A program made the position numbers and the translations under genes. Of a stretch of 48,574 nucleotides of DNA, positions 1-48,574 are shown piece after piece; position 1 is the stretch's first letter, and each line of letters opens with the position of its first letter. A model generated the notes under the pieces. It was not told the DNA's origin and searched no databases. It was given only the letters and a program-made list of their open reading frames with translations. Origin of the DNA: Thiomicrospira sp. (lineage in GTDB: Bacteria; Pseudomonadota; Gammaproteobacteria; Thiomicrospirales; Thiomicrospiraceae); the NCBI RefSeq assembly GCF_014859555.1, contig NZ_JACUTY010000009.1, forward strand, positions 1-48,574, given 5' to 3'.

Positions 1-3000
1 GCGTTGGTGCCGAATATTCAATATGATACGGCTTTACCGGTGGTCGGGCGGCGGGCTGAGTTGGTGGATTTGATTAGCAATCATCAAGTCGTGGTGATTG
101 CGGGTGAAACCGGCTCGGGTAAAACCACTCAGATTCCTAAGCTTTGTTTAGAAGCAGGGCGCGGTGTGTTAGGGCGCATTGGTTGTACGCAACCGCGTCG
201 TTTAGCGGCGCGCAGTGTGGCTGAGCGTTTGGCGGAAGAACTCGGTTCGTCGCTGGGTGAGCTGGTGGGGTATCAGGTGCGTTTTCACGATCAGGTACAC
301 GAAACCAGTTTGATTAAGGTGATGACCGACGGTATTTTGTTGGCGGAGATTCAGAATGATCGTTATTTAAGCCAGTACGACACCATTATTATTGATGAGG
401 CGCACGAGCGTAGTATCAATATTGATTTTCTGCTGGGTATCCTCAAAAAGCTGTTACCTAAACGGCCTGATTTAAAAGTTATTATCACCTCGGCCACCAT
501 TGATACCACGCGCTTTGCCGAGCATTTTAAACAACCAGGCCTGGTGGTGCCAATTGTTGAGGTGTCGGGGCGGACTTATCCAGTTGAAACGCGTTATCGG
601 CCATTAGGTCAGGCAGAAATGGACGATGGCACGCTGATTGAGCAGGATTTAACCAGCGGTATTATTGATGCGCTGGAAGAATTGGCCGAACACGATCCGC
701 ACGGAGATGTGTTGGTGTTTCAGGTGGGTGAGCGCGATATTAAAGAAACCGCCGAAGCTCTGCGTAAACAAAACCTCAAAAACACCGATGTGATTCCGCT
801 TTATGCGCGTTTGTCGGTGTCGGATCAAAACAAAGTTTTTCAAACCTCGCCCAAACGCCGGATTATCTTATCGACTAACGTGGCGGAAACCTCACTTACG
901 GTGCCGGGTATTCGTTATGTGGTTGATCCAGGCCTGGTGCGTATCAGTCGTTACAGCGTGCGCTCGAAAGTGCAGCGTTTGCCGGTCGAGAAAATCTCGC
1001 AAGCTTCGGCCAACCAACGTAAAGGCCGCTGTGGTCGTGTGGCGGATGGTATTTGTATTCGCTTGTATGCCGAAGATGATTTTAATTCTCGCCCTGAGTT
1101 TACCGATCCGGAAATTCATCGCACCTCGTTAAGTTCGGTGCTGTTAAATATGGCGCAACTCAAGCTCGGCAAGGTGGAGCAGTTTCCGTTTATTGAGCCG
1201 CCGTTAGAAAAAGCCGTTAACGATGGTTATCGTCAGTTGATGGAAATCGGCGCGCTCGATGATAAAAAACGTTTAACCGAATCGGGTCGAGATTTGGCGC
1301 GTTTGCCGTTGGAACCGCGCATTGCCAAGATGGTGCTGGAAGCGGATAAAAACAATGTGTTGGCGGAAGTATTGATTATCGCGGCGGCGATTAGTATTCA
1401 GGACCCGCGTGATATCAACGAACAAACCATGCAAGCCGCCCGCAAAGCTCATAAGGCGTTTGAAGATGCACGCTCGGATTTTCTGTTTTTCCTAAATCTG
1501 TGGCGTTTTTACGAACATCAGCAACGTCACCTTAGCCAAAACAAACTGCGCAAATTGTGCAAAACCAATTACCTGTCGTATTTACGCCTGCGCGAATGGC
1601 ACGATTTGTATCATCAGTTAAAAGTTAGTTTAAAGTCGATTGGTTTAAAAGTCGGCGAATTGCATTTGTACGAAGAGGTCACCGAAAACGGTCAAACCCT
1701 AGAACGCCTGAGTGATTTACATGGCATGAATGTGCATCGCTCATTATTGGCGGGTTTGTTGGGGCAGGTGATGATGCGCGACGACGAAAACGCCTATATG
1801 GGCGCGCGCGGCACCAAGTTGTTTCTTCACCCGAGTTCGGTGCTGTTTAAACGCAAACCCAAGTGGGTGATGTCGGCGGAAATGGTCGAAACCAGCAAGT
1901 TGTATGCGCGCACCAATGCGGAGATTGATGTGCATTGGGTTGAGCAGTTAGCGCCGCATTTAATCAAACATAGTTATGCCGATCCGCATTGGCAGAAAAA
2001 ACGCGGGCAGGTGGCGGCCTATGAGTCGGTGACCTTATACGGTTTGCCGATTGTGAATCGCCGAGTGTGTAACTATGGGCCAATTAATCCGAAAGAATCG
2101 CGTGGTATTTTTATCCGAGCTTTGGCGCAAACCGAGGTGAATACACGCGCGGCGTTTTATTTGCATAACTTAGAGTTAATTAAGCAGATTGAGCGTTACG
2201 AGCAAAAGTTAAGACGGCCGGATTTTTTGGTGGACGAAACCGTGTTGCAGGCGTTTTATGAAGAGCGTTTGCCCGAACATATTTACAACCAACCGGCGTT
2301 AGAGACCTGGCTTAAAAAAGCCGATGCCAAAACCCAGGATAGCTTAAAACTGACGGAATCCTTGTTGTTAAAACAAGATTTGGATCGGCAATATGAGCAG
2401 GATTTTCCTGACCAAATTCAGCTGAGTCAGCGCATTCCGCTGCAGTTGGATTATCGGTTTGAACCGGGTCAACAACAAGATGGTGTGGTGTTTAAGATTC
2501 CGTTGGCGGGGCTGAACTTAGTTAACGCTGAGCAGTTTGAATGGCTAACGCCGGGCTTTTTAAAAGAAAAGATAACCTGTTATATCAAAGCCTTACCTAA
2601 ACAACTTCGCAAACAGTTTGTGCCCGCACCGGCGGTGGCTGACAAGGTGTTATCGCAAATTGATGCAAGCCAAGGCGAGTTTGTACCGCAGATGATTACG
2701 GCGTTAAATCGCCAAGCCAATCAAAAAGTCCGCGTAACGGATTTTGGCGCGGTGGATTTGCCCGCGCATTTAAGACCTTGGTTTCAGTTGTTGGATGATA
2801 AAGGCAAATGTATCGCTGAAAGTGCCGATTTGGATGAACTGAAATCGCGTTATCAACATTTGGTGGAAGCGCAAATTCAGCAAACCCAAACCGAACCGAA
2901 ACAAGCGATTACCGAATGGAATTTTGGCGATTTGCCGCATGAAGAATCGATTAAGTCGCAAGGTAAAAACCTGATGGCGTATCCAGGCCTGGTGCTTGAG

Positions 3001-3744
3001 AAAGACCAGGTGTTTTTAACCCGCAGTGGCGATGAACGTTTGGCGCAAAAACAACACGGTTATGCGGTGTGGTTTTTATTAAAGAACCAGTTAAACGACA
3101 AACAAAAATACTTGCAGAAACATTTGGCGTTAAAACAGGCCTGCTTGTGTTTTGCGCCTTATGGCAGTTGCGCGCATTTAACCGAACAGGTGATTGAAAA
3201 GGCGTTACGTCGATTAGTGCCCGAACCTCAAACGATTCGCACTCAAGCGGCTTATGAAGCGGCGGTAACTTGTTTACAAACCGACTGGGTGAAAGAAGCG
3301 CAAGCGATTGCGAGCCTAGTGAGTGAGATTTTGCAAAACCACCAAAGTTTGGCGAAGCAAATTAAAGGAAAACTAAATCCACGTTGGTTGGCATCACTAG
3401 ACGACATCAAAACTCAGTTGGATGATTTGGTGAACCTGAATTTTGTGTTGGATACGCCTGATATTTGGTTGGCGCAGATTCCGCGTTATTTAAAAGCTTT
3501 GCAGATTCGGTTGGAAAAACTCGATTTAGACCCGCAAAAAGATCAGCAGGTTCAAAGGCAAATGCAAAGTTTGCTAAATGAGTTTACTGAATTGAAAACG
3601 CATGAATCGCTACGATTAAACCCTGATTTTATTGAATTACGCTGGATGTTGGAAGAGTTGCGCATCTCTTTGTTTTCTCAGCCAATGAAAACCCTCAAGC
3701 CAGTTTCTGTCGAGCGTTTGCAGAAGTTAATTAAGACACTTTAA
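1..3744 (+). CDS. hrpA: ATP-dependent RNA helicase HrpA (5' partial)
   Basis: DEAH-box helicase of the HrpA family, which acts on RNA and in E. coli is linked to mRNA processing and rescue of stalled ribosomes (family knowledge). Numbered from the TTG at base 4, the sequence shows Walker A GETGSGKT at residues 34-41, DEAH at 131-134, SAT at 163-165 and a motif VI variant QRKGRCGR. The helicase-associated and OB-fold region and a long C-terminal part matching the HrpA-specific extension follow. The visible protein is about 1246 residues, against about 1300 in E. coli. It aligns from roughly E. coli residue 68 and the frame is open back to base 1, so the true start probably lies upstream of the window. 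Three copies of the window-wide palindrome lie in the gene, each read as PGLV. Confidence 0.95.
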   Translation, partial: ALVPNIQYDTALPVVGRRAELVDLISNHQVVVIAGETGSGKTTQIPKLCLEAGRGVLGRIGCTQPRRLAARSVAERLAEELGSSLGELVGYQVRFHDQVHETSLIKVMTDGILLAEIQNDRYLSQYDTIIIDEAHERSINIDFLLGILKKLLPKRPDLKVIITSATIDTTRFAEHFKQPGLVVPIVEVSGRTYPVETRYRPLGQAEMDDGTLIEQDLTSGIIDALEELAEHDPHGDVLVFQVGERDIKETAEALRKQNLKNTDVIPLYARLSVSDQNKVFQTSPKRRIILSTNVAETSLTVPGIRYVVDPGLVRISRYSVRSKVQRLPVEKISQASANQRKGRCGRVADGICIRLYAEDDFNSRPEFTDPEIHRTSLSSVLLNMAQLKLGKVEQFPFIEPPLEKAVNDGYRQLMEIGALDDKKRLTESGRDLARLPLEPRIAKMVLEADKNNVLAEVLIIAAAISIQDPRDINEQTMQAARKAHKAFEDARSDFLFFLNLWRFYEHQQRHLSQNKLRKLCKTNYLSYLRLREWHDLYHQLKVSLKSIGLKVGELHLYEEVTENGQTLERLSDLHGMNVHRSLLAGLLGQVMMRDDENAYMGARGTKLFLHPSSVLFKRKPKWVMSAEMVETSKLYARTNAEIDVHWVEQLAPHLIKHSYADPHWQKKRGQVAAYESVTLYGLPIVNRRVCNYGPINPKESRGIFIRALAQTEVNTRAAFYLHNLELIKQIERYEQKLRRPDFLVDETVLQAFYEERLPEHIYNQPALETWLKKADAKTQDSLKLTESLLLKQDLDRQYEQDFPDQIQLSQRIPLQLDYRFEPGQQQDGVVFKIPLAGLNLVNAEQFEWLTPGFLKEKITCYIKALPKQLRKQFVPAPAVADKVLSQIDASQGEFVPQMITALNRQANQKVRVTDFGAVDLPAHLRPWFQLLDDKGKCIAESADLDELKSRYQHLVEAQIQQTQTEPKQAITEWNFGDLPHEESIKSQGKNLMAYPGLVLEKDQVFLTRSGDERLAQKQHGYAVWFLLKNQLNDKQKYLQKHLALKQACLCFAPYGSCAHLTEQVIEKALRRLVPEPQTIRTQAAYEAAVTCLQTDWVKEAQAIASLVSEILQNHQSLAKQIKGKLNPRWLASLDDIKTQLDDLVNLNFVLDTPDIWLAQIPRYLKALQIRLEKLDLDPQKDQQVQRQMQSLLNEFTELKTHESLRLNPDFIELRWMLEELRISLFSQPMKTLKPVSVERLQKLIKTL
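534..545. repeat. Palindrome copy (ACCAGGCCTGGT) in hrpA
   Basis: First of 24 CCAGGCCTGG cores. Twenty-two extend to the perfect 12-mer. Read as PGLV. The flank GGTGGTG continues on one side. Confidence 0.9.
927..938. repeat. Palindrome copy in hrpA
   Basis: Core with T in place of the first A (TCCAGGCCTGGT). Read as PGLV. Confidence 0.8.
2982..2993. repeat. Palindrome copy in hrpA
   Basis: TCCAGGCCTGGT, the same variant as at 927. Read as PGLV. Confidence 0.8.
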
Positions 3745-3794
3745 TCAAGGTGTCCATTGTGTTTAAAGCGATTTAATTTACCTGTGAATCACGT

Positions 3795-3822
3795 TTGAAT
3801 TTGCCGGCTATCGTGCCATAAT
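3795..3822 (+). promoter_or_regulatory. Probable sigma-70 promoter of the cytochrome c gene
   Basis: TTGAAT (3795-3800), a 16-bp spacer and CATAAT (3817-3822) lie about 30 bp before the start codon. A strong Shine-Dalgarno sequence, AAGGAGGG, follows just upstream of the ATG at 3854. This is pattern recognition only. Confidence 0.45.
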
Positions 3823-3853
3823 AAAACCGACTTTTTACCTAAGGAGGGTTGTC

Positions 3854-4357
3854 ATGCAGTTTAGAACCATAATGACGGTTATGTTAGTTAGCGGCGCGAG
3901 TTTACTGGCCGCTTGTGGTGATTCATCGGATAAGGAATCGCGTTCCGGCATGGATACTCGCGAAGTAACCAAACAATCTACCCCTCAAACCCCCAGCCTT
4001 GATCAACGCTTTGAAGCCACAGCGCCCGCGCAATTCTCAGCCAAAACGAGCGAGCCAGCGGAGGCTGAAACGTCTATTGCTAAAAAGCCCGCCGAAGTAG
4101 AAGCGGCGAATACCACTGTGGCGGTGGCTTCAGGTCAGTCTTTGTATTCGACTTGCATGGGTTGTCATGGCGCGACGGGTTCGGGTGGGGTTGGGCCTCA
4201 GTTAACCGGAAAAACCAAAGACTTTTTGGTTGAGCGTATGAAAGCCTATCGCGCGGGCGAACAAGTCGGGCCAATGACTGCGATGATGGCGCCGATGGTT
4301 TCGGGCATGACCGATGAACAAATCGACCGAGTTGTAGATTATATTTTGACCTTTTAA
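3854..4357 (+). CDS. Lipoprotein-type monohaem cytochrome c
   Basis: A 167-residue exported electron carrier. The N-terminus has a lipoprotein signal ending in LLAAC, with the lipidated cysteine at residue 21, followed by a low-complexity Ala/Glu/Thr linker to about residue 90 and then a class I cytochrome c domain. Haem is attached through CMGCH (C101, C104, H105). The distal ligand is probably one of the methionines in the segment MMAPMVSGM. The protein should be anchored to a membrane facing the periplasm. The single gene has its own promoter and terminator, and its redox partner cannot be told from context. The start is supported by a strong Shine-Dalgarno sequence. Family assignment is firm; the specific role is unknown. 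Confidence 0.9.
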   Translation: MQFRTIMTVMLVSGASLLAACGDSSDKESRSGMDTREVTKQSTPQTPSLDQRFEATAPAQFSAKTSEPAEAETSIAKKPAEVEAANTTVAVASGQSLYSTCMGCHGATGSGGVGPQLTGKTKDFLVERMKAYRAGEQVGPMTAMMAPMVSGMTDEQIDRVVDYILTF

Positions 4358-4389
4358 ACTCGTTTTAAGCCATTTCAACGACTTAAAAT

Positions 4390-4420
4390 ACCCCGTATGT
4401 ATATGCATGTCGGGGTTTTT
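4390..4420 (+). terminator. Intrinsic terminator after the cytochrome c gene
   Basis: Stem ACCCCG (4390-4395) pairs with CGGGGT (4411-4416) across an AT-rich loop of 15 bases, followed by a T run. Confidence 0.7.
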
Positions 4421-4451
4421 CTTCTGATGATTTCTTGATGGATGCTCAAGC

Positions 4452-4604
4452 ATGACTCAAGATCAGGTGCCCATCTTATTTATTTCAGCCGCGAGTGTGA
4501 TGATGGTGGTGCCCTTTATTGATTATTTAAAAATTGGCTTGCCATTGATGTTGATGATGTTTGTGGTGACGATGTTGTTAATGCCAATTTGCTGGCCGCT
4601 TTAA
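4452..4604 (+). pseudogene. Remnant of the C-terminus of an SLC13/DASS-type permease
   Basis: A 50-codon ORF whose last 29 residues (FIDYLKIGLP ... PICWPL) look like the terminal transmembrane helix and tail of SLC13/DASS anion transporters, which typically end in a 'xLxVGLPL...PLxWPF' pattern. Nothing of the preceding several hundred residues is visible upstream, where the cytochrome c terminator lies instead. It is therefore best read as the end of a deleted transporter gene. Its stop codon overlaps the stop of the convergent deaminase gene by four bases. An alternative is a genuine small membrane protein. The resemblance is from memory of the family and is not aligned. Confidence 0.45.
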
Positions 4605-5503
4605 TCAGCACAACCCTGTAAACCGCCGCTGTGATACAGAATGATTTTTTGACCTGACTTAAAGTGGTTTGTTTCAAGTAAGGTGTTAAAAGCGAATATG
4701 AGTTTGGCGGTATAAATTGGATCAAGTGGAATTTGAAATTGAGATTCGAACTGTTTGGTTTTTAACACAATTTCTGAGTTGGATTTAGCATAACCGCCGC
4801 CATGAAACTCGGTTAAAAGGCGCCAGTTTTGCTTAGAACTTCCAATCCAGTTTTGGATTTGGGGTTTTAGATAGTCGGCATTTTTTAAGCTAGCCACCCC
4901 CCAAATGGTTTGGTTAATTGAGGCATATTTCGCTAAACCCGCAAGGCTGCCACCTGTACCCACCGCACAAAATAAATCGGTCCAGCCTTTGCATTGTTGG
5001 TTGAGCTGCTTAATGACACTTTCAAACCCCGCCACCGCCAATTCATTACTGCCACCTTCTGGCAATAAATACGCATTAGGAAAACGTTGCTGTAAATGAT
5101 CTAACCAGGCCTGGTGGTGTCTGAGGCGATAGCTTGGGCGATCTAAAAACTCAAACTGCATACCATGGCGTTGGGCTTGTTTTAAGGTCGGCGACCAGGC
5201 CTGGTGGTTGGTTGCCAATTCATCACCGCGAATAAAGCCGATACTTGGCCAGCCGCGTTCGTAACAAGCGGCGGCGGTGGCGGCTATGTGATTGGAGTAA
5301 GCACCGCCAAATGTGAGCAGTTGACTTTGGCCTTGCTGTTCGGCTTGTTGAAGATTCAAACGCAGTTTATGCCATTTATTGCCTTGAATCAGTGGATGAT
5401 TCAGATCATCACGTTTAACCCAAACCTCAATCCCAGCCTGTTCAAAACGTTTATCCGCCAGCTTTTGCAGCGGGGTGGTTATTTCTGCTTGGTTCGAAGT
5501 CAT
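4601..5503 (-). CDS. PLP-dependent ACC deaminase / D-cysteine desulfhydrase family enzyme
   Basis: Fold type II PLP enzyme of the 1-aminocyclopropane-1-carboxylate deaminase/D-cysteine desulfhydrase family, expected to remove ammonia (and sulfide from D-cysteine) with release of a keto acid. The PLP lysine is K43 in QGNKWHKL, with the cofactor-contacting SNH at residues 70-72 and a glycine-rich phosphate loop in AVGTGGSLAG. I chose the ATG at 5503 (300 residues) because the family pattern begins just after it. An in-frame ATG at 5548 would add 15 unconserved residues. The substrate cannot be told from sequence. Two palindrome copies lie exactly 90 bp apart, both read as HQAW. Confidence 0.85.
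   Translation of the reverse strand: MTSNQAEITTPLQKLADKRFEQAGIEVWVKRDDLNHPLIQGNKWHKLRLNLQQAEQQGQSQLLTFGGAYSNHIAATAAACYERGWPSIGFIRGDELATNHQAWSPTLKQAQRHGMQFEFLDRPSYRLRHHQAWLDHLQQRFPNAYLLPEGGSNELAVAGFESVIKQLNQQCKGWTDLFCAVGTGGSLAGLAKYASINQTIWGVASLKNADYLKPQIQNWIGSSKQNWRLLTEFHGGGYAKSNSEIVLKTKQFESQFQIPLDPIYTAKLIFAFNTLLETNHFKSGQKIILYHSGGLQGCAD
5104..5115. repeat. Palindrome copy in the deaminase gene
   Basis: Perfect 12-mer, read as HQAW on the minus strand. Confidence 0.9.
5194..5205. repeat. Palindrome copy in the deaminase gene
   Basis: Perfect 12-mer, 90 bp from the previous copy and in the same codon phase (HQAW). Confidence 0.9.
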
Positions 5504-5780
5504 ATTTGGTACAATTGCGGCCTTATTTATTTTAATGTCTCGGCACACTTTGTTCGACAGTCAAACTGGTTTGAACAGTGCTTTAGAGCGATACGAAACA
5601 TATTCTAGTGTAATTGGATCGGTTGGCGTGGCTTTTTAACGCGCTTGCAGCCCGATCTGATCAACATGAAAATTGACTGAAGACAGGCCTTTCGGTTGAC
5701 AGGATAGATCGGTTTTTTTTGTACCAGAATGTTGAGCCTTTAAGGCGTTTCTGGGTATTTTTGGTTTTTTCGGAATAACT

Positions 5781-8195
5781 ATGCGCAAACTTTCAGCTGA
5801 CCAGCTTTATCGCTTTACTCACATTGATTCTTCGGCTTTTGCCAGTCATACGTCGGATATTTATAACTTTATGCAACGCTTTCATCCGCGTGCCTATCAG
5901 TCGTTAAATTTTGGCTTGCACCTAAAGCGTAATCATAATCATATATTTATTATGGGTGAACCTGGCGTTGGCCGTATTGGCATGACGAAAGCGATGTTGA
6001 ATAAAGCCGCTGAAAATAAGCCCATGCCCGATGATGTCGCATTGGTATCTGACTTTAAAGAAAGCCCTAAAACCAAATATTTATATTTTCCGGCGGGCAA
6101 AGGTTATCGCTTTAAAGCCGCGATCGAAAGCTTTATTACGCAGCTTAAAAATCAGTTACCGGTGGTGTTTGATGGCCATGCCTATCAGTTGCGTTCACAG
6201 CAATTGGAGCGCAAGCTCAACGCCCGCCAGGAAGAAGTACTCGCTTCGGCATTTGAGTTGGCGGAATCACTTGGGGTCGATGTTCAGCAGACCGAAAACA
6301 ATTTCGTTTTACACGCGATTGTGGATGGCGAAAAAATGCGATTGAGTGAACTTAAGTCGTTAGATGATGAGATACAAAAACACTATACGGATGCGTTGGA
6401 TAAGGTCGAAGCGGCTTTAAATGAAGGGCTGACCCGTTTTCCGACGATTCAGCATGAGTTTATGGATGCGGGTAAAGAGCTTAACACTCAGGTAGCTAGC
6501 GAACACATTGAACCTTTAATCATCAATCTTAAAAAAGATTTTGGCGTTAATGATGAGGTGAATACTTACCTGGATGATCTTGAGCAAGCGGTGGTGGCTA
6601 AATTACATTTGTTCTGGGATCAAAGCGCAGATCAAGTGACCACCAGCGGTTCGGCGCAAATGACGATGGATGAAATTTTGGCCGAACAGCAAGGCATGAG
6701 TCAGTTTGGCGTAAATTTATTGGTGGATCATCGCGGTTTAAAACATGCGCCGGTGATTTATGAGCAAAATGCGGCCATGCCAAAATTATTTGGTTATGCG
6801 ATTAATTCGGCGGCCTCGAGTGCGTCGGGCGATACTTTGAGTTTGGCGATGAATCACCAAGCCGGCTTGCTGCAAAAAGCCAATGGCGGTTATTTGATTT
6901 TAAGTATTCAGGCGATTTTAAAAGATCCGGAAATTTGGTCGAGCTTGAAAGCTTCGCTTATGTCGCGCCAACTCAGTTTTGAGATTCCATCTTCCAATAG
7001 CGTGGTGCCGTATCATTTACCGGATTTCCCATTAAGTTTGACCTTGGTTTTAGTGGGTCAGTCGGCGCACTTTTATGCATTGCAGGAAATTGACGCGCAG
7101 TTTGGTCGTTTGTTTAAGGTACAGGTTGAGTTTGAAGTCGAACTGGAGCGTTCGCCAGATCATGAATTGGCGTTGGCACAACAGTTGGCGAGTGAAATAG
7201 AGTCTTGGGACGATTTGCCAGTTGATTTGTCGGCGTTTGAACGTTTAATTGAATACGCATCCCGTATGGCCGAAGACGAAAACCGTCTTTATACCAATAA
7301 AGCTATTTTGCGCGATGTTTTAGCGGAAGCAAATGCCTTTGCGCGCGCCAATAACGAAGACAAAGTTACACGCGAAACCATTGAAGCCACCTTAACTCAA
7401 CATGAATTTCATACGGGGTTAATGGAAGAATATTACCACCGTGCAATTGTTGAACAACAGGTGTTAATTACCATGCACGGTGAGCATGTCGGGCAGGTAA
7501 ATGGCTTGACGGTATTAACGGTCGGCAAACAGTCATTTGGTCAACCGGTTCGAATTACCTCGCAAGCCTCGGCGGGGGATGAAGGCGTGGTGGATATTGA
7601 ACGTGAAATTGAAATGGCCGGGCCGATCCACTCGAAAGGTATGCTGATTTTGTCGGGTTATGTGCGCGGTCGATATATGCGTTATCGTGCTTTAGGTTTT
7701 AGTGCGTCGATTGTTATTGAGCAGAGTTATGAAGGTATTGAGGGCGACAGCGCGTCCTCCGCGGAGCTGTATGCGTTGTTATCTGCAATTGCGCAAGTGC
7801 CGATGCGTCAAGATTTGGCGGTAACGGGATCGGTTAACCAATTTGGTGAAATCCAACCAGTGGGCGGCATTAACGAAAAAATTGAAGGTTTCTATAAAGT
7901 TTGTGCGGCGCGCGGTTTGACTGGCCAGCAAGGTGTGGTGATTCCAGAAGCGAATACGCGACATTTAATGTTAAATAATGAAGTGCGTTTGGCGGTTGAG
8001 CGCGGCGAATTCCATATTTATGCGATCAGCCATGTAGACGAAGGTTTGGCGTTATTCAGCAGTCTTCTAGTGGGCGAAGCGAATGAGCAGGGCGAATTCC
8101 CGGATGGCAGTTTCAATGCCAAAGTCATGCAGGCATTAGAACGAATGAATGAAAAAGAGCGTGACGAGCATGATCGTGATCATCACGATCGCTAG
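5781..8195 (+). CDS. LonB-like ATP-dependent protease
   Basis: An 804-residue Lon-related protease with an AAA-type domain and a C-terminal Lon proteolytic domain. The catalytic dyad is clear: S657 in EGDSAS and K700 in GGINEKIEG. The P-loop region reads GEPGVGRIG (59-67), with Arg where the Walker A lysine would normally sit, a known trait of this group. The middle portion is charged and helical. It is expected to degrade unfolded or specific proteins in the cytoplasm. The C-terminus is a charged, His/Asp-rich tail (EHDRDHHDR). It is a single gene after a 277-bp upstream region in which no convincing promoter was recognised. Family assignment is strong; substrates are unknown. Confidence 0.9.
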   Translation: MRKLSADQLYRFTHIDSSAFASHTSDIYNFMQRFHPRAYQSLNFGLHLKRNHNHIFIMGEPGVGRIGMTKAMLNKAAENKPMPDDVALVSDFKESPKTKYLYFPAGKGYRFKAAIESFITQLKNQLPVVFDGHAYQLRSQQLERKLNARQEEVLASAFELAESLGVDVQQTENNFVLHAIVDGEKMRLSELKSLDDEIQKHYTDALDKVEAALNEGLTRFPTIQHEFMDAGKELNTQVASEHIEPLIINLKKDFGVNDEVNTYLDDLEQAVVAKLHLFWDQSADQVTTSGSAQMTMDEILAEQQGMSQFGVNLLVDHRGLKHAPVIYEQNAAMPKLFGYAINSAASSASGDTLSLAMNHQAGLLQKANGGYLILSIQAILKDPEIWSSLKASLMSRQLSFEIPSSNSVVPYHLPDFPLSLTLVLVGQSAHFYALQEIDAQFGRLFKVQVEFEVELERSPDHELALAQQLASEIESWDDLPVDLSAFERLIEYASRMAEDENRLYTNKAILRDVLAEANAFARANNEDKVTRETIEATLTQHEFHTGLMEEYYHRAIVEQQVLITMHGEHVGQVNGLTVLTVGKQSFGQPVRITSQASAGDEGVVDIEREIEMAGPIHSKGMLILSGYVRGRYMRYRALGFSASIVIEQSYEGIEGDSASSAELYALLSAIAQVPMRQDLAVTGSVNQFGEIQPVGGINEKIEGFYKVCAARGLTGQQGVVIPEANTRHLMLNNEVRLAVERGEFHIYAISHVDEGLALFSSLLVGEANEQGEFPDGSFNAKVMQALERMNEKERDEHDRDHHDR

Positions 8196-8207
8196 TTTTT
8201 TCTAACC

Positions 8208-8248
8208 TTAAGGGCTTAAGACAATTTTTAAATTGGTTAAGCCCTTAA
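8208..8248. terminator. 12-bp inverted repeat between convergent genes
   Basis: TTAAGGGCTTAA (8208-8219) and its exact complement TTAAGCCCTTAA (8237-8248) flank a 17-base AT-rich loop, between the ends of the LonB-like and DUF2062 genes. There is no long T run on either side, so a bidirectional terminator role is plausible but not certain. Confidence 0.4.
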
Positions 8249-8255
8249 ATCACTC

Positions 8256-8273
8256 ACCACCAGGCCTGGTGGT
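8256..8273. repeat. Palindrome copy, intergenic, extended to 18 bp
   Basis: ACCACCAGGCCTGGTGGT is a perfect 18-bp palindrome between the convergent LonB and DUF2062 genes. Confidence 0.92.
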
Positions 8274-8278
8274 TTTGC

Positions 8279-8866
8279 TTAATAGTGGTCTTGTTTATGT
8301 ACGTTATCAGGTGTTTGAAAAAAGCGCGGTTTTTTAAACACGACTTTATTCTTTCGAGACGACAAACGCCGACGCCAACTCAAGTTAACTTGAATGCGCC
8401 ACAGCACGTGTATGCCTAAATAACCAATACTGCCTAACGCTAACCCCACCACAAAACTGCCAAGCAATAACGGTTGCCAGATCAGGGTAAAGGTGTGCAG
8501 AATCCAGTCCCAACTCATCACAAAACTTAAACTTTCATTGGCGCGTTCACCCAATAGCAGTGAACCGATTCGGTAGTTAAAGTACCAAATTGGTGCCATG
8601 GTAAATGGATTGCTGATCCACACAAGTGCGACACTTAATGGTAAATTGGCTCTTAGTAAGATCGCCGATACTGCGGCGGTCACCATTTGCCAAGGCATAG
8701 GCATAGCGGCCCAGAAGGGGCCAATAAAAAAAGCCTTGGCGACCGAATTTCGGTTTAGATGCCAAATATTGGGGTCTTGAAACCAGTGTGCAATTGAGCT
8801 AAACCCCTTGATTTTGAGTAATTTCTTGGGATCCGGTGTCCATTTCTTAAAGAGTTTTTTTGGCAT
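8279..8866 (-). CDS. DUF2062 domain membrane protein
   Basis: A 195-residue protein with the DUF2062 pattern: a basic N-terminus, then hydrophobic segments around residues 42-75 and 120-150 separated by the conserved SNPFTMAPIWYFNYRIG motif. It is probably an inner-membrane protein. The function of the family is not established. The gene is divergent from comEC and its ATG overlaps the comEC ATG in the four-base sequence CATG (8864-8867). The C-terminus is strongly basic. Confidence 0.85.
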   Translation of the reverse strand: MPKKLFKKWTPDPKKLLKIKGFSSIAHWFQDPNIWHLNRNSVAKAFFIGPFWAAMPMPWQMVTAAVSAILLRANLPLSVALVWISNPFTMAPIWYFNYRIGSLLLGERANESLSFVMSWDWILHTFTLIWQPLLLGSFVVGLALGSIGYLGIHVLWRIQVNLSWRRRLSSRKNKVVFKKPRFFQTPDNVHKQDHY

Positions 8867-11285
8867 GTTTATCTGGTTTTCGCTTGGGTTTATCGGGGTT
8901 ATATTTGGCCTATATCAACTGGACGTTTGGCCAAGTTGGTTTTATGGCTTACCTATGGTGTTGATTTTGGGTGTAGCCGTGTGGCGTGCTTGGCCTCGTA
9001 TAGCACACTTGATTTTAGGCTTTATTATAGGCTGGATTTGGTTAAGTTTGTCTGTATTTTTGACACCCAATTTGCCGGAATCCATGATGACTGAGACCCT
9101 TTGGGTAGAGGGGCGTGTAGTCGGATTAGTGCAGAGCAATGCCAGTGAGTCTAACCGCCTGCCGATTCAGCGTTTTGAAATGCGTTTATCTCAACTAGAA
9201 AACCTTGATCAAACCTACCACCAGGCCTGGTGGTTTCCCAAACCCCTGATTCGATTAAGTTGTTACCGCTGTGATTGGACGCCTGAACCAAGTGAGACTT
9301 ATCGGCTGGCGGTGCGGATTAAACCGATTCACGGCAGCATGAATCCTGGCGGATTTGATTACGAAGCCTGGGCGCATCAACAGGGTTTAAAAGCCAGCGG
9401 TTATGTGCGAATCAACGAATCCGAACCGATTTTTATTAAACGCGGGTTTGATCATCATCAAATTCGCGCGGCACTCGGTCGGCAGTTAGATTCGGTTTGG
9501 GGGGACTCACGTTTTGCCGGTATATATAACGCGTTATTGTATGCGGATCGCCAAGCAATTTCGGATGATGATTGGACCCTGATGCGTGCGACCGGAACCA
9601 TTCATTTGATGGCAATTTCCGGCTTGCATTTGGCGTTGGTAGCTTTAATGGGTTATGGCATCGGTCGATTGATTTGGCGTTTGCCTATTCGAGTTTTCGA
9701 GCGTTATCCGGTGCATTGGTTTGGCAGTGCAGTGGCGTTATTGTTGGCCACGGGATATGGCTTGTTAGCCGGTTTCAGCATTCCGACTCAGCGTGCTTGG
9801 ATAATGGTGGCGGTAACGGTTGTATTTTTATTGCTTAGGCGTCAGTTTCAACCTTGGTCGGTGTTGTTGCTGGCGGCCTTTTTAGTGGTGGCTTGGCATC
9901 CTTCGAGTGTGTTGTCGCAAGGCTTTTGGTTGTCGTTTTTAGCGGTGGGGTTGATCTTTTTGGTCTTAAATCAGTCGGTCATTAAAACGCGACCCGTTTG
10001 GCAAAAAGCCGTGCTGATTCAACTCGTTTTGTCGCTAGGATTGGCTCCAGCTTTATGGTGGTTTTATCAGCAAGTACCGCTTTATAGTTTGGTGGCGAAT
10101 TTAGTCGCGGTACCGTTTGTGAGTTTTGTGGGGTTACCGCTGTTGTTTATCACCACACTAGTGTCCTATGTATCGACTGATTTGAGCGCGATGCTGGTTT
10201 GGTTAAATGATTATTTATGGGCGGGTTTATGGTGGTTTTTGAATGCTATTTCGCAATGGCCATTAAGTGAGTGGCGTTTGTGGCCGATTGCTTTATGGCA
10301 AGTAGTGTTGGTTTATGGTTTGGTGTTTGGCGGGTTTTTATTTCGGGCGGCTTACGCTAATCATCAGTCTAAAGTCGGGCCGTTTTTAAGTCGATTAAAG
10401 CCGAGTTATGCCATTAAAATTCTGGCGCTAGGGTTGGCCATCGGAGTTTTGTTCTGGCCTAACAAAACTGACAAAGTGCCTTATGGCGAATTTTGGTTAA
10501 GTTTGTTGGATGTTGGTCAAGGCCAAGCCTTGGTGATTGAAACGCAACATAAAACCTTGGTTTATGACACTGGGCCGATTTTTGGTTCGCGATTTGATGG
10601 TGCGCAAATCGCGATTTCACCTTATTTGCATTACCGAGGTCATCAATCCATCGATTTATTAATGGTGAGCCATGCGGATCGAGACCATGCCGGTGGCGCT
10701 CCTAGACTAGTCAAGGACTGGCCAATCAAAACTCGCTTAACGGGGCAAGTTGAACGTTTAAAGCAAAGTTTTGGTTTGGGCGATTTTGAGGTTTGTCAGG
10801 CGCAACAGACTTGGGAGTGGGATGGCGTGAAATTTGAAGTTTTAGCGCCTGGCTTATTTGTGGCAGCGGATCATAATGATCATTCCTGTGTTTTAAAAGT
10901 AACCGCGGGTCAATCCAGCGTGATGATTACCGGTGATTTAAGTTCGAAACACGAAGATAAACTGATTGCGCATTATGGCGCGGACTTTCTTCAAAGTTCG
11001 GTGCTGATTGCCGGTCATCATGGCAGTCGCCACTCCACCAACCAGGCCTGGTTACAGGCTTTACAGTCCGACTTGGTGTTATTTAGTGCGGGTTATCGTA
11101 ATGCGTTTGGTTTTCCGGCCCAACAGACACTTCAACGCCTTGAAACCGAAAAAATAGATTGGTTAAACACTGCGTGTGAAGGGGCGGTTCAAATCCATTT
11201 TACCCCTAAGGATTGGCAAGTTTTTAACTTATGGCGGGTCTCGAAAAAGCGTTGGTTCCATCATCAATGTGAGTTGGCGTTATAA
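8865..11285 (+). CDS. comEC: DNA internalisation/competence protein ComEC/Rec2
   Basis: Membrane channel that carries single-stranded DNA across the inner membrane during natural transformation. The ATG at 8865 gives 806 residues. A TTG 57 bp upstream is in frame but would sit inside the divergent DUF2062 gene. Domains in order: N-terminal membrane helices, an OB-like periplasmic domain, the Competence domain core with many helices (about 230-520, including the segment ISGLHLAL), and a C-terminal metallo-beta-lactamase-like domain with LDVGQGQ, SHADRDHAGG and GHHGSRHS. All metal-site motifs are present, so the gene looks intact. Two palindrome copies lie inside it. Confidence 0.95.
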   Translation: MFIWFSLGFIGVIFGLYQLDVWPSWFYGLPMVLILGVAVWRAWPRIAHLILGFIIGWIWLSLSVFLTPNLPESMMTETLWVEGRVVGLVQSNASESNRLPIQRFEMRLSQLENLDQTYHQAWWFPKPLIRLSCYRCDWTPEPSETYRLAVRIKPIHGSMNPGGFDYEAWAHQQGLKASGYVRINESEPIFIKRGFDHHQIRAALGRQLDSVWGDSRFAGIYNALLYADRQAISDDDWTLMRATGTIHLMAISGLHLALVALMGYGIGRLIWRLPIRVFERYPVHWFGSAVALLLATGYGLLAGFSIPTQRAWIMVAVTVVFLLLRRQFQPWSVLLLAAFLVVAWHPSSVLSQGFWLSFLAVGLIFLVLNQSVIKTRPVWQKAVLIQLVLSLGLAPALWWFYQQVPLYSLVANLVAVPFVSFVGLPLLFITTLVSYVSTDLSAMLVWLNDYLWAGLWWFLNAISQWPLSEWRLWPIALWQVVLVYGLVFGGFLFRAAYANHQSKVGPFLSRLKPSYAIKILALGLAIGVLFWPNKTDKVPYGEFWLSLLDVGQGQALVIETQHKTLVYDTGPIFGSRFDGAQIAISPYLHYRGHQSIDLLMVSHADRDHAGGAPRLVKDWPIKTRLTGQVERLKQSFGLGDFEVCQAQQTWEWDGVKFEVLAPGLFVAADHNDHSCVLKVTAGQSSVMITGDLSSKHEDKLIAHYGADFLQSSVLIAGHHGSRHSTNQAWLQALQSDLVLFSAGYRNAFGFPAQQTLQRLETEKIDWLNTACEGAVQIHFTPKDWQVFNLWRVSKKRWFHHQCELAL
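9217..9234. repeat. Palindrome copy in comEC, extended to 18 bp
   Basis: Same 18-bp perfect form as at 8256. Read as YHQAWW. Confidence 0.92.
11040..11053. repeat. Palindrome copy in comEC, 14 bp
   Basis: AACCAGGCCTGGTT, perfect over 14 bp, just after the GHHGSRHS metal motif. Read as NQAWL. Confidence 0.92.
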
Positions 11286-11374
11286 TGACTACTGGGCACC
11301 TCGATTAACGATTGCGGCAAGGTTGTTGGTGCCATTGAATAATGAGCAAATACCGCGTAAATCAGTCTGAGCTG

Positions 11375-11402
11375 TTGGTTTAATTTCGCTAATTGTTAGA
11401 AT
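11375..11402 (+). promoter_or_regulatory. Possible promoter of the Kef-type antiporter operon
   Basis: TTGGTT (11375-11380), a 16-bp spacer and TAGAAT (11397-11402) lie 40 bp before the ATG at 11442. The -35 match is moderate. Confidence 0.35.
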
Positions 11403-11441
11403 TAAAGCTTGTTGAGTTTTAATTCATTAGGTCGGTAACTT

Positions 11442-13112
11442 ATGTTTGAAAGTGCGTTTGTTGAGTTTGGTATTTTATTAGCGGTTTCCGCCCTAATTGG
11501 TTTTGTTGCGATGCAACTGCGCCAACCTTTAATTGTCGCCTTTATCGCGGTGGGAATTATTGTTGGTCCGGCGGTTTTAAATTTGGTCACCATGAGTGAT
11601 CAAATTGACTTGCTGGCACATTTAGGCATCGCGATTCTACTCTTCGTTGTGGGCTTAAAGCTCGATTTGCATATCATTCGTACCATGGGTGTGGTCGCTT
11701 TATTTACCGGCTTAGGGCAGGTTATCTTTACTTCGGTATTTGGGTTTTTCATCGCTTTAGCCCTGGGTATGTCTCCTATCGTTGCGCTTTATGTCGCGGT
11801 CGCTTTAACCTTCTCTAGTACCATTATTATCGTCAAACTCTTATCTGACAAACGTGAGCTGGATGCGTTGCATGGCCGTATCGCAATCGGGTTTTTGATT
11901 GTGCAGGATATCGTTGTCGTGTTGGCCATGATAGGTTTAACCGCAATTGGTCAAAACGATGGCAGCACCAACATGGGCGTGGAAGCTTTTATGGTGCTGA
12001 TCAAAGGCGTGTTGATGCTGCTGGTGGTCGCCTTGTTGATGCGTTATGTGATTCCAGGGCTACTGAATCGTTTGGCGCGCTCACCTGAGCTGTTGATTTT
12101 ATTTGCGATTGCTTGGGCGGTAATGGGCGCGTCAGCAGGGCAAATGCTCGGGTTTAGCCAAGAAGTCGGGGCTTTCTTGGCGGGTATTTCGTTGGCATCT
12201 ACCCATTATCGTGAGTTGATTGGTGCGCGTTTAGTGAGTTTGCGTGATTTTTTGTTGTTATTTTTCTTTATCAGTTTGGGCGCGAGCTTAGAGATGGAAA
12301 CGCTGGGCGCTCAAGTGACTCCTGCGCTGGTTTTATCGGTGTTTGTATTAATTGGTAATCCATTGATTGTAATGGCGATTATGGGTTATATGGGTTATCG
12401 AAAACGCACCGGGTTTTTAGCCGGTTTAACAGTGGCACAGATTTCGGAGTTCTCGTTAATCTTGGCCGCTTTAGGCTTCAATTTAGGTCATATTGATCAA
12501 GAAACTGTGGGCTTAATTACTTTAGTTGGCTTAATTACGATTTCAGCTTCTACCTATATGATTCTTTATTCACACCCAATTTATGAAAAAATCGCACCTT
12601 ACATGAGTGTGTTTGAACGCAAAGTACCGTATCGAGAAACCGAGTTTGACCAAGATTTACCGGCTAAATCAACCGATGTGATTGTGTTTGGTTTAGGACG
12701 TTTTGGTATGGTGATTGCGCAAAATCTCCAAAAACAAGGTAAAACCGTTTTAGCGATTGATTTTAATCCGGATTTGGTTCGTGAAAAATTAGAGCATGGT
12801 GTACCCACCCGTTATGGTGACGCCGAAGACCCGGAGTTTATAGCGAGTTTACCGTTGCGTGAAGCCAGTTGGGTAGTGGGAACCATGCGTGATCGCAATT
12901 TAAGTTTGGCATTATACAAATCCTTAAAAGCTGATAATTATAAAGGCAAGGTGGCTTTGGCCGCGACACATCAGAAAGAGGCCACTTATTTTAAAGAACT
13001 GGGTGTTGATATGGTGATGGTACCTTATCATGATGCCGCGTTAGAAGCGGTCAACCGATTAACATCGGATAATAGCTCAACAAGCCTGGATCTAGGAGAA
13101 AAACATGTTTGA
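11442..13112 (+). CDS. Kef-type monovalent cation:proton antiporter (CPA2) with RCK domain
   Basis: A 556-residue inner-membrane antiporter. Residues 1 to about 385 contain roughly a dozen hydrophobic helices with the CPA2 pattern, including LTFSSTIIIVKLLSDK and FSQEVGAFLAG. From about residue 410 there is a TrkA-N/RCK Rossmann domain (GLGRFGMVIAQ, with an acidic residue ending the second strand in AIDFNPD), expected to bind NAD(H). It should exchange K+ or Na+ for protons under nucleotide control. Its last eight bases overlap the universal stress protein gene, so the two are probably co-translated. Confidence 0.9.
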   Translation: MFESAFVEFGILLAVSALIGFVAMQLRQPLIVAFIAVGIIVGPAVLNLVTMSDQIDLLAHLGIAILLFVVGLKLDLHIIRTMGVVALFTGLGQVIFTSVFGFFIALALGMSPIVALYVAVALTFSSTIIIVKLLSDKRELDALHGRIAIGFLIVQDIVVVLAMIGLTAIGQNDGSTNMGVEAFMVLIKGVLMLLVVALLMRYVIPGLLNRLARSPELLILFAIAWAVMGASAGQMLGFSQEVGAFLAGISLASTHYRELIGARLVSLRDFLLLFFFISLGASLEMETLGAQVTPALVLSVFVLIGNPLIVMAIMGYMGYRKRTGFLAGLTVAQISEFSLILAALGFNLGHIDQETVGLITLVGLITISASTYMILYSHPIYEKIAPYMSVFERKVPYRETEFDQDLPAKSTDVIVFGLGRFGMVIAQNLQKQGKTVLAIDFNPDLVREKLEHGVPTRYGDAEDPEFIASLPLREASWVVGTMRDRNLSLALYKSLKADNYKGKVALAATHQKEATYFKELGVDMVMVPYHDAALEAVNRLTSDNSSTSLDLGEKHV

Positions 13113-14058
13113 AGTTAATCGTATTTTGTTAGTTTCACAAAATCCGGCAGAAGAACAATCGTTATTCGATTGGACCTTAGCACTTGCTAAACGTAAGCAG
13201 GCGAGTATTAAATGTTTGCGTGTATTGCCGACCACGAGTTCGAGTGTCTCGATTCTGTTGGATGATGTCTCCGTTACCGGATTAGTAAATAAACAAACTC
13301 AGCACGCTTTAGAATCTATGCAGGCTTGGTCTGACCATGCGAGTGAACAAGGGGTTGAGCTTGAAACACAGGTTGAATTTGGTAAGTTGTTTTATAAAAC
13401 GGTTCAACAGGTATTAAAAGATCACGTTGATCTGGTTGTTAAGCAAACGGATGAAGAGATAAAGAATTTGGCGCATCACGTGTTTGGTAGCCAAGATATG
13501 CATTTACTACGCAAATGTCCATGTCCTTTGTTATTGCATAAACAAGCTTCGCCCATAATTTTAAATAAGGTGATGGCCAGTATTGATGTAGATATTGAAT
13601 CGGAAACCTTAAAAATCGATCCATTAAACCAAGTGATCTTATCGGTTGCTCAAGATGTGGCTCAAGCCGATAACGCTTTTTTACATATCGCGCATGCTTG
13701 GCAGGCGGATGCCGAAAATTTAGTGCGTTATTGGAACAGCGATTTGTCGGATGAAGATATGTTGAGCTTTAGTGAAAAAGTTCGTCAACAACATCTATCT
13801 GCCCTAGAGTATGAAATTCGTACTGTGCGTGACGCTATGCCAGCGTTACAAGTACATGCGGCTAAAGGCGATGCAAAAGAGGTTATTCCACAGTTGGTGG
13901 CTAACCTCGGCATCGATTTGTTGGTGATGGGTACGCTTGGACGAGTTGGCCTACCAGGCCTGGTGATTGGTAATACCGCTGAATCCATATTGGAACAAGT
14001 TGAATGTTCGGTATTGGCGATTAAACCAACCGATTTTGTCACACCGATCAGTGTTTAA
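13105..14058 (+). CDS. Tandem universal stress protein (UspA family)
   Basis: A 317-residue cytoplasmic protein with two Usp folds in tandem, about 1-145 and 155-312. The second half keeps the ATP-binding pattern G-x2-G-x9-G-(S/T) in MGTLGRVGLPGLVIGNTAES. The first half is degenerate (HVFGSQDMHLLRKCPCPLL), so only one site may bind nucleotide. The overlap with the antiporter gene suggests a regulatory or stress partner for it, which is an inference. A palindrome copy encodes the PGLV within the ATP motif. Confidence 0.88.
   Translation: MFEVNRILLVSQNPAEEQSLFDWTLALAKRKQASIKCLRVLPTTSSSVSILLDDVSVTGLVNKQTQHALESMQAWSDHASEQGVELETQVEFGKLFYKTVQQVLKDHVDLVVKQTDEEIKNLAHHVFGSQDMHLLRKCPCPLLLHKQASPIILNKVMASIDVDIESETLKIDPLNQVILSVAQDVAQADNAFLHIAHAWQADAENLVRYWNSDLSDEDMLSFSEKVRQQHLSALEYEIRTVRDAMPALQVHAAKGDAKEVIPQLVANLGIDLLVMGTLGRVGLPGLVIGNTAESILEQVECSVLAIKPTDFVTPISV
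13953..13964. repeat. Palindrome copy in the usp gene
   Basis: Perfect 12-mer, read as PGLV within the ATP-binding motif. Confidence 0.9.
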
Positions 14059-14141
14059 TACCTTCGCTGTATAAAGCTTGGCTAAGTCCCGCAGAATTCA
14101 ACCAGGGGTTAATCGAGGTGCCCGGTATTTATTTGTAAAGC

Positions 14142-14153
14142 ACCAGGCCTGGT
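14142..14153. repeat. Palindrome copy, intergenic (usp-lpxK)
   Basis: Perfect 12-mer, flanked C...A. It lies 55 bp before the lpxK start and has no T run. Confidence 0.9.
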
Positions 14154-14207
14154 ATTAAGGACGTATTAAAGAATGAACGCCTCAAAAACAAACCAGGGGA
14201 ATGTAAA

Positions 14208-15218
14208 ATGAGTTGGCCAAGTTTTTGGTTAAAAGCCGATTGGCGTAGTGGTTTATTAAAGCCCTTATCTAATACGGTATGTTGGTTGGCTCGGCGGCGT
14301 TTAACTCAGTTTCGTCAGCATCCTCCGCAATCCGAAACATTGGTGGTGGTGGTCGGTAATATTGTGGTGGGTGGCGCCGGTAAAACTCCGTTTATTCAAT
14401 GGCTAGGCCTTCAGCTTAGCGCGCGTGGATTATCTTACGGGGTGATTAGTCGGGGTTACGGTGGGCAAGCTAAAACCTGGCCACAAATTGTTACGCCGGA
14501 TTCATCACCAGGCCTGGTGGGGGATGAACCGGTATTAATTGCACAAAGCTTAGCTTGTCCGGTGGTAGTATCGCCGAAACGTGCTGAGGCGTTAGCGTTA
14601 ATGCAGAACCAATTTGATGTGGATGTGGTGATTAGTGATGATGGCTTACAACACTATGCACTTGCACGTGATATTGAAGTGGTGTTGTTGGATTCAGCTC
14701 GCCCAAATAATGGCCTAGGTAATGGGCTGTGTATGCCAGCCGGGCCATTACGCGAACCCAGTCAGCGTTTAAATGAAGTCGATTTTGTGGTATTTAACGG
14801 CGAGCAACCAGTTGGTTTTGAATTTAATAAACCCACATTAGGTCAAATGACCCTCAAACCCAATTATTTCTATGCGCTTGCTCAATCCGAAAAACGGGTC
14901 GATTTGCAGGCGTTTTCAGGCCAATCCGGTTATGCGATCGCCGGTATTGGCAACCCGGCACGATTTTATCAGAGCTTAGAAAACTTGGCTATAAAGGCCG
15001 AACCACTAAACTTTAGCGATCATCATGCTTATCAGCCAGATGACTTTAAATTACTAGACCCTCAAAAACCGGTGTTTATGACCGCCAAAGATGCGGTAAA
15101 ATGTCGAGAATTTGCAGCACACAATTGGTGGGTGTTGGAAGTCGAACCTCAGTGTTCCTATGAATTCGCTCAGTGTTTATTAGAGCGAATTAGCCAACAC
15201 CCCAAACTTAAAACATAA
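14208..15218 (+). CDS. lpxK: Tetraacyldisaccharide 4'-kinase
   Basis: Phosphorylates the 4' position of the tetraacyldisaccharide 1-phosphate precursor of lipid A, at the cytoplasmic face of the inner membrane. The 336-residue length is typical. The P-loop reads GNIVVGGAGKTPF (about 49-61), the VISRGYGG motif follows, and ISDDGLQHYAL carries the catalytic acidic residues. It heads the lpxK-Trm112-kdsB run, with 9 bp to the next gene. A 12-codon ORF (14173-14211) ends in an ATGA overlap with this start. Confidence 0.95.
   Translation: MSWPSFWLKADWRSGLLKPLSNTVCWLARRRLTQFRQHPPQSETLVVVVGNIVVGGAGKTPFIQWLGLQLSARGLSYGVISRGYGGQAKTWPQIVTPDSSPGLVGDEPVLIAQSLACPVVVSPKRAEALALMQNQFDVDVVISDDGLQHYALARDIEVVLLDSARPNNGLGNGLCMPAGPLREPSQRLNEVDFVVFNGEQPVGFEFNKPTLGQMTLKPNYFYALAQSEKRVDLQAFSGQSGYAIAGIGNPARFYQSLENLAIKAEPLNFSDHHAYQPDDFKLLDPQKPVFMTAKDAVKCREFAAHNWWVLEVEPQCSYEFAQCLLERISQHPKLKT
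14507..14518. repeat. Palindrome copy in lpxK
   Basis: Perfect 12-mer (14-mer with C/G flanks), read as PGLV. Confidence 0.9.
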
Positions 15219-15227
15219 GGCAAGCAC

Positions 15228-15434
15228 ATGACGTTAAACCCCAATTTATTGGATATTCTGGTGTGTCCTATCAGCAAAACCAAGCTGGTGTATGACAAAT
15301 CCAAGCAGGAATTAATTTCTACCGCCGCCAATTTAGCGTTTCCGGTGCGTGACGGTATTCCGGTTATGTTAGAAGATGAAGCACGTCAGATTACGCCAGA
15401 CGAAGCCGAACACTACCGTAAGCTGAAGTCTTAA
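15228..15434 (+). CDS. Trm112 family protein (YcaR-like)
   Basis: A 68-residue protein with the pattern [14 protein letters not shown] ... [11 protein letters not shown] of the small Trm112/YcaR family that sits between lpxK and kdsB in many gammaproteobacteria. Eukaryotic Trm112 activates methyltransferases. The role of the short bacterial form is not firmly established. Only one cysteine of the possible zinc site remains, so metal binding is doubtful. Confidence 0.88.
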
Positions 15435-15471
15435 TCCAAGCTTGTTATCCTCTTTTACCTAAGGCTTTATT

Positions 15472-16257
15472 ATGTCTTTTAATGTGATCATACCCGCGCG
15501 TTTTGCATCCAGTCGTTTGCACGGCAAACCCTTGATGGATATTCACGGTCATCCGATGATTTATTGGACTTGGCAGCAGGCCCTTAAATCCGGCGCTCAA
15601 CGTGTGGTGATTGCGACCGAGTCGGAGCAAGTGAAGTCGGTTTGTGAAGCCTTTGGTGCCGAGGTGTGTTTGACTGGCGAACACCATCAATCCGGCACTG
15701 AGCGTATTGCGGAGGTGATTGATCAGCTGTGTTTATTGGATAACGAAATTATCGTCAACCTGCAGGGTGATGAACCCATGTTGCCGGAAGACTTGATTCA
15801 TCAGGTTGCACAAGCTTTAGAAGGCCGGCATGACGTGTTTATGGCGACGCTGTGCGAGCCGATTGAGGATTTGGATACCTTGTTTAGTCCTCATGCGGTT
15901 AAGGTGAGCCGTGATGCGCAGAATTTTGCCATCAACTTCAGTCGCGCGCCATTGCCTTGGGCGCGCGATGAGTTTGCGACCGAACCAAAGGTTTTGCCGA
16001 CGAACTGGCATTATAAACGTCATATCGGTTTGTACGCTTACCGCGCCGGTTTTGTAAAACGCTATGTCGCTTGGCCGGAATGCGATTTGGAGCAGGTTGA
16101 AAAATTAGAGCAGTTACGTGTGGTGTGGCACGGCGAAAGAATTCTAGTGGAAGATGCGTTATGTGATGCTGGCGTAGGCGTGGATACTCAAGCCCAATTG
16201 GACAAAGTACGCCAGTTGATTAAACCTATTCAAGCTGATAGCCCATCAGCCAATTAA
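15472..16257 (+). CDS. kdsB: 3-deoxy-manno-octulosonate cytidylyltransferase
   Basis: Activates KDO with CTP to CMP-KDO for the lipopolysaccharide inner core. At 261 residues the protein is close to the usual 250. The nucleotide-binding start IIPARFASSRLHGKPL, the segment VNLQGDEPMLP with a metal-binding Asp, and the conserved HIGLYAYR are all visible. It follows lpxK and Trm112 on the same strand. Confidence 0.95.
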   Translation: MSFNVIIPARFASSRLHGKPLMDIHGHPMIYWTWQQALKSGAQRVVIATESEQVKSVCEAFGAEVCLTGEHHQSGTERIAEVIDQLCLLDNEIIVNLQGDEPMLPEDLIHQVAQALEGRHDVFMATLCEPIEDLDTLFSPHAVKVSRDAQNFAINFSRAPLPWARDEFATEPKVLPTNWHYKRHIGLYAYRAGFVKRYVAWPECDLEQVEKLEQLRVVWHGERILVEDALCDAGVGVDTQAQLDKVRQLIKPIQADSPSAN

Positions 16258-16267
16258 ATGGAGACCT

Positions 16268-16483
16268 ATGCTTAAATATATTACGCTGATTGCGGTCGTC
16301 ATATTTTTAGGCTGGATGTTAAAGCGTCAATGGCGCTTAAAAAAGATGCAGTGGAAAGGCGAACACGTGCCTGAACAAAAAGGCTTGCGCCCGATCACGT
16401 TATTAAGTGTGGTGATGGTTGCGTTATATGGCGGTTATATGCTTTGGTATCTGATTAATCAAATGCTGCAAACGGTGACATGA
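16268..16483 (+). CDS. Small two-helix membrane protein, unknown
   Basis: 71 residues with two hydrophobic stretches, about 3-17 (YITLIAVVIFLGWML) and 45-66, separated by a basic loop (KRQWRLKKMQWKG). It is preceded by GGAG eight bases from the ATG. It lies 10 bp after kdsB and its stop overlaps the next start in an ATGA arrangement, so it is probably the third or fourth gene of that operon. No family recognised. Confidence 0.6.
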   Translation: MLKYITLIAVVIFLGWMLKRQWRLKKMQWKGEHVPEQKGLRPITLLSVVMVALYGGYMLWYLINQMLQTVT

Positions 16484-16986
16484 GCCAATCCGAAAAAATA
16501 AAACTTGAGCATGGAGCGGCGAAGCTTTTTATGCGGCTGTATGAAGCCAAATACGGCATAAAAATGCGCCATATTTGGCACAATGAACCCCGCAAACCCG
16601 ATGTAACCTGTTATTTTGACCATCAAAAACTCGACTTAGAAATCGCGCATTTATATGGCAGTGAAGCTGAAGCCATGCATTTTTTAGGGCGAGAATTGAA
16701 AGACGAAACTCGCCAAGCTTTAATCCATCTGATTCAAACCCCACCTGATCATCGCTTATTAGAAGCTTTAAATCTTTTACTTAAAAATAAAGGTGATAAA
16801 ACTTATCACTCAGATCAAACCTGGTTGGTGATTCGCAATGCCAATCCGCTTTGGACACGTGAAGATTTTGAACGTAACTTACATTTGGTGAATTTACCTA
16901 AATCCCACCCATTTGAACAAATTTGGTTATTGGGTGATCTACAAGGTGAAACGGGCATTTTGCAGCTTTATGCTGATGATAAATGA
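16480..16986 (+). CDS. Hypothetical protein, possible degenerate PD-(D/E)XK fold
   Basis: A 168-residue soluble protein translated through an ATGA overlap with the preceding small membrane gene. The segment around residues 40-58 (RKPDVTCYFDHQKLDLEIA) has the spacing of a PD-(D/E)XK nuclease core, P-D then about 12 residues then an acidic residue, but Ala stands where the catalytic Lys would be. Catalytic activity is therefore doubtful. The C-terminal half (LVIRNANPLW ... FEQIWLLGD) is predicted alpha/beta. No named family recognised. Confidence 0.6.
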   Translation: MSQSEKIKLEHGAAKLFMRLYEAKYGIKMRHIWHNEPRKPDVTCYFDHQKLDLEIAHLYGSEAEAMHFLGRELKDETRQALIHLIQTPPDHRLLEALNLLLKNKGDKTYHSDQTWLVIRNANPLWTREDFERNLHLVNLPKSHPFEQIWLLGDLQGETGILQLYADDK

Positions 16987-17010
16987 GTAGAGGGGGATGC
17001 TAGTGTAAAC

Positions 17011-17052
17011 AAAAAAGCCAGCGTTTGATCACTCAATACGCTGGCTTTTTTA
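17011..17052. terminator. Bidirectional terminator between convergent genes
   Basis: AAAAGCCAGCG (17013-17023) pairs with CGCTGGCTTTT (17039-17049), giving an 11-bp stem with A and T runs on both sides. It serves the gene ending at 16986 and infA on the minus strand. Confidence 0.85.
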
Positions 17053-17063
17053 TGCGCAGACGT

Positions 17064-17282
17064 TTATTTTCCGCGGTAGGTGATGCGACCTTTGGTTAAG
17101 TCGTAAGGTGTGAGTTCAACCTTAACCTTGTCGCCCGCTAAAATGCGGATATAGTTCTTACGCATACGACCCGAAATGTGAGCTAGAATTTCATGTCCAT
17201 TTTCGAGTTGTACTTTGAACATAGTGTTTGGCAAGGTTTCTAGAACCGTACCTTCAAATTCGATTACGTCTTGTTTTGCCAT
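17064..17282 (-). CDS. infA: Translation initiation factor IF-1
   Basis: The 72-residue OB-fold protein that binds the ribosomal A site during initiation. Its sequence ([19 protein letters not shown] ... ITYRGK) is close to the universal bacterial form. AAAGGA precedes the ATG. It has a private terminator, and it sits downstream of sdhE with a 90-bp gap, so it may have its own promoter. Confidence 0.97.
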
Positions 17283-17372
17283 AAGTCCTTTCTAGGAATT
17301 GCCCTTGGATTAAAATTGTTGCGGATTATACCATGTATTTGAGTAGAAAATTTAAAAAATTGTGAAACCGAT

Positions 17373-17630
17373 CTAAGGCGTTAAGTAAGTTTGGCGAATA
17401 TGGCTTACTAGGGGTTGAAAATCGGTTGGGCAGTCATCTGGGTGCATAAGCCAGTCAAATAAGGTTTGGTCATCTTGTTCGAGCAGTTGTTTAAAATCTG
17501 CGATAAGGGCGGGGTTGTGTTGCTGACTTAATACCTTGTCGATATAAGCATTCAACAATAGTTCAGCTTCTAAATTACCGCGTCGAGCCGCGATTCGAAT
17601 TGGGTTTAACCAGGCCTGGTGATTATTCAT
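17373..17630 (-). CDS. sdhE: Succinate dehydrogenase assembly factor SdhE
   Basis: An 85-residue protein of the SdhE/YgfY/Sdh5 family that promotes covalent FAD attachment to SdhA. The family signature RRGNLE (R-G-x-x-E, residues 16-21) and the helix pattern ending in LFDWLMHP are present. Its ATG overlaps the sdhB stop in an ATGA arrangement, so it is translationally coupled. The first residues MNNHQAW are encoded by a palindrome copy. Confidence 0.9.
   Translation of the reverse strand: MNNHQAWLNPIRIAARRGNLEAELLLNAYIDKVLSQQHNPALIADFKQLLEQDDQTLFDWLMHPDDCPTDFQPLVSHIRQTYLTP
17609..17620. repeat. Palindrome copy in sdhE
   Basis: Perfect 12-mer, starting ten bases into the sdhE gene. Read as HQAW. 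Confidence 0.9.
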
Positions 17631-18328
17631 AAGGATTTTTTAAGCATCATATGTTTGATTTCAGCAATGGCTTTACTCGGATCTAAGCCTTTTGGACAAC
17701 TGCTGGTGCAATTTTGAATATTGCGACAACGGAAGGTTTTGTAAGCATCATCTAAGCTTTCTAAACGCAATTCTGTGTTTTGATCGCGGCTGTCTTTTAG
17801 AAACCGACTTGCGGCCAGTAACGCGGCCGGGCCTAAAAACTTATCTGGGTTCCACCAAAATGACGGGCAGCTTGTGGTGCAACAACCGCATAAAATGCAT
17901 TCATAACTGCCATCCAGCTGATCACGTTCTGCGGGGCTTTGCAGATGTTCATGATCCAGGTCTTTAATCGGCGCTTCGAGAGTGGGTTCAACCGCTTGAT
18001 AGTGTTGATAAAACGTATCCATATCAATCACTAAATCGCGGATCACTGGTAAACCTGGCAGTGGGCGGATGGTAATGGGTTGGCTGAGTTCGGATAAACG
18101 GGTGATGCAACTTAAGCGGTTTTTGCCGTTCACGTTCATGCCATCCGAGCCGCACACGCCTTCACGACAAGAGCTGCGAAAGGTGAGGGTGGGATCTTGC
18201 TCTTTGAGTTTTTGCAAAGCTTCGAGCAACATCATATCGTCGGTAAACTCAGCCGAATTTAATTCAAACGTCTGGGTATAGGGCGCAGCATCGGTTTCTG
18301 GATTAAAACGGTAAATGATAAATTTCAT
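17627..18328 (-). CDS. sdhB: Succinate dehydrogenase iron-sulfur subunit
   Basis: Electron-transfer subunit of complex II. Cysteine sets for [2Fe-2S] (SCREGVCGSDG ... RLSC), [4Fe-4S] (CILCGCCTTSCP) and [3Fe-4S] (CRNIQNCTSSCPKG) are complete. The ATG at 18328 (233 residues, MKFIIYRFNPE) fits the family. An in-frame upstream start would lie inside sdhA. The gap to sdhA is 16 bp. Confidence 0.96.
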   Translation of the reverse strand: MKFIIYRFNPETDAAPYTQTFELNSAEFTDDMMLLEALQKLKEQDPTLTFRSSCREGVCGSDGMNVNGKNRLSCITRLSELSQPITIRPLPGLPVIRDLVIDMDTFYQHYQAVEPTLEAPIKDLDHEHLQSPAERDQLDGSYECILCGCCTTSCPSFWWNPDKFLGPAALLAASRFLKDSRDQNTELRLESLDDAYKTFRCRNIQNCTSSCPKGLDPSKAIAEIKHMMLKKSL

Positions 18329-18344
18329 AATGAATTCCTGGCGT

Positions 18345-20138
18345 TTAATAAACGCGGGCTTTAGGTTCAAAACTCTCAACGCTGAGCGGTTTGAGTTGCA
18401 CCGGTTTGTAATCTAACTGATGTGAGCCTGCAAAATACAAGCTGTGTTTTAACCAGGCCTGGTCGTCACGTTCTGGAAAGTCAACCCGAGAATGCGCACC
18501 ACGGCTTTCTTCGCGCGCTAAGGCGCTGTGCAGTGTGGCATAACCAATCGCTAACAAATTATCTAACTCAAAAGCTTGCAAACGTTCAGTGTTAAAGACA
18601 TTGGATCGATCCTGCAAACCTACTTGGCTTAAACGTTGGCTTAAGGCATCGAGTTTTGGTAAGGCTTGTTGCATGGTGGCACGATCTCGGAATACACCGC
18701 AATGCTGTTCCATTACTTGTTGCAAATCCTGCTTGATTTGGCGAATCGAATCGGTACTGGTTGCTGAATTGTTGGATGTTTCTGAGTTTTGCCATTTTTG
18801 AATGCGTTGCTCAACCGGTGCTAAATCCAATGCGGGATCAAAGCGTTCGGGCGATTTGGTTTTTAAGCTCTGGTTTAAGTGGCGAGCGGCTTCACGCCCA
18901 AATACAATCAAGTCCAATAAGGAATTGCCGCCTAACCGATTTGCACCATGTACCGATACACAAGCGGCTTCGCCAATCGCATATAAACCTGGCACTACGT
19001 TAATTTGGCCATTTTGTTTGGTGATAACTTGGCCGTGTAAATTGGTTGGAATACCGCCCATCATATAGTGACAAGTTGGATGAATCGGGATGGGGTGTTC
19101 GATTGGGTCTTTGCCAACAAAGGTTAAACAAAGATCACGAATACCGGGCAGGCGTTTTTTGATGATGTCAGCGTCAAGATGGGTTAAATCCAGTTCAATA
19201 TAATCTTTGTTTGGGCCACAACCACGACCTTGCCGAATTTCAATTGAAATCGCGCGCGCGACCACGTCGCGTGACGCCAAATCTTTCACTTTAGGTGCAT
19301 AGCGTTCCATAAAGGCTTCGCCATCTGCGTTACGTAGCAGACCGCCTTCACCGCGCGCGCCTTCCGACATCAACATGCCTTTGCCCGCAATACCGGTAGG
19401 GTGGAATTGCCAAAACTCCATATCCATTAAAGGCAAACCGGCGCGTAAAGCCATGCCTAAACCGTCACCGGTATTAATCGTGGCATTGGTGTTGGTTCGA
19501 TAAACCTGGCCAGCGCCACCTGTGGCAATCAGGATATGATGCGCACGCATTAAACGATATTCACCGGTTTGAATATCCAAACACATCAGCCCGGCAATTT
19601 GGCCATCTTGGTCTTTAATTAAATCAAGCGCATAGTGCTCAGAAAAAATACTGGTACCGGCTTTGAGGTTTTGTTGATAAAGTGTATGCAAAATCGCATG
19701 GCCGGTTCGGTCCGCCGCGGCGCAAGTGCGAGTGGCTTGAGATTGGCCGAACTCTTGGCTTTGGCCACCAAATGGGCGTTGATAGATTTTGCCGGAGTCT
19801 AAACGTGAAAACGGCACCCCAAAATGTTCGAGTTCGCGCACAATTTCGCTGGCTTCACGACACATAAATTCAATCGCATCCTGGTCACCTAAATAGTCAC
19901 TGCCTTTGATGGTGTCAAACATATGCCAGTGCCAATTATCGGCCGAAACATTACCCAGCGCGGCATTAATGCCCCCTTGAGCGGCGACGGTATGCGAACG
20001 TGTAGGAAAGACTTTGGAGATGACCGCGACCTGGTGTTTGGATTCCGCCAGCTCTAACGCGGCACGCAATCCTGCGCCACCCGCGCCGATGATAATCGCA
20101 TCAAAATGAAAATCATCCGTTTGCAAGTTGGTGTTCAT
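18345..20138 (-). CDS. sdhA: Succinate dehydrogenase flavoprotein subunit
   Basis: The catalytic subunit that oxidises succinate to fumarate. It shows the N-terminal Rossmann motif IIGAGGAGLRAA, the FAD-linking histidine in RSHTVAAQGG, the substrate-side HPTGI segment, and GANRLGGNSLLDLIVFGR near the middle. The ATG at 20138 gives 597 residues. It is preceded by GGAG and overlaps the sdhD stop (ATGA). One palindrome copy is read as DQAW near the C-terminus. Confidence 0.97.
   Translation of the reverse strand: MNTNLQTDDFHFDAIIIGAGGAGLRAALELAESKHQVAVISKVFPTRSHTVAAQGGINAALGNVSADNWHWHMFDTIKGSDYLGDQDAIEFMCREASEIVRELEHFGVPFSRLDSGKIYQRPFGGQSQEFGQSQATRTCAAADRTGHAILHTLYQQNLKAGTSIFSEHYALDLIKDQDGQIAGLMCLDIQTGEYRLMRAHHILIATGGAGQVYRTNTNATINTGDGLGMALRAGLPLMDMEFWQFHPTGIAGKGMLMSEGARGEGGLLRNADGEAFMERYAPKVKDLASRDVVARAISIEIRQGRGCGPNKDYIELDLTHLDADIIKKRLPGIRDLCLTFVGKDPIEHPIPIHPTCHYMMGGIPTNLHGQVITKQNGQINVVPGLYAIGEAACVSVHGANRLGGNSLLDLIVFGREAARHLNQSLKTKSPERFDPALDLAPVEQRIQKWQNSETSNNSATSTDSIRQIKQDLQQVMEQHCGVFRDRATMQQALPKLDALSQRLSQVGLQDRSNVFNTERLQAFELDNLLAIGYATLHSALAREESRGAHSRVDFPERDDQAWLKHSLYFAGSHQLDYKPVQLKPLSVESFEPKARVY
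18452..18463. repeat. Palindrome copy in sdhA
   Basis: Perfect 12-mer, read as DQAW. Confidence 0.9.
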
Positions 20139-20476
20139 AGGCTCGCTCCGATTAGTTGTGTGGTTAACCAGGCTAAATTGGCGATCACAAATAGCCAAAC
20201 CAACGCCATACTAAACAATAAGCCCATTAAATAACGTCTAGGCGCATAGTCAATTAACACATCACGCAGCCCGACCCAGGCGTGAATTAAGCCTAAAGCG
20301 ATCGCCACCAGGCCTGGTATAAAGATCGCAGGTGAACTAAGCAATGTGGTTAATTGATTAAATGATTGAATGGATTGGCTCAAACTTAGCCAAGCGACAT
20401 AAGGAAAAAATAACGCAAGGTAAAATCCACTCAGCATTTGCCCGACATACGCACCTTGACCGCTTAATAATTTCAT
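20135..20476 (-). CDS. sdhD: Succinate dehydrogenase membrane anchor subunit
   Basis: A 113-residue protein from the ATG at 20476, with three hydrophobic helices and the motif GLIHAWVGLRDVLIDY that carries the haem- and quinone-site residues. Its ATG overlaps the sdhC stop and its stop overlaps the sdhA start, both as ATGA. One palindrome copy is read as PGLV in the second helix. Confidence 0.92.
   Translation of the reverse strand: MKLLSGQGAYVGQMLSGFYLALFFPYVAWLSLSQSIQSFNQLTTLLSSPAIFIPGLVAIALGLIHAWVGLRDVLIDYAPRRYLMGLLFSMALVWLFVIANLAWLTTQLIGASL
20307..20318. repeat. Palindrome copy in sdhD
   Basis: Perfect 12-mer, read as PGLV. Confidence 0.9.
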
Positions 20477-20868
20477 AACCAAATCCTCGCCAAAATCAGC
20501 AGGCCACCCAAGCCCCATAATATGAAACTGCCGAAGGCGGCTTGGTGGGTTCTTAAGGCGTTTTTAATTCGGCTATTTAGGCAAAATTCAATCAGTAAAT
20601 GTCGAACTCCCGCTAACCAGTGAAACCAAAGTGCCAGCCAAAACAAACTCAAAAATATCTGGCCGCCAACACTCGACAACCAGGCCTGGTGCTTTGCAAA
20701 GTCGTCAGGCGCAAACAGCATTTGATTAACAACAAACAGCCAAATAAATAAAGTGAGGATTAAAACCACGCCACTGATGCGATGGCTGATAGAAACGAGG
20801 GCGTTGAGCGGAAAATGAAAATGCCACAAACTTAAGTTAACTGGCCGTTTATCGGTGCGCGGTATCAT
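20473..20868 (-). CDS. sdhC: Succinate dehydrogenase cytochrome b556 subunit
   Basis: 131 residues, three membrane helices. The N-terminal pattern RPVNLSLWHFHFPLNALVSISHRISGV is diagnostic, and the likely haem ligand is the His in GVRHLLIE. It is the first gene of sdhCDAB-sdhE. A palindrome copy is read as HQAW between helices 1 and 2. Confidence 0.94.
   Translation of the reverse strand: MIPRTDKRPVNLSLWHFHFPLNALVSISHRISGVVLILTLFIWLFVVNQMLFAPDDFAKHQAWLSSVGGQIFLSLFWLALWFHWLAGVRHLLIEFCLNSRIKNALRTHQAAFGSFILWGLGGLLILARIWL
20679..20690. repeat. Palindrome copy in sdhC
   Basis: Perfect 12-mer, read as HQAW. Confidence 0.9.
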
Positions 20869-20961
20869 GAGGCTCCCTTAACTAAATGGTGTCGTGGTTT
20901 GTTGGTTTGAATCTTATTCTATGACCGTCGTTAAAGCAAATGTAAACCCGTTTTGAAGTTT

Positions 20962-21684
20962 TCAAATAGCATTGAGTTTCCAGGGGGAAGGGTCGGCAGG
21001 CAAGACCGTTTGGCGTTGAATAATGGCCTCAAACTCTTCACGTGGCAGTGTGGTGGCGCCCAAGCTCTTCAGATGGTCGGTTTGCATTTGGCAATCAATC
21101 ATCGGCCAGTTCCAAGCTTTCAGTTGTTGACATAACGCAACCAGAGCGACCTTGGAGGCATCCGACATTAAAGCAAACATGGATTCACCAAAAAACATTT
21201 GACCCACATTTAAACCGTATAAGCCGCCAACCAGTTGTTCTTGATACCAAACTTCAACCGAATGCGCATTACCGGTTTGATGAAGTTGCATTAAGGCTTG
21301 CTGCATATCTTGGCGAATCCAAGTGCCATCTTGACCAGGCCTGGTGGTGGTTGCGCAGGCTTTTACAACGTCTAAAAAAGCTTGATCAAAGCTCACTGTG
21401 AATTTTTCAGAGTTAATGGTTTTGCGCAGGCTTTTGCTGACCTTAACCTGGTCAGTAAACAACACTGCACGCGGATTGGGTGTCCACCAAGTGATGGGTT
21501 CGTCGTCGCCCGACCAAGGGAAGATGCCAAGCGCATAACTTTTAAGCATCCACTCTGGCGTTAAAGCTTCTACCCCAACCGCCAACAAACCATCCGGTTC
21601 ATCCAAGGCTAAATGGGTGGGCGGAAAATGCGGCGGCAATGAGTCATCAATCCAGATGGGCAGGTGGTCGGGGTAACTTCTCAT
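20962..21684 (-). CDS. aat: Leucyl/phenylalanyl-tRNA--protein transferase
   Basis: Attaches Leu or Phe to N-terminal Lys or Arg of proteins, marking them for ClpS/ClpAP degradation. The 240 residues include the core WWTPNPRAVL, the segment VEVWYQEQLVGGLYGLNVGQMFFGESMF and the late MIDCQMQTDHLKSLGA. It is a single gene, divergent from dnaE. A palindrome copy is read as TRPG. Confidence 0.95.
   Translation of the reverse strand: MRSYPDHLPIWIDDSLPPHFPPTHLALDEPDGLLAVGVEALTPEWMLKSYALGIFPWSGDDEPITWWTPNPRAVLFTDQVKVSKSLRKTINSEKFTVSFDQAFLDVVKACATTTRPGQDGTWIRQDMQQALMQLHQTGNAHSVEVWYQEQLVGGLYGLNVGQMFFGESMFALMSDASKVALVALCQQLKAWNWPMIDCQMQTDHLKSLGATTLPREEFEAIIQRQTVLPADPSPWKLNAI
21334..21345. repeat. Palindrome copy in aat
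   Basis: Perfect 12-mer, read as TRPG, the rarest codon phase. Confidence 0.9.
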
Positions 21685-21831
21685 ATAGGGTGTTGGGCTC
21701 TCATTCAGTTAAACATATTGGTTAATTGCCATGTTAAAAGTTTTATGTCTGGCATTACCCGTGCATTATATTTAAAATAGCTGGCTTGTTTCGCCATGTT
21801 TAACGAGCCCCTCAACCTTTATGCAAATTCT

Positions 21832-24800
21832 ATGAATCAATTTGTTCACCTGCATGTTCACTCAGAATACTCTGTGGTGGATAGTCTGCTGCATATTAAG
21901 CCGTTGGTTTCTCAAGCGAGTAGCTTTCAGCAACCGGCTTTGGCTTTGACTGATCAAGGTAATATGTTTGCGCTGGTCAAATTTTATAATGCCGCACGCA
22001 GTGCGGGTGTTAAGCCCATTATTGGTGCGGATTTATTAGTAGAACAGGCCAAGGGCGAGGTGTTTCGCATTTCGGTGTTATGTCAAAATCAGCAGGGTTA
22101 TTTAAACCTGTCTAAGCTAATCTCTAAAAGTTATTTATCCAATCAAAAAATTTGGAATCTACAACAAGTTCCAATCATAGACCAGGCCTGGTTGTCAGAA
22201 TATAACGCCGGATTGATTGTATTGTCGGGTGCACGTCAGGGTGATGTTGGTTTGGCAATTTTGGCTGAAAAACCCAACTTAGTCGCTAAACGAGTGGAAT
22301 GGTGGCAAACCCATTTTGCTGGTCGTTATTATTTAGAGTTGGTGCGCACCAATCGAGAAAACGAAGAACGTTATATTCAAACCGCGTTAGAGGTTGCCGA
22401 ACGGTATGACCTGCCGGTGGTCGCAACCAACGATGTGCGTTTTATGCAAAGCGAAGATTTTGAAGCCCATGAGGTGCGTTGTTGCATCAACGGTGGCTAT
22501 GTTTTAGACGACCCAAATCGCCCTAAACCTTTTTCAGAAGACCAATATTTGCGTTCAAGTGATGAAATGCGGGCCTTGTTTGAGGATATTCCTGAAGCGA
22601 TTCAAAACACACTTGAGATTGCTAAACGTTGTAATTTAGAGCTGGTGTTGGATGAATATTTCCTGCCGAATTTCCCGATTCCAGAAGGCATGACAATTGA
22701 TGAGTTTTTCGATTTAGAATGCCGTAAAGGTTTGGATCAACGTTTAGCGTTTTTGTTTGGTCATTTAAGCGCCGAACAACAGGCCGACAAAAAACAAGAA
22801 TATGTTGCGCGTTTAGAATATGAGCTTAAAACCATTTTGCAAATGGGGTTCCCGGGTTATTTCTTAATCGTGGCCGACTTTATTCAATGGGCCAAAAACC
22901 AAGCGATTCCAGTCGGGCCGGGGCGTGGCTCGGGTGCCGGTTCTTTGGTGGCTTACTCGCTTAAAATTACTGACCTAGACCCAATTGAATACGATTTGCT
23001 GTTCGAACGTTTCTTGAACCCCGAACGTGTTTCGATGCCTGACTTTGACGTCGACTTCTGCATGGAACGACGTGATGAAGTGATTGATTACGTGTCCCAG
23101 CACTATGGTCGAGATCATGTATCGCAAATTATCACTTACGGCACCATGGCGGCCAAAGCCGTTGTGCGTGATGTGGGGAGAGTGCTGGGTAATGCTTATG
23201 GCATGGTGGATGGCGTCGCCAAGCTAATACCTAACGAGCTGGGTATCAAACTGGCGGATGCGCTCGAAAAAGAAGAAGAATTAAAAACCCGTTATAACGA
23301 CGATGAAGATGTTAAAACCCTGCTCGATTTGGGTTTGAAGCTCGAAGGCACGGTTCGAAATGTCGGCAAACACGCCGGTGGCGTCGTGATCGGCCCAAGA
23401 CCCTTGGATGAGTTTTGCCCACTCTATTCGGAAGCCGATGGTCGGAGCGTGGTCACCCAATTGGATAAAAACGATGTCGAAACCATTGGTTTGGTGAAGT
23501 TCGACTTCTTGGGTTTGCGTACCTTAACCATTATCGATTGGGCATTGCAAGCGATTAACGAAGGCAAGCAACCTAGTGATGAAGGTTTTGTCGATATCGC
23601 ACGCATTCCATTGGACGACCCTAAGGTATTTGAACTGATTAAAACTGGTCGTACCACCGGGGTATTTCAGCTCGAATCGAGCGGGATGCAGGACTTAATT
23701 CGCCGTCTAAGGCCGGATTGTTTTGAAGACATTATCGCCTTAGTCGCCTTGTTCCGTCCCGGTCCGCTAGAATCAGGCATGGTCGATAACTTTATTGCGC
23801 GTAAGCACGGCAAAGAAGCCGTGTCCTATCCTGATGCGCAATATCAGCATGAGTGTTTAAAAGAAACCCTAGAACCGACTTACGGCATTATCTTGTACCA
23901 AGAACAGGTTATGCAGATCGCGCAGGTTATGTCGGGTTATACCCTGGGGCAAGCCGACATGCTTCGCCGTGCGATGGGTAAGAAAAAGCCTGAAGAAATG
24001 GCAAAGCAGCGTGCCGGGTTTGCTGAAGGGGCGGCCAATAATAATATCAACGCTGATTTGGCGATGAAAATTTTCGACCTGGTGGAAAAATTCGCCGGTT
24101 ACGGCTTTAACAAATCTCACTCGGCGGCTTATGCGTTAGTGTCTTACCAATCGGCCTGGTTAAAAACCCATTATCCGGCGCATTTTATGGCCGCGCAAAT
24201 TTCATCCGATATGGATAACACCGAAAAAGTCGTGCATATGATTAACGAGTGTTATGCGATGAATTTGAATTTAGTGTCGCCGGATATTAACCAATGCCAA
24301 ATAAAGTTTAAAGCCCGTTCGACCGACACGATTTTATATGGTTTGGGGGCGATTAAAGGCGTCGGCGAGGCCGCTTTAGTGGGCGTGATTCAAGATCGTA
24401 CCGAAAACGGACCGTTTAAAGATTTATTTGATTTTACGGCGCGTTCGGGCAAAAAAATTAACCGTCGTTTAATTGAAGCCTTAATTCGTGCTGGTGCGTT
24501 GGATTGTTTGCACCCCAATCGCCAAGCCATGTTATCAAGCGTAACGTTGGCCTTGCATCAAGCCGAACAGCAACAAAAAAATGCCGATTCGGGTCAGGAA
24601 GATTTGTTTGGCTCGATCAGTTCGGATGAGCCAGATTTAACCCCAAGCGCGAGTTTGGTGGATGTGGCGGAAATGATTGAACGCCATAAATTAAAAGGCG
24701 AGAAAGATACGCTGGGATTGTATTTGAGCGGGCACCCAATTGAAGCTTATCGCCAAGAACTGACCCATTATGTGTCACAAACTCTGTCTAAACTCACCCC

Positions 24801-25311
24801 AAATAAATATGACAAACGTTGGGTTGCAGGCCTGGTGGTGGGGGTGCGTGCTAAAAATACCCGCAGTGGCGATAAAATGGGGTTTGTTACTTTGGATGAC
24901 CGAACCGCACGCCTAGAAACGGTGTTGCGCCCGGCGGTATTTAGCAGTGCAAAAGACATCATTGAACCTGACGTGGTGTTGCTCATGTACGGTACGGTAG
25001 CGGAAGACAACTTTAATGGCGGCATAAAGTTGGATGCCGAGCAGGTCGTGGCCTTGTCGGAAATGCGCATTAAAGAAGCGCGCGCCTTAAAACTTTATAC
25101 AGAATCGACTAGAATAACTGAATCGACGTTACAAGAACTGATGACCTTGGTCATGCCTTATAAGTCTGAAACAGGTTTACCATTAGTATTGGAATACCAA
25201 AACCGGCAAGCGAAAGCTCAACTCAAGTCGAACTGGTGGATTCGTCCAGAGGACGATTTAATTGAAGTCTTAAATGCGCTGGGTTGGCAACCGGAAGTGG
25301 TGATGAAATGA
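21832..25311 (+). CDS. dnaE: DNA polymerase III alpha subunit
   Basis: Replicative polymerase catalytic subunit. The ATG at 21832 gives 1159 residues, near the usual 1160, and begins MNQFVHLHVHSEYS, the start of the PHP domain. An upstream in-frame ATG at 21796 is less likely. The catalytic aspartates are D404 and D406 (PDFDVDF) and D558 (VKFDFLGL). The GPGRGSGAGSL motif, helix-hairpin-helix region and C-terminal OB fold follow. Its last codons overlap the diguanylate cyclase start (ATGA). Confidence 0.97.
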   Translation: MNQFVHLHVHSEYSVVDSLLHIKPLVSQASSFQQPALALTDQGNMFALVKFYNAARSAGVKPIIGADLLVEQAKGEVFRISVLCQNQQGYLNLSKLISKSYLSNQKIWNLQQVPIIDQAWLSEYNAGLIVLSGARQGDVGLAILAEKPNLVAKRVEWWQTHFAGRYYLELVRTNRENEERYIQTALEVAERYDLPVVATNDVRFMQSEDFEAHEVRCCINGGYVLDDPNRPKPFSEDQYLRSSDEMRALFEDIPEAIQNTLEIAKRCNLELVLDEYFLPNFPIPEGMTIDEFFDLECRKGLDQRLAFLFGHLSAEQQADKKQEYVARLEYELKTILQMGFPGYFLIVADFIQWAKNQAIPVGPGRGSGAGSLVAYSLKITDLDPIEYDLLFERFLNPERVSMPDFDVDFCMERRDEVIDYVSQHYGRDHVSQIITYGTMAAKAVVRDVGRVLGNAYGMVDGVAKLIPNELGIKLADALEKEEELKTRYNDDEDVKTLLDLGLKLEGTVRNVGKHAGGVVIGPRPLDEFCPLYSEADGRSVVTQLDKNDVETIGLVKFDFLGLRTLTIIDWALQAINEGKQPSDEGFVDIARIPLDDPKVFELIKTGRTTGVFQLESSGMQDLIRRLRPDCFEDIIALVALFRPGPLESGMVDNFIARKHGKEAVSYPDAQYQHECLKETLEPTYGIILYQEQVMQIAQVMSGYTLGQADMLRRAMGKKKPEEMAKQRAGFAEGAANNNINADLAMKIFDLVEKFAGYGFNKSHSAAYALVSYQSAWLKTHYPAHFMAAQISSDMDNTEKVVHMINECYAMNLNLVSPDINQCQIKFKARSTDTILYGLGAIKGVGEAALVGVIQDRTENGPFKDLFDFTARSGKKINRRLIEALIRAGALDCLHPNRQAMLSSVTLALHQAEQQQKNADSGQEDLFGSISSDEPDLTPSASLVDVAEMIERHKLKGEKDTLGLYLSGHPIEAYRQELTHYVSQTLSKLTPNKYDKRWVAGLVVGVRAKNTRSGDKMGFVTLDDRTARLETVLRPAVFSSAKDIIEPDVVLLMYGTVAEDNFNGGIKLDAEQVVALSEMRIKEARALKLYTESTRITESTLQELMTLVMPYKSETGLPLVLEYQNRQAKAQLKSNWWIRPEDDLIEVLNALGWQPEVVMK
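22181..22192. repeat. Palindrome copy in dnaE
   Basis: Perfect 12-mer, read as DQAW. A nine-base partial match lies at 24827-24835 in the same gene. Confidence 0.9.
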
Positions 25312-26828
25312 CGCATAAAATAAAATGGAAATACCTCAGTATTATCTTTGGCTTTATTTTGGTCAGTGTGGTGGTGCAGACCATTAATGCCAATATAAAA
25401 CACCAGAAACACTTAGAGTCTCAGGTTCAGAGTCTTGGGGTCGATGCGCATTTGTATTTTCAAGATTTGATTGAGGGTCTGACGGATAAGTATTTGATGT
25501 TGTCGTTGCATTATGCTTATGAGCCGCACATGACTCCATTAATGCAAACGCGTAATCATGCGGGCTTGTTGAGTTACGTTCAGGCCGATTATGATCGCTT
25601 GCGTTCCATGGAATCCAATCTGCACACCATGCATTTTATCGCACCAGATAATCACACTATTTTAAGACTGCATCAACTTGATCAGTATGGCGATGACTTA
25701 ACAGAAATTCGACCCATTGTACGGGATGTTAATCGCGAAAAAATCGCTATGCATGGGTTTGAAGTCGGAAAAAACGGCATTACCTATCGAATTACCACGC
25801 CACTTATTAATCAAAAACAAGAGCATTTAGGTGTGCTTGAGTTTGGTGTTCGCCCCAATTATTTTGTTGAAAAAATGGTGGATCGGTTTAATGTGGAATC
25901 GATGATTTTAGTCGAGTCGACTTCGCTGGGTAAGTTACAAACTACTTATGGCTTTGAGGGCCTTAACGGCTTTTCAATTATTCAACAAACGCCGCTATTT
26001 AAAGAGTTGGCGAGCCTGGTTAACTTGAAACGACAGTCACAATTGCTGAATTATCAAGGGCGAACCTATTTGGTTTTGACCAGTTTAGATCAACCTAACC
26101 ATAAAGGCGAAGTAGTGTCAAAAGTGGTGATCGCCACTGATATTACCGATATTCAAAACGAAAATCAGCATTCATTGCTGGCCGAATCCATACTTAATTT
26201 ATTGGTATTGTTATTTTTGTGGATGGTGATTTATATTATTTTCAGTCGTTATACCTTCGCGCTCGAAAACTCCTACGACACGATTCAGGCCTTGCATTTA
26301 AAAAGCCATCAACTTCGCACCCAAGCCAATACCGATGAGTTAACCGGGTTGTATAATCGACGATTTTTCAACGAATCGTTGCAGAAAATGCTCGACTATG
26401 GCCAAACTGGCACCTTATTGTTCTTTGATATTGACCACTTTAAACAGCTTAACGATGCGCATGGTCACCAAGTAGGTGATGAGGTATTAGTTGAGTTCGC
26501 GCATATGTTGACCGGATTTTTCCGTCAAGACGATTTAATTGTGCGTTGGGGTGGGGAAGAATTTGCGGTATTTATTAATAATATGCCAGAAGCCGAAGCC
26601 TACCAAAAAGCCGAGCGGTTTAGGCAATTTGTTGAAACGTCGAGTAACAACCATCAGCCCTACGTGTTTACGATCAGTGGCGGGGTAGCCGCGATCAACT
26701 CGACGCGCAGACTTGACGATGCATTTAAGCTGGCTGATGCACGTCTTTATCAAGCTAAAGAAACGGGGCGAAATCAAATTATTGGTTCATTTAATCAAAC
26801 CACCAGGCCAGCTGATAAAGAAGTTTAA
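25308..26828 (+). CDS. Membrane-anchored diguanylate cyclase
   Basis: 506 residues. A first membrane helix (about 9-28) is followed by a periplasmic sensor region of about 260 residues that looks like a CHASE/Cache-type domain, a second helix near 290-312, and a GGDEF domain. The active motif GGEEF lies at residues 415-419. The product-inhibition site RxxD is intact (R406-D409). It should make cyclic di-GMP in response to an external ligand. The start overlaps the dnaE stop as ATGA, so it may be translated with dnaE. The ligand is unknown. Confidence 0.88.
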   Translation: MTHKIKWKYLSIIFGFILVSVVVQTINANIKHQKHLESQVQSLGVDAHLYFQDLIEGLTDKYLMLSLHYAYEPHMTPLMQTRNHAGLLSYVQADYDRLRSMESNLHTMHFIAPDNHTILRLHQLDQYGDDLTEIRPIVRDVNREKIAMHGFEVGKNGITYRITTPLINQKQEHLGVLEFGVRPNYFVEKMVDRFNVESMILVESTSLGKLQTTYGFEGLNGFSIIQQTPLFKELASLVNLKRQSQLLNYQGRTYLVLTSLDQPNHKGEVVSKVVIATDITDIQNENQHSLLAESILNLLVLLFLWMVIYIIFSRYTFALENSYDTIQALHLKSHQLRTQANTDELTGLYNRRFFNESLQKMLDYGQTGTLLFFDIDHFKQLNDAHGHQVGDEVLVEFAHMLTGFFRQDDLIVRWGGEEFAVFINNMPEAEAYQKAERFRQFVETSSNNHQPYVFTISGGVAAINSTRRLDDAFKLADARLYQAKETGRNQIIGSFNQTTRPADKEV

Positions 26829-26920
26829 GGCCGATACCAGCTAAAACGCGTTAGAATACGCCAAATTTTGTAGTAATAACCTATTTTTTAAATTTTTAGA
26901 ATGAGTGACTGGAGGTGCAG

Positions 26921-28876
26921 ATGTCTAACAATATTGAATCAATCCTAACCGAGAGCCGTGTGTTTGAGCCCTCAGAAATGATCAAAAGCCAAGCCGGCAT
27001 CAATAAACAAATTTTGGATGCCATGTATGCCAAAGCAGATAAAGATCACGTTGGGTTTTGGGCGGATTTAGCGCGCGAAAAACTAAGCTGGTCTAAGCCA
27101 TTTACTCAAGCATTGGATGATTCTAAAGCCCCGCTTTATCGTTGGTTTAGTGATGGGGAATTGAATGTCTCCTACAACTGTATTGACCGGCACTTAGAAA
27201 CCAAAAGCGATAAGCTTGCGATTATTTTCGAAGGCGACCAGGGTGATGTACACCATTACACCTACCAAGAGTTGCACGATGAAGTCGCTCGTTTTGCGAA
27301 TGCCTTAACCACACAAGGGATCAGCAAAGGCGATCGGGTTATTATTTATATGCCGATGATTCCGCAAGCCGTATTTGCGATGCAAGCCTGTGCGCGGATT
27401 GGTGCAATTCACTCTATCGTATTTGGTGGTTTCTCGGCGGAGGCTTTAAGAGACCGGGTTGAAAATGCCGGTGCCAAAATGATCATCACCACTGACGGCG
27501 GTTTGCGTGGTGGTAAATCCGTGCCGCTTAAAGCGTCAGTGGATGAAGCCTTAGCCAAAGGCTGCGATACGGTTAAAAACGTGATTGTGTATCAGCGTAC
27601 CAAGCAAGAAGTCAACATGACGGCAGGCCGCGACATTTGGTGGCATGAAGCCGAAGCCGGCATGAGTAACTATCACGATCCGGTGATGGTGAATGCGGAT
27701 CACCCATTATTTTTACTTTATACCTCCGGTTCAACCGGCACGCCAAAAGGGGTTCAGCATGGTTCGGGCGGTTACTTGCTTAATGCGATGCTCACCAACG
27801 AATGGATGTTTGACCTTAAAGACAGCGATGTGTTCTGGTGTACCGCGGATGTGGGTTGGATTACTGGCCATAGTTATGTGGCTTACGGGCCATTAGCGAT
27901 GGGGCAAACCATCCTAATGTTTGAAGGGGTACCGACTTATCCGGATGCGGGCCGTTTCTGGCAGATCTGTCAGGATCACGGTGTGACCGTATTCTATACG
28001 GCGCCAACTGCAATTCGTGCTTTGATGAAGTTTGGTAAAGAGATTCCGGCCAAGTATGACCTATCAAAACTTAGAATTTTGGGAACAGTTGGCGAACCGA
28101 TTAATCCGGAAGCTTGGATGTGGTATCACGAAGTGATTGGTCGTGGCGAGTGTCCGATTATTGACACCTGGTGGCAGACTGAAACCGGTGCCCATATGAT
28201 TGCACCTTTTCCAGGTGTCACGCCATTAAAACCGGGTTCTTGTACACGTCCATTGCCTGGCATTGATGCGATTGTGGTGGATGAAGAAGGCCATGAAATT
28301 GGCAACAACTCAGGCGGTTACTTGGTGGTTCGTAAACCTTGGCCTTCTATGTTACAAACCGTTTGGGGTGATGATCAGCGTTATATCGACACCTATTATG
28401 CCAAGTTCAACAACAAATATTATGTAGTGGGCGACAGTGCTCATAAAGACGAAGACGGTTATATCTGGATTTTAGGTCGTATCGACGATGTATTAAACGT
28501 ATCGGGTCACCGTTTAGGAACAATGGAAATTGAATCGGCTTTAGTTGCGCACCCAAAAGTCGCCGAAGCGGCGGTGGTGGGTAAACCGCACGATGTTAAA
28601 GGCGAATCGGTATTTGCGTTTGTGGTATTAAACCAAGATTTACCAGCGGGTGCTGAGCGTGACGCGATGGTCACCGAACTGCGCAACTGGGTAGCCAAAG
28701 AAATTGGCCCGATTGCCAAGCCGGATGATATTCGTTTTGGCACCAACTTGCCTAAGACACGTTCGGGCAAAATTATGCGTCGTTTATTGCGCACCTTAGC
28801 AAAGGGTGAAGAAATTACCCAGGACACCTCAACTCTTGAAGATCCAGGTATTTTGAAGCAATTTCAACAGAAATAA
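26921..28876 (+). CDS. acs: Acetyl-CoA synthetase (AMP-forming)
   Basis: Converts acetate, ATP and CoA to acetyl-CoA. The 651 residues include the P-loop-like [12 protein letters not shown], the segment WWQTETG, and the acetylation/catalytic lysine K617 in [16 protein letters not shown] lies five bases before the chosen ATG. A GTG two codons upstream would overlap that Shine-Dalgarno sequence. It is followed by the acetate-type symporter genes, giving an acetate uptake and activation unit. Confidence 0.96.
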
Positions 28877-28945
28877 CATGGGTTTGACCTTGTTCGGTGC
28901 ACATTTAACCATTTTTTGGGCTTGGATAAAAAAAATCTGGTCAAA

Positions 28946-28973
28946 TTGTGCACTTTTTTATTGCGAATATAAC
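28946..28973 (+). promoter_or_regulatory. Possible promoter of the symporter operon
   Basis: TTGTGC (28946-28951), a 16-bp spacer and TATAAC (28968-28973). The expected leader of about 120 nt holds the hairpin at 29008-29037. Confidence 0.4.
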
Positions 28974-29007
28974 TATGAAAAACCCATAATACGCTGCCAG
29001 GTCGGCT

Positions 29008-29037
29008 CCAACTCTGGCTTTCAACAGAGTGAGTTGG
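29008..29037 (+). promoter_or_regulatory. Leader hairpin with two competing pairings
   Basis: CCAACTC (29008-29014) can pair with GAGTTGG (29031-29037), while the overlapping ACTCTG (29011-29016) can pair with CAGAGT (29025-29030). The region is in the mRNA leader of the symporter genes. No known riboswitch class recognised. Confidence 0.35.
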
Positions 29038-29065
29038 ATATTTATCAATCAAGAGAGTTTTAACT

Positions 29066-29104
29066 ATGAATAAAACAAAAAATATCGCGGGAGGTTTCTT
29101 GTGA
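29066..29104 (+). CDS. Candidate 12-residue leader peptide
   Basis: ATG-initiated ORF MNKTKNIAGGFL, whose TGA overlaps the GTG start of the next gene (GTGA). The ORF contains the GGGAGG ribosome-binding site of that gene. It may be a coupling device or chance. Its own Shine-Dalgarno sequence is weak (AAGAGAG). Confidence 0.25.
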   Translation: MNKTKNIAGGFL

Positions 29105-29328
29105 ATACAAGTAAAGTGAAATTTGCCGCCATTTTATTGGCGATCTACACCGTCTTATATTTTGGTGTAGCGTTGATGACATCGGCCACTTTTAAAGATG
29201 TTGCGGCGCTAGAAATAATTGGTTTACCATTGGCTGTCTGGGGTGGTTTGCTTATTATTATTGCTGGCGTAGTCATTACTGGCCTATATCTTAAAAAAAC
29301 AGAGCAACTAGAAGAAGGGGCTAACTAG
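29101..29328 (+). CDS. Small membrane subunit of sodium:solute symporter (DUF485-like)
   Basis: 75 residues from a GTG start backed by GGGAGG. There are two membrane helices, about 8-28 and 42-64. The end of helix 2 (GVVITGLYLKK) resembles the DUF485/YjcH-type small partner of acetate permease ActP. It lacks the tryptophan-rich motifs I expect for DUF4212. The symporter follows after one base. Family placement is tentative. Confidence 0.65.
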   Translation: MNTSKVKFAAILLAIYTVLYFGVALMTSATFKDVAALEIIGLPLAVWGGLLIIIAGVVITGLYLKKTEQLEEGAN

Positions 29329-29329
29329 T

Positions 29330-30946
29330 ATGGAAAATATTGTAGCTCTAGGTGTCGTGATATTCGGCATCCTGTTATCACTGTATATCAGTTATTACCA
29401 CCGCCGTTCAACGGCTAGAACCGCTGATTTTTATGTGGCCGGTGGCGGGATTTCTCCACGTGTAAATGGTATGGCCATGTTTGGTGACTATGCCAGTGCC
29501 GCCAGTTTCTTAGGTGTGGCTGGTGCCGTTGCCTTAATGGGGGTTGACGGCTGGTGGCTTGCACTTGGTTTCTTTGCCGCCTGGATTGTGGTTTTACTGG
29601 TGATTGCCGGTCCACTAAAGAATGTTGGTAAATTTACGGTTGCCGATGTTTTAAACTCTCGTTATCAGGGTAGTGAACGTGGCATTCGTATGGTTGCGAT
29701 GATCTCAACTCTAGTATTGTGTGTTATGTATTTGGTTCCACAGATCGTGGGCGCTGGTTTGTTATTTGGTTTATTACTAGACTGGGATTACCTACCGACC
29801 GTTATCGTTACCGGTTCGTTGATGGCGATTTTTGTGATCATGGGCGGTATGAAAGGTACCAGTTATAACCAGGCAGTACAGGGCGCGATCCTGTTCGGTG
29901 CACTTATTTTCTTACTCATTTTCGGTATAGTTCACTTCTTTGGTGGTAACCCTGTTGGAATGGTCATCGAAGGTAAGGATATGGTGCCTCCAGTTTTAGC
30001 CGCGGCTAATTCTGAAGCGGTCGCCGCCATTGCGGGTATGACTAACGCTGAAAGCGCGGTTGCAGTTGAAACGGTTCGTGGCATTATGTCAGAAGCACCT
30101 ACTGCGATTACACCGGGTGTACAGCTACGTAGCTTGATGGATAATGCCAGTTTGGTTTTGGCCTTGTTCTTAGGTGTGTTGGGTTTGCCACATATTTTGA
30201 TCCGTTTTTATACGGTATCGAATGCAAAAGCGGCACGTAAATCTGCTCAGTTCACGATTTGGGGCTTAGCCATCTTCTACGGTAGCGTATTCTTTGTAGG
30301 TTTGATTGCGATGTATGCGTTGTACCCAACCTTAGTTGAGTTGATCGCTAACGGTCAACGTGGTGTTGCAACCAACATGACCATGCCAATGCTAGGTGAG
30401 TTGATGGGGGGTCAATTGCTAATGGGTGTGATTGCAGCCGGTGCGATGGCCGCGATGTTAAGTACCTCAGCAGGCTTATTAATCTCAGCCACAACCAGCT
30501 TGTCACATGACTTATATAAAGGTGTTTTGCGTCCAAACTCAACCGATGCGGAACAAGTTCGTTTTGCAAAGTTGGGGGCTGCTGGTCTAGCGATCATCGC
30601 GATTGCGATGTCGATTTGGCTAAAAGAGCAAAACGTCGCCATGTTGGTTGCGATGTGTTTTGGTATTGCAGCGAGCACTTTCGCTCCAGCCCTAGTATTT
30701 GCTGTTTGGTGGCGCAAGCTGACTAGCCAAGCGGTAATTTGGGGTATGGCGGCTGGCCTTGTATCTTCATTGTTGTTTACCTTTGCACGTTTCTTCGGCG
30801 AAGCGTCAATGCTTGGTTTAGATGTACTGGTTAACCCAGCTCTTTACTCTGTGCCGTTTGCTGTATTGGTGACCGTTGTTGTCAGCTTTATGACAAGTGA
30901 CCGTGGTAATACTGAAGAGTTTATGGCGCAAGCCCATGGTAAATAA
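29330..30946 (+). CDS. Sodium:solute symporter, ActP-like (probably acetate)
   Basis: A 538-residue member of the SSS family. Typical sequence elements: TADFYVAGGGISPRVNGMAMFGDYASAASFLG, the segment MGGMKGTSYNQAVQGAILF, and about 13 hydrophobic helices. Neighbouring acs and the small subunit favour acetate or another short carboxylate as substrate, by context only. A UUCG-loop terminator follows 30 bp after the stop. Confidence 0.88.
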   Translation: MENIVALGVVIFGILLSLYISYYHRRSTARTADFYVAGGGISPRVNGMAMFGDYASAASFLGVAGAVALMGVDGWWLALGFFAAWIVVLLVIAGPLKNVGKFTVADVLNSRYQGSERGIRMVAMISTLVLCVMYLVPQIVGAGLLFGLLLDWDYLPTVIVTGSLMAIFVIMGGMKGTSYNQAVQGAILFGALIFLLIFGIVHFFGGNPVGMVIEGKDMVPPVLAAANSEAVAAIAGMTNAESAVAVETVRGIMSEAPTAITPGVQLRSLMDNASLVLALFLGVLGLPHILIRFYTVSNAKAARKSAQFTIWGLAIFYGSVFFVGLIAMYALYPTLVELIANGQRGVATNMTMPMLGELMGGQLLMGVIAAGAMAAMLSTSAGLLISATTSLSHDLYKGVLRPNSTDAEQVRFAKLGAAGLAIIAIAMSIWLKEQNVAMLVAMCFGIAASTFAPALVFAVWWRKLTSQAVIWGMAAGLVSSLLFTFARFFGEASMLGLDVLVNPALYSVPFAVLVTVVVSFMTSDRGNTEEFMAQAHGK

Positions 30947-30978
30947 GTTTCTTAACTCAGAAATTTAAACCATAACAA

Positions 30979-31002
30979 GGGGAGCTTCGGCTCCCTTTTT
31001 TT
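30979..31002 (+). terminator. Intrinsic terminator after the symporter gene
   Basis: GGGAGC (30980-30985), TTCG loop and GCTCCC (30990-30995), followed by seven T residues. Confidence 0.85.
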
Positions 31003-31023
31003 GCTTTTTTTTAGGATAAAAGT

Positions 31024-32856
31024 ATGTCAATTATTGAACAAGTCAACTTTATACAAAAAATTCATCCATTTGATCGACTAAGCCAGGATGGGTTAAATGA
31101 AGCAGCAGGGGCATTGGATGTGGTGTATTTTCCATTGGAAACAACGATTCCTTTGAATCCAACGGAAAGTGCATTTATCTATATTGTCATTAAAGGGCGG
31201 GTGGCTGAGTGCATCGGTGATGAAGGTGACGCACAGTGCGCACTTTATGGAACTCATGCCCAGTTTGGGGCGTCAACTTTATTAGATCAACAAGCAAAAC
31301 TGAGATATCACACCATTGAAGAAACCGTGGCTTATCGTTTGCCTTTCGCTACTTTTCAGCGATTACTTAAACATAATCCCGAGTTTGAATCCTTCTATTT
31401 TAACGATATCACTCAAAAACTTAGTCATTTTCACCAGCAATTACAAATCGAATCATCCAGTGAAGCGATGATGGATGCGGTCAAAATTGCGCCATTGCAT
31501 GCGCTGGTTGAGATTGCTAGCCAAACCTCGATTAAGCATTGTGTCGAGCAAATGGAAGCTCAAAAAACCGATGCTTGCTTAGTGCGTGATGGTGATCGCC
31601 TTGGGGTGATTACGTCGTCTGATCTTTTACGAGGTTTGGCGATTCACGGCTTTGATTTGAATAGTCCGGTTGATGATATGGTGAGTTATCCGGTGATTTC
31701 AATTCATCAAAATGATTATTTGTTTAATGCGTTACTCAAAATGACGCGATACGGTGTAGATCGCTTGATGGTGCGTGATAAACAGGGCTTTATCGGGGTG
31801 TTACACCAAAAAGAATTGATGAGTCTGTTTGCCAACCAATCTGGTCTAGTGATGTTAACGTTAGAGCGTGCTGAGTCGTTTGACGACCTCAAAAAAGTGA
31901 CTCAGCAAATTGATGATTTGGTCTCAGGTTTGTCAAATAAAGGGGTTAAAACTCACTATATAGCCAAGCTGGTGAATGAATTGCACCGCAAGTTGCAATC
32001 CAGGCTCTGGCAGATTTTGGATGCAGAGGGCCAGTTTTCTGCCACCACCTTTATTGTGATGGGAAGTGAAGGGCGCTCTGAGCAAGTGGTAAGAACCGAT
32101 CAGGATAATGCGGTGATCCATGCCGATAGTATGGATGCAAATGCGCTGACGGCATTTTGCCAAACCTATTCGGCTAAGTTGATTGAATTGGGTTTTCCGC
32201 CTTGTCCCGGTGGTATTATGGTGTCAAATTCACAATGGTGTTTAAGTGAGAGTGCGTTTGAATCACAGGTTATTCGCTGGTTTGAACAACCGTCATTGGA
32301 AAGCTTTATGAGTTTGGCTATTTTATTTGATGCCCAGGCGGTGCATGGTGATGAAGCACGTTTAGCACGCATTAAAGCGGTAATGCAGCAACAGGTTCAA
32401 AAACGCCAAATGTTTTTAGCGCAGTTTGCACGCAGCGTGTTTCAGTTTGACACGCCCATTAGTTTATTTGGTCGTTTGATTACCGAAAAAGATGATGGCC
32501 ATTCAATTGATCTAAAAAAAGGCGGTATTTTCCCAATTGTGCACGGTGTACGCTGTTTAGCGATGGAAAAAGAAATTGAAAAAACCAATACACATTGGCG
32601 AATTAGAGAATTAATTAATCATAATGTATTCGACGAAGCCTTTGGTGTTGAGTTGGGTGAAACCCTGAATTTCTTAAACACCCTAAGGCTGCAATCCATG
32701 CTGGAAAAAAAGGCACGTCGAAAACCCATCGACAATTCAATTGAAACCGATCATTTAAATCATTTTCAACAAGACCTTTTAAAAGATGCGTTTAGCGTTG
32801 TACATAAGTTCAAAAAAGTGATTGAGCAACACTTTAAAATGGATGGCGTGATCTGA
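31024..32856 (+). CDS. cNMP-like/CBS/DUF294 nucleotidyltransferase-domain protein
   Basis: A 610-residue multidomain cytoplasmic protein. Domains: a degenerate cyclic-nucleotide-binding fold (1 to about 140), a CBS pair (about 150-270), a DUF294 putative nucleotidyltransferase with GSEGRSEQ (347-354) and the acidic pair D359/D361, and a C-terminal DUF294-associated helical domain. It resembles GlnD-type nucleotidyltransferases and may modify a partner protein, but the target is unknown. Its last base is the first base of the exonuclease ATG (TGATG). In other gammaproteobacteria this pair often lies beside acetate or solute symporter genes (from memory). Confidence 0.85.
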   Translation: MSIIEQVNFIQKIHPFDRLSQDGLNEAAGALDVVYFPLETTIPLNPTESAFIYIVIKGRVAECIGDEGDAQCALYGTHAQFGASTLLDQQAKLRYHTIEETVAYRLPFATFQRLLKHNPEFESFYFNDITQKLSHFHQQLQIESSSEAMMDAVKIAPLHALVEIASQTSIKHCVEQMEAQKTDACLVRDGDRLGVITSSDLLRGLAIHGFDLNSPVDDMVSYPVISIHQNDYLFNALLKMTRYGVDRLMVRDKQGFIGVLHQKELMSLFANQSGLVMLTLERAESFDDLKKVTQQIDDLVSGLSNKGVKTHYIAKLVNELHRKLQSRLWQILDAEGQFSATTFIVMGSEGRSEQVVRTDQDNAVIHADSMDANALTAFCQTYSAKLIELGFPPCPGGIMVSNSQWCLSESAFESQVIRWFEQPSLESFMSLAILFDAQAVHGDEARLARIKAVMQQQVQKRQMFLAQFARSVFQFDTPISLFGRLITEKDDGHSIDLKKGGIFPIVHGVRCLAMEKEIEKTNTHWRIRELINHNVFDEAFGVELGETLNFLNTLRLQSMLEKKARRKPIDNSIETDHLNHFQQDLLKDAFSVVHKFKKVIEQHFKMDGVI

Positions 32857-33476
32857 TGTTCGCAAAGTTGCACCAGGCCTGGTTGAAGAAACGACTTAAA
32901 GAGCCCGCTTATGAATTTTTACTTGAACCGGCCGCCGATACCGATCTAGTGTGTTTTGATTGTGAAACCACCGGGCTGGATACTAAAACGGATAAAATTG
33001 TATCGCTTAGTGCGATAAAAATTCGCGCTAATCAAATTCTCACCAGTCAAAGCTTAAACCTTAAATTTAAGCAGCAGGTTAAAATTAACCCTGAAAGCAT
33101 TGTTATACACCGTTTACGTAATGTGGATGTTGAAGTCGGTCTGGAAGAAGCCGAAGCGATTAAGCAATTTGTTGAGTTTATTGGTTCACGTCCTTTGGTT
33201 GGCTATTATCTAGAGTTTGATGTGGCGATGGTGAATGCGGTGATTAAACCTTGGTTGGGTATTAATTTACCGAATCAAAAAATTGAAGTATCAGAGCTTT
33301 ACCATAAACAATTTTATCAGGACTGGTTGCAACCTGAACATGAAATTTTCGATCTCAGCTTTAATGCCATAATGCAAAAGCTTAAGCTGCCGAAAGTAGG
33401 TCAGCACGATGCGTTTAATGACGCCTTAATGACCGCGATGATTTACGTTAAGCTACAGAATTTAGCTAAGCCATAG
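32856..33476 (+). CDS. DEDDh 3'-5' exonuclease (DnaQ-like)
   Basis: 206 residues, related to the epsilon subunit of DNA polymerase III but not the replicative proofreading subunit itself. DEDDh residues: D and E in CFDCETTGLD, the Asp in YYLEFDVAMVN, and His and Asp in QHDAFNDALMT. No extra C-terminal domain. It is coupled to the DUF294 gene by a one-base overlap, hinting at a joint function. A palindrome copy encodes HQAW at residues 6-9. Confidence 0.87.
   Translation: MFAKLHQAWLKKRLKEPAYEFLLEPAADTDLVCFDCETTGLDTKTDKIVSLSAIKIRANQILTSQSLNLKFKQQVKINPESIVIHRLRNVDVEVGLEEAEAIKQFVEFIGSRPLVGYYLEFDVAMVNAVIKPWLGINLPNQKIEVSELYHKQFYQDWLQPEHEIFDLSFNAIMQKLKLPKVGQHDAFNDALMTAMIYVKLQNLAKP
32872..32883. repeat. 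Palindrome copy in the exonuclease gene
   Basis: Perfect 12-mer, read as HQAW, 16 bases after the start codon begins. Confidence 0.9.
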
Positions 33477-33499
33477 ATCGGTAAATAAAGGCTTTCATC

Positions 33500-33528
33500 T
33501 TGACAGAATGCGATTCTAGGAGTATTCT
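33500..33528 (+). promoter_or_regulatory. Strong sigma-70 promoter upstream of rimP
   Basis: TTGACA (33500-33505), a 17-bp spacer and TATTCT (33523-33528). It should initiate at about 33535, giving a leader of about 130 nt before rimP. Confidence 0.7.
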
Positions 33529-33534
33529 TAGCGC

Positions 33535-33640
33535 AGTTTTTCTGAAATGTATTTTTCAAAAAGCGGTTTATAGGTAAGTTTTAAACTTAATTTAACCGTT
33601 TTTTGGCCTTAGAGAACCCCGTTTTTACGGGGTTTTTTGT
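33535..33640 (+). ncRNA. Candidate short leader RNA
   Basis: The interval is bounded by a strong promoter and an intrinsic terminator. It is AT-rich and has no ORF with a ribosome-binding site, and an internal AAGTTTTAAACTT palindrome could form a hairpin. No known family recognised, and no tRNA as found before rimP in E. coli. Speculative. Confidence 0.35.
33615..33640 (+). terminator. Terminator/attenuator in the rimP-nusA-infB leader
   Basis: AACCCCG (33615-33621) pairs with CGGGGTT (33628-33634), followed by six T residues. It lies between the promoter at 33500 and the rimP start, with no gene between. It could end a short RNA of about 100 nt or attenuate the operon. Confidence 0.75.
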
Positions 33641-33666
33641 TGGTTTTTTTTGACTATAGGTGAAGT

Positions 33667-34122
33667 GTGACGTTAGAACAAAAAATTGAATCGCTTGTCG
33701 CGCCCGCGATTGAAGCCCTAGGCATGGACTTATGGGGTTGTGAATATATCCCGGCTGGCAAAGATTCTACCTTACGTATTTATATTGATCGACCTGGTGT
33801 CGGTGTAACGGTAGATGATTGTGCAAAAGTGAGCCGTCAGGTGAGCGCAATAATGGATGTTGAAGATCCGATTTCAGCGGCTTACCTGCTCGAAATTTCA
33901 TCTCCGGGTATGGATCGCCCTTTGTTCAAACCCGAACATTACACACCCTATATTGGTAAAACCGTAAGTGTACGGGCGCGCTCACCTATTATGGGACGCC
34001 GCAAGTTTAAAGGGGAATTGATCCAAGCGGATCAAAACCAAATCGAGGTGGAAGTGGATCGTGAAGTTTATGAGATTCCATTTTCGAGTATTGATAAAGC
34101 AAATTTAGTCGTAGAACTGTAA
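33667..34122 (+). CDS. rimP: Ribosome maturation factor RimP
   Basis: 151 residues, needed for 30S maturation. It begins at GTG with AGGTGA just upstream. The two-domain pattern is clear: MDLWGCEYIPAGKDSTLRIYID, then ISSPGMDRPLF, then the C-terminal SH3-like region. It is the first gene of the rimP-nusA-infB run, 12 bp before nusA. Confidence 0.95.
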   Translation: MTLEQKIESLVAPAIEALGMDLWGCEYIPAGKDSTLRIYIDRPGVGVTVDDCAKVSRQVSAIMDVEDPISAAYLLEISSPGMDRPLFKPEHYTPYIGKTVSVRARSPIMGRRKFKGELIQADQNQIEVEVDREVYEIPFSSIDKANLVVEL

Positions 34123-34134
34123 GGCGGTTGAATC

Positions 34135-35622
34135 ATGAGTAAAGAAGTATTATCCGTTGTTGAAATCATGTCTAACGAAAAAGGCGTGGATGAAGAAATC
34201 ATTTTTGAGGCGATTGAAACCGCTTTAGCGATGGCCACCACCAAAAGTTATGATGACAAGATTGATGCACGTGTTGAAATCGACCGTCATACAGGTGACT
34301 ATAAAACCTTCCGTCGTTGGTTGGTAATTGAAGACGATGTAGCCATTGAAGGTGAAGTTGGTTTGTATATTCGTATGATGGATGCGCTGGATGAAGATCC
34401 GCATATCCAGCCAGACGAGTATATCGAAGAAGAAATTGAATCAATTGAATTCGGTCGTATTGGCGCGCAAACTGCTAAACAAGTGATTATTCAAAAAGTC
34501 CGCGAAGCCGAACGCAAAAAAGTGGTTGAAGATTATTCAAGCCGTGTAGGTGAAATTTTAACCGGTCAAGTCAAACGTGTTGATCGTGGTGATGTGATTC
34601 TGGATATGGGCGATAACGTGGATGCCATCATTCAACGTAGCGATTTGGTGGCGCGTGAAACTTTCCGCATCGGTGATCGCGTACGTGCTTATTTAAAAGA
34701 AGTCAGCTTCCGTCCGCGTGGCCCTCAGTTGTTTATGTCACGTGCTTCTAAAGAAATGCTGATGGAATTGTTTAAAATTGAAGTGCCTGAAATTGGTGAC
34801 GATTTAATCGACATTATGGCTGCGGCGCGTGATGTTGGCTACCGCGCTAAAATCGCAGTACGTGCAAATGATCCACGTCTAGACCCAATCGGCGCTTGTG
34901 TAGGCATGCGCGGTGGCCGTGTTCAGGCGGTGACTAACGAGCTAAATGGTGAACGCATTGATATTATTCAGTGGGATCCAAATGATGCACAGTTTGTTAT
35001 TAACGCGATGGCGCCAGCCGAAATCACCTCAATCATGGTGGATGAAGATCGCCACGAAATGGATTTGGCGGTTGAAGATGAGCAGTTGTCGTTAGCAATT
35101 GGTAAAGGCGGTCAAAACATCCGTTTGGCCTCTGAACTAACCGGTTGGGAACTGAACATTATGTCGAAAACCGACATGGAAGAAAAACACAATAACGAAG
35201 CCGGTAAACACATTGATGGCTTTGTGACCCTGCTTGAGGTTGACGAAGAGTTGGCGCAAGTTTTGGTTGAAGAAGGCTTTACCACGATCGAAGAAGTGGC
35301 GTATGTACCAACCGCAGAAATGCTTGAAATTGAAGGCTTTGATGAAGACTTAGTCAACGAGCTGAAACAACGTGCAAAAGACGCGCTGTTGACGCAAGCT
35401 ATTGTAAATGAAGAAAAAACCGCGCTTGCCGAGCCCGCTGACGATTTGTTGGCGCTTGAAGGCATGAACGATGACATGGCCAAACAGTTGGCGTCTAAAG
35501 GCATTGTGACTCAGGAAGATTTAGCCGAACTTGGCACCGATGAGTTACTTGAGCTAGTAAATTTAGATGCGGACGCCGCTGCCGCGCTCATTATGAAAGC
35601 ACGCGCACCATGGTTTGAATAA
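34135..35622 (+). CDS. nusA: Transcription termination/antitermination factor NusA
   Basis: 495 residues: an N-terminal RNA polymerase-binding domain, S1 (about 135-200), two KH domains (including [13 protein letters not shown] near residue 322) and two C-terminal acidic repeats ([17 protein letters not shown] and [17 protein letters not shown]). It modulates pausing, termination and rRNA antitermination. No palindrome copies occur in the gene. Confidence 0.97.
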
Positions 35623-35645
35623 CAGGAAAAGGGAGAGGCGAGATT

Positions 35646-38138
35646 ATGGCCGAAGTATCGATATTAAAGTTTTCAGAAACACTCAACCTTTCTGTAGATA
35701 AATTATTAGCGCAGCTTGAAGCATCAGGCGTCAAAAACAAGACAAAAGATGATGTTATCAGCGAAGACGAAAAACGCAATCTACTGACTTACTTAAAAAG
35801 CCTGCATGGTGATGTGGCTGAAGAAGAGACGACTAAGGTGACTTTGCGTCGTAAAGAAGTCAAGACACTTAACTTATCATCGGGTTCTAACAAACGCACA
35901 GTAAATGTTGAGGTGCGTAAAAAACGTACCTATGTCAAACGTTCTGAATTAGAAGAAACTAAGCCGGAAGAAATTGAAGAAGTGGCCGCCGTCGTCACTG
36001 ATGAAGTTAAAACGCCAGATGAGACACCGGTGACCACGACTGCTGCAGTTGAAAATCAATCGACACCTGAAGCAATAACTGAATCTAAAGCCGCTGAAAC
36101 GGATAAGCCGACAGTAGAAGCGCAAGCTGGTGAGCCGGAAGCCGTTGTGGACGCTAAGAATGATAAAAAGTCAAAAGCCAAAAAAGGCAAAACACTTGAT
36201 AGCCGTTTGGAAGATGGCCCACCCAAAGCTAAGAAAACCATTAAAACTAAAATTGTCAGCGATGATAACGACAAAATGAGCCTAGGTCGCCGTAAGTCTA
36301 AGAAACGTTTCGACCATAGAAAGCCGAGCAATTCGAAAGCCGCACATGATAACCAGCACGGTTTCCAAAAACCAGTTGGTCCCGTTGTGCGTGAAGTTGC
36401 GATTCCTGAAACTATTCAAGTTGCCGAATTGGCTGACAAGATGTCGGTTAAAGTCGCCGAAGTGATTAAGTTTATGATGGGTATGGGCACTATGGTAACC
36501 ATTAACCAAGTGTTAGATCAAGAGACCGCTGCGATAGTGGTTGAAGAGTTAGGTCATAAGCCCATCTTGTTAAAAGAAAACGCGCTTGAAGAAGAAGTGC
36601 TTCAGCAAGAATATCATGGTGAATTTGTTCACCGTGCGCCAGTGGTCACCATTATGGGTCACGTTGATCATGGAAAAACCTCTTTACTTGACTATATTCG
36701 TAAAGCCAAAGTAGCGACAGGCGAAGCCGGCGGGATTACCCAGCATATCGGGGCTTACCATGTTGAAACACCGAATGGTGATATTACGTTTATCGATACG
36801 CCGGGTCACCAAGCCTTTACCGCAATGCGTGCACGTGGTGCCAAGGTAACCGACATTGTAGTAATTGTCGTCGCCGCCGATGATGGTGTGATGCCACAAA
36901 CCAAAGAAGCCGTCCAGCATGCCAAAGCGGCCGGTGTGGGTATTGTGGTTGCGGTTAATAAAATGGACAAAGAAGGCGCGAATCCAGATCGTGTTATGCA
37001 AGAACTCGCTAACGAAGAAGTGATTTCTGAAGAGTGGGGTGGTGACATCCAGTTCGTTCCAGTATCGGCTAAAACCGGGATGGGGATTGATGCTTTACTG
37101 GAAGCGATTCTTTTAAGTGCCGAAATTCTTGAGTTAGATGCGCCAACAGAAGGCCATGCTAAAGGGGTCGTTATCGAGTCGCGTCTTGATAAAGGACGTG
37201 GCCCGGTGGCCACCGTATTAATTCAGTCTGGTACCTTAAGAAAAGGCGATATCGCCTTGTGTGGTATGGAATTCGGTCGTGTACGTGCATTGGTTAATGA
37301 GCATGGCAAAATTGTCGAAAGCGCAGGCCCTTCTTTCCCAGTTGAGATTTTAGGTCTATCGGGTGTGCCGGCCGCGGGTGATGAAATGATCACGGTCGAA
37401 AACGAACGTAAAGCGCGTGAAGTGGCGCTGTTCCGTCAAGGTCGTTATAAAGAAGTCAAGATCGCACGTCAGCAAAGCACTAAGTTGGACAATATGTTCA
37501 ACAAGATGGCTGAAGGTGAAATGAAAACCGTAAATATCGTGCTAAAAGCCGATGTACAAGGTTCGATTGAAGCCATCAGTAACGCCTTAACCGATTTAAG
37601 TAACGAAGAAGTTCGTGTAACGGTTGTAAGCAGTGGCGTAGGCGGCATCACCGAAAGTGATGTGAACTTATCAATTGCGTCTGATGCCTTAGTATTTGGT
37701 TTCAACGTGCGTGCGGATGCATCGGCTAAGCGTTTGATTGAACGCGAAGGTGTGGGCTTATACTACTACAGCATCATTTATGAAGTTGTAGACGAAGTTA
37801 AACGTGCGATTGAAGGCAAGTTATCGGCTGAACAGCGTGAAGAAATCATCGGTACGGCTGAAGTACGCGATGTGTTTAAAGCGCCAAAAATCGGCTTGAT
37901 TGCTGGTTGTATGGTTATCGAAGGCATTGTTGAACGTAGTCAGCCAATTCGTGTATTGCGTGATAACGTGGTTATTTACGAAGGTGAACTTGAATCTTTA
38001 CGTCGCTTTAAAGACGATGTGAAAGAAGTTCGTCAAGGTATGGAGTGCGGTATCGGCGTGAAAGACTACAATGATGTTAGAGTCGGCGATCAAATCGAAG
38101 TCTTTAAACGTTACGAAGTGAAACGTACGCTCGATTAA
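35646..38138 (+). CDS. infB: Translation initiation factor IF-2
   Basis: An 830-residue GTPase that brings initiator tRNA to the ribosome. It has an N-terminal IF2_N-type segment, a long charged linker rich in Lys/Glu/Ala, a second IF2_N near 255-310, then the G domain with G1 GHVDHGKT (338-345), DTPGH and NKMD, and the C-terminal tRNA-binding domains. In-frame internal starts like those of E. coli were not resolved. No palindrome copies. Confidence 0.97.
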
Positions 38139-38180
38139 TTTACATAATATTTCACCGATTAAATGCACTGACACGCCGTT

Positions 38181-38218
38181 GAAAAATGATCATTTACACT
38201 TGTAAACTCACATTTTTC
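38181..38218. repeat. Near-perfect 38-base hairpin between infB and rbfA
   Basis: GAAAAATG (38181-38188) pairs with CATTTTTC (38211-38218). Inside it TTTACA pairs with TGTAAA around a CT loop, with symmetric four-base internal loops. It lies ahead of the true terminator at 38283. Confidence 0.45.
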
Positions 38219-38282
38219 GTCTAGTTTCAGCAGATTTTCTCGGCAAACTATTTATGTAAACTCAATAAATACATATAGATTT

Positions 38283-38310
38283 AAAATGCCCTTCGGGGCA
38301 TTTTGTTTTT
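38283..38310 (+). terminator. Intrinsic terminator after infB
   Basis: AAAATGCCC (38283-38291), TTCG loop and GGGCATTTT (38296-38304), then GTTTTT. It separates infB from rbfA, so rbfA-truB probably depend on read-through or their own promoter. Confidence 0.85.
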
Positions 38311-38322
38311 ACAAAAAAAATA

Positions 38323-38334
38323 ACCAGGCCTGGT
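38323..38334. repeat. Palindrome copy, intergenic (infB-rbfA)
   Basis: Perfect 12-mer, flanked A...G, between the infB terminator and the rbfA start, 22 bp before the ATG. Confidence 0.9.
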
Positions 38335-38356
38335 GGTCTGATGGATATGGAAAATT

Positions 38357-38713
38357 ATGAGTCAAGAATTTAGCCGCACCGATCGCGTGTCGCAAGAAAT
38401 ATTTCGTTTATTATCAAACATGTTGCGCCGTGAGACCAAAGATCCACGTTTGCAAGGCTTGACTCTGACTGAATGCAAAGTCACAAAAGATATGAGTTTG
38501 GCCAAAATCTACTTTACCGTGCTGGGTGCTAAATCCGGTGATGTGGAAGTAGTGGAAGCCATTAAAGCCTTGGAGAAAGCCAAGGGTTTTTTCCGCACGG
38601 AGCTGGGTAAACAATTACGCTTGCGTATTACGCCGAATTTGCGTTTTTACCACGATACCGTACCAGAACATGTCGATCACATTGAACAGCTGATCAAAAA
38701 GGCTCTATATTAA
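38357..38713 (+). CDS. rbfA: 30S ribosome-binding factor RbfA
   Basis: 118 residues, a KH-type fold that assists 16S rRNA 5'-end processing. Typical elements: RVSQEIFRLLSNMLRRETKDPRLQGLTLTECKVTKDMSLAKIYFTV and the C-terminal LRITPNLRFYHDTVPEHVDHIEQLI. It lies two bases before truB. Confidence 0.95.
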   Translation: MSQEFSRTDRVSQEIFRLLSNMLRRETKDPRLQGLTLTECKVTKDMSLAKIYFTVLGAKSGDVEVVEAIKALEKAKGFFRTELGKQLRLRITPNLRFYHDTVPEHVDHIEQLIKKALY

Positions 38714-38715
38714 AC

Positions 38716-39648
38716 ATGGCGGCGAGAGGTAGGCGTAAAAAAGTCGTCAATGGCATTGTATTGGTCAATAAAGCCGCAGGTTTGACCTCGAGAGATGTGG
38801 TGCAAAAGGTCACTAGAATATATTCGGCCAAAAAAGCCGGCCATACTGGTACCTTAGACCCATTTGCTACTGGTTTGTTGCCAGTTTGTTTGGGGGAAGC
38901 GACCAAGGTGTCTGGGTTATTGCTCGCCTCTGATAAACGTTATATTGCTTCTTTAGGATTGGGTATCGAAACCGATACCGGCGATCATGATGGTGAAATC
39001 ATTGAGCAAATGGCGGTTCCGCTATTAACCCAAGACAAGATTGAAGCGGTGTTAGAAACGTTTCGTGGTGAGATTTTACAAGTACCGCCGATGTATTCGT
39101 CGCTTAAATTTGAAGGGCAATCCTTGCATGTGTATGCCCGCAAAGGCATCGAAATTGAGCGCGAGCCGCGCCAAGTTCAGATTATGGAATTAAGCCTATT
39201 GGATTTTGATCAACACCAAATCCGTTTTGAAGTGCATTGCTCAAAAGGCACATACGTACGGGTGTTGGGTGAGGATATCGCCAAAGCTTTAGGTACGGTT
39301 GGTCATTTAACGGCCTTGCACCGTACACAAACTGGTGTGTTTAAAGCCGATATGATGCGTGATTTGGATGAAATCGCCATGTTTCGCGTCACCAACCTAT
39401 TGCCGATTGATATTGCTTTAATCGATTATGAAGCGATTTATCTTACGCTTGAGCAAAAAAACCACCTCTGGATGGGTGGATTTTTATTTGATGTAAAACC
39501 GCAAAACCCACAAGAGGATTGCTTGGTTCGGTTATATAACGAGCATCAGCAGATTTTTGCAATTGGCGAATGGCGTGCAGATAAACAACGCTTAAAAATA
39601 AAACGCGGTTTTAACGTCGATCCAAGCCTCGATTCACATGCTCAATAG
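38716..39648 (+). CDS. truB: tRNA pseudouridine(55) synthase
   Basis: 310 residues. Converts U55 to pseudouridine in the T arm of tRNAs. The catalytic Asp is D48 in GHTGTLDPFATGLLP, at the same number as in E. coli. The motifs CSKGTYVRVLGEDI and LTALHRTQTG follow, with a C-terminal PUA-like part. Its end overlaps the next gene by 11 bases. Confidence 0.96.
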   Translation: MAARGRRKKVVNGIVLVNKAAGLTSRDVVQKVTRIYSAKKAGHTGTLDPFATGLLPVCLGEATKVSGLLLASDKRYIASLGLGIETDTGDHDGEIIEQMAVPLLTQDKIEAVLETFRGEILQVPPMYSSLKFEGQSLHVYARKGIEIEREPRQVQIMELSLLDFDQHQIRFEVHCSKGTYVRVLGEDIAKALGTVGHLTALHRTQTGVFKADMMRDLDEIAMFRVTNLLPIDIALIDYEAIYLTLEQKNHLWMGGFLFDVKPQNPQEDCLVRLYNEHQQIFAIGEWRADKQRLKIKRGFNVDPSLDSHAQ

Positions 39649-40471
39649 CGTCCCCCTGGCCTGGTTAGACTGCCGTTCGGCGCAAGATTATAGCGCTGGA
39701 CATTTTCCCAACGCGGCGCTTTTTAGCTGGCCCGAGTTACAGCATCGTTTAAATGAATTGCCAGCCGCACCGGCGAACTTGGGTGTAATCGCGCCTGAAA
39801 CTCAACTGGCCTTAATCCGCCGTTTTTTGTGCGAAAAAGGCTATCACATTGGCGCGTGTTTAACCGATGTTGAATTTGCTAATTTGGCTGAACCAGGCCT
39901 GGTGGTTGGGGGTAATTCTTCCATGCGGCTATGGTCGCCAAATCCTTTTCTTGAAACGGCTCTAAATCAGTATTTAAACCTTGAACCCTATCTAACATCG
40001 CGTCACGCATTAGATTTAGGGTGTGGTGGTGGACGTGATGCGGTGTATTTAGCGGAGCAGGGCTGGCAGGTCAGCGCGATAGATCAACAGGCCCGTGTTA
40101 TCGAGCGTGCCAAAACCCTAGCTAAACACAACCGGGTAGAAGTGAATTGGCGTTGTTGTGATCTGCGCTCGCAAGATTGTTTGCCTAATCAATCGTTTGA
40201 TTTAATTCTGATGAATCGCTTCCTGAATCGCAGTTTATATCCTTATATGCGCGCTCATACCAGGCCTGGTGGTTATGTCCTTATTTCCACCTTTGTTGAG
40301 GGCGTCGAAGTTTTTGGTTCACCCAAGAACCCAAATTTAATTGTAAAAAAACATGAATTAGCAAAAGAATTTGCCGAGTTTGAAGTGATAGTTGATAAAA
40401 TAAGTCGCATTGAAGATGGGCGTCCGGTTGCGTCCTTCTTGGCGCGCCGATTAGAGGAGAATAAAACATGA
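39638..40471 (+). CDS. Rhodanese-like domain fused to SAM-dependent methyltransferase
   Basis: 277 residues. The first 80 or so look like a rhodanese fold (WLDCRSAQDYSAGHFPNAALFSW), but the active-site loop region reads VIAPETQL with no cysteine, so sulfur transfer is unlikely. From residue 105 there is a class I methyltransferase resembling TehB/UbiE relatives: motif I HALDLGCGGGRDAVYLAEQG, then AIDQQ and FDLILMNRFL. The substrate is unknown. It overlaps truB by 11 bases and the next gene by ATGA, so it is part of that transcript. It holds two palindrome copies, in different frames. Confidence 0.8.
   Translation: MLNSVPLAWLDCRSAQDYSAGHFPNAALFSWPELQHRLNELPAAPANLGVIAPETQLALIRRFLCEKGYHIGACLTDVEFANLAEPGLVVGGNSSMRLWSPNPFLETALNQYLNLEPYLTSRHALDLGCGGGRDAVYLAEQGWQVSAIDQQARVIERAKTLAKHNRVEVNWRCCDLRSQDCLPNQSFDLILMNRFLNRSLYPYMRAHTRPGGYVLISTFVEGVEVFGSPKNPNLIVKKHELAKEFAEFEVIVDKISRIEDGRPVASFLARRLEENKT
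39892..39903. repeat. Palindrome copy in the methyltransferase gene
   Basis: Perfect 12-mer, read as PGLV. A variant CCTGGCCTGG lies at 39655 in the same gene. Confidence 0.9.
40259..40270. repeat. Palindrome copy in the methyltransferase gene
   Basis: Perfect 12-mer, read as TRPG, a different phase from the copy at 39892. Confidence 0.9.
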
Positions 40472-40959
40472 CAAGTATGACCGCCACCGAGCTTTTTGAG
40501 TTTTTCCAGCAACACTTTATTTGCGAGTCATTAACTCGCAACGAAGTCGAAACCTTAACCAGCTATTTGCAAGAAAAAACCTTTGAACGCGATCAGATTA
40601 TTTCTGATTTGGGCGAAGTCGGGGATTGCTTAATGTTTGTCATCCAAGGTAAGGTCGGTTTTACCAGTTATGATGGCCAAAACGAAGTTAATGTTGGTAA
40701 TCAGGGTGAGGGCAGTTTAATTGGTGAAATGTCATTTTTTGACCGTAAACCACGTAATTTAAGAATGTATTGTTCCTCCAAAAAAGTCATGTTATTGGCC
40801 TTAACCCGCCCGATGTATGACCGCTTGAAAGTAGAGCATCCTTATATTGCGGTAAACATTCTTGAAAATGCGGTGGTTAGTTTGGATCATTTGGTGCGTG
40901 CGATGAGTGAATCCATGGCGCAGATTGAATATTACATGCATGGCTACGGTAAGCATTAA
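40468..40959 (+). CDS. Cyclic nucleotide-binding domain protein
   Basis: 163 residues, mostly one cNMP-binding beta barrel. The phosphate cassette is recognisable as GEMSFFDRKPRNLRM, keeping Gly-Glu and an Arg nine residues on, so nucleotide binding is possible. A C-terminal helix follows, but there is no DNA-binding helix-turn-helix, unlike CRP. The start overlaps the methyltransferase stop (ATGA). Its target is unknown. Confidence 0.78.
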   Translation: MTSMTATELFEFFQQHFICESLTRNEVETLTSYLQEKTFERDQIISDLGEVGDCLMFVIQGKVGFTSYDGQNEVNVGNQGEGSLIGEMSFFDRKPRNLRMYCSSKKVMLLALTRPMYDRLKVEHPYIAVNILENAVVSLDHLVRAMSESMAQIEYYMHGYGKH

Positions 40960-40971
40960 TCACGAATTAGA

Positions 40972-40999
40972 TTGAAAACTTCAATAAAATCTGTATAGT
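40972..40999 (+). promoter_or_regulatory. Probable promoter of rpsO
   Basis: TTGAAA (40972-40977), a 16-bp spacer and TATAGT (40994-40999). The leader to the rpsO ATG is about 65 nt and includes AGGAGAG. Confidence 0.6.
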
Positions 41000-41072
41000 A
41001 CGCGGTTCAGTTTCTGCTATCGGTTGCGGAAGTTGATTTTTAATAGTAAACCGATCTCTAGGAGAGAAGATA

Positions 41073-41339
41073 ATGTTTGATGCTGAAGCTAAAGCAAAAA
41101 TCGTCGCTGAGTATGGCGCAAATGCAAACGACTCAGGTTCAACTGAAGTTCAAGTTGCCTTGTTAACACACCGTATTCAATACCTAACTGGTCACTTCAA
41201 AACGCATAAGCAAGACAATCACTCACGTGTTGGTCTATTGCGTTTAGTTGCTCGTCGTCGTAAGTTGTTAGATTACTTACACAGAAAAGACGGTCAGCGT
41301 TATTTAGATTTGATCGCACGTCTTGGCTTACGTAAGTAA
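41073..41339 (+). CDS. rpsO: 30S ribosomal protein S15
   Basis: 88 residues that bind the central domain of 16S rRNA. The conserved [21 protein letters not shown] and [12 protein letters not shown] segments are present. It has its own promoter and terminator ahead of pnp, the same rpsO-pnp order as E. coli. Confidence 0.97.
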
Positions 41340-41353
41340 GTTTTCAAGCTGCT

Positions 41354-41384
41354 AAAAAAGCCCCGCTTAGTCGGGGCTTTTTTG
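41354..41384 (+). terminator. Intrinsic terminator after rpsO
   Basis: A 12-bp stem: A run plus GCCCCG (41354-41365) with CGGGGC plus T run (41372-41383). Loop CTTAGT. Confidence 0.88.
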
Positions 41385-41479
41385 TAGGCGAAAGCCCAAC
41401 AAAGTCTGTACAATATGTAGCTGAATATAAAGCTGATGCTTTTGATTATTTAAACGATTTAACTGAAAACCCTTTATAA

Positions 41480-41563
41480 CCTGAATCCCTAAACCCATTC
41501 GCTTTTAACCCGCCACCAGGCCTGGTTAATCGGACAATTAGCCGGTGGTTTTAGGGATTCAGG
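41480..41563 (+). promoter_or_regulatory. Long stem-loop in the pnp leader (probable RNase III/PNPase control site)
   Basis: CCTGAATCCCTAAA (41480-41493) is exactly complementary to TTTAGGGATTCAGG (41550-41563). The enclosed 56 bases contain an inner CCACC/GGTGG pairing and one palindrome copy. In E. coli the pnp leader forms a duplex that RNase III cleaves, allowing PNPase to repress its own mRNA. Position and shape match that scheme; control here is inferred. Confidence 0.7.
41515..41526. repeat. Palindrome copy within the pnp leader hairpin
   Basis: Perfect 12-mer, flanked C...T, in the apical part of the leader stem-loop. It can itself fold, which would compete with the inner CCACC/GGTGG pairing. 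Confidence 0.9.
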
Positions 41564-41596
41564 TTTCCAGTTAAAGCAAGCAGAAAGGAAATTCTG

Positions 41597-43681
41597 ATGG
41601 CAAAACATGTAAAAAGCTTCCAATACGGACACCACACCATTACGTTAGAAACTGGCGAAATTGCACGTCAAGCGGATGGTGCGGTTGTTATTGGCATGGG
41701 TGATACCCGCATTTTAGTAACGGTAGTGAGCTCAAAAAAAGCCAAAGAAGGTCAAGATTTCTTCCCTCTGACCGTAAACTACCAAGAAAAAGCCTACGCG
41801 GCCGGTAAAATCCCAGGTGGGTTTTTAAAGCGTGAAGCACGCCCATCGGAATTTGAAACCTTAACCTCACGCTTGATTGACCGTCCTATTCGTCCATTGT
41901 TCCCGAAAGGTTTTATGAACGAAGTCCAAGTGGTTGCCACCGTTTTGGCTTTAGACCCAGATGCGGGTACGGAAGTGGCCGCTATGTTAGGCACCTCAGC
42001 CGCTTTAGCAATCTCAGGCATTCCGTTTAATGGCCCAATTGGCGCGGCGATTGTCGGTTTCCGTGATGGCGAATACATCTTAAACCCATCGGTTCAACAC
42101 CTTGATGAATCTGACTTAGAATTAAGTGTTGCAGGTACTGAAGCCGCCGTATTAATGGTCGAATCTGAAGCCAGCGAGTTACCGGAAGACGTGATGTTAG
42201 GTGCGGTTATGTTTGGACACCAGCAAATGCAAGTTGCGATTCAAGCGATTCGTGAGTTAGCAGAAGAAGTCGGTAAACCACGTTGGGATTGGCAGCCAGT
42301 CGCAGAAAACACCGAATTAAAAGACCAAGTATTTGGTTTAATTCGTTCAGATGTTGAATTGGCTTATAACATTGCCGACAAAATGGCGCGTTATGCGGCG
42401 TTAGATGAAGCTAAAACGAAGTTAATGCAAGCCTTGGCGGTGACCGAAGAAAACCCAGAGGGCGCGCCTGAGAAAGTATTAGAAGGCTTATTTGGTAAGT
42501 TGCAGAAAGACATTGTGCGCGGTCGTAGCGTAGCGGGTCAGCCACGTATTGATGGCCGTGATAACCAAACTATTCGTGCAATTGATTGTAAAGTCGGCGT
42601 GTTGCCAAGAGTTCACGGTTCAGCTTTGTTTACGCGTGGTGAAACTCAGGCGTTGGTTGTCACCACCTTGGGTACAGAGCAAGATGCTAAAATTGTTGAC
42701 GAATTAACTGGCTCTTATAAAGACCGCTTTATGTTGCATTACAACTTTCCTCCTTATTCAGTGGGTGAGTGTGGTCGTATGGGCACACCAGGTCGTCGTG
42801 AAATTGGTCATGGTATGTTGGCGCGTCGCGGTGTCGCGGCCATGTTGCCAACCTCAGACGAATTCCCTTATACCGTTCGTGTGGTATCAGAAATCACCGA
42901 GTCAAACGGTTCAAGCTCAATGGCGACGGTTTGTGGTACCAGCATGTCCTTAATGCATGCAGGTGTGCCAATCGCCGCACCAGTAGCGGGTATTGCGATG
43001 GGTCTGATCAAAGAAGAATCCGGCTTTGCGGTGTTATCTGATATTTTGGGTGATGAAGATCACCTAGGCGATATGGACTTTAAAGTGGCCGGTACCGAAC
43101 AAGGCATTACCGCACTTCAAATGGACATTAAAATAGAAGGTATTACCGAAGAAATCATGCAGATCGCGTTGGATCAAGCGAAAGCCGGGCGTTTGCATAT
43201 TTTGGCTGAAATGACCAAAGCGATCACCTCATCTAATACCGATGTGGCTGAAACCGCACCCCGTATCACCACGATTAAAGTGAAGCCAGAAAAAGTGCGT
43301 GAAATCATCGGTAAAGGTGGCGCAACCATCCGTATGTTAACCGAGCAATCGGGCGCGGTCATTGAGCTAGACGACGATGGTACGGTACGTATCGCCGCGG
43401 CCGATCAGTCGTGTGCAGATGATGCGATTGCACGTATTATGCAGATTGTCGCGGAACCAGAAATTGGTAAAGTGTATGACGCGAAAGTCGTGAAAATCGT
43501 TGATTTTGGTGCGTTTGTGTCTTACATGCCTGGTCGTGAAGGTTTGGTTCACGTTTCGCAAATTTCTGAAGAACGTGTGGAGAATGTCGAAGACTATCTA
43601 AAAGAAGGTCAAGACATCCAAGTGCGCCTAACTGAAATTGATAAACAGGGCCGTGTTAAGCTGTCAATCAAAGCGGTTTGA
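41597..43681 (+). CDS. pnp: Polyribonucleotide nucleotidyltransferase (PNPase)
   Basis: 694 residues. A 3'-5' phosphorolytic exoribonuclease of the degradosome. Two RNase PH domains (about 1-140 and 310-540) flank a helical domain, followed by KH ([19 protein letters not shown]) and S1 ([26 protein letters not shown]). AAAGGA lies upstream of the ATG. No palindrome in the coding region. Confidence 0.97.
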
Positions 43682-43778
43682 AGGTAATGTTTAATTATCA
43701 ATGTTGAATGTTAAATCCGACTCGTTTGTTTTAACGGGCGGAGATTCAATATCAAAAATTAATAATTTAAAATTAAAG

Positions 43779-43802
43779 AAACCGTTGCAAAACGGTTTTT
43801 TT
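43779..43802 (+). terminator. Intrinsic terminator after pnp
   Basis: AAACCGTT (43779-43786), GCAA loop and AACGGTTT (43791-43798) with T run. It ends about 15 bp before the protease start. Confidence 0.85.
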
Positions 43803-43816
43803 ATATGTGAGGTGTT

Positions 43817-46714
43817 ATGCAACCCAGTCACACAACATTCGAATTCATCAGTGAACATGCGATAGAAAGTCTGTCGGTTAACGTGCTGACTTATCGCCAT
43901 AAAGTAACCGGTGCAATGCATTATCATTTAGCCGCAGACGATGAGCATAAAGTCTTTTTGGTGGCGTTACGTACCGTCCCTGAGGATTCAACCGGAGTGG
44001 CGCATATTCTGGAACACACCACCTTGTGCAGCAGTGAACGTTTTCCGGTGCGCGATCCATTTTTTATGATGATCCGTCGATCCATCAATACTTTTATGAA
44101 CGCGTTTACCTCAAGTGATTGGACCGCTTATCCGTTTGCGACTGAAAACGACAAGGATTATCAAAACCTGCTGCAAGTTTATATGGATGCGGTGTTTTTC
44201 CCTAATTTGGAACCGCTCGATTTCGCCCAAGAAGGTCATCGTTTTGAGTTTGAAACCATGGACGATGCCAACTCAGCTTTAACTTATAAAGGTGTGGTGT
44301 TTAATGAGATGAAAGGCGCGATGAGTTCGCCAATTTCCACACTTTGGCAAGCGTTAACCACCGAGCTTTATCCAACTTCCACCTACCACTACAACAGTGG
44401 TGGCGACCCTGAGGCGATCCCAGATTTAACCTATCAACAGCTGGTTGATTTCCATCGCACACATTATCATCCGTCTAATGCGGTGTTTATGACTTATGGC
44501 AACCAAAATCCGGCTGAACTGCAAGCCGATTTTGAAGGCTTGGCTTTGGCACGTTTTAAAGATCAAATCGAACCGACCTATGTCGGCACCGAGCAACGTT
44601 TTAACGCACCTAAATCCATCGAGCAAACCTATGCCTTAGAGGAAGAAGACACCAGCCAAAAAACCCACGTGGTATTAGGCTGGTTGTTAGGTCTGAATAA
44701 AGACCCAATGGATGTACTAAAAGGTCATTTATTGTCATCGGTACTGTTGGATAACAGCGCGTCACCATTGCGTTATGTATTGGAGCAATCCGAGTTGGCG
44801 ACGGCGCCATCACCGTTATGTGGAATCGAAGATTCTAATAAAGAAATGGCGTTTGTGGTGGGTTTGCAAGGTACCGAACCAGAACATGCGCAAGCGATAG
44901 AAGACCTAATTATCAACGAGTTAGAGCGCGTTGTTAAAGAAGGGGTGGATCAGTCTCACGTTGAAGCCATGTTGCACCAACTTGAATTGTCGCAGCGCGA
45001 AGTCGGTGGTGATAGTTATCCTTATGGCTTAGAGTTAATGCTAGCGGCTTTGCCGGGTGCGTTGCATCAAGGTGATCCAGTGGCTTTGTTAGATGTCGAT
45101 AAGATTCTGTTGGAATTGCAGGCCGAAGTGCGTCAACCTGAATTTATTCCGAACCTAATACAAACATGGTTGCTTGATAACCCGCATCGCGTGCGTTTAA
45201 CTCTAAAACCTGATCCTAAATTGGCGGCACAACGTGAGCAGGCTGAAAAAGCGAAATTAGCTAATATTCAGGCAAGTTTAACGGCCGAGCAGAAACAAGC
45301 GATTATTGATCAAGCCAAAGCGTTGGAAAAACGTCAAGCGCAAGAAGATGATCCTGACATTCTGCCAAAAGTCACCAAGCAAGATGTTGATCCTGACGTA
45401 CCCAAAATTGAAGCCAAACATAAGCAAGCGAACCTAACAAGCTACGAGCGCGGAACTAATGGTTTGGTGTATCAACAGCTGATTATGGATATGCCGGATT
45501 TAACGGAGCAAGAGCAGGTGGTGATGCCGCTGTTTAACAGTTGTGTAACTGAAATGGGTAGCGGCGGGCGTGATTATTTAGCCACCCAATCGCTGCAGGC
45601 TTCGGTAACCGGCGGTTTAAGTGCACGTTCAGCGGTGCGCGCAGATTTAATCGATCCAAGTAAGTACAAGAGTCATTTTGTGCTGGCGGGTAAAGCCTTA
45701 AATCGGCATCAAACCGATCTAAGTCAATTGATGACCGAAACTTTGCATCAGGTTGATTTTAAAGAAACCCAGCGTTTAAGAGACTTAATCGCCCAAATTC
45801 GCTCATCAATGGAGCACCGTATTACGGGTGCCGGTCATAGCTTAGCCATGAGTGCGGCTTCGCAAAGTTTCTCGGTTGCGGCAAAATGGAGTTTCGAACG
45901 TTCTGGTTTAGCCGGTATTCGCTATATCAAACAACTGGATAAAGACCTAGCCGACGACGAAAAACTAACTCAGTTTTCCAAAACCTTGGCGCAATTGCGC
46001 GACAAGATTGCACATGCGCCCAAGCAAGGTTTGTTGGTCGCGGATGAGCAGGGTTATGAGTCGGCGAGAACTGGTTTTGCTGATATGCTGGCCGATCCGG
46101 TTAACAGTCAATCGGGTGCTTTAAACTTAGCCAAACCTGATTTAGTTAAGCACCAGGCCTGGTTAACCTCCACACAAGTTAACTTCTGTGCGCAAGCTTA
46201 TCCGGCCGTAATGTGGGGGCATGAAGATGCGCCAATATTATCGGTTTTGAGCGCTTGTTTGCGTAATGGCTTTTTGCACAGCGCGATCCGCGAAAAGGGT
46301 GGAGCTTACGGCGGTGGCGCGAGTTTTGATGCCGAAGCCGGTGCATTTGTGTTCTTCTCATATCGTGATCCACGTTTAATGGAAACCTATGCGGATTTTG
46401 AACGCGCCTTAAACTGGTTAATGACCGATGCCACTCAAGCACAAGTAGACGAAGCGATTTTAAATGTCGTGAGTGCAATGGATAAACCCGGTTCACCCGC
46501 TGGTGAAGCCAAAAAGACCTTCTATCAAGAACTTTATGGCCGCAGTCACGAAAAACGTTTTGCTTATCGCCAGGCGGTCTTGAATGCTGAATTGGCGCAA
46601 TTGCGTGAGGTAGCCCAGCGTTATTTAAGCACGCCTTATACACGTGCGGTAGTCACTCAGTCGAGTCACTCTGAATTGCTCAGCTCACAAGGCTTTGAGT
46701 TAATTAAGCTATAA
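43817..46714 (+). CDS. M16C metalloprotease, presequence-protease (PreP) type
   Basis: 965 residues, the length of PreP/insulinase-like proteases that degrade peptides in a closed chamber. The inverted zinc motif HILEH lies at residues 63-67, the conserved SSERFPVRDPFF follows, and the C-terminal half includes the GGAYGGGASFD segment. A charged coiled linker near 470-530 joins the two halves. No signal peptide is visible, so it is probably cytoplasmic. A palindrome copy is read as HQAW. Confidence 0.9.
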   Translation: MQPSHTTFEFISEHAIESLSVNVLTYRHKVTGAMHYHLAADDEHKVFLVALRTVPEDSTGVAHILEHTTLCSSERFPVRDPFFMMIRRSINTFMNAFTSSDWTAYPFATENDKDYQNLLQVYMDAVFFPNLEPLDFAQEGHRFEFETMDDANSALTYKGVVFNEMKGAMSSPISTLWQALTTELYPTSTYHYNSGGDPEAIPDLTYQQLVDFHRTHYHPSNAVFMTYGNQNPAELQADFEGLALARFKDQIEPTYVGTEQRFNAPKSIEQTYALEEEDTSQKTHVVLGWLLGLNKDPMDVLKGHLLSSVLLDNSASPLRYVLEQSELATAPSPLCGIEDSNKEMAFVVGLQGTEPEHAQAIEDLIINELERVVKEGVDQSHVEAMLHQLELSQREVGGDSYPYGLELMLAALPGALHQGDPVALLDVDKILLELQAEVRQPEFIPNLIQTWLLDNPHRVRLTLKPDPKLAAQREQAEKAKLANIQASLTAEQKQAIIDQAKALEKRQAQEDDPDILPKVTKQDVDPDVPKIEAKHKQANLTSYERGTNGLVYQQLIMDMPDLTEQEQVVMPLFNSCVTEMGSGGRDYLATQSLQASVTGGLSARSAVRADLIDPSKYKSHFVLAGKALNRHQTDLSQLMTETLHQVDFKETQRLRDLIAQIRSSMEHRITGAGHSLAMSAASQSFSVAAKWSFERSGLAGIRYIKQLDKDLADDEKLTQFSKTLAQLRDKIAHAPKQGLLVADEQGYESARTGFADMLADPVNSQSGALNLAKPDLVKHQAWLTSTQVNFCAQAYPAVMWGHEDAPILSVLSACLRNGFLHSAIREKGGAYGGGASFDAEAGAFVFFSYRDPRLMETYADFERALNWLMTDATQAQVDEAILNVVSAMDKPGSPAGEAKKTFYQELYGRSHEKRFAYRQAVLNAELAQLREVAQRYLSTPYTRAVVTQSSHSELLSSQGFELIKL
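46152..46163. repeat. Palindrome copy in the PreP-like gene
   Basis: Perfect 12-mer, read as HQAW. Confidence 0.9.
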
Positions 46715-46756
46715 GACGTGACGGATTCCAAACCGGCTTGCCAGGATTCTAGCGTT

Positions 46757-46787
46757 GTAGGTCGGCTTAGCGCAAGCGTAAGCCGAC
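46757..46787 (+). repeat. REP-like hairpin, forward orientation
   Basis: The tetranucleotide GTAG (46757-46760) precedes GTCGGCTTA (46761-46769), whose complement TAAGCCGAC lies at 46779-46787. GTAG plus an imperfect palindrome is the structure of REP elements moved by REP-associated transposases. Confidence 0.6.
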
Positions 46788-46807
46788 AACTGGCTGGTGT
46801 TAGCGTT

Positions 46808-46842
46808 GGTTAGATTAGGGTCTGCGACCTAATCTAACCTAC
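46808..46842 (-). repeat. REP-like hairpin, reverse orientation
   Basis: GGTTAGATTAGG (46808-46819) and CCTAATCTAACC (46828-46839) form the stem. On the minus strand GTAG (46842-46839) precedes it. Together with the forward element it makes an inverted REP pair about 20 bp apart. Confidence 0.6.
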
Positions 46843-46892
46843 TAACTGGTTTGCAATAGGTTACAAAACAAAATGGCGTGAAGAAGAAATTT

Positions 46893-47183
46893 ATGGCTTT
46901 AGAAAATGAGCACCAGGCCTGGTGCTCTTATTTGGTCGCTTGTGCGGATGGTTCACTTTATTGTGGTGTGACCAATAATTTGGCGCGCCGTCTTAAACAA
47001 CATAATGGCGAATTAGTCGGTGGCGCCAAGTACACGGCCACTCGTCGTCCAGTCGAAATCAAAGCTTTTTGGCCGCATCAAAATCGTTCCCAAGCATCAC
47101 AGCACGAATACCAAATCAAACAACTTACCCGTCCGCAAAAACGGGCTTTAATCCAGCAGTTTTTAATCGAAAACCCAGTTTAA
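46893..47183 (+). CDS. GIY-YIG nuclease family protein
   Basis: 96 residues, YhbQ-like small GIY-YIG domain. The core reads SYLVACADGSLYCGVTNNLARRLKQHN, with the usual Arg in the helix, followed by GAKYTATRRPVE. The first motif is altered (SYL for the usual YVY). I prefer the ATG at 46893; a GTG at 46878 is also in frame. Function of these stand-alone forms is poorly defined. A palindrome copy encodes HQAW near the N-terminus, and REP-like hairpins lie directly upstream. Confidence 0.75.
   Translation: MALENEHQAWCSYLVACADGSLYCGVTNNLARRLKQHNGELVGGAKYTATRRPVEIKAFWPHQNRSQASQHEYQIKQLTRPQKRALIQQFLIENPV
46912..46923. repeat. Palindrome copy in the GIY-YIG gene
   Basis: Perfect 12-mer (14-mer with C/G flanks), read as HQAW. 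Confidence 0.9.
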
Positions 47184-47195
47184 TCAGTGCTTTTT

Positions 47196-47292
47196 AATCT
47201 ATTCATTATTTTTTTTAATTTTATTAAATAGTATTTAACTTGTTATTTTTAAACAAATTATGGTATTTTAAATCTATTCACCAATCTATTCA
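47196..47292 (+). promoter_or_regulatory. Candidate operator/promoter region of the HipA-like gene
   Basis: AATCTATTCA occurs three times as direct repeats, at 47196-47205, 47271-47280 and 47283-47292. The last two start 12 bp apart. A weak promoter, TTGTTA (47240-47245), 18 bp, TATTTT (47264-47269), lies between the first and second. The surrounding 100 bp is far more AT-rich than its neighbours. Confidence 0.45.
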
Positions 47293-47321
47293 TTTTGCAA
47301 GTATCGAATTGGCCCTTAGAT

Positions 47322-48574
47322 ATGAAAGATAACCGTATTAAAATTCAGAAAGCCTTGGCGTTTGACAACTTAAGCAGCGTGCAAATCGCCAACAAAACCG
47401 GCTTAAGCCAACCCACAGTGAGTCGAAGTTTAGCTGATTTACCCGTTAAGAAATTAGGTGCAGGTCGAGCTTCACGTTTTGCTTGGATCGAAGATTCGGT
47501 TGAGCCTATTTTTCAAATTAGCCCACAAGGTCAAGCTGAAAAAGTCGCGATTTTTTATCAACAACCCAACCAACGTTGTTTGCTGGAATTTAGTCAAAAT
47601 AACAAAACCCAGGCCTTTAACCACTTGCCGCATTTTATGCTGGATTTAATCCCAAGCGGTTTTTTGGCCGAAATTGGGTTAGAGCAAATTCATCGGTTAG
47701 ATAGCCGAGTCACGCTGAATTCATTGCACTGGTCACACGAAGATTTGCTGTATTTTTTAACCCATTACGGCACAGACTTAAGTGGCAATTTACTGTTTGG
47801 TCGCCATAGCGTTGAAGCCTGGTTGCATACTGAAACGCCGATTGTAAAAGAAGCTGATTACGCCCGAATGGTTAAGGAGCTCGCCAGTGGTATTAATCCT
47901 GGCGGTTGGCTAGTGGGCAAACAACCCAAGTTCACTTGCTTTAACGGCACCGAGCATTTGCTGGTTAAATATTCGCCTAAGTTAGATGCGCATGATCCGT
48001 TAGCGATGCGTTATAAGGATTTATTGGTGTGTGAGTTTTTAGCCTTGCAAACTTTGGCTCAGACCGGCTTAGCGGTATCGGAAGCCAAACTGGTGCAGTC
48101 AGAACGTTTGTATTTGCAACTTAAACGTTTTGATCGAGTTGGCCAAAAAGGGCGGCGGGGTCTGATTTCATTAAAAGCTTTGGCGGATCACTATATCGGC
48201 GAAATTCAAAACTGGGCATTAACGGCGGATGCGTTATTTCAGCAGGGCGTGATTAATGAAGACGAAAAAACCACGATTCATTTGTTGTATGCGTTTGGCG
48301 CATTCATCGGAAATAACGATCAGCATTTGGCGAATATTTCATTCTATTTTGAGGATTTTGAACTGAAAGGACTCGCGCCCATTTACGATATGTTACCAAT
48401 GCGATTGATGCCTAAAAATGGTGAGTTACCGACTCCGAAATGGCAAGAGCCAGCTTTATTTGACGTCGAGCCCGAGTTGGTAAACCAAGCAAAAGAACTA
48501 GCTAAATACTATATAAAGCGGGTGTTTGAAAACTATCTAATTTCTTACGATACTAAAAAACTGTTTAATCAGGG
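47322..48574 (+). CDS. HipA-family kinase with fused N-terminal helix-turn-helix (3' partial)
   Basis: At least 417 residues, running off the window. Residues 1-50 form a helix-turn-helix (SSVQIANKTGLSQPTVSRSL). The rest matches the HipA kinase fold. GNNDQHLAN carries the catalytic Asp D333 and YDMLP carries the metal-binding Asp D356, 23 apart as for D309 and D332 of E. coli HipA. E. coli uses a separate HipB regulator; here the DNA-binding part is in the same chain and no hipB-like gene precedes it. It may be a growth-control toxin or a regulatory kinase that represses its own gene through the repeats upstream. Target unknown. Confidence 0.78.
   Translation, partial: MKDNRIKIQKALAFDNLSSVQIANKTGLSQPTVSRSLADLPVKKLGAGRASRFAWIEDSVEPIFQISPQGQAEKVAIFYQQPNQRCLLEFSQNNKTQAFNHLPHFMLDLIPSGFLAEIGLEQIHRLDSRVTLNSLHWSHEDLLYFLTHYGTDLSGNLLFGRHSVEAWLHTETPIVKEADYARMVKELASGINPGGWLVGKQPKFTCFNGTEHLLVKYSPKLDAHDPLAMRYKDLLVCEFLALQTLAQTGLAVSEAKLVQSERLYLQLKRFDRVGQKGRRGLISLKALADHYIGEIQNWALTADALFQQGVINEDEKTTIHLLYAFGAFIGNNDQHLANISFYFEDFELKGLAPIYDMLPMRLMPKNGELPTPKWQEPALFDVEPELVNQAKELAKYYIKRVFENYLISYDTKKLFNQ

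Follow-up and report, generated by a model that had tools for sequence, protein, structure and literature searches.

In Escherichia coli, the pnp leader contains a stem that is cleaved by RNase III, after which the strand remaining in the duplex is degraded by PNPase and the mRNA is destabilised (PMC5371410, PMC8708148, PMC7866481). In this study, the corresponding leader was examined in a Thiomicrospira sp.; it lies in a window of 48,574 nucleotides, which is the whole stretch of DNA that was analysed. Relatives were compared at two levels: the own genus comprises nine genomes and the family 62, the order being represented by the same 62. The E. coli rpsO-pnp leader and the leader described here agree in the gene, the place, and the plan of a long duplex whose foot is invariant and whose apex varies. 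With a probability of roughly 0.65, we regard the latter as a cis-regulatory RNA of pnp that would set the PNPase level via its long duplex and carry an apical palindrome as a neutral passenger. The features of the locus are as follows.

41073-41339: rpsO; the Rfam S15 leader covers the gene start.
41354-41383, + strand: intrinsic terminator of rpsO, 5' of the pnp leader (12-nt perfect inverted repeat with a U tract).
41409-41414, + strand: TACAAT, a -10-like box assigned to a putative promoter of pnp (TANAAT pattern in leaders).
41458-41465, + strand: 5' strand of the outer helix P1, TTTAACTG, pairing with 41568-41575.
41466-41477, + strand: one-sided 5' bulge, with AACC (conserved) at 41468-41471.
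41478-41488, + strand: 5' strand of the core P2, AACCTGAATCC, with CCTG.ATC columns invariant in 46 rows.
41489-41497, + strand: 5' strand of the covarying upper stem P3 (covariation, pair counts).
41515-41526, no strand assigned: copy of the palindrome ACCAGGCCTGGT within the variable apex (the genome has 660 exact copies, and none of the reversed string used as control).
41546-41554, + strand: 3' strand of P3 (inverted repeat, covariation).
41555-41565, + strand: 3' strand of P2, GGATTCAGGTT, with GATTCAGGTTT invariant in 46/46 rows.
41568-41575, + strand: 3' strand of P1, CAGTTAAA (inverted repeat, fold, P1 permutation test).
41585-41589, + strand: Shine-Dalgarno-like AAGGA of pnp (sequence and fold).
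41597-43681, + strand: pnp, polynucleotide phosphorylase, 694 aa (relatives compared; E. coli pnp is annotated behind the corresponding leader).

The hairpin spans 118 nt (41458-41575) between the rpsO terminator and pnp, and consists, in this order, of P1, the 12-nt one-sided 5' bulge, P2, P3, and the apex with the palindrome. An earlier note on this DNA had described a 14-bp perfect stem 34 nt before the pnp ATG, enclosing a 56-base apical region with a palindrome copy. The stem was found, and its dimensions required correction: the perfect part is 16 bp (AACCTGAATCCCTAAA at 41478-41493 with TTTAGGGATTCAGGTT at 41550-41565; 19 of 20 pairs when extended upward), it sits on the outer helix P1, which had gone unreported, and its 3' end is 31 nt from the ATG. 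The 56-base apical region (41494-41549) and the palindrome within it were located as described. When a 181-nt leader piece was folded, the energy was -52.5 kcal/mol as against a mean of -36.2 for shuffled sequences (z -4.15), and none of 200 shuffles equalled it; this result, together with the conservation and covariation in relatives described below, indicates that the stem is more than chance. The AACC of the bulge showed a pairing probability of at most 0.07 in the intact hairpin; accordingly, pairing of AACC would matter only after cleavage. By inspection, just three or four U stand behind the arm, and the hairpin was rejected as an intrinsic terminator.

The rpsO terminator was present in the nine leaders of the own genus. 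Of the 46 leaders with the hairpin, 44 have a TANAAT box 5' of it, compared with 30% of shuffles, and transcription of pnp is presumed to start at about 41421. The TACAAT at 41409-41414 was not among the promoters listed by a consensus promoter scan. A start downstream of 41480, which the earlier note had held to be incompatible with its reading, is not indicated, since the -10-like box lies upstream, the start itself being a presumed one. A small CAGAA/TTCTG hairpin (41581-41596), seen in the sequence and the fold, adjoins the Shine-Dalgarno-like AAGGA.

The hairpin was called in a leader when both arms had at most two mismatches each from CCTGAATCC and GGATTCAGG and lay less than 150 nt apart. 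It was found in 46 of the 56 pnp leaders compared, with both 9-mer arms exact in 39 of the 46; the leader of G028, which was read because the hairpin model matched there, is additional to these. Five further genomes gave no match to the hairpin model: G009, G010, G011, and G052, where PNPase had no match at the cut-off, and G024, where the locus met a contig edge. Ten of the 56 leaders yielded no hairpin (G001, G002, G008, G012, G022, G046, G047, G048, G053, and G054). In G047, the arms had been matched automatically with 4 mismatches, 263 nt ahead of the start; this match was dropped, since just a 3' arm is in place there. By inspection, the leaders of G046 (L176) and G054 (L174), which lack the family arms, seem to bear other hairpins in that position, as though a replacement had occurred. 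In a tree of the 30 PNPase proteins that were obtained whole, the three own-genus genomes lacking the hairpin formed one clade (100/99) inside the bearers; hence, one loss in the own genus is the simplest reading. As judged from these leader sequences, the hairpin is a family-wide cis-RNA structure of the pnp leader that is missing from some branches.

The columns CCUG.AUC and GAUUCAGGUUU were unvarying in the 46 aligned rows, an invariance that is partly due to the choice of rows by near-match to the arms. In P3, 141 double-changed cells were counted as against 47.4 in shuffled alignments and 31-59 in slid controls, and the covariation score was 0.404 as against 0.137; none of 500 shuffles reached either value, with the alignment being structure-blind (MAFFT) and kinship inflating such counts. 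The number of P3 pairs with any double change was less striking (11 vs 9.5 shuffled; 30 of 500 shuffles). Furthermore, part of PMC8794818 indicates that template switching could yield double changes without selection on the RNA. P1 was misaligned by MAFFT, and the outer helix was therefore tested separately. Its mean duplex energy over the 46 leaders was -10.7, compared with -7.2 for permuted partners, and none of 5000 permutations was as low. All 46 leaders had an AACC in the 32 nt preceding the core, at a distance of 6 to 24 nt from it, as against 11% of shuffles. Covariation of the stem in relatives, which the earlier note had proposed as a check, was thus observed (0/500 shuffles), together with its conservation in 46/56 leaders.

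The family shares with E. coli the long duplex between rpsO and pnp, behind a presumed pnp promoter that was recognised by sequence. The homologous core of the E. coli type, GCGRCUA/UAGUCGY, was not found; the core of the family is CCUGAAUC/GAUUCAGG, and the AACC bulge is an addition relative to the E. coli leader. When 79 named proteobacterial leaders (80 sought; mostly gamma) were compared, the GCGRCUA/UAGUCGY foot was observed in 14, as well as in the E. coli leader read, whereas the family arms CCTGAATC/GATTCAGG occurred in none of the 79. A Citrobacter leader with the E. coli-type foot matched 5375 of 5426 E. coli genomes. The earlier note had placed the hairpin where E. coli has its RNase III duplex, with a different sequence, and this agrees with our comparison: the place is the same and the core is unrelated. 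The family leader may be an independent solution or the E. coli type diverged past recognition. In a survey of long helices, at least 14 pairs were found in 46/79 leaders and 20/79 coding pieces, a noisy metric given that 77/79 leaders had an equally long shuffle; at least 22 pairs were found in 20/79 leaders vs 8/316 coding pieces. The family hairpin suggests that different lineages of proteobacteria have a long duplex ahead of pnp whose sequences are unrelated, as if selection acted on the architecture rather than on the letters. The RNase III domain was matched in 58 of the 62 family genomes, including the own genome and all ten without the hairpin. Three of the four unmatched genomes bear the hairpin, and these are incomplete or fragmented assemblies (G006, G028, and G045; 83, 84, and 92% complete). 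CsrA, which we take to be part of the E. coli autoregulatory loop as a repressor of the processed mRNA, was found as a domain in 30/62 family genomes and in none of the nine genomes of the own genus; control by CsrA was accordingly rejected for that genus.

When up to 64 candidates were scored per genome, the best match of the hairpin model was located at pnp in 47 of the 62 genomes. A dispersed element was not supported, the listed DNA matches of the genus outside pnp being confined to the palindrome stretch and covering no arm. Four weak extras within the family (25.5-30.2 bits; G030:C1:912505, G014:C1:1758008, G047:C74, and G048:C232) had no pnp or rpsO. In G014 (L239), the extra is another hairpin, whose arms are again CCTGAATCC/GGATTCAGG. 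Those in G047 and G048 (L240 and L241), both genomes without the pnp hairpin, are terminator-like hairpins that share its arm letters (AGCCTGAATCCC, GATTCAGGCTTTTTT). In a class search of 369 genomes, four outside the family matched (one with E 3.3e-8 and three between 0.001 and 0.007), and no pnp or rpsO was present in the fetched loci, a result that covers the best 10 candidates per genome and does not prove absence. The match with E 3.3e-8, G263:C24:3767-3871 (L220) in another family, is a long hairpin before a non-pnp ORF, its arms being similar in part. Among the 80 named proteobacterial loci, 29 were run against the model; the single match was weak, at E 0.048, and lay downstream of pnp. 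Rfam 15 contained no family at gathering score over 41458-41575; matches at E up to 5 fell within 41340-41468, where two chance-level ones touch the outer helix, and none was at the core. No description of the element was found by title or abstract among the open-access literature matches listed. The element is a lineage-specific variant of the known pnp-leader kind; it could enter Rfam, and its core is testable.

The palindrome ACCAGGCCTGGT is far above chance genome-wide (660 vs 0 for the control), as HIP-like palindromes are. Its copies numbered 181-688 per genome in the nine genomes of the genus and were patchy in the family, where 21 of 62 genomes had none and the maximum was 718, with intermediate counts between. 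The window contains 22 exact copies, 18 of which are within ORFs taken as genes. HIP1-like palindromes (PMC4390886) are likewise short, have hundreds of copies, some of them inside genes, and are patchy among relatives, and they differ in sequence and phylum; a term search of that paper found neither AGGCCT nor Thiomicrospira. By inspection, ACCAGGCCTGGT contains CCAGG and CCTGG, which are Dcm-type sites. The Vsr mismatch endonuclease was not supported as its maker (5/62 genomes; 0/9 in the own genus).

Orthologous sites with 74-90% identity around them were exact in 13 of 19 aligned cases in G005, where the leader copy has one mismatch. The corresponding counts were 3/6 in G004, 3/6 in G007, and 2/4 in G001, a strict count in which the leader sites of G004 and G007 were scored as lost via alignment gaps, yet exact copies are present there. 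All six own-genus hairpins have the palindrome in the apex (5 exact, 1 with a mismatch) with differing flanks, and so do those of G030 and G043, which we read as at least two separate gains. Among the 24 hairpin bearers with at least 84 copies, however, 16 apexes lacked it and eight had it (7 exact, 1 mismatch); hence, the presence in relatives about which the earlier note had asked extends to the own-genus hairpins, G030, and G043 and not to the other 16. The mean pairing probability of the core was 0.980-0.999 and, in 8/8 leaders, stayed the same to the third decimal when the palindrome was held single-stranded instead of being left free. The earlier proposal that the palindrome could alter the structure is not supported by this result. 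Since core pairing was unchanged, 16/24 apexes lacked the palindrome, and copies elsewhere were comparably kept, it looks like a passenger, tolerated rather than recruited. It would sit where the leader RNA tolerates many sequences, a genome-wide iterated palindrome inside a regulatory RNA without predicted harm.

PNPase autoregulation via RNase III is probably the best reading of the hairpin. By analogy with E. coli, RNase III would cut the leader duplex, PNPase would erode the 5' strand still paired to the new 5' end of the mRNA, and the bared pnp mRNA would then be degraded, so that PNPase would limit its own synthesis. On the other hand, 10 of the 56 leaders have no hairpin though all ten genomes encode RNase III. 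Moreover, the near-fixed core and the AACC exceed the needs of a generic RNase III duplex, and a sequence-specific binder may therefore matter more. Such a protein, either PNPase via its KH/S1 domains or another, would read the core and the AACC bulge and repress translation or direct decay, with RNase III being secondary. The invariant GAUUCAGGUUU and CCUG.AUC, from 46 arm-selected rows, and the AACC in 46/46 leaders go beyond what a duplex needs and speak for this explanation, which we nevertheless consider unlikely: invariance alone is no proof of binding, E. coli-type leaders share an invariant foot, the leader of E. coli itself being an RNase III substrate (PMC5371410), and the nine own-genus genomes gave no CsrA match. 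Only tentatively can the core and the bulge AACC be proposed as a protein-read or strand-exchange element, namely a second RNA solution to PNPase autoregulation that works without CsrA. The AACC could pair with GGUU of the 3' strand, and the distal AACC would re-clamp the 5' end of the mRNA during erosion by PNPase; if true, this re-clamping would be a built-in delay in the autoregulatory loop. Alternatively, the core and AACC could be a direct landing site for PNPase.

The hairpin could also be the body of a trans-acting small RNA cut from the rpsO-pnp region, with the invariant arm as its seed. The near-invariant core would fit a seed, and the E. coli cleavage site is listed under psrO in PMC5371410; however, conservation and pairing extend to both arms, the apex is free, and the best match lies at pnp in 47 genomes, and we consider a small RNA very improbable. 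A DNA-level inverted repeat, an operator or a recombination site with no RNA role, is slightly less probable still. The inverted repeat is indeed near-perfect, and G030 and G043 have their apexes in opposite orientations. Beyond the core, the first eight pairs comprise 293 Watson-Crick, 42 G.U, 9 A.C, and 24 other cells, whereas 199.8, 50.1, and 25.4 of the first three kinds were expected when partners were shuffled within columns; A.C is thus depleted like other mismatches and G.U nearly kept, as in RNA of the pnp sense. The raw difference of G.U minus A.C (33) was reached by 62 of 2000 shuffles and is largely base composition, and after this control the strand test is only moderate. A DNA repeat is further opposed by the G.U at the foot of the core in 36/46 leaders, by the one-sided bulge with a pairing outer helix, and by the score of the pnp strand (69.2 vs 39.1 bits for the opposite strand), though the model was built on the pnp strand. 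It is also highly doubtful that the palindrome was recruited into the leader RNA, as the earlier note had suggested, so that its presence tunes the apex. Its presence in 6/6 own-genus hairpins (one with a mismatch) and in G030 and G043 favours recruitment, as do the seven exact apex copies compared with 0.126 expected at the genome-wide density, a contrast that relatedness and the choice of cases inflate; the palindrome may have some preference for the apex. Nevertheless, 16 of the 24 palindrome-rich genomes have the hairpin without the palindrome, core pairing is unaffected without it, and other copies are kept at orthologous sites as well (13/19 exact in G005).

The 46-nt apexes of G030 and G043 (L181 and L182) were identical at 45 of 46 positions when one was taken as the reverse complement and at 25 of 46 when compared directly, whereas the flanks matched in the same orientation (246/262 and 144/150 aligned columns). 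A second inversion suspected by eye (L152 vs L163) was not among the best 14 reverse-complement scores. G007 has a perfect inverted repeat of 50 nt around its apex, centred on the palindrome. Both the flip and this repeat would fit template switching between the arms. In the loop inversions covered by part of PMC8794818, the loop is likewise inverted between unchanged stems; those loops are typically four and up to eight nt, whereas 46 nt are inverted here. The G030/G043 pair is thus a clean natural example of relatives that differ by the flip of a hairpin apex.
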